Virus record (IMG/VR): IMGVR_UViG_3300004154_000044
Location: 1-24,711 of that record
Strand: one strand, 5' to 3'
DNA length: 24,711 nucleotides
Origin: a virus
Part shown: piece after piece, positions 1 to 24,711 of the stretch
How the letters are laid out: each line of letters opens with the position of its first letter
Numbering within the stretch: position 1 is the first letter of the stretch
Notes under the pieces: model-generated
Databases searched by the model: none
Told to the model about the DNA's origin: nothing
What the model saw: the letters and a program-made list of their open reading frames with translations, nothing else
Program-made: the position numbers and the translations under genes

Positions 1-2115
1 TAAAACTGACAAAGTAGGGCCATTATCCTTACAATACAATAAGCCGGCCTTAGTCCTACTTATAGCTGTTGCATTAGTAAACCAATCCTCTTCACCATAG
101 TCATAAATCCAACCAGAAGAATTTGTCCTATCTCCCCATGTAGCTCTACTTATTCTCAAATGTGAAGTAGTATAGGCTTCGGGTGTACCTGATTCTGTAA
201 CGTTTACTTGAAATTTACTATCCAATGCCTCAAGTAATTCACAGCCATTTCTATAAGCCTCTGAATGTGATTCTCCAGCTATAGAAACCCACATTTTCTT
301 TATCTCATCAATATATACCTGTGGGATAGTATTATATTTACTTACTACAGTATGATCAGCTATAATTGGATTGGAACCAGAAATACCTGATAAAACCCCT
401 TTCCCTTTAAGTATGCCTACAATAGAAGTAACCCCAGATATAACACCATATAACATACCATGGGATAGTATAGCTCCAGATACCATAGAAACCCCTAAAC
501 TAGAGCCTGAAATAGCTCCAGATATCAAAGTACCTGATACGGAGGCTACCCCAGAGGTAACTCCAGAAATAGGGCCTGAAGATAACGATTGAATAGTTCC
601 TGATACTAAGACAATACCAGAGGCAACACCATATAACCTACCTTTAGCATTTAAAGTACCTGAACATGAGGCAACTCCAGAGGTAACTCCAGAAACAGCC
701 CCTCCACCAGTTTGTGAAGTTAAAGTACCTGAACACGAAGCGATACCATTAATATCATCTCCATATAAATAATACTTAGCTATTAAAGTACCTGATACAG
801 AAGCTGGAGCTAAATCATTTGCTTCGAAAGAATCTCCATAAGATGCAGCATTATCGTACCCAGCAATACCTGGAGAACCCGATGTTAATCTGGTATCAGA
901 ATAAACCCCAGCATTGCCCGTAGCTGGAGATGTAGCCGATCCCATTTGTGTATCGACAGAACCATTTAAATAACATGTTATTGTAGACCCTTCTATTTTT
1001 AACTCTAGATCGTCGCCATCCTGCCAGTTACCGCCTCCAGATGCAATTTCATATACTGTTCCATTAACAACAACACTAAGCCATGCCCCACTACCTACTG
1101 TAGAAGCTATCCATACATAAAAGCAAGCTGTTGCTCCACTACCAGAACACCTAACTGCAGGACCAATATAACCCCCGGAAACAAGTGTATCCAATACTAT
1201 TTTGACTCTGTGATTATTGGAAAATGCTGGAGATGTCAATCTCACACAAGTATCTGTATCTGCTGTATCAGATTTGACTTTATTATTCCCCGAAACATCA
1301 ACTATTGAAATAGTATTCAATACCTGAGACCAATTGCCCTGTCCAGCCAATGCCCCTGTTGAATAAGACTCGAGATCATCAGTAACTGGACTAGCACTCC
1401 CACCACCACCAGTAGAAGTACCAGATATAGCAACTTTAGCACTTATTGTAGCAGAACATGAGGCAACTCCATTAGAAACACCCCCAATATAATTATCACC
1501 TACTACTACATCTCTGGATAATTCTACCCAAGGACATAGGTCAGTAGATAATCCAGCTGTAAGAGCAAAATCACTAGTTCCTGATGGATCACCAAAACGC
1601 ATTGTTTGAGAATAAGATGTCGATGGAGTAACTCCATGTAATCCTATCTCTATAACTATTCTATCTCCAGGATAAGATGTAAAATTTGTAGCTCCGTTAG
1701 TACGGGCATTATGTATACGGGTTAAAACAGAAGTTCCAAACTCTGTACTAGTAGCATGATATAAACCCACTACGCCTCGAACAGTAGCCCCATCTCCAGA
1801 AACTACTTTAACTATATACGCTAAATGGCTATCGCACGCGGCATTGCCTTCAATACACCTGATAACCATGCTAACTGTATCAGATGTTGTCCAATTATGA
1901 CTTTGGGATAATCTATTGCTTTGATATTGTCTCCAACACCACTGTTGGGTTGAGGCTGATCCCCAGGTTTTGGTATCATCAGCTAAAGAAGTACCAGACT
2001 TGGTAATAGAACACGGAAGCCTGGTCAACCCAGTGGACAATTCCCAATCTGATTGAACAGTTAAACTACCAAGTGGTGCAGTACCTGAAGCCGGTAAATA
2101 AAATCTTGTAGCCAT
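1..2115 (-). CDS. Tail-fibre-like protein with LamG-like domain, Gly/Ser repeats and SGNH-type C-terminal domain (partial)
   Basis: The reading frame is open from the ATG at 2115 to the window edge (705 codons, no stop), so the C terminus is missing. Residues about 245-405 look like a concanavalin/LamG carbohydrate-binding fold (alternating strands, 'DDLELKIEG', 'YLNGS'). Residues about 442-582 are imperfect repeats of the type SGVTSGVASCSGTL, with one earlier copy near 205-236. From about residue 605 a new domain starts with 'VSIAGESHSEAYRNGCELL'. The G-E-S-H-S at about 614 sits where SGNH/GDSL hydrolases carry block I (GDSxS). Such proteins serve as receptor-binding fibres that bind or deacetylate surface glycans. 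It is the last gene of the late block, separated from the gene before it by a terminator at 2124-2169. The structural role is inferred from position and composition. The enzyme assignment is tentative because the catalytic Asp/His block lies outside the window. Confidence 0.7.
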   Translation of the reverse strand, partial: MATRFYLPASGTAPLGSLTVQSDWELSTGLTRLPCSITKSGTSLADDTKTWGSASTQQWCWRQYQSNRLSQSHNWTTSDTVSMVIRCIEGNAACDSHLAYIVKVVSGDGATVRGVVGLYHATSTEFGTSVLTRIHNARTNGATNFTSYPGDRIVIEIGLHGVTPSTSYSQTMRFGDPSGTSDFALTAGLSTDLCPWVELSRDVVVGDNYIGGVSNGVASCSATISAKVAISGTSTGGGGSASPVTDDLESYSTGALAGQGNWSQVLNTISIVDVSGNNKVKSDTADTDTCVRLTSPAFSNNHRVKIVLDTLVSGGYIGPAVRCSGSGATACFYVWIASTVGSGAWLSVVVNGTVYEIASGGGNWQDGDDLELKIEGSTITCYLNGSVDTQMGSATSPATGNAGVYSDTRLTSGSPGIAGYDNAASYGDSFEANDLAPASVSGTLIAKYYLYGDDINGIASCSGTLTSQTGGGAVSGVTSGVASCSGTLNAKGRLYGVASGIVLVSGTIQSLSSGPISGVTSGVASVSGTLISGAISGSSLGVSMVSGAILSHGMLYGVISGVTSIVGILKGKGVLSGISGSNPIIADHTVVSKYNTIPQVYIDEIKKMWVSIAGESHSEAYRNGCELLEALDSKFQVNVTESGTPEAYTTSHLRISRATWGDRTNSSGWIYDYGEEDWFTNATAISRTKAGLLYCKDNGPTLSVL

Positions 2116-2123
2116 ATATACCT

Positions 2124-2169
2124 ATAAAAAACAATAGGTCAGACTTTAGTAATGAAAAGCCTGACCTAT
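2124..2169 (-). terminator. Intrinsic terminator between virion genes
   Basis: On the minus strand, 9-bp arms (ATAGGTCAG at 2169-2161 reading down, CTGACCTAT at 2142-2134) enclose an 18-base loop and are followed by TTGTTTTTT. It lies after the stop of the 2189-2632 gene and just before the ATG of the fibre gene, so the fibre is probably transcribed by read-through or separately. Confidence 0.75.
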
Positions 2170-2188
2170 CATTATGATAAGGTGTGAA

Positions 2189-2632
2189 TTAGTCTTCGTT
2201 TACATCCAACTCACCAATTGCGAATTCAGGAGTTATCCCTGAGCTAATGGCTAAACTTGAGGTTAAATCACCCCAATATATAGCATCATCAACACCAGCT
2301 GTACCGGCCTTACATATAGCAAAAGCAAGAGCCGTATTAGTACCCGCAGTACATTGACCAAAAGTAATAGCTGCTGTATTTTGAGCATTACCACTGGCCA
2401 CTGTCCAACCACCAGAAGTTCTGGCAACAGCTACCCTGGCATAACCAGTATAGTTACATTCAGTACCCTGAGCTGAATCAGAGGGTGCAGCTGTAAATAA
2501 GGCTATGTATAAACTACCAGCAGCTGTAGAACCAACTAAACCAGTAGTATCACCAATACCCCCAAGAGTTGTATTATTAAAAATCAACTCAAGAAGATCA
2601 GTTTCAAATGTATTCTTTTTAGAACCTGCCAT
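2189..2632 (-). CDS. Phage virion structural protein (tail-fibre/Gp80-like family)
   Basis: A 147-residue protein. The pattern is an N-terminal helix (ETDLLELIFNNT), then 'SLYIALFTAAPSD', 'TECNYTGYARVAVAR', 'AAITFGQCTAG', 'AIYWGDLTSSLAIS' and a 'PEFAIGEL' ending. This matches a common small phage virion family seen next to head or fibre genes, in which 'YVALFTAAP...GTEVSGGGYARV...ITF...WG.L' is the signature. The fold is expected to be a beta-sandwich that assembles on the capsid or tail. There is no signal peptide and no enzyme motif. It lies between two terminators (2648-2688 upstream, 2124-2169 downstream), so it may be an independently regulated late transcript. The family match is from memory of the sequence pattern; its exact location in the virion is not known. 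Confidence 0.7.
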   Translation of the reverse strand: MAGSKKNTFETDLLELIFNNTTLGGIGDTTGLVGSTAAGSLYIALFTAAPSDSAQGTECNYTGYARVAVARTSGGWTVASGNAQNTAAITFGQCTAGTNTALAFAICKAGTAGVDDAIYWGDLTSSLAISSGITPEFAIGELDVNED

Positions 2633-2647
2633 AGTATTAGATATTAT

Positions 2648-2688
2648 AAAAAAAGGGTATATCTGTTAATTAATATACACCCCCTTTT
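2648..2688 (-). terminator. Intrinsic terminator
   Basis: On the minus strand a G-rich arm (AAAAGGGGGTGTATAT) pairs with ATATACCC followed by a run of seven T. One base is bulged. It lies between the 2710-3084 gene and the 2189-2632 gene. Confidence 0.75.
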
Positions 2689-2709
2689 AGTTATTGTTAT
2701 AGGATATGA

Positions 2710-3084
2710 TTATTCTCCTTCCAGTTTTGTGAGTTCTGAAACCATGTCTTCCTGACTAAGTTTTGCAAAGGCTTTTATTTCTGCCTTAGTAACCTGGTAG
2801 TTGTCCTCATAATACTTCTGAAGTTCTTCCTCTGTCAGATCATCAAACTTACCGGGTTCTTTTTTCTCCTTGGGCTTTTCTGGTATTTTATCTATACCCT
2901 TAAACTTTAAGAATTCAGCTTCTGTAGCAACTGAAAGATGACCACCGGCAAGTGACTTCTTAACGAAATCACTTTTGATTTGTTTTGGATTCAACTCAAC
3001 AACTTCATTCCCAGAAATGTTAAGCCTTGAATATGGGTCAAAGAAAGTACTTGCTTTTGAACCCAGTTTTAGATACTTTGCCAT
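2710..3084 (-). CDS. Small head-associated protein, unknown function
   Basis: A 124-residue protein directly downstream of the major capsid gene. The N-terminal half (to about residue 65) is mixed: 'YLKLGSKASTFFDPYSRLNISGNEVVELNP'. That pattern is typical of short phage proteins beside the capsid gene whose N terminus forms a small beta domain. A charged Lys/Glu/Pro linker (66-78) follows, then a helical tail (79-124) with 'LTEEELQKYYEDNYQVTKAEIKAFAKLSQEDMVSELTKLE'-like SAP/HeH character, which I give only in outline. No catalytic motif is visible. A head-fibre or head-completion role is inferred from position only. Confidence 0.6.
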   Translation of the reverse strand: MAKYLKLGSKASTFFDPYSRLNISGNEVVELNPKQIKSDFVKKSLAGGHLSVATEAEFLKFKGIDKIPEKPKEKKEPGKFDDLTEEELQKYYEDNYQVTKAEIKAFAKLSQEDMVSELTKLEGE

Positions 3085-3108
3085 AATTGTTTCCTCCGTT
3101 TGTTTTTA

Positions 3109-3160
3109 AATAGTCTAGACCCTAATACCTAATTTATAAGTACTAGAGCCATAGACTATT
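3109..3160 (-). terminator. Two-tiered hairpin after the major capsid gene
   Basis: Outer arms AATAGTCTA (3109-3117) and TAGACTATT (3152-3160) are perfect 9-mers. Inside them CTAGTAC and GTATTAG can pair over 7 bp with one wobble. It lies immediately 3' of the capsid stop codon on the minus strand. There is only a weak T-run, so it may be a transcript-stabilising or attenuating structure rather than a full terminator. Confidence 0.5.
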
Positions 3161-3170
3161 AATGTAAGGA

Positions 3171-4271
3171 TTACTGAATAGCAACATTCTGAGCAGCATC
3201 CACATCCATCCAGGTGGGGAATCCATAGCTTGCGAAAGCTTTTGAATCATCCATGATGATTGAAGAATCTCTGAACAATTTGGCAAAGCCGGTCTGAAGG
3301 GTTACATAAAAGGCCTCTGTCTGATTGGATACGATCCTTTCAGATTCAACTTTAAGAGGCCATCCATTGAACTTGATTATACCGCCTTTTGGGTCAAGTA
3401 TAATAGTCTGATGGTCAGGAACATTTCCATGTACGAAAATGTTAGAAGCCGTTGGTATTGGAGACTTCATGGTAATACTGGCAAGGGGTGTTCCCTGAAC
3501 AGGTGTTTTGAATTCTGTAAGGTCCAGAATATCTGCACAAACATCTTCACCGGCAATCATTGTATTGGGTACTCTTCCCATTCTGCCAAGTCTTACCCAG
3601 ATTTTCAGAAGGTCTTTGTAAACAATAGATGAACCCGAAGCAGTACCAACAACCGGAGCTGATTCTGAACCGTCAGTCTGTTCTCCATTGATAAGGCAAT
3701 TGATTGCCAATACATCAGTTGCGTGACCAAGTTTTACTCCGAAGTCAGTCATAAAGATAGATACCAGATTCAATGAAGAATAGGTAACTACTTCATCTGA
3801 GAGTTTAATCCCTTTACCAACTTTATAAATCTTGAACTGTTTCGAGCCATAAGAGATTGACCCCAGGGGGATTGTTTCTCCTTCACCTACATAATGAGGT
3901 GTAGCTTCTGACATATTGATCCATGGCATAACTGTACTGAGCCCCCTCATTTGCTCTTCAGCAGCAATTATATTAGGATAGATAGGAGCTCCCCTGTAAC
4001 CCAACAGGAGTGCTGAACGGAATACTTCCGGGATAATCCAACGAACATCCACCTCGGGAACTGTTATAAGGTTAGATATAGTGTCCGTAGCAGGGTCAAT
4101 CCCCAGGTCTGACAGCAATGATGGGAAATCCGAGTTAAATTTCTCTTTGACAACTTCTGTAAAGGATACATCCTTTGGATTGTCTTTATGAGAACGGATT
4201 GCCTCTGCAGCTTTTACAGTTTCCTGGATTCTGCCTTTAAATCGACTGGCTTCAAATTTTTTGAGATCCAT
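3171..4271 (-). CDS. Major capsid protein (HK97-like fold)
   Basis: A 366-residue protein. An N-terminal charged helical segment (residues 1-50, 'KRIQETVKAAEAIRSH'-like) precedes the body. The body shows HK97-family landmarks: a long central helix region after 'GVKLGHATDVLAINCLINGEQ', the 'NTMIAGEDVCADILDL' segment, and a terminal 'FAKLFRDSSIIMDDSKAFASYGFP' region. Gene order (terminase, portal, protease, decoration, this gene) is the standard place for the capsid subunit. It forms the icosahedral shell and is probably trimmed by the protease encoded at 5118-6629. The start at 4271 is chosen because the frame opens there and the upstream gap holds only AT-rich sequence. The assignment rests on size, position and fold pattern, not on a database match. 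Confidence 0.88.
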   Translation of the reverse strand: MDLKKFEASRFKGRIQETVKAAEAIRSHKDNPKDVSFTEVVKEKFNSDFPSLLSDLGIDPATDTISNLITVPEVDVRWIIPEVFRSALLLGYRGAPIYPNIIAAEEQMRGLSTVMPWINMSEATPHYVGEGETIPLGSISYGSKQFKIYKVGKGIKLSDEVVTYSSLNLVSIFMTDFGVKLGHATDVLAINCLINGEQTDGSESAPVVGTASGSSIVYKDLLKIWVRLGRMGRVPNTMIAGEDVCADILDLTEFKTPVQGTPLASITMKSPIPTASNIFVHGNVPDHQTIILDPKGGIIKFNGWPLKVESERIVSNQTEAFYVTLQTGFAKLFRDSSIIMDDSKAFASYGFPTWMDVDAAQNVAIQ

Positions 4272-4330
4272 TGTGGTAAAATATTATATGTTTATATTAT
4301 ATATACGTATGGTCTAGTATTAGCCAACCA

Positions 4331-5056
4331 TTAAAGGTGAAGGGCTACGCGAACTACATCCCCATCGGCGGTTGCTGCATCAAGACAGTTCCCTACAATA
4401 GTAGTGTGGTCAATTGTACCACCATCATCAACCTCCATCCAATCATTGGTAGAGTTCCAGGCAGCCATACGGCATGGACCTGCAGTATGAGAAGCAGCAT
4501 AAGCCTCAGCATATACCACTGCAAAGGCAGCCATCATAACAGTGATTAAATCACCACCGTGACCGGTATTTACTGCGATACCAAGAGCCTTCTTGGGAAT
4601 ATCACCAGCAGCATAAGGTTCAACTTTACCTGTAGTGGTAAGTTTTACCAATTGGCCTTTGGCAATATTATTGTTATCAGTAGCATAGGCCCAGGTACAC
4701 TGGGTAGCTCCAGCTGTAGTCACGAATTCATGAAGTGCCAGAGTCTCCAATTCTGGATACTGAGCAGTTACAGTGATTACGTTAGTAGCTGTTACTGTAG
4801 CAGAAGCTACATTGGGATTTGCGGCAATAGCTGCAGCTATAAGACCCATAGTAGTGGCATGATCTGTAGCATAGGTAACGGCAGCTATGGCAACGCCATT
4901 GACTTTACCATTTATTACGTTACTTGCTACCATGGGAACTGTACCACCAGCAGTAAGGGTTACTTTATAGGCATCTACTTCAAACTCCTCGTGTAGTTTA
5001 TGAGACTCACTTTTAAGGATGAAGGTTTTCGTTGTTGTTCCAAAAGGTTCTGGCAT
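4331..5056 (-). CDS. Capsid decoration/stabilisation protein (DUF2190-like with inserted beta domain)
   Basis: A 241-residue protein located between the protease and the capsid gene. The terminal parts resemble DUF2190-type capsid cement proteins: 'IAKGQLVKLTTTGKVEPYAAGDIPKKALGIAVNTGHGGDLITVMM' gives the repeated 'kGdlV.l...gk....ag......GvA...a..Gd.v.v' pattern, given here only as landmarks. An inserted module at about residues 28-98 has a 'VNG...Y.TD.ATT..LIAAAIAANP.V..A.VTATN.ITVTA' pattern seen in beta-rich virion modules. It contains the residues AAAIAANPNVASATVTA. The protein is Ala/Thr/Val-rich, with few charges and no signal peptide. It probably coats the shell exterior. Confidence 0.7.
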   Translation of the reverse strand: MPEPFGTTTKTFILKSESHKLHEEFEVDAYKVTLTAGGTVPMVASNVINGKVNGVAIAAVTYATDHATTMGLIAAAIAANPNVASATVTATNVITVTAQYPELETLALHEFVTTAGATQCTWAYATDNNNIAKGQLVKLTTTGKVEPYAAGDIPKKALGIAVNTGHGGDLITVMMAAFAVVYAEAYAASHTAGPCRMAAWNSTNDWMEVDDGGTIDHTTIVGNCLDAATADGDVVRVALHL

Positions 5057-5117
5057 GACTTAGAATATTTTAATTATTTTCAATTTTGCATATTAATAAT
5101 TGCTAAGGTCTAGTAGC

Positions 5118-6629
5118 TTATTTGGAGCCCTCGATAAAGCGAGTATCTACCTTACCAACGCTGGTGAATTTATCAATCACATCACCAGTACTGGCAATGG
5201 CCTTGGGTTCTTCTATGGTAGGTTTAGCTGAAGCTCTTGTAACTTCATGAGAACCACATTTCTGACAAGTAAAGCTATACTGCCCATCAGTAAGAGTATC
5301 ATACTGCTTATGTAAAGCTTTTAGGGTTTCATAACTAGCAGTATTAATTACTGCAAGAATAGCCGCATCTTCTTTACCGGATTCAACAGTTAACTTATAA
5401 AGCCTGGCAGTGTCATCCTTAAGTTCAGAAAGGATGGTAGTACCAACCTCAGCCAACTGAATCTTTTCTTTATAGTCAGTGGGGACTTCTGATTTAAAAG
5501 CCCTTAAGGTGGTTATTTCAGTTTCAATAGCCTGAAGACCTTCCAAGTCAAGAATTTTAACTGGGGCAGGAGTTTCTGCTACTTTGGCCCTTAAACCAGT
5601 TACTTCGGTATTTAGGGTTGTCATCTTTTCCTGATAGTTTTCCTCTGTAAGTGAGTTAGCCTCAAGTCCCAGAGATACTTCAAGAGCTCTTAGAAATTTG
5701 TCCATGTTTTCTTCTGTTTGTGAATTATCAATTGAATAATATTGTATTTTAGTTCCATCCTCACTTAGAGTTTCCATCCCAAAGGAATTACCATCAAAAT
5801 TCTTCCAATCGAATATGGCAAAACTCAAATCATCCTTTATTGACTGATCTGATAGAGGGTATCTACTCTTTGCATAATTTGGCAATACTATTTTCCCGTC
5901 TTTACCCACCTTCTGAGCAAAGGGATCTGCACCATGACCAACCAGTGACGTTTCATGATAGGCCACTACTTCAACTACTATTTTCTGTATAATATTGCCT
6001 TTATTATCAAAAGTAGATAATTTTGACATAAATTCTTCATCTGACATTTCCGGATGAGACTTCTTCCAGGCAAAATTAACTGTAACTGAATTTGAATGTA
6101 TTGATGGTGGATCCATCATGATACCCCTAGCTATCCTTGGATTTGACTTACCATCTATCTTTAAGGTAGCATTTATACCAGCTGGTACTTTTACCCCTTC
6201 TTTGGTAGTATAGGCATTTTGCCATTCTACCATCTTAACAGAACCTATTGCATTCCCTACGGCCATTTCATGGTCAATATTTACTGTTTGACCAATTAAT
6301 TTATACATGCTCTTTTTAAGAACATCAGCCGGAAAATATATAGGGTGAAAATTAGCATGTACCGTAACATTAGAAAGCATCCTATAAACAGGCTCTATAA
6401 ATTCATCATCTTTTGGTGATAAATCTTCAGCAGTTACTTCTGGGTAATAAGTAGTATAGTTGGGAGATGAAGAATCAAATAACCCCAATTTACTAATATC
6501 TTGAGGATGTTCTTCGATGATCTGGTTAAGTTTACTTATACCCATTTTATCTGGACAATGACCCAGAATCAAGGCATGACCCGCACAGAGTGTAACTTTA
6601 TCATAATATACTTTTTGTGGTTTAGCCAT
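5118..6629 (-). CDS. Prohead protease fused to scaffold domain
   Basis: A 503-residue protein. The N-terminal part (about 80-240) has features of phage prohead proteases: 'TVNIDHEMAVGNAIGSV' with His120, 'PPSIHSNSVTVNF' with candidate nucleophiles Ser179/Ser181, and 'ETSLVGHGADPFA'. In this family a His and a Ser at those spacings form the active site. Residues about 320-430 are long, charged and heptad-like, as expected of an internal scaffold. A CxxC pair with a nearby His (CQKCGSH, about 457) suggests a small zinc-binding turn near the C terminus. The fused arrangement lets the protease enter the procapsid with the scaffold and then digest it. It is placed between the portal and decoration genes. 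The catalytic residues are inferred by position only. Confidence 0.78.
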   Translation of the reverse strand: MAKPQKVYYDKVTLCAGHALILGHCPDKMGISKLNQIIEEHPQDISKLGLFDSSSPNYTTYYPEVTAEDLSPKDDEFIEPVYRMLSNVTVHANFHPIYFPADVLKKSMYKLIGQTVNIDHEMAVGNAIGSVKMVEWQNAYTTKEGVKVPAGINATLKIDGKSNPRIARGIMMDPPSIHSNSVTVNFAWKKSHPEMSDEEFMSKLSTFDNKGNIIQKIVVEVVAYHETSLVGHGADPFAQKVGKDGKIVLPNYAKSRYPLSDQSIKDDLSFAIFDWKNFDGNSFGMETLSEDGTKIQYYSIDNSQTEENMDKFLRALEVSLGLEANSLTEENYQEKMTTLNTEVTGLRAKVAETPAPVKILDLEGLQAIETEITTLRAFKSEVPTDYKEKIQLAEVGTTILSELKDDTARLYKLTVESGKEDAAILAVINTASYETLKALHKQYDTLTDGQYSFTCQKCGSHEVTRASAKPTIEEPKAIASTGDVIDKFTSVGKVDTRFIEGSK

Positions 6630-6667
6630 GTCAATGGAATTTATTAATATAATCTTTAGTATTGTTT

Positions 6668-8182
6668 TTATTCTTCTACACTATTCATGTAGTCCAAAAT
6701 AAGGTCGATTAAATAAGCAGCATTGGCCTTTGCATCTTTTCTTTTTGGTTGTGGCTTATTTTTATCCCTAACTTTTCTATCTGAGGCATCTTTATCTTTC
6801 TCCCTCTTCTGATCCATCTCTGCTTGTTTATCTGGCAACACCCTTGGTTCATCAACATCTGGTTTATCATAGCCTAATTCATCTGCAACCTGTTGTTGGC
6901 TGATTGCACCCTGACCATATTTAGCGATAACATTGCGTATTTTAATTTCTTGACCCTGCTGGAATTTTAATTCATCGGTAATGGTAGAAGGATTAAATTC
7001 TACTCTCAGATTTTCAAAAGTAAAACCAGCTAATCTTAATTCAAGATCATAACCATGTTTTAAATTTGCAGCTACTATAGCCTGAATATTAGTGAGCTGG
7101 GATAGCATTTTGGTAAAGATAATGGTTATTCCAGTCTCAGTACCTTCACCACCTACCCCTAAGAACTCCTGATTGAATTTCAATCCAGTAGCTACTGATC
7201 TTTCATTTTGATTGTATAAATCTGCAACTCCAGTTAAATCTTTAGTAGTGGAATTAAAATTAAATTCATGGTCATCTCTATAACCAACTATAACACCTTC
7301 TCCAATACCCTCAATGATCTGAGCTTTGGCATTATCCAAAAAGGTTTGTAATCTAGCCTGATATTGGATATCGCCTTCCCCATCTATTTGATCGGGTTTA
7401 GTCATAAGAGTTTCAAAAAAACCTAATAACCCAAGTTGTTTCATAATATACCTGATATTTTGATCCATATCAGCTTGGGTAGATATGGCATTAAGAGCAG
7501 TTAAAAATGGTGGAATACCATAGGGTATTTCCTGATCACCATTTATACCATAATATTTATAGGTTAACTCATTTAACTTTTCATAATGATCCCCAATATT
7601 ACCCGTCATAGCATAGGTTTGTTTCTGGTGAGGTTCAAATCTTAACCTTTTCTTATTCCATGAAAAAACAATGGTTTCGGGATCTACCAATACAACATTT
7701 TTTATCCCCGATTTATCATTATCTACAACCCACTCAGTTGATAATGCACCGGCTATCCAAATCTGGGCAATCATTTTATTAACTAACCCGCTCATCCCAT
7801 CAACACCATCTCCCCACTCTTTTTGTTTGTTTTCTAGATGTTGACGCATTTTAGCCTGCATTTCTGGAGAGACCTTTGGGTCAAATTTAATCCTATGACC
7901 AGTATTGGTTAACCTCGTCATATCATTTACTGCAAGACCCATATCACCATTTACCCATGATAACTTCCTTATTATAGGAATATACTCAGCTATGAATGAT
8001 GGAGAAATAAATGTGGTCTTACCTTTAACATCAGTAAAGGTATTTTGTAGGGTTGGTCTACTACCCCTGGTAGAAGGAATGGTACCTTTAGAAACTATTG
8101 GTTCTAATTTAACCACCCTTTTAGGTAAAGGTGAATCTTTTTGAATTTCCCAGGGTAACCTGAATCTAAACTTGTTAGCCAT
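6668..8182 (-). CDS. Portal protein
   Basis: A 504-residue protein of normal portal length, located directly downstream of the terminase. Visible landmarks are an early 'FISPSFIAEYIPIIRKLSWVNGDMGLAVNDM' segment, 'IWIAGALSTEWVVD', 'VVLVDPETIVFSW', and 'IIEGIGEGVIVGYRDD', followed by a helical stretch 'LYNQNERSVATGLKF' and a basic, Lys/Asp-rich C terminus (about 455-490). The 'D-P-(E/D)-x-(I/V)' turn and the 'G...G' wing-to-stem region are common to portals of siphoviruses and podoviruses. It forms the dodecameric ring for DNA entry and binds the terminase. Functional confidence comes mainly from order, size and pattern. Confidence 0.82.
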   Translation of the reverse strand: MANKFRFRLPWEIQKDSPLPKRVVKLEPIVSKGTIPSTRGSRPTLQNTFTDVKGKTTFISPSFIAEYIPIIRKLSWVNGDMGLAVNDMTRLTNTGHRIKFDPKVSPEMQAKMRQHLENKQKEWGDGVDGMSGLVNKMIAQIWIAGALSTEWVVDNDKSGIKNVVLVDPETIVFSWNKKRLRFEPHQKQTYAMTGNIGDHYEKLNELTYKYYGINGDQEIPYGIPPFLTALNAISTQADMDQNIRYIMKQLGLLGFFETLMTKPDQIDGEGDIQYQARLQTFLDNAKAQIIEGIGEGVIVGYRDDHEFNFNSTTKDLTGVADLYNQNERSVATGLKFNQEFLGVGGEGTETGITIIFTKMLSQLTNIQAIVAANLKHGYDLELRLAGFTFENLRVEFNPSTITDELKFQQGQEIKIRNVIAKYGQGAISQQQVADELGYDKPDVDEPRVLPDKQAEMDQKREKDKDASDRKVRDKNKPQPKRKDAKANAAYLIDLILDYMNSVEE

Positions 8183-8234
8183 ATAAAATAATGGTTTACT
8201 TACAACTTATATAATATAATACACTGGTATTGAT

Positions 8235-9743
8235 TTATCTTGGTGCCGTAGTGGTAGTTGTAACTTTACCTTTCCTAATATAATTACAAATGGCTTTACC
8301 CATTATACTATCATCTGTATAAGTATTCTCATCGTCTAAGATATCTTCATCTTCAGTACCCCTGCTATGTTTACCCATAGCTACTGGTCTATTTCTTTCA
8401 TCATATATAAAGGTATATGCTTCTTGAACAAAAAACTTATCAGCAATAATAACTCTATCATTCCTAATATCATCTTCTAACTCATCAATAATAATGGGTC
8501 TAGTCTTTGAAGTAGTATACCAACCTGGAACTCTTTCTACCTTAGGTTTATTCTCTCCCTTTTCTTTTAAAAACCTAGTAGTATAGAATAAGTGTGGGTA
8601 ACCATTATCTTGTATTTTAGTGGTTACAGCTAAACCAATATCATTACTTTCTGGAGCTATTACAGCTCTATTATAATCTCTACCCACCCTCATTAATAAT
8701 TTAGAAAATTCCCCTACTGGTATTTTTCCTTTAAAATAAGCATATTCTGTACCTTCTCTATCCATTACTGTAAATGCAGAATAATCTCGACTTCTACCAG
8801 AAGCTATATCTGCGGCCAAATAAAATTTCTTATCTTTAATTGGTGGTTTAACTATTACTAAATTACCATTCATTTCCTCTTTAAAGACATCCATTTCGGA
8901 AAGCATATCCTCAATGGCTTTTATATCTAAAAGATCGAATACTGAGTTTCCAGAAGTAAGAAAATCACCATCGATCTCTTGTGCTGTTCTTCGAGGACCA
9001 AGAGCGGTAGACATAGTTTTATACCAATCTATATCTCGTTCAGGGTGCATTTGCCAATTAAGTCGTATAGGGGTAAAATCATTACCATGAGCAACAGCAT
9101 CAACCCAAGTCTTATGAAAGAAATTACCTACACCATAAGGAGTAGAATTTAGTATTGCTGAACCACCAGTGGATAGCGTTGGAAAAGCTGCCGCCCAAAT
9201 TTGAGAAGCCCATCTTACAATGGCCGCTTCATCTATTACTAATAGTGATACTGCTTCAGAACGACCGGCATCTTCGGTTGTTGGTATAGAAGTAATCATT
9301 GAGCCGTTAGAAAATTCAAGCTCTGTTTGTGTTCCAATTTCTCCCGGTCTCCCATTAACTATTGGGACTTGTAAAAACCAAGGAAGATTTCTATACATAA
9401 ATTTAATACGCCTTAGAACTTTCTTGGCAACACGGTCTTTTATGGAAATAATTTGGATATTTTTATTATCATGAAAAAGGGCTAACCAAAGGCAATATAA
9501 AGATATTAACTCTGTTAACCCAGCTTGTCTGAATTTTAATACGATATTGAATCTCCCAGTTAAAAAATACCATAATACCCTTTTTTGATAGGGATATAAG
9601 ATAAATGGAACTTTGCCTTGTATAGGATGTATTACTGAAACATATTCACTAAAATTAAATGGGTCTCTAGTACATTTCTCAAAGATCCTAAATTGATCAA
9701 TGGTCATTCCACGTATATCGGTTATTATCTCACCTCTAGGCAT
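8235..9743 (-). CDS. terL: Terminase large subunit (ATPase-nuclease)
   Basis: A 502-residue protein. The ATPase domain carries a Walker A-like loop 'KFRQAGLTEL' (residues 70-79), a Walker B 'LLVIDEA' (167-173, Asp171-Glu172) and a coupling motif 'NSTP' (199-202). The C-terminal nuclease domain begins with 'FYLAADIASGRSRDYSAF' (Asp312, Asp320), has a central 'APESNDIG', and ends with an acidic 'YTDDSIM' that would complete the RNase H-like metal site. It cuts the concatemer and pumps DNA into the procapsid through the portal. A small terminase gene is not found beside it; the neighbour upstream is the lysis-region membrane gene. The gene at 20302-21195 is a weak candidate. Confidence 0.93.
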   Translation of the reverse strand: MPRGEIITDIRGMTIDQFRIFEKCTRDPFNFSEYVSVIHPIQGKVPFILYPYQKRVLWYFLTGRFNIVLKFRQAGLTELISLYCLWLALFHDNKNIQIISIKDRVAKKVLRRIKFMYRNLPWFLQVPIVNGRPGEIGTQTELEFSNGSMITSIPTTEDAGRSEAVSLLVIDEAAIVRWASQIWAAAFPTLSTGGSAILNSTPYGVGNFFHKTWVDAVAHGNDFTPIRLNWQMHPERDIDWYKTMSTALGPRRTAQEIDGDFLTSGNSVFDLLDIKAIEDMLSEMDVFKEEMNGNLVIVKPPIKDKKFYLAADIASGRSRDYSAFTVMDREGTEYAYFKGKIPVGEFSKLLMRVGRDYNRAVIAPESNDIGLAVTTKIQDNGYPHLFYTTRFLKEKGENKPKVERVPGWYTTSKTRPIIIDELEDDIRNDRVIIADKFFVQEAYTFIYDERNRPVAMGKHSRGTEDEDILDDENTYTDDSIMGKAICNYIRKGKVTTTTTAPR

Positions 9744-9757
9744 AATAATACAAACAA

Positions 9758-9807
9758 AAAATTATCCAGATCGGATTTATCTTAAATAGTCCAACCTGGA
9801 TAATTTT
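9758..9807 (-). terminator. Intrinsic terminator between lysis genes and terminase
   Basis: Perfect 12-bp arms (AAAATTATCCAG at 9758-9769 and CTGGATAATTTT at 9796-9807) enclose a 26-base loop. On the minus strand the descending arm ends in TTTTTTG. It lies between the stop of the 9825-10595 gene and the start of terL, which separates the metacaspase/membrane unit from the head genes. Confidence 0.75.
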
Positions 9808-9824
9808 AAAAGCCTTATGCTAGT

Positions 9825-10595
9825 TTAAAAAGTATACTGTGCCCCGAAAAATCCGAACACCATGTGTTTGAAGGGTGTCGCTTTTACCATATCAAGTCCC
9901 AAACCTACATTCATATTAAAGGCTGAAACTCCAAGGGCAAATGCCGCAGGTTCATTATCGGTAATGGGTAGAAGGAGTAAACCCGTAAAACTATAGTTAT
10001 TATAGGGAACTCCATCCTTATCCACATAATGCGAATAAGAAATACCAGGGCCGGCTTTGGCAAGAGGTGACATATCGAAAAGTTTACCATCTTCATCTGA
10101 TAGTGTAACCTTTGTTGCAATAATGCCTACATCAAACCTAACAAGAAATTCTCCGCTACCATTTAAACCTTTCTCTGAGGACAATAGGTCTTTTGGTACG
10201 GGTTTTATCATCCCTCGCCAAGGTGACTGAGCATAAGAGGATACAGTTATACCCGTTAGCAATATCGCTATAATTATAATTTTAGGTAATAAACCTTTCC
10301 TTCTGGCATAATCAACTTTCTTTGAGGTATATATTACTTTACCCTTAACAAGTTTGATTAGGAAATTTACTACCTTTCGCCAAATAGACCCTTCAGGAAA
10401 TTTACCTGATTCACCCATCCATTCTGATATGGCTAACAAAAGAATAACTACTAATGCCGCCCAGTTTGATTTGAGAAATTCCAGAACGCCCTGTCCTTCG
10501 ACATGTTGAACATTCACATTTGTAGTGTCCTGTCCTACCGCTATCCCAATTGAGATAAATAGGATAATTGAAAAAAATGAAAGAAATTTTTTCAT
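9825..10595 (-). CDS. Membrane/outer-membrane protein with two signal-like segments (lysis candidate)
   Basis: A 256-residue protein starting 12 bases after the metacaspase gene. Residues 1-21 are a Sec signal peptide (MKKFL... ending AVGQ). Residues 43-57 are a transmembrane helix (WAALVVILLLAIS). Residues 72-105 are very basic (WRK, KLVKGK, KK, ARRKG). Residues 106-118 are a second hydrophobic core followed by 'SSYAQ', which resembles another signal-peptidase site. From 124 to 256 the sequence is amphipathic, Gly/aromatic-rich and ends in '...GAQYTF'; the terminal Phe is typical of outer-membrane beta-barrel proteins. The first half is holin-like, and the second half could reach the outer membrane in the manner of a spanin. 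It looks like a fusion of two exported modules. The lysis role is inferred from the nearby amidase. Confidence 0.6.
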   Translation of the reverse strand: MKKFLSFFSIILFISIGIAVGQDTTNVNVQHVEGQGVLEFLKSNWAALVVILLLAISEWMGESGKFPEGSIWRKVVNFLIKLVKGKVIYTSKKVDYARRKGLLPKIIIIAILLTGITVSSYAQSPWRGMIKPVPKDLLSSEKGLNGSGEFLVRFDVGIIATKVTLSDEDGKLFDMSPLAKAGPGISYSHYVDKDGVPYNNYSFTGLLLLPITDNEPAAFALGVSAFNMNVGLGLDMVKATPFKHMVFGFFGAQYTF

Positions 10596-10607
10596 AATAC
10601 TGATTTA

Positions 10608-11441
10608 TTAATTAAACACCTTTTTAATAAGTAATTCCTCTGGACCTTCCAAAGTTGGTATTTGATCAAAATAGTACGAGGGTAGATATTGTCTTATTTT
10701 TTCGTACCATTCTTTGTAATTCAGATCTCTTGATATAGTTTTGAGAGCATAATAAGAAAATGCTCCCCAATATTTACCATCTATGAAGGCATCATCAGAG
10801 GTTTGATTTTCTGAACAACCAGAGAATACAATCCAATTCATTTGTTCTGTTTTGAATACAGAACTTCTTTTCTTTTCCAAAAATGTTCCTGTACCTGGAA
10901 TAAACTTACCTTTCTTATATCCTGAATAAACATGTTTAGTAGCAGTACCTGAAAAACATGAGTCAAGAAAAATTACTACTGTTGCTCCCATAGGAATGTG
11001 CATAAGAGCTTCATGAATATCATCGTCTATTACTACACCGTCCCAAACATATAAACCCTCATCAAAATGATCTGATTCATCACCATTCTTATCTATGACT
11101 TGAGTACCATGGCCAGAATAGTGAATTACCAAGGTATCACCATATATAAGATTGGTTATGGCTTTATTTAATTCTGATATAAATAGTTTTACAGTTACCT
11201 GCTTATTTCTGAAATATGTAATTTCAAAATCATACAAAGCCTTTATGAAACCTTTATGGTCATTTATACAACCATGAAGATCATGATTAGAACCTTTATA
11301 ATCAGTTATCTCAAAGAGAATAGCTTTCTTAGGGTTACGAGGTAATACCTTTTTCTTACACATATACTTCTTGATGAGTTGGTAGATGGTTACGAAATTA
11401 ATCTTAAAATCATACTTAGAGAAATCAAAATCAAATTTCAT
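10608..11441 (-). CDS. Caspase-like protease (peptidase C14, metacaspase type)
   Basis: A 277-residue protein. The core shows the clan CD catalytic dyad: 'LVIHYSGHGTQ' with His111 and 'VIFLDSCFSGT' with Cys162, each following a hydrophobic beta strand. Other metacaspase features are present: the N-terminal strand plus 'DLHGCINDHKGFIKAL' helix (residues 55-70), the acidic 'NGDESDHFDEGLYVWDG' substrate-pocket region (119-135), and a p10-like 'FSGCSENQTSDDAF...GAFSYYAL' segment (206-233). Metacaspases usually cleave after Arg or Lys. There is no signal peptide; a 38-residue N-terminal extension precedes the first strand. It is followed after 12 bases by the membrane protein gene and lies between the endolysin and terminase genes. 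The fold call is very firm. Its role in a phage (lysis timing, host death, virion or defence processing) is unknown. Confidence 0.93.
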   Translation of the reverse strand: MKFDFDFSKYDFKINFVTIYQLIKKYMCKKKVLPRNPKKAILFEITDYKGSNHDLHGCINDHKGFIKALYDFEITYFRNKQVTVKLFISELNKAITNLIYGDTLVIHYSGHGTQVIDKNGDESDHFDEGLYVWDGVVIDDDIHEALMHIPMGATVVIFLDSCFSGTATKHVYSGYKKGKFIPGTGTFLEKKRSSVFKTEQMNWIVFSGCSENQTSDDAFIDGKYWGAFSYYALKTISRDLNYKEWYEKIRQYLPSYYFDQIPTLEGPEELLIKKVFN

Positions 11442-11483
11442 GTTCAGGTTATTAGAGATTAAAGGTTTAGGAGTAGACAGTTA

Positions 11484-11533
11484 AAAGGGTAATAATTATT
11501 TATATCTTTTATAGATATATAATTATTCCCTTT
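11484..11533 (-). terminator. Strong hairpin terminator after the endolysin gene
   Basis: AAAGGG and CCCTTT close a long AT-rich stem (AATAATTAT with ATAATTATT, then AGATATA with TATATCT, one base bulged). On the minus strand it ends in CCCTTTTAAC. It separates the methyltransferase-amidase unit from the metacaspase unit. The near-symmetry would allow action in both directions. Confidence 0.75.
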
Positions 11534-11557
11534 CTGTACACCACCCTTATATAAGTT

Positions 11558-12319
11558 TCAGGCCTTCTTTTTAGTGCTTTTTTTAGGGGAAATATTGGGT
11601 TTAATAGATTTTTCTTCGCCAAGTATTGGGCTAATATTGGGAATTACTGGTTCTGTATTGGTTTTAATAGGTTTTTCAACCCTTAAACTCTCAAGAACAT
11701 CAACTAATGGTTTATATGGAAATATATCATCCTTATCTATCCTTACAGTAGAGTGAGACCATATACCACCGATATGCCTAAGTAGTACATCAGGATTAAA
11801 GTCATAAAAACCATCAAAGTCAGTTTGGGGTACAATAGTTGGGAAATCTGTCAGTATTTTATTTAATAACTCTCCAAGAGCTATCATTTGGGCTTCAGTA
11901 TATTTATGGTAAAAACTATACCCTCTCCAAGGATTTGTTAAAACCATTACTTCATCTTTAGGAATTATTTTCCCACTAACCTTATTAGGATATAATGGAT
12001 AAAAATAGAAATTACTATCATCACCCCTATAAAGTCTACCCCCAGAAACCAATTCAATGTTTACAGAGTGCATTTCATGATAATTATCATCTCCATTAAT
12101 CCCTAAATGGAAAGCCCATATTTTAGGATCAAAACACTCAACTATGGTACCATTACGGTCTATAATATATGGAGTGCCCACTCTTTCAGGTGTTTGATTC
12201 CACCATCTCCAAGCTCCTTCGGCACTTAAACCAGCGGTATGATGGAGAAAGATCGAAGTCTTCTCAAACTCTGCTGTTAAATATTGACCATTGGTTAAGT
12301 ATTTTTTAATTATGTTCAT
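11558..12319 (-). CDS. Endolysin: N-acetylmuramoyl-L-alanine amidase (Amidase_2)
   Basis: A 253-residue protein. Zinc ligands expected for this family are visible: His26/His27 in 'IFLHHTAG', His189 in 'IWSHSTVRIDKDD', and Asp197 where T7-type amidases have Cys or Asp. 'TPYIIDRNGTIVECF' and 'NIELVSGG' are typical strands of the fold. The catalytic domain ends near residue 205. A Pro/Ser/Lys-rich tail of about 48 residues with near-repeats (NISPILGEE, NISPKKS) follows and may bind the wall or the virion. It hydrolyses the amide bond between MurNAc and the stem peptide. No signal peptide is present, so export needs a holin. The first 14 bases overlap the 3' end of the methyltransferase gene. Confidence 0.9.
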   Translation of the reverse strand: MNIIKKYLTNGQYLTAEFEKTSIFLHHTAGLSAEGAWRWWNQTPERVGTPYIIDRNGTIVECFDPKIWAFHLGINGDDNYHEMHSVNIELVSGGRLYRGDDSNFYFYPLYPNKVSGKIIPKDEVMVLTNPWRGYSFYHKYTEAQMIALGELLNKILTDFPTIVPQTDFDGFYDFNPDVLLRHIGGIWSHSTVRIDKDDIFPYKPLVDVLESLRVEKPIKTNTEPVIPNISPILGEEKSIKPNISPKKSTKKKA

Positions 12320-13334
12320 GGTTGTAGATTTTTATCATATTTTCAAAAAACCATTGTCCTATCTCATAAGGTGGTGTTTTGGTAACGGTTGCTCTTCCTT
12401 TATTAATCCAATATTGAATATTATTGGGGTCTATATAAATTTTGAATGAATCAGGAACTCCTTGTATTCTGGCTAATTCTCTTGGTGACATTTGGAGTCC
12501 TTCGGGGTTAAATTGACGATTAGCTTTACGAGCAGTAGCTGGGAATTTATTTTGTGTGTTGCGATATACACCTGGCGCTGTTGTGAATTTTCGATCTTCG
12601 ACAACCCATCTAGATAATTTTGGATTGTTTTGCCAGATTTTTTGTACATCTTTTAGAGATATTTTAAATCCCGCATATAAGGTTATTATTGAATTAAGAT
12701 TTTCTCTAACATGGCCAAATTCAATATCTTCCTCATATAACCCTTTCAATAATTCTCCAGTTGTTTTTAACTCATTGATTTTATATATTTGCGAAATTTG
12801 GTATTGTATATAATCTAGGGCTGTGGGTATCTTCTCTCTGTTAATTCCAATGATTAATAACCTTATCCTATCTTTTTGTGAATTACCATAACCAGATACT
12901 GATGATACTAAATACCTAAGATTATATCCTTTAAAGAGGTTATTACAAAAATCATTATCATAAGTATCTAATAGTTTGGGTAAATTTTCCATTAAAAAGA
13001 AAGTAGGTTTAAACTTATTAACACATTTGCTATATAATTCCAAACTCTTATTATCCTTAGGATCTGATAAAGCTTTTCTTCTGCTATAAGATAATATAGA
13101 ACTATGACCACAATCTGGAGCCCCAATTATAACATCTATATCACTTTTTACATTTTGCCTTATTTCTTTTATGGTTTTATAATAGGGAATGTCATTAAAG
13201 TTTAATTTCCATTGAATATCCCCTTTGGAATGAAATATTGACCGTATTTCTATATTCCCAATAAGGTATTCTTTAAATGGGTGAAGTATTACACCATTAC
13301 CACCCATTACCCCAAGTACTTTTAGTTTTTCCAT
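12306..13334 (-). CDS. DNA C5-cytosine methyltransferase with variant motif IV
   Basis: A 342-residue protein. Motif IV is 'GAPDCGHSS' with the candidate catalytic Cys75. Most family members have Pro-Pro-Cys-Gln; here the residue before Cys is Asp and the one after is Gly. Motif VI is 'MENLPKL' (Glu116-Asn117), motif VIII 'SQKDRIRLLIIG' (Arg157-Arg159 region), and the target-recognition/motif IX boundary is 'QMSPRELARIQGVPDSF' (about 287-303). Motif I at the N terminus ('LGVMGGNGVILHPF') is degenerate compared with the usual FxGxGG. It should transfer a methyl group from S-adenosylmethionine to cytosine C5 and may shield phage DNA from restriction. No cognate nuclease is seen. It is the first gene of the minus-strand block and diverges from the tmRNA gene. 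Confidence 0.85.
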   Translation of the reverse strand: MEKLKVLGVMGGNGVILHPFKEYLIGNIEIRSIFHSKGDIQWKLNFNDIPYYKTIKEIRQNVKSDIDVIIGAPDCGHSSILSYSRRKALSDPKDNKSLELYSKCVNKFKPTFFLMENLPKLLDTYDNDFCNNLFKGYNLRYLVSSVSGYGNSQKDRIRLLIIGINREKIPTALDYIQYQISQIYKINELKTTGELLKGLYEEDIEFGHVRENLNSIITLYAGFKISLKDVQKIWQNNPKLSRWVVEDRKFTTAPGVYRNTQNKFPATARKANRQFNPEGLQMSPRELARIQGVPDSFKIYIDPNNIQYWINKGRATVTKTPPYEIGQWFFENMIKIYNHEHN

Positions 13335-13404
13335 ATCTATATATAAATGGGTCTTGCAAAATTCTAGACTTGACTATATATGTATGAAACGTTCATTGAT
13401 ATGT
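13335..13404. promoter_or_regulatory. Divergent intergenic region, probable promoters for tmRNA and methyltransferase
   Basis: An AT-rich stretch between the methyltransferase start and the tmRNA acceptor piece. It contains TATATATA-like boxes on both strands (13336-13348 and 13375-13384) and TTGC/TTGAC elements at suitable distances on the plus strand. No perfect TAnnTTTG box is present, so exact promoters are uncertain. Confidence 0.35.
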
Positions 13405-13410
13405 TTTTAA

Positions 13411-13451
13411 GGAAATGACTGGACCCGGGATCATACCCCGGCAGCTCCACA
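13411..13451 (+). ncRNA. tmRNA acceptor piece (T-arm and 3' acceptor strand)
   Basis: T-stem 13425-13429 with 13437-13441; T-loop 13430-13436 reads ATCATAC, keeping T55 and C56 but having A54 and T58 instead of the usual T54 and A58. The acceptor strand CAGCTCC is 13442-13448 and the discriminator base A is 13449. CCA is not encoded (CAA follows), so the tail would be added by the host CCA enzyme. Upstream bases 13414-13421 are the 3' strand of P2. Confidence 0.88.
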
Positions 13452-13628
13452 AATGGGGATGCAGGCTGTGAAAGCCGCCATGATAATCTGCAGTAAGCGT
13501 TATGGTGATGCCGATCTCCACCCATGCCACTCGCCAGTGGAAAAAGAGGGGGTAAGTTCGATACCCTTAAGAGGTAAGAATAGGTTCCGTTTTTACGGAA
13601 AGAACCACTACCCCCTCTTTAAAAATAA
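13452..13628 (+). other. Intervening segment of the permuted tmRNA with strong hairpins
   Basis: 177 bases to be removed during maturation. Structures seen: GGGGAT (13455-13460) with ATCTCC (13514-13519), enclosing GGCT/AGCC and CGCCAT/ATGGTG hairpins. There is also a 12-bp perfect stem AAAGAGGGGGTA (13543-13554) with TACCCCCTCTTT (13609-13620), enclosing a TTCCGT-TTTT-ACGGAA hairpin (13585-13600). The long stem ends 8 bases before the mature 5' end. It is far longer than a simple spacer would need to be. Confidence 0.7.
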
Positions 13629-13741
13629 GGGGCTGACTTGGACTTGACAGCATTGAGAAAGGGAACAAGGAGAACTTTTCAAATAATAACCGGCAAATCA
13701 TTAGAAATGCCACAGGAAGCTAAGCTTGCAGCTTAATTCCG
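13629..13741 (+). ncRNA. tmRNA coding piece with proteolysis tag
   Basis: Starts GGGGCTGACTTGGACTTGAC, close to the general tmRNA 5' consensus (GGGGCTGATTTTGGATTCGAC). The tag frame runs from the putative resume codon GGC (13692) to TAA (13734-13736) and encodes GKSLEMPQEAKLAA. The hydrophobic -LAA ending is the ClpXP-type degron end shared by tmRNA tags. The exact resume codon is inferred from the family habit of starting with Ala or Gly. Confidence 0.88.
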
Positions 13742-13780
13742 AAAGAGGGGGTTTACAAGGTAGATACCCCTCTTTTTTTT
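13742..13780 (+). terminator. Terminator of the tmRNA transcript
   Basis: AAAGAGGGG (13742-13750) pairs with CCCCTCTTT (13767-13775) and is followed by T to 13780. The stem sequence repeats that of the intervening-segment hairpin at 13543-13620. Confidence 0.88.
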
Positions 13781-13809
13781 CTTTATATCCTAAATACTAT
13801 ATATTATTG

Positions 13810-14109
13810 ATGATAACAATGGATATGCCTCATACTACAATGACAGTTGCCGTTTATTTAGATAATACAACTTCAACTGCAGAACCAACTGTTATGGGTA
13901 CAGATTATTATCAAGATACCTATATTATTACTCAGGTAACAGCTATTTCAGAAGAATTACTGGATTATTTTAAACATTGTTTTTCCAAATCAAACTTTTC
14001 CAAACTAGCCATTTTTAATATACCCCGGCCGGGTACCAGGGGAGTATTCACCAACTCCAGACAAACAAAGATTGTTAAATTGCTCAGACGCTGTCTTCAT
14101 CCTGTTTGA
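13810..14109 (+). CDS. Small protein of unknown function
   Basis: 99 codons from the ATG at 13810. The frame is also open upstream, but that part overlaps the tmRNA and its terminator, so the later ATG is chosen. The protein starts Met/Thr-rich (MITMDMPHTTMTVAVYLDN), has a mixed centre, and ends in a basic segment (TKIVKLLRRCLHPV). No known domain is recognised. It sits alone between two terminators (13742-13780 and 14133-14162), so it would be its own transcript. Because there is no homologue to compare, it may be spurious. Confidence 0.45.
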   Translation: MITMDMPHTTMTVAVYLDNTTSTAEPTVMGTDYYQDTYIITQVTAISEELLDYFKHCFSKSNFSKLAIFNIPRPGTRGVFTNSRQTKIVKLLRRCLHPV

Positions 14110-14132
14110 CAGTACCGAAAGGTGAAAATGGT

Positions 14133-14162
14133 GAAAGGGGGTTTAATGCCCCCTTTCTTTTT
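14133..14162 (+). terminator. Intrinsic terminator
   Basis: GAAAGGGGG (14133-14141) and CCCCCTTTC (14149-14157) form a perfect 9-bp stem with a 7-base loop, followed by TTTTT. It ends the 13810-14109 unit. Confidence 0.88.
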
Positions 14163-14198
14163 CTAGTTACCACAGTACTATTTTATATAAATTACTTC

Positions 14199-14465
14199 AT
14201 GAGTATCTGGGATAAAATAAGAGGGAAAAATAAAGAAGAACCTAAAAAGATTCCTTTACCAGAAGAATTAGAAACCTATCTCAGGAATCAAATTTCATTA
14301 TGTAATAACCAACTTAGGGGGATTACCTTAGATAGTGCTAAACAATACAATCTTGAAACAATTGAGTTTTATATAGGAGAAGCTTTCGAAACTGGAGTAT
14401 ATTTTGGAATAGGATATGAGCAACAAGAACAAATCAACAAAAGGGCAGAATCCACCACTCACTGA
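14199..14465 (+). CDS. Hypothetical protein
   Basis: 88 residues from the ATG at 14199. An upstream in-frame ATG at 14106 would put the terminator inside the gene and is rejected. The N terminus is basic (MSIWDKIRGKNKEEPKK); the rest is helical with 'LETYLRNQISLCNNQLRGITLDSAKQYNLETIEFYI'-like character (landmarks only). It ends in a polar tail. No family is recognised. It is the first gene of the plus-strand small-gene chain. Confidence 0.65.
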   Translation: MSIWDKIRGKNKEEPKKIPLPEELETYLRNQISLCNNQLRGITLDSAKQYNLETIEFYIGEAFETGVYFGIGYEQQEQINKRAESTTH

Positions 14466-14640
14466 AATGGACTTACAATTAGCTTATGCTAAAGAAATGG
14501 GGAGATATCCTGCATCATCTATTGCTACCAGAGGGTTAACCACTTATGGTGGTGGAGTTAATAGAGATGATAATTTAAAACCCTACTGTGAATGGTTACA
14601 ATCAAAACTTATTAAAACATTAAATACCCTAATTTCATGA
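14416..14640 (+). CDS. Hypothetical small protein
   Basis: 74 residues if started at 14416, overlapping the previous gene by 50 bases. A second ATG at 14467 (57 residues), just after the previous stop, is equally likely and would be more compact. The common part reads 'MDLQLAYAKEMGRYPAS' and ends 'LQSKLIKTLNTLIS', with a Gly/Asn loop between. The function is unknown. The stop overlaps the next start by ATGA, which indicates translational coupling. Confidence 0.6.
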   Translation: MSNKNKSTKGQNPPLTEMDLQLAYAKEMGRYPASSIATRGLTTYGGGVNRDDNLKPYCEWLQSKLIKTLNTLIS

Positions 14641-14972
14641 CAATGGATTCTACTATTTTTCAACACATAAGGTATATATACTGTTCTCAAACATTAAGAG
14701 ATGCCATTATAGCTGGTGGTTTCGTAGAAGAAGCCTCTGATTCCATTGGTATGGGTTTAAAACAAGTAAGAAGATTCACAAAAGGGAATTTAAGGATTGA
14801 AGATAGCTATTATAATGGGATAGTTTTAATTGCCTATGAGGATATAGGTACTACTACTGGTCCAAAGGCCAGAAATAAGCCAAAAAGGGAAAAAGTTATC
14901 AAATACAAAGGTTTATCAGTTAATAAAGAACTTTTGGAAAATTTTATGCGGAAAGGAATTTATAATAAATAA
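14637..14972 (+). CDS. Hypothetical protein
   Basis: 111 residues; the start codon overlaps the previous stop (ATGA). 'SQTLRDAIIAGGFVEEASDSIGMGLKQVRRF' could be two helices of a DNA-binding type, and the C-terminal half is strongly basic (KARNKPKREKVIKYKG). This would fit a nucleic-acid-binding protein, but no family is recognised and the idea is weak. Confidence 0.65.
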   Translation: MTMDSTIFQHIRYIYCSQTLRDAIIAGGFVEEASDSIGMGLKQVRRFTKGNLRIEDSYYNGIVLIAYEDIGTTTGPKARNKPKREKVIKYKGLSVNKELLENFMRKGIYNK

Positions 14973-14977
14973 TTGAC

Positions 14978-15187
14978 ATGGATTATAGTGAACTATCAAC
15001 CCTTGTAAAAAGGGTTCTTAATAAAGCTGAGGATCATGGATTAACCATAGAAGTGATTACAACAGCCTTACTAGAAGTTAATAAATGTAAACCAACAGAA
15101 ATCTCACAAAAGCTAATCAATGCTCTTAATGAATGGGATATAGAATTAGATGATGAGGTTGATGAAAACTTATTTGATCATGATTAG
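14978..15187 (+). CDS. Hypothetical acidic protein
   Basis: 69 residues. Helical N-terminal part (YSELSTLVKRVLNKAEDHG), then a very acidic C terminus (DIELDDEVDENLFDHD). No domain is recognised. Such acidic small proteins in phage early operons often bind host proteins, which is only a general expectation. The 3' end overlaps the next gene by 8 bases. Confidence 0.6.
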   Translation: MDYSELSTLVKRVLNKAEDHGLTIEVITTALLEVNKCKPTEISQKLINALNEWDIELDDEVDENLFDHD

Positions 15188-15395
15188 AGCTAAAAGGATT
15201 GCTTTAAGTATAGTTACCATAATGATATTTATATCTATATGGGTGGTATTAGCCTTAATAGGAAAGTATATTATAGTAACAGATTTCTCATTGTGGAGAT
15301 TCATACTTTTTACTATAATATGTACTTTTGGCTTGTCTAAAGGACTTAAATGGGTAAATGAGGTTACAAAATGGATAATTAAACTGAAACCTTAG
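15180..15395 (+). CDS. Small membrane protein, two transmembrane helices
   Basis: 71 residues from the ATG at 15180, which overlaps the stop of the previous gene; an earlier ATG at 15150 is less compact. A positively charged start (MIRAKR) precedes helix 1 (IALSIVTIMIFISIWVVLALIG), here listed as landmarks, and helix 2 (FILFTIICTFGLSKGL). The C terminus ends in WIIKLKP. The function is unknown; it could be an inner-membrane exclusion or holin-like protein. It is the last gene before a 119-base AT-rich gap. Confidence 0.6.
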   Translation: MIRAKRIALSIVTIMIFISIWVVLALIGKYIIVTDFSLWRFILFTIICTFGLSKGLKWVNEVTKWIIKLKP

Positions 15396-15514
15396 TTATA
15401 CTTAGCATATTGAAAGGCAAATCCATTAATAATAGGCAATATTACAACATATTCTAGCATATTAAAGAGAACTCTAATAAAGAACTACTATATTAATATA
15501 TATAAATTACTAGA

Positions 15515-15805
15515 ATGAGGGTAAGAGTAGTACACCGGATAGCCATTGAGGCAGAGGAATCATTGATTAAATCAATGGGAGAGGAGGAGTATAATAATTA
15601 TATCAAAAAGGAAATGCTTTCATCACTTTTTGACAAATTATCAGATAATATGTTTTTGTTAAAAACAGAAGTACCCGCCATGGATCAAAATTCCCATTTA
15701 TCCAAACCCATGTTTTATGAATGGGAATTTAAAGGTATATTTCTTAACCATGATGAGTTTGATAAAATTAAATCCGCTATTAATGTAATAACTGAAAACC
15801 TATGA
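15515..15805 (+). CDS. Hypothetical protein
   Basis: 96 residues. Basic start (MRVRVVHRIAIEAEE), helical centre with 'EEEYNNYIKKEMLSSLFDKLSD', and a mixed end. No family is recognised. The stop overlaps the start of the acyl carrier protein gene (ATGA), so the two are likely translationally coupled. It could be a partner of that protein, but nothing in the sequence shows it. Confidence 0.65.
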   Translation: MRVRVVHRIAIEAEESLIKSMGEEEYNNYIKKEMLSSLFDKLSDNMFLLKTEVPAMDQNSHLSKPMFYEWEFKGIFLNHDEFDKIKSAINVITENL

Positions 15806-16044
15806 ACTCGCTTGAATCGCTTGAATTATTAACTACCATTCTTAAAGATAATTATCCCATAGATTATCTTAGTATTACCCCAGAAGCCAAACTTCAGGAT
15901 GATCTTGGTCTGGACTCTCTTGACATTGTAGAACTCACAATGAAAATTGAGGATGAATTACCCCATTGTATTTCTGATGATGAAATTGAAACATGGGTTA
16001 CTGTAAAAGATGTTTGCAAAACCATAGATAAATATTTACCATGA
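15802..16044 (+). CDS. acpP: Acyl carrier protein
   Basis: 80 residues, the normal ACP length. Helix 2 begins with 'DDLGLDSLDIVELTMKIEDE'. Ser39 in the D-S-L motif is the expected site for the 4'-phosphopantetheine arm, and the acidic recognition helix after it is conserved. ACP carries acyl groups for fatty-acid, lipid A or lipoic-acid pathways, and can be recruited by unrelated enzymes. No ketosynthase, transacylase or holo-ACP synthase is seen in the window, so host enzymes would have to load it. It is coupled by 4-base overlaps to the gene before it and to the Nudix gene after it. Confidence 0.93.
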   Translation: MNSLESLELLTTILKDNYPIDYLSITPEAKLQDDLGLDSLDIVELTMKIEDELPHCISDDEIETWVTVKDVCKTIDKYLP

Positions 16045-16448
16045 AAAACTATGTAGTAGGATTTTTAATCTCAACCGATGAATCACCCATTGTGACCCTT
16101 ATTAAAAAGAATAGGCCAGAATGGCAAAAGGGTTTATGGAATGGGGTAGGTGGTCATATTGAAGAAGGTGAGACTCCCTATTCTGCCATGGTTAGAGAGT
16201 TTACTGAGGAGACTGGATTGCTCGTTAAAGATTGGAAAAACTTTATTACCATTACCTATGAGAATTGTATAGTATGGTTTTTTGTATCACGTGATTTTAC
16301 TGATTTTGTATTACGTGCTAAAACCACTACTGATGAAGAGGTTAGGTTTTATAATATTAATCTTTTACCAAAAGTTATTCCTAACCTGCATTGGTTAATT
16401 CCCCTAGCATTAGATCAACATATAAAATATACCCAGTCATGGCAATAG
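16041..16448 (+). CDS. Nudix hydrolase
   Basis: 135 residues. The Nudix box is complete: Gly38-x5-Glu44-x7-Arg52-Glu53-Phe-Thr-Glu56-Glu57-Thr-Gly59-Leu60, with the metal-binding Glu pair in place. The preceding strand 'WQKGLWNGVGGHIEEGE' resembles MutT-type members that clean up oxidised or modified nucleoside triphosphates. The exact substrate (nucleotide, NAD-like or RNA cap) cannot be told. Phage Nudix enzymes are known for nucleotide sanitation and for cleaving signalling nucleotides. The start overlaps the ACP stop. Confidence 0.93.
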   Translation: MKNYVVGFLISTDESPIVTLIKKNRPEWQKGLWNGVGGHIEEGETPYSAMVREFTEETGLLVKDWKNFITITYENCIVWFFVSRDFTDFVLRAKTTTDEEVRFYNINLLPKVIPNLHWLIPLALDQHIKYTQSWQ

Positions 16449-16660
16449 TTAGGTTATCTGATGAATTCCTAAAAAAATACCCAGGTATTATCCAGGCTAT
16501 GGAGGAGTACTTTGCAGATGTTGAAAGATTAATACCTGATCTTCATGATTCTCAAAGGTATGAAGTACATGGTAAGGATATTCCTACTGACGATAAGGTA
16601 ATAACACCTACATTTAGGTTTGATTATAAAAAAGTAATTATAACTGATCCAGGATTATGA
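16439..16660 (+). CDS. Hypothetical protein
   Basis: 73 residues from the ATG at 16439, overlapping the Nudix stop by 10 bases; a longer frame from 16391 is rejected as it lies inside the Nudix gene. Sequence is 'MAIVRLSDEFLKKYPGIIQAMEEYF' then a hydrophilic beta-like end (KVITPTFRFDYKKVIITDPGL). No family is recognised. Confidence 0.6.
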   Translation: MAIVRLSDEFLKKYPGIIQAMEEYFADVERLIPDLHDSQRYEVHGKDIPTDDKVITPTFRFDYKKVIITDPGL

Positions 16661-16935
16661 GTGTTAAGTGTTTATATAAAATTGGCCTTGTCTTTGATGA
16701 GGGGGAATCTTATTCTACATATAAGGAACAGGTAATACGTGATCTATCTGATAAAGTGGTATTTCCTAAGGTAAGAGAGGGTGAACATATTGTTATTGGA
16801 TTTACCGTAAATGGTGTGATATTTAAAACTAGTTCACGTATATTACTCAAACCAGGTATAGCTCCATTCTTTAAGGAAGGGGAACTAAAGAAACAAACAT
16901 TTAATGGAGTATTTAATACAAGAGGAAAATCATGA
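16657..16935 (+). CDS. Hypothetical protein
   Basis: 92 residues, with 4-base overlaps at both ends. Beta-rich pattern: 'CLYKIGLVFDEGESYSTY', 'GEHIVIGFTVNGVIFKTSSR'. Contains no catalytic motif that I recognise. Tight coupling with neighbours suggests a shared role, which is unknown. Confidence 0.65.
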   Translation: MSVKCLYKIGLVFDEGESYSTYKEQVIRDLSDKVVFPKVREGEHIVIGFTVNGVIFKTSSRILLKPGIAPFFKEGELKKQTFNGVFNTRGKS

Positions 16936-17093
16936 GAATAGTATTTCTTTTTTTATGCGTGATGTCAACATTCACATTGTTTTCTTTAATGGTTAAAGAA
17001 GCCGATTTGGTTTACATAATATCTATAGGTTTCATTATGATATTATGTGCTATACTTTGGTTAGGCTATACAATAATAGGTAATAAGAAATGA
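16932..17093 (+). CDS. Small membrane protein, two transmembrane helices
   Basis: 53 residues; the ATG overlaps the previous stop by 4 bases. Two hydrophobic helices (about residues 3-20 and 27-49) are separated by 'VKEADL'. Starts MRIVFLFLCVMSTFTLFSLM and ends IIGNKK. The first helix could be a signal anchor. The function is unknown. The stop overlaps the ATG of a 14-codon gene remnant. Confidence 0.6.
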   Translation: MRIVFLFLCVMSTFTLFSLMVKEADLVYIISIGFIMILCAILWLGYTIIGNKK

Positions 17094-17110
17094 GATTACT
17101 TAAAGCAATA
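17081..17110. repeat. 30-base direct repeat, copy 1
   Basis: 27 of 30 bases match the copy at 17481-17510, exactly 400 bases away. It includes the ATG and first seven codons (MRLLKAI) of the membrane protein at 17490. Confidence 0.85.
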
Positions 17111-17134
17111 ATATTATTATCATTGTTTAACTAA
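17090..17134 (+). pseudogene. Truncated copy of the start of the 17490 membrane gene
   Basis: A 14-codon frame MRLLKAIILLSLFN ended by TAA. Its first seven residues equal those of the gene at 17490. It appears to be what is left of the original gene start after the lipoprotein gene was inserted between the two repeat copies. Confidence 0.6.
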
Positions 17135-17147
17135 TACCTTAATTATC

Positions 17148-17456
17148 ATGAAAAATCTTTTAATCATTATGTTGGTGCTTGCATCATTTACAGCTGTAAG
17201 CTGTGAGAAAGATGCTATTAGTGTTGATCAATCAGAGCAGTGTATTATGCTTCCTGACAGCACATTGGTAGATTCCTCTGAGTGTGTTACTTTGAAATCA
17301 GGAGAAACTACCGAGATGGATGCCTGTTTAGGAGGCTTGGTAGTTAGTATCTGTACTAACTCCGACTGTAAATGGCAGAGTGCAGTATCATACCAGTATT
17401 ACCCAGCCTGTATTAAGTGCGGTAGTTATTGTACACCTGTTTGTATCGGAAAGTGA
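17148..17456 (+). CDS. Cysteine-rich surface-type lipoprotein
   Basis: 102 residues. Signal peptide 'MKNLLIIMLVLASFTAVSC' with lipobox Ala-Val-Ser-Cys19. The residues just after Cys19 are Glu-Lys-Asp, which resembles the charged export signal that sends Bacteroidota lipoproteins to the cell surface. The mature part holds nine further Cys, which suggests disulfides or metal binding. Phage-encoded surface lipoproteins commonly block superinfection; that role is an inference here. The gene sits between the two copies of a 30-base repeat and has its own AT-rich leader, so it was probably acquired later than its neighbours. Confidence 0.75.
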   Translation: MKNLLIIMLVLASFTAVSCEKDAISVDQSEQCIMLPDSTLVDSSECVTLKSGETTEMDACLGGLVVSICTNSDCKWQSAVSYQYYPACIKCGSYCTPVCIGK

Positions 17457-17480
17457 AATTAATTTGAGTAACTATTTTAA

Positions 17481-17510
17481 AAATAAGAAATGAGACTACT
17501 CAAAGCAATA
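17481..17510. repeat. 30-base direct repeat, copy 2
   Basis: Matches 17081-17110 at 27 of 30 positions; contains the start of the functional membrane gene. Confidence 0.85.
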
Positions 17511-17732
17511 TGGTACCAAAAGGTAGATTTGATCTTTCTTGCCGTACTGATCTTTTCACTGGTGATGCACTTTGTGAAACAATGGGATATCTCCCTCTTC
17601 ATGGGACTTCCTATCCTCTATGTAGCTGGGAATATCTTCAATAAAGGTAGATTGGTCATGTTCCTGGAAGATAATAACCTTACCTCTTTCAGTAGGTGGA
17701 TACCAATGCCTAAACATGGGAAGAAACTTTAA
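17490..17732 (+). CDS. Small membrane protein
   Basis: 80 residues. Two hydrophobic segments, 'LIFLAVLIFSLVMHFV' (about 14-29) and 'LFMGLPILYVAGNIF' (about 36-50), then a soluble tail ending PKHGKKL. The C-terminal base composition is less AT-rich than the genes upstream. No family is recognised. The first seven codons are duplicated at 17090. Confidence 0.6.
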   Translation: MRLLKAIWYQKVDLIFLAVLIFSLVMHFVKQWDISLFMGLPILYVAGNIFNKGRLVMFLEDNNLTSFSRWIPMPKHGKKL

Positions 17733-17742
17733 TCTTAATACC

Positions 17743-18084
17743 ATGTCAAAATGCGATTTAAGGACATTTAAATTTTGTGGTTTTCCTTGCCACGATTACG
17801 ACGAAGAAACCGGAGATTGTTTAGTTACAACTCCACCTAATATAAATAATATGGACAAAGTTTTAGCAAAATTCAAAGTAGACAACCTTACTCGCTTTGC
17901 TGATGGTAAAGCAGGAGAAGTAACCCTTAGCCCAGTAACTACGGGATCGGAAGAGAATCATAATTTCTGGAAATACACCCCTTCTGGAATTCTTCAGATG
18001 CACATCGATAACCCCGAAGCCTTACAGGTTTTCGAAAATTTCGGTGAATTCTATGTAACCATCGAAAAAGCTCCAACAGAATGA
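17743..18084 (+). CDS. Widespread phage hypothetical protein with an N-terminal Cys-rich extension
   Basis: 113 residues from the ATG at 17743, 10 bases after the previous stop. From Met37 (an ATG at 17851) the sequence 'MDKVLAKFKVDNLTRF...EVTLSPVTTGSEENHNFWKYTPSG' is a pattern found in many phages, a small beta-rich protein of unknown function. Residues 1-36 add four Cys (CDLRTFKFCGFPCHDYDEETGDC is the span, of which the Cys positions are 4, 12, 16 and 26) that could bind a metal. Starting at 17851 would give only the common domain, so both starts may be used. The stop overlaps the next gene (ATGA). Confidence 0.75.
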   Translation: MSKCDLRTFKFCGFPCHDYDEETGDCLVTTPPNINNMDKVLAKFKVDNLTRFADGKAGEVTLSPVTTGSEENHNFWKYTPSGILQMHIDNPEALQVFENFGEFYVTIEKAPTE

Positions 18085-18782
18085 AGCATATAAGAGAAGA
18101 TTATAATCGCATTCAGGACCCTGCAGGCCTAATTCCGGAAGATGAGCCGGTATTTCTTCTGCGCGGTCAGGATAAACTTGCTCCTGAGATATTAATCAAA
18201 TGGGGTAAAGCCTTACTCGAAGCTGGTGGTAGCCAAAAAATGGCCAACTTAGCTTTTGAACAGGCAGACCAAATGGTGGCTTGGCAGGAAACCCATAAAT
18301 CAAAGGTACCCGATCTTCCTGAGGTAAAAGGGTATGTACCTGGAAATTCTGAAAGGAATGATAACATTAATGGGATTCATAAGGGGGTTAGAGAAATAAG
18401 AGAGGCCTTAAATGGTAAGACTATTGAGGAGTTAAGGGAAACTTTATATGGCCAGGGAAAGAGGTTAATTGTGAAACCAGATTCTTTAATACCTTTCCTT
18501 AATCAATGGTTAACCAATCCCAATGATATCATAGGGGTATATAGAGGTGAAGGGGTAGTAAGGGTCACCTCTGATCTCCTGACCTATGGTGGTACCAATA
18601 TCCCAATCAAAAAGGGACTTTTTGGGACTAGGGTAATCATAACCATGAGCCAAACTATTATCCCTTTGAATTTAAATGTAGAGGTAACAGTAGCCTATAG
18701 GGTAGAGGAATATGATGATGTATGCGATAAGCTCATCAAGGAGGAACCCGTACTGGAGATAACTTATCCTAAACATAAGTAA
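18081..18782 (+). CDS. Conserved phage protein of unknown function, two-part
   Basis: 233 residues. The N-terminal part, 'EDEPVFLLRGQDKLAPEILIKW' followed by helical 'AFEQADQMVAWQETHKSKVPDLP', is a recognisable phage domain seen in many unrelated phages. The part after about residue 100 ('KTIEELRETLYGQGKRLIVKP...NVEVTVAYRVEEYDD') is beta-rich and has no match I recall. No catalytic motif is visible. Start chosen by ATGA overlap with the previous gene. Confidence 0.72.
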   Translation: MKHIREDYNRIQDPAGLIPEDEPVFLLRGQDKLAPEILIKWGKALLEAGGSQKMANLAFEQADQMVAWQETHKSKVPDLPEVKGYVPGNSERNDNINGIHKGVREIREALNGKTIEELRETLYGQGKRLIVKPDSLIPFLNQWLTNPNDIIGVYRGEGVVRVTSDLLTYGGTNIPIKKGLFGTRVIITMSQTIIPLNLNVEVTVAYRVEEYDDVCDKLIKEEPVLEITYPKHK

Positions 18783-18784
18783 CC

Positions 18785-19111
18785 ATGAATCCAGAAGTTG
18801 AAAGAGCCCTTAGGAATAAGGCAGATGCCTATCAGGTTGAGGATATTAAAAGAGCAGTAGAAATGTTTAGGCAAGAGCTTATAACTATGGGTAGTAAGAA
18901 GGCTGATCATTGGGAGATCGAAGAATTGAAGAAGGAGAATCAGGAACTTAAAGATCAGATTACCGATCTTAAGGCATTGGTTGGGAAAACCCTTTATGGT
19001 AGCCTTATGATCCTGGAGATGTTGAGTTCACCCCTTAATACATTTGGGTCAAAGATCACTGGATTGAGGATTCAATTAGAGGACCTTCATAAGTCTATTG
19101 ATTTAGGATAA
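18785..19111 (+). CDS. Coiled-coil hypothetical protein
   Basis: 108 residues. A long heptad-rich helix (about 40-70, 'WEIEELKKENQELKDQITDLKAL') predicts a parallel coiled coil; a second amphipathic helix follows and ends 'IQLEDLHKSIDLG'. No domain is recognised. It is the last gene of the plus-strand chain and starts 2 bases after the previous stop. The transcript ends in three hairpins (19113-19194). Confidence 0.7.
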   Translation: MNPEVERALRNKADAYQVEDIKRAVEMFRQELITMGSKKADHWEIEELKKENQELKDQITDLKALVGKTLYGSLMILEMLSSPLNTFGSKITGLRIQLEDLHKSIDLG

Positions 19112-19112
19112 T

Positions 19113-19163
19113 CCCGTCTGGACAACGGGTATAAACCCATAGATGCGACAGCTATAGGGGTTT
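19113..19163 (+). other. Two structured hairpins in the 3' UTR of the plus-strand operon
   Basis: CCCGT (19113-19117) pairs with ACGGG (19125-19129). Then AAACCCATAG (19133-19142) pairs with CTAT-GGGTTT (19152-19155 and 19158-19163). They stand immediately before the terminator hairpin. They may protect the 3' end or belong to a small RNA. Confidence 0.5.
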
Positions 19164-19166
19164 AGG

Positions 19167-19194
19167 AGAGGGTCTGACATAGGCCCTCTTTTTT
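19167..19194 (+). terminator. Intrinsic terminator of the plus-strand operon
   Basis: AGAGGG (19167-19172) and CCCTCT (19184-19189) followed by TTTTT. Confidence 0.88.
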
Positions 19195-19203
19195 GTGTGT
19201 TCA

Positions 19204-19231
19204 GGGGATTAGGGGGATTAGGATTAAGGGG
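19204..19231 (+). repeat. Tandem G-run/ATTA repeat, possible G-quadruplex
   Basis: Four G-runs (4, 5, 2 and 4 bases) separated by ATTA or ATTAA. The unit resembles telomere-type G(n)ATTA repeats. At least two stacked tetrads are possible. Confidence 0.55.
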
Positions 19232-19253
19232 CCTGGAAAACTGGGTCCCTTTT
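19226..19253 (+). terminator. Second hairpin terminator
   Basis: AAGGGGCC (19226-19233) pairs with GGTCCCTT (19244-19251), one wobble, ending in TTT. Acts as a back-up terminator after 19194. Confidence 0.6.
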
Positions 19254-19509
19254 CGTGTGTAGAAGCTCCCAATTTTTTTTTGTAGTATCAGGGATCATGG
19301 CCATTTAATCCGAACCCTTTAATCACGTGTGGGGTTGTGGTTATAGGAAAGGAGCACGGTGTATCATATAAAAAAATCGGTAAAAAATAAACTGGGGTAC
19401 AAGATATGGGACATCCTAAATTTGGGGGTTTGCAAGCCATTTAAGGCATGGCAACACAGTAAGGGGGTTACCTATTGCAACCCCCCAAATACTGTCCTAG
19501 ATTGCCTAA
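19254..19509. other. Non-coding convergent region
   Basis: No credible gene. It lies between the last plus-strand gene and the end of the minus-strand gene at 19510. It holds an A/T-tract (19272-19282), several G-rich patches and the long inverted repeat at 19420-19490. Confidence 0.6.
19420..19490. repeat. 16-base inverted repeat with nested hairpins
   Basis: Arms ATTTGGGGGTTTGCAA (19420-19435) and TTGCAACCCCCCAAAT (19475-19490) match at 15 of 16 positions. Inside lies GCCAT/ATGGC (19436-19440 with 19448-19452), and an alternative stem GGGGGTT/AACCCCC (19463-19485). It may terminate the minus-strand gene or be a protein-binding cruciform. Confidence 0.65.
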
Positions 19510-19923
19510 TTATAGGCTTCCTTTGAGGATTTCATGGGCAAGGGTGATTATCTTTCCCTTCTCTTTGTCGGCATCGATTTGGGAGAAATTGTTGAAGTCA
19601 ATCAAAGCATCCTTGTAGAAGGTATTAAGGGCATTCAGGCTCTCAATAAGGGACTTGGATTTTGTCTGATAATCAGAGATAACCCTCTTGGAATGGGCAA
19701 ACTGGGCATTCCTTGCCATCCTCCTTGCCTTCTTATCAGAAGGGGATAGTGAGAGCAGGTATTCTTTTTTCCAGAAGGACTTGTTACCAACTGACTTGGC
19801 AGTAAGTAAGGAAGCATTGATTTTTTCGGATTTCTCAGCCAGGTTAGCATTTGAGAAGATTGCCTGTAATTTGTCACCGGCATTACCTGCCTTCTCGATT
19901 CCGTTTGATTTTGAATTTTTCAT
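19510..19923 (-). CDS. Hypothetical basic, helical protein
   Basis: 137 residues. Hydrophilic and Lys/Ser/Asn-rich throughout; predicted mostly helical with 'SDKKARRMARNAQFAHSKRV' as the most basic part, which could bind nucleic acid. No family is recognised. The gene has its own TATATTTG promoter box at 19961-19968, 38 bases before the ATG. Codon use is somewhat less AT-rich than the genes to its left. Confidence 0.75.
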   Translation of the reverse strand: MKNSKSNGIEKAGNAGDKLQAIFSNANLAEKSEKINASLLTAKSVGNKSFWKKEYLLSLSPSDKKARRMARNAQFAHSKRVISDYQTKSKSLIESLNALNTFYKDALIDFNNFSQIDADKEKGKIITLAHEILKGSL

Positions 19924-19960
19924 TTTGCTAAATTTTTAGTTTTATGTCATATTGACAAGA

Positions 19961-19968
19961 CAAATATA
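19961..19968 (-). promoter_or_regulatory. TATATTTG promoter box (Bacteroidota -7 type)
   Basis: On the minus strand TATATTTG lies 38 bases upstream of the 19923 ATG, within very AT-rich DNA. It matches the TAnnTTTG consensus. The -33 element is unclear. Confidence 0.6.
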
Positions 19969-19984
19969 AAAACTATTTTTGAAA

Positions 19985-20300
19985 TAAAATTATTTTAAAT
20001 GTTAAAAATTGTTAAAATTAAAAAGTTTTTTTATACATATATTATATAATAAGGGCACCCATCCCCATAGGGCCAGATTTTCAGGAGACCATAGGGCCAG
20101 ATTTCCTAGCCGCTAGGCCATAGCTCCCACGGTGGCTCTGATTAGGGCCAGAAGGCTAGGCCGCTTTAAAGCCTCCCGGGCGTTGACTCCTGGGTTGATT
20201 GTAGGGCCTTAAAGCTCCCCTGGGCCATATAGCTCTGAGGCCAGGAGGCTACAAAAATAGGGCACCTGTGGGGCACCCTACCTCTGAGCCATAAGGCCTA
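19985..20300. other. Non-coding block: AT tract then GC-rich GGCC-laden repeats
   Basis: 19985-20050 is almost pure A/T. 20051-20300 switches to a GC-rich stretch with many GGCC and CATAGGGCC-like words, including two exact 16-base copies of CCATAGGGCCAGATTT at 20065-20080 and 20089-20104 (24-base spacing), and CCTAG-CCG-CTAGG at 20105-20117. No gene is visible. It lies 3' of the gene at 20302-21195. An origin, a packaging site, or a degenerate repeat are all possible. Confidence 0.55.
20065..20104 (+). repeat. Two 16-base direct repeats
   Basis: CCATAGGGCCAGATTT occurs at 20065-20080 and again at 20089-20104, with an 8-base spacer. Confidence 0.9.
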
Positions 20301-20301
20301 C

Positions 20302-21195
20302 CTATTCTCTATTTGGCAGGTCATCGTTCTCTTCCTCATATATACCCCTACGTCGCTCTGAAGCTATACTGCGCTTGACTTTAAGGTCTGTGGCCTCGGG
20401 GCTCCTGGGCTCTAAAGCCTCATAGCCTACAGGCATCAGGGCCTCACGGCCAGATCGGTTTTCCAAACAGCTCGGAGTTTCCCCAATACCATGTTCCCTG
20501 AATAGAGCTTCCTGATCTGAAATAGCATTATTAGGTATAATACGGGGTTGCCCACTAGGAAGTTGGTTCTTGTTGTTTTGAGATATTAATTGTAGAGCCT
20601 TCTCTGGAGTAAGAAGGGCTTCGGTATCCTTCTGGGAACCTGGGTTGATTACATTTAGTATATTAGTAGTAGATTGATTAGAGGTGAAGAAGGTTTTGTA
20701 GCTTTCCATTATATTCTTGTTTGATTCGAGGATAAGCTTAAGGGCCTTGTTTACCTCACCAGAGATAAAGGGCCTATACTGGCCATTTTGGGAGCGGAGG
20801 AGTAGGTCTACCTGTTCAGCTATAATACCACGATCCTGTATTGCCCAAGTAGCTGATAATGTTATGATTGATTTGAGTGTGGACTCTATTTTCTCTTTAT
20901 CTATTAGTCCACCTAAGTTCTCTGATATATGAGAGATCTTATCCATGATATAGTTTTGGGGTACTTTAAGTAAAATAGCCAAGTCGGGTAAGGATAAGGA
21001 CTTCCCATTGTACCTGAATCCTTGCATGGTATAGATTGTGATTATATGGGAATAGACCTTATCTTTGTCTTCTTCTGTTTGTGTCTTTTGATACATTAGA
21101 GATAGATAGGTAAGGCCATTAATCCTTGGTTTCCTTGTAGATAGTACTTGTATCTGTGGAGTCAATTGATTTGATTTATTTTTCTTGTTTTGCAT
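20302..21195 (-). CDS. Helix-turn-helix-containing phage protein (possible small terminase or replication protein)
   Basis: 297 residues. The N-terminal part has 'LSLPDLAILLKVPQNYIMDKIS' (about residues 66-87), which is the layout of a helix-turn-helix. The middle (90-190) is helical, as in proteins that form rings. The C-terminal third is polar and rich in Pro/Glu/Arg and is encoded by DNA with the same GGCC/AGCC words as the non-coding block beyond it, suggesting C-terminal growth by repeat expansion. Small terminase subunits have an HTH followed by an oligomerisation domain, and no other candidate exists in the window. Still, TerL is 10 kb away and the match is only architectural. Confidence 0.6.
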   Translation of the reverse strand: MQNKKNKSNQLTPQIQVLSTRKPRINGLTYLSLMYQKTQTEEDKDKVYSHIITIYTMQGFRYNGKSLSLPDLAILLKVPQNYIMDKISHISENLGGLIDKEKIESTLKSIITLSATWAIQDRGIIAEQVDLLLRSQNGQYRPFISGEVNKALKLILESNKNIMESYKTFFTSNQSTTNILNVINPGSQKDTEALLTPEKALQLISQNNKNQLPSGQPRIIPNNAISDQEALFREHGIGETPSCLENRSGREALMPVGYEALEPRSPEATDLKVKRSIASERRRGIYEEENDDLPNRE

Positions 21196-21263
21196 GGGAA
21201 TATAAGTTGGTTTATATCTTTAGATATTGTAGTAAGATCCATTTCTGGATTAGATTAACAGGT

Positions 21264-21299
21264 AAAAAAAGCCAGGATAGCACCTAAGCTCCTGACTTT
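21264..21299 (-). terminator. Intrinsic terminator of the 21371-22979 operon
   Basis: On the minus strand AGTCAGGA (21297-21290) pairs with TCCTGGCT (21277-21270), with one wobble, and is followed by a T-run (21270-21264). Confidence 0.88.
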
Positions 21300-21370
21300 C
21301 AATATAGTTACTAGTTATTTGATAGTAAAGTTACATAGCAATTCTAAGTGTAAAAGTTATTGCACTAGCA

Positions 21371-21613
21371 TTAAATTTGGAGTGACCTATGGATAATCTT
21401 ATGTATCCATTCGATGTTTTCTCCCTGCATGGTTTTCTTATCCAGGATTTGAAGTAGCATGAATCTAGCAGTTACTTCATCGATATCCTTTATGGTAAGA
21501 TCATATAGAGGATATTCTGGATCTGCATATATAGCAATATCCATGATTTCTTCCCGGGTGTCACCATCCACTTGTTTTAGGATTTCTATTAGGGTTTCAA
21601 GGGTGGTCTTCAT
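21371..21613 (-). CDS. Hypothetical small acidic protein
   Basis: 80 residues. Helical pattern (LETLIEILKQVDGDTREEIMDI) with an acidic centre, ending 'WIHKIIHRSLQI'. No family is recognised. The ATG overlaps the previous stop (ATGA) and it is the last gene of its operon, before the terminator at 21264-21299. Confidence 0.65.
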   Translation of the reverse strand: MKTTLETLIEILKQVDGDTREEIMDIAIYADPEYPLYDLTIKDIDEVTARFMLLQILDKKTMQGENIEWIHKIIHRSLQI

Positions 21614-22095
21614 GATATGGAGATAATAAGGTTTTCTGATAATGATTTTTTGAATCTCTGGTTCATTTCATTGAGTTCTCCCCAAGGAAAGTTTTCCTCT
21701 ATTAAACCATGAAGTCTGAGTTTCCAGGCATAATATGATCCAATCTCAGGATCGGTATAGGTCATAATGTCATCCTCAGTAGCCATAGTAAATAGGTCAG
21801 CTAAATCTGATTCTTTACAGAATTCATCCAATAGTAATTGGTTGAGGTCTTTTATTCCCAGAATAGCAAGGACCTGGATCATGGATACCTGAGGGGGATT
21901 GAATATGGACCAATCCTCGTTAAACCATATTGCAGTCCGGTAATTCCAGAATTGGTTGGGTTCCAATACATTGGCCTTTTCATCATATATCATCCCGTCT
22001 TCCATCCTTATCCATTCATCAGAGAAAAAGTATTTGTGGGTTACTTTAGCACCCCTAAGCATTAGGGTGATAGCCTGTTCTTTAGTAAAGTTCAT
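21610..22095 (-). CDS. Phage protein with a Tad2-like N-terminal domain (tentative)
   Basis: 161 residues. Residues 1-68 read 'MNFTKEQAITLMLRGAKVTHKYF', then 'EWIRMEDGMIYDEKANV', then 'FWNYRTAIWFNEDWSIF'. This follows the outline of short phage domains near DUF2829: an N-terminal helix with 'G.KV.H', a Trp, a 'DG.I.DE' turn and a closing 'DW.I'. DUF2829 includes Tad2, which sequesters the Thoeris signalling nucleotide. The second half (70-161) is helical, acidic and unassigned. The resemblance is by eye, so an anti-defence role is only a hypothesis. Coupled by 4-base overlaps on both sides. Confidence 0.6.
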   Translation of the reverse strand: MNFTKEQAITLMLRGAKVTHKYFFSDEWIRMEDGMIYDEKANVLEPNQFWNYRTAIWFNEDWSIFNPPQVSMIQVLAILGIKDLNQLLLDEFCKESDLADLFTMATEDDIMTYTDPEIGSYYAWKLRLHGLIEENFPWGELNEMNQRFKKSLSENLIISIS

Positions 22096-22352
22096 GGTTC
22101 AATGTCTTTAATGATGTTGTTATATACTAAGGTTATGAATTTATGTATTTCATCAGGTTTAACCGGTTGCTGTATTCCCATGATTGATACTGAGGGTAAA
22201 TTTTGGTATTTCCCCTTAAGTTTAAAACCATAGACCTCATGTGTTATGGGACAGGTCATGGTAGGAAATTGTTGTAAGACCTTTTCCTTCGGGATATGAT
22301 ATATGATCCCATATTTGAGGATAAGAGATAATTTATGGGTTTGTGTTACCAT
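22092..22352 (-). CDS. Hypothetical protein
   Basis: 86 residues. Mixed alpha/beta, with 'KLSLILKYGIIYHIPKEKVLQQFPTMTCPITHEVYGF' as the most distinctive part and a helical C terminus. Not recognised. It starts 2 bases after the stop of the 40-residue membrane peptide and overlaps the next gene by ATGA. Confidence 0.65.
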   Translation of the reverse strand: MVTQTHKLSLILKYGIIYHIPKEKVLQQFPTMTCPITHEVYGFKLKGKYQNLPSVSIMGIQQPVKPDEIHKFITLVYNNIIKDIEP

Positions 22353-22353
22353 G

Positions 22354-22476
22354 TTATCCGAAGATTAGGAATGCAGATACTGCAAGTCCAATGGTTATGA
22401 TAAAAACAATAGTTGATACCCATTCTTTCCCTGGGTGATCCATTGCTGAGTTCGGGTTAAGTTTTTTTGTTTCCAT
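22354..22476 (-). CDS. 40-residue single-span membrane peptide
   Basis: METKKLNPNSAMDHPGKEWV followed by one hydrophobic helix (about 21-39, 'STIVFIITIGLAVSAFLIF'), ending Gly-stop. It fits exactly between the gene ending at 22478 and the gene starting at 22352, which supports it as real. It has no signal-peptidase site, so it is probably an anchored inner-membrane peptide. Confidence 0.65.
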   Translation of the reverse strand: METKKLNPNSAMDHPGKEWVSTIVFIITIGLAVSAFLIFG

Positions 22477-22477
22477 T

Positions 22478-22807
22478 TTAGTTGAGTTGTATATTTACCA
22501 ATCTATAAGTTTTACATAAGGCATTATGGGCTTTAACCAACAATCCAACAAGTATATTACATCTTGGACTTCTCTGGGCAAGGTTAGTTAACCATATAGC
22601 AAAATCTTTATGGTCTCCCTCAAAAAACTGGGTAAGGAATTCTTCAAAGCTTTCCAAATAGACCCTTTCAGCAGTCCTATGTGGGAGTAGCATCATTATT
22701 TGGGCACTGCCCAATAGGCATCCCAATAGAAAGGTTTGTACCTCCAATTCAGCTTCCTTAATATTCTGGAAATCAGGTTTAAGGTTAGAGTAGTCTAAGG
22801 AGCTCAT
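22478..22807 (-). CDS. Hypothetical helical protein
   Basis: 109 residues from the ATG at 22807 (MSSLDYSNL). A longer frame from 22867 is rejected because it lies mainly within the preceding gene. Helical; 'FLLGCLLGSAQIMMLLPHRTAERVYLESFEEFL' contains a semi-hydrophobic helix. No family is recognised. Confidence 0.6.
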   Translation of the reverse strand: MSSLDYSNLKPDFQNIKEAELEVQTFLLGCLLGSAQIMMLLPHRTAERVYLESFEEFLTQFFEGDHKDFAIWLTNLAQRSPRCNILVGLLVKAHNALCKTYRLVNIQLN

Positions 22808-22979
22808 CTCTTTGGGATTTAAGGTCAATGATTTCTTTTTCGATTTCTGTCCTGGTAAGCCCCTCAACCTGCATACTATGAAAATCAGTAAGCAGATGAT
22901 TAAGGTTCTGTATCTGAGGAGTTACCTTGTTGAGTTCTCTTCTGATTTCAAACTTGGTTAAAGGTTGTAATGTTTCCAT
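22785..22979 (-). CDS. Hypothetical coiled-coil protein, first gene of the operon
   Basis: 64 residues from the ATG at 22979 (METLQPLTKF). An earlier in-frame ATG at 22991 would leave only about 20 bases after the promoter box; several neighbouring genes also start with ATGGAAACA, so 22979 is preferred. Two heptad-rich helices suggest a coiled coil. Overlaps the next gene by 23 bases. The function is unknown. Confidence 0.6.
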   Translation of the reverse strand: METLQPLTKFEIRRELNKVTPQIQNLNHLLTDFHSMQVEGLTRTEIEKEIIDLKSQRDELLRLL

Positions 22980-23011
22980 GTGGCATTGCATTTATTAATT
23001 AATATATAATG

Positions 23012-23019
23012 CAAATATA
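23012..23019 (-). promoter_or_regulatory. TATATTTG promoter box, operon 22979-21371
   Basis: TATATTTG on the minus strand, 33 bases before the ATG at 22979. A TTG element lies about 20 bases upstream (23040-23042), the usual -33 spacing. Confidence 0.72.
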
Positions 23020-23105
23020 AGGTCCATAATAACCAAATGCAACCAAACCCCAATTTATTTTATTTAATAGGGTATTTAGTCTGGAGAGGAAAGTTTTCAT
23101 GATTA

Positions 23106-23408
23106 CTATCTTGTTTGAGGTATGTTACTGCATGAAGTATATCCTACCAATTCATTTGTTGTTCCATTCCCAAGATGGAGTAGGAATTCATATATGGAAT
23201 GCGTGTAAAAATCTATGATGTTCTTCCGGTTAACCACCTTTTTGTAAACGTGGTGAACTATGGATTTTACATGGGGTTTGAAATTGTGTTCAAACATATA
23301 AAGGTCAACCTCCCGGATATGTTTCTTAATCAGGTAGTCCTCATAGTTATTATATCCCTTTCCCCTGGGATCAATTTTAATAGTTGGAACTGAAGTTTGT
23401 GTTTTCAT
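23106..23408 (-). CDS. Hypothetical protein
   Basis: 100 residues. 'IDPRGKGYNNYEDYLIKKHIREVDLYMFEHNFKPHVKSIVHHVYKKVVNRKNIIDFY' outlines a basic, aromatic-rich body. His and Lys are frequent, which would suit nucleic-acid binding. No family is recognised. It has its own promoter box at 23444-23451. Confidence 0.65.
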   Translation of the reverse strand: MKTQTSVPTIKIDPRGKGYNNYEDYLIKKHIREVDLYMFEHNFKPHVKSIVHHVYKKVVNRKNIIDFYTHSIYEFLLHLGNGTTNELVGYTSCSNIPQTR

Positions 23409-23443
23409 GTGGCCTTTTAATTTTGCATTATTTATTATATATG

Positions 23444-23451
23444 CAAATATA
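23444..23451 (-). promoter_or_regulatory. TATATTTG promoter box for the 23408 gene
   Basis: TATATTTG on the minus strand, followed by CATATATAATAA, 36 bases before the ATG. Upstream GTTTTAACAAGC resembles the copy at 24193. Confidence 0.7.
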
Positions 23452-23573
23452 AAAACCGAAAAAGCTTGTTAAAACCATTCCAGAAACTTTTTATTACCGA
23501 ATTAATCACGGCCAGATTATAGAGTTTATTGCAAGCCTATTGGTATATAACATTGCCTTAGCTCTCATTATTA

Positions 23574-23906
23574 TTAACCATCTGTTCCACCATCATCTCG
23601 GTATCTTAAAGTAGACCCTGATGAATTTATATCATTATCATCAAAATCATGATCTTCCTCAGTAATATCCGGGGTATAATCCAATTCATATACCATGCAA
23701 GCATCTTCAATTGCCTTCATAATCTCTTCTTTGATTTCCTCATTATCACTAATAGGAGGATTTTCCTTGTTATATGCCTCAATCGAAATGAAGATATCTC
23801 TGCCATTTCTTTCATCTGGGATAATACCATATTTTTCAAGATTTTCGGCAATTACTATGGCATCAGTATTACATCTACATTCAATTTTAAAAGCTGGTGT
23901 TTCCAT
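23574..23906 (-). CDS. Hypothetical acidic protein
   Basis: 110 residues from the ATG at 23906 (METPAFKIECR). The frame continues upstream to 23930, but the ATGGAAACA start matches its neighbours and stands 5 bases after the previous stop. Beta-like N-terminal half with 'CRCNTDAIVIAENLEKYGI', then strongly acidic (EEDHDFDDND). No family is recognised; the charge suggests DNA mimicry as one possibility. Confidence 0.62.
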   Translation of the reverse strand: METPAFKIECRCNTDAIVIAENLEKYGIIPDERNGRDIFISIEAYNKENPPISDNEEIKEEIMKAIEDACMVYELDYTPDITEEDHDFDDNDINSSGSTLRYRDDGGTDG

Positions 23907-23911
23907 GTTAT

Positions 23912-24169
23912 TTAGTATTTTGAGTTCCACTTCTTAGTGTGGTTCTCCATTATATATTTGTAAAGTATTTCTCTGTTTTTGGTATCAAGCTCCTGATGGA
24001 ATCTTATAAGAACATCCAAACTCATATAACCTGATTTTGCAATAGCACCTTCAAGTTTATCCTGAAAATGTTTTGCTAAATGGTTTCCTTTCCAGGCTTC
24101 TTTTATGAAATCTGATTTGGCATTGTATAACCAATGTGTAAATGCCCCGATGATAGTTAATGTTTCCAT
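23912..24169 (-). CDS. Hypothetical helical protein
   Basis: 85 residues, METLTIIGAFTHWLYNAKSD... to KWNSKY. Helical throughout with 'SLDVLIRFHQELDTKNREILYKYIM'. No family is recognised. First gene of a two-gene unit, with the promoter box at 24193-24200 just upstream. Confidence 0.65.
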   Translation of the reverse strand: METLTIIGAFTHWLYNAKSDFIKEAWKGNHLAKHFQDKLEGAIAKSGYMSLDVLIRFHQELDTKNREILYKYIMENHTKKWNSKY

Positions 24170-24192
24170 GTTTACCCATATTATTATATATG

Positions 24193-24200
24193 CAAATATA
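24193..24200 (-). promoter_or_regulatory. TATATTTG promoter box for the 24169-23574 unit
   Basis: TATATTTG followed by CATATATAATAA on the minus strand, 24 bases before the ATG. GTTTTA lies 19 bases upstream of the box. Confidence 0.7.
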
Positions 24201-24360
24201 TAATCCCAGATAGCTTTAATAAAACAAATCCCGAAACTATTTATTTCTATATTAATAAGTATGATAGTGGGGTAGTCTTTCCAATCATTTCTGCTAACTT
24301 TCTAGCAATTCAAACTGTGCAAATTATGATTTTCTTTAATGCAGTTTCTTTTACAAACTA

Positions 24361-24388
24361 GAAACAGAAATGGGAGCATTAGCTCCCA
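24361..24388 (-). terminator. Intrinsic terminator
   Basis: TGGGAGC (24371-24377) and GCTCCCA (24382-24388) form a 7-bp stem with a 4-base loop; on the minus strand it is followed by TTTCTGTTTC. It ends the broken gene at 24412-24702. Confidence 0.8.
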
Positions 24389-24411
24389 CTCCTATTTACC
24401 AAGGATTGATC

Positions 24412-24702
24412 CTATTCCTCAACTTCTGTGAAGAATTCGGTTTCCAAATTATGCAACCTGGTTAAACCATTCTCCAGATCTTCAATCTCCAGATCACAGT
24501 TGATGATATTATCAGAACTGAAAGGAATTGAAGCGGCAAACCTGAGTCTTTCCTGTCTTTTACCTGCCAAGGATTTCTCGGTAGCCAAGATGTCCGACTT
24601 TAATTGAAGCTTTGCTTCGTTTACCGAGAACTGTATGTCCTCTTACTTTCTTTCCTGTTCTGACTGCTGCAGAAGGTTTGCGAATTTGCATGACTTTGCC
24701 AT
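24412..24702 (-). pseudogene. Small coiled-coil gene interrupted by an in-frame TAA
   Basis: From the ATG at 24702 the frame reads MAKSCKFANLLQQSEQERK, then TAA (24643-24645), then stays open in the same frame for 76 more codons (EDIQFSVNEAKLQLKSDIL... to ...TEFFTEVEE) before TAG at 24412. The second part keeps the same helical, charged character, so this looks like one gene of about 96 residues with a nonsense codon. No ATG follows the TAA closely. Alternatives are a sequencing error, stop read-through, or a 19-residue peptide. The function is unknown. Confidence 0.6.
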
Positions 24703-24711
24703 TTTGTTCTT

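Follow-up and report, generated by a model that had tools for sequence, protein, structure and literature searches.

What does a caspase-family protease do in a phage genome, encoded between an endolysin gene and the terminase gene? Caspase-like proteases in bacteria are mostly discussed as defence or cell-death enzymes. The window (the whole stretch of 24,711 nucleotides that was analysed, IMG/VR record IMGVR_UViG_3300004154_000044) is a phage contig, with genes for the terminase large subunit, portal, head protease and major capsid lying downstream of the protease gene and on the same strand. The preliminary description had placed the protease gene between an endolysin and the terminase, and the flanking annotations bear this out. 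The features used throughout are listed below; other loci are referred to by L-numbers.

8235..9743, minus strand: terminase large subunit (TerL), the downstream border of the cassette
9825..10595, minus strand: P256, a fusion of a holin-like and a barrel-like protein (blastp to the split genes of L145; model)
10608..11441, minus strand: C14 (metacaspase-like) protease gene, 277 aa (Pfam, PDB sequence matches, Foldseek on the model)
10956..10958, minus strand: codon of the catalytic Cys162 (DSCFSG), assigned by sequence, invariant in the 23-sequence phage alignment
11109..11111, minus strand: codon of the catalytic His111 (SGHG), assigned by sequence, invariant in the same alignment
11558..12319, minus strand: endolysin (Amidase_2) directly upstream of C14 (PF01510, E 7e-10; phrog_1794 amidase, lysis)
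12306..13334, minus strand: C5 cytosine methyltransferase, upstream of the endolysin (PF00145, E 4e-21; synteny in L007, L008 and L009)

The reading frame 10608-11441 (minus strand) is open throughout its 277 aa, and Peptidase_C14 (PF00656) matches residues 38-265 with 73.7 bits (cut-off 21.4). By sequence, every match of the protein in the PDB was a metacaspase or GSU0716. An AlphaFold model (pLDDT 82.8, with 23 phage homologues as the input alignment) led Foldseek to Arabidopsis MC9 and MC4, GSU0716, and the yeast and Candida metacaspases, at E-values from about 1e-16 (best 1.5e-16) to 1e-11, so that the structure search proposed in the preliminary description returned the expected fold. Its placement of the catalytic residues also stands: His111 and Cys162 align with the metacaspase dyad. 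Loss of either residue in relatives was looked for; the dyad is kept in 23/23 aligned sequences, and the 31 distinct C14 proteins collected from phages all have HG and DxC motifs. Sequence and model together confirm that the window gene encodes a caspase-family (metacaspase-type) cysteine protease whose active site appears intact.

The phage C14 proteins share with the bacterial and Type I-like metacaspases (PF00656; yeast Yca1, T. brucei MCA2, GSU0716) the caspase fold, the HG and DxC motifs, a single chain containing both p20 and p10, and acidic residues (D61 and D160) at positions equivalent to the basic-P1 pocket. Unlike those metacaspases, they form a phage-only clade, sit in a lysis-gene neighbourhood, and carry a short conserved N-terminal 'MC' and basic segment instead of a long prodomain. 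Against BFVD, the clear named matches of the window model were to metacaspases or caspases from viruses that infect eukaryotes, chiefly giant viruses; no named phage protein was among them. Giant-virus metacaspases are likewise viral caspase-fold proteases, but they belong to viruses of eukaryotes and have no lysis cassette.

Several details of the predicted enzyme follow from the alignment. D61 and D160 correspond to Asp95 and Asp211 of MCA2 and are invariant in the 23 phage sequences. We take these MCA2 residues to form the basic-P1 pocket; on that assignment their invariance predicts cleavage after Arg or Lys, which we infer to be the specificity of the window enzyme. Acidic segments (GDESDHFDE and IDDD) are present, and the Asp of the Yca1 'SGT-x-LD' motif is not conserved, the phage proteins having mostly Lys or Arg at that position; calcium control may thus differ from that of Yca1. 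Calcium influx through the holin was considered as a trigger and dropped, as the acidic site seems incomplete.

The start codon deserves a similar reading. An alternative start at Met27 (11361-11363) would give an ORF of 10608-11363 and a protein of 251 aa. In 13 of the 17 clade members 'MC' lies at or near the start, and the residues after it are mostly basic or aromatic; in the window protein 'MC' lies at residue 27, and since this motif is common to the starts of the relatives, the true start may be Met27. The C14 of L012 has a similar N-terminal extension, which is compatible with the Met1 start. No recognisable signal sequence was found in the window C14. An amphipathic N-terminal helix as membrane anchor was considered and rejected: the hydrophobic moment was not above background (p = 0.19), and positive charge was only slightly in surplus.

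A single-sequence scan of viral contigs returned no relative, so alignment-based scans of IMG/VR were needed; the 31 distinct phage proteins were counted after removal of duplicates. When C14 was searched by tblastn against 50,697 phage records, the only match was in a metagenomic phage of 485 kb that carries no annotation. A tree that also contained 80 bacterial homologues placed the window C14 and 14 other phage proteins in one phage-only clade of 15 (support 100/99); the bacterial set consists of the 80 best matches of one scan, and bacterial sequences beyond these could branch within the clade. By our own labelling, 11 of these 15 belong to a cassette. Prophages were considered as a source of the gene and discarded: near the 80 bacterial C14 loci, homologues of the barrel-like partner are absent and phage-like genes are very few. 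Two family members are permuted. In L031 (10001-10798) and L034 (9950-10756) the His-bearing segment (HNSTHG...DDD) is C-terminal, after p10, instead of before the Cys segment; Pfam matches fall in two stretches, both dyad residues are kept, and both genes lie in cassettes.

Of the 17 clade members, 11 are followed within 250 bp by a gene encoding at least two predicted TM helices, compared with 19 of 517 genes in the background (3.7%; Fisher p = 2e-11, the clade members being related and so not fully independent); among C14 genes outside the clade the count is 0/7. The typical order is endolysin, C14, a holin-like gene and often then a barrel-like protein with a signal peptide. Where holin-like and barrel-like genes are separate (split cassettes), the small holin-like proteins are homologues of one another; the label 'holin' is based on their length, the arrangement of TM helices and weak matches to PHROGs. 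The endolysin varies. Beside or near C14 we found Amidase_2 (window, L031, L151), M15 (L014, L029, L036), a phrog_465 endolysin (L034), CHAP (L142), a muramidase (L143) and DUF5675 (L012, L030, L122), a family with no assigned function that is found where the endolysins otherwise lie. Four of the five loci added by the last scan adjoin a lysis gene (L142, L143, L145, L151), L155 not clearly so, and the clade members L013, L022, L023 and L025 have no recognised holin adjoining C14. In the window itself the amidase lies upstream and the holin-like fusion downstream. The preliminary description had suggested a part in lysis and a survey of neighbourhoods in related phages; the survey shows the lysis-gene context recurring in unrelated phages, and this synteny supports the suggested link. 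On this evidence, the window C14 is probably an accessory lysis protease, an optional part of a cassette made up of endolysin, C14, holin-like and outer-membrane-barrel-like proteins.

Such a cassette resembles the classic phage lysis cassette (endolysin, holin, spanin) in grouping an endolysin and a small holin-like membrane protein in one block. It differs in having an extra protease of caspase or papain fold and a barrel-like protein in the envelope-spanning slot.

The partner gene in the window begins 12 nt downstream of C14. The two-gene unit with a membrane protein that had been proposed holds up, as P256 is homologous to C14-adjacent proteins in L012, L014, L142, L145 and L151. Its residues 1-105 resemble a 119-aa protein of L145 (blastp E 1e-10) and its residues 103-242 a 162-aa protein of the same locus (E 2e-16). 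Judged by these matches, P256 fuses a holin-like membrane half (about 1-105) to a half with a signal sequence and barrel-like character (about 103-256). The model has about seven strands in the C-terminal part. Foldseek gave no significant match for it, and VIA-align placed OmpA, PagL and OprH on top at Z of about 5, below the tool's stated noise level of Z 8, so the label 'barrel-like' draws mainly on the predicted strand pattern, the signal sequence and the C-terminal Phe. In split cassettes a barrel-like protein of about 155 aa follows the holin-like gene; it carries a signal sequence and ends in Phe, and its mature form opens with the conserved QSPW.GFF.P. A search of P256 for spanin features found no Cys, no lipobox and no PHROG or Pfam spanin match. 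From the style of the signal sequence (cleavage before Gln) and the barrel-like partner, the hosts would be Gram-negative, perhaps Bacteroidota.

The fusion raises a specific alternative, in which C14 is a maturation protease that cuts the Lys/Arg-rich loop joining the halves of P256, frees both and so sets the time of lysis. That P256 fuses proteins separately encoded in L145 fits this idea. So do four loci (window, L014, L032, L033) with a fused partner whose halves are joined by a Lys/Arg-rich segment; in all four C14 lies 12-98 nt upstream of that partner. The idea is weakened by cassettes in which C14 is present and the parts are already separate (L012, L024, L029, L030, L034, L122, L145, L151); moreover, basic residues ahead of a signal sequence are expected from topology alone. 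We judge maturation of P256 unlikely.

Scans with the barrel-like partner alone allowed us to see which proteins occupy the C14 position in nine informative cassettes. C14 fills the slot in five (L029, L031, L034, L036, L122), a papain-family C1 protease in two (L125, 9214-9966; L128, 8524-9279) and, in L126, a 258-aa protein with no Pfam or PDB match; in L134 the DUF5675, holin-like and barrel-like genes occur with no protease between them. The papain-family assignments have Pfam E-values of 1.7e-17 (L125) and 7.6e-14 (L128), and the papain-site Cys, His and Asn are common to both. A protease in the slot is frequent, not obligatory, and its fold is exchangeable. Papain-family C1 proteases are cysteine proteases like C14, but their papain fold is unrelated to the caspase fold; the exchange points to proteolysis, and not to an interaction specific to caspases, as the feature that is kept. 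Other phage C1 proteases occur in Alicyclobacillus phage MMB025 (deposited as 'endolysin'), Burkholderia phage FLC9 and Lak phages.

The nearest relatives of the window phage show that the gene is optional. L007, L008 and L009 have capsid and packaging genes in common with it, mostly at 50-83% identity, and their gene order is C5 methyltransferase, amidase, a protein of about 220 aa with one TM helix, and TerL, with one gene more in L007. Neither C14 nor P256 is present between amidase and TerL in these three; because they lack both there, C14 and P256 stand in the window where the relatives have the 220-aa gene. L009 does carry a different C14 gene (1660-2463, minus strand), equivalent to L016 9974-10777, in an opposite-strand block adjoining a thymidylate-synthase-like gene; this protein has a shortened acidic loop and the C-terminal tail FWQKIWSWFKKLFGIK and falls outside the cassette clade. 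In L028, which belongs to the same phage family by its capsid gene, C14 and a holin-like gene follow a tail gene. The absence of C14 from this place in L007-L009 and the other positions in L009 and L028 mark C14 as an optional, moving part, and L007 and L008, without C14 and P256 at this place, indicate that it is not essential in the family.

Mobility of this kind could also mean that the lysis side is a tolerated site for cargo, and that C14 cleaves a cytoplasmic host protein in counter-defence or host takeover. Its sporadic occurrence in the family and its position in L009 and L016 agree with this, as do C14 genes away from recognised lysis genes (the tRNA-rich region of L023; L015 and L017) and the general knowledge that bacterial caspase-like proteases take part in defence. 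The lysis neighbourhood nevertheless recurs in unrelated phages with differing endolysin types, the holin-like and barrel-like partner is conserved, and other cassettes have a papain-family protease in the C14 slot. PADLOC, too, gave no match for the window C14 or for P256; its 'caspase' model matched the C14 of L012 and L029 over part of the model length only. Counter-defence thus seems to us an improbable explanation of the window gene.

An accessory lysis protease would be made late, together with the endolysin. The holin-like part would then open the inner membrane, giving C14 access to envelope proteins, and C14 would help to dismantle the envelope; alternatively, its target at the membrane might be the holin/barrel partner. 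Lacking a recognisable signal sequence, C14 would reach the envelope only through a holin lesion, or would act at the inner membrane. Many endolysins reach the envelope through a holin lesion. A wider proposal, which we put forward tentatively and with more doubt than belief, is that some phages of Gram-negative bacteria lyse with a proteolytic step, in which a cytoplasmic protease of caspase or papain fold, a holin-like protein and an outer-membrane-barrel-like protein dismantle the envelope, replacing spanins or acting beside them.

The hijacking of host death pathways, also raised in the preliminary description, fared poorly. In its explicit form, C14 would activate a host death effector, e.g. 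a bacterial gasdermin, and the host pore would serve for lysis. Caspase-like proteases are generally known to activate bacterial gasdermins, but neither a gasdermin gene nor a CRISPR partner was recognised in the cassettes, the phages bring their own holin-like protein, none of the comparisons made here tied the clade to gasdermin loci, and the window protein has no PADLOC match; we consider this reading very improbable.

Phage-encoded metacaspases are seldom mentioned, yet they have a precedent: a 2012 survey (PMC3501461), the only paper on such operons that we found in the open-licence literature, terms eight Clostridium botulinum metacaspase operons phage-related. In that literature we found no phage lysis cassette described as containing a caspase-family protease. 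Our comparisons suggest that, for some phages, a caspase-like enzyme is an optional aid in breaking open the host cell. If true, phage lysis would gain a proteolytic component and caspase-driven death a virus-run counterpart; its significance rests on the phage-only clade beside endolysin and holin-like genes and on the papain-family swap in two cassettes.

Some further observations concern the loci themselves. In L030, a 122-aa protein (2959-3327) with a GGQ release-factor-like motif (SGPGGQHRNKVET), possibly a ribosome-rescue factor, is encoded between C14 and the holin-like gene. In the 100-kb phage contig L023, 23 tRNA matches (region 2823-12387) lie around the C14 gene; the contig also has two very long opposite-strand ORFs (1338 and 1416 aa). 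The window TerL has no intein-like insertion; those of L006 (837-3185) and L011 (6964-9459) contain an internal insertion resembling an intein with a homing endonuclease. No tmRNA scored above threshold in L007, L009, L010 or L011. The window carries a tmRNA candidate at 13391-13736 (plus strand; Rfam permuted model, 57.5 bits, gathering threshold 47). It includes acceptor and T-arm-like parts, and its apparent tag ends in AKLAA-stop.
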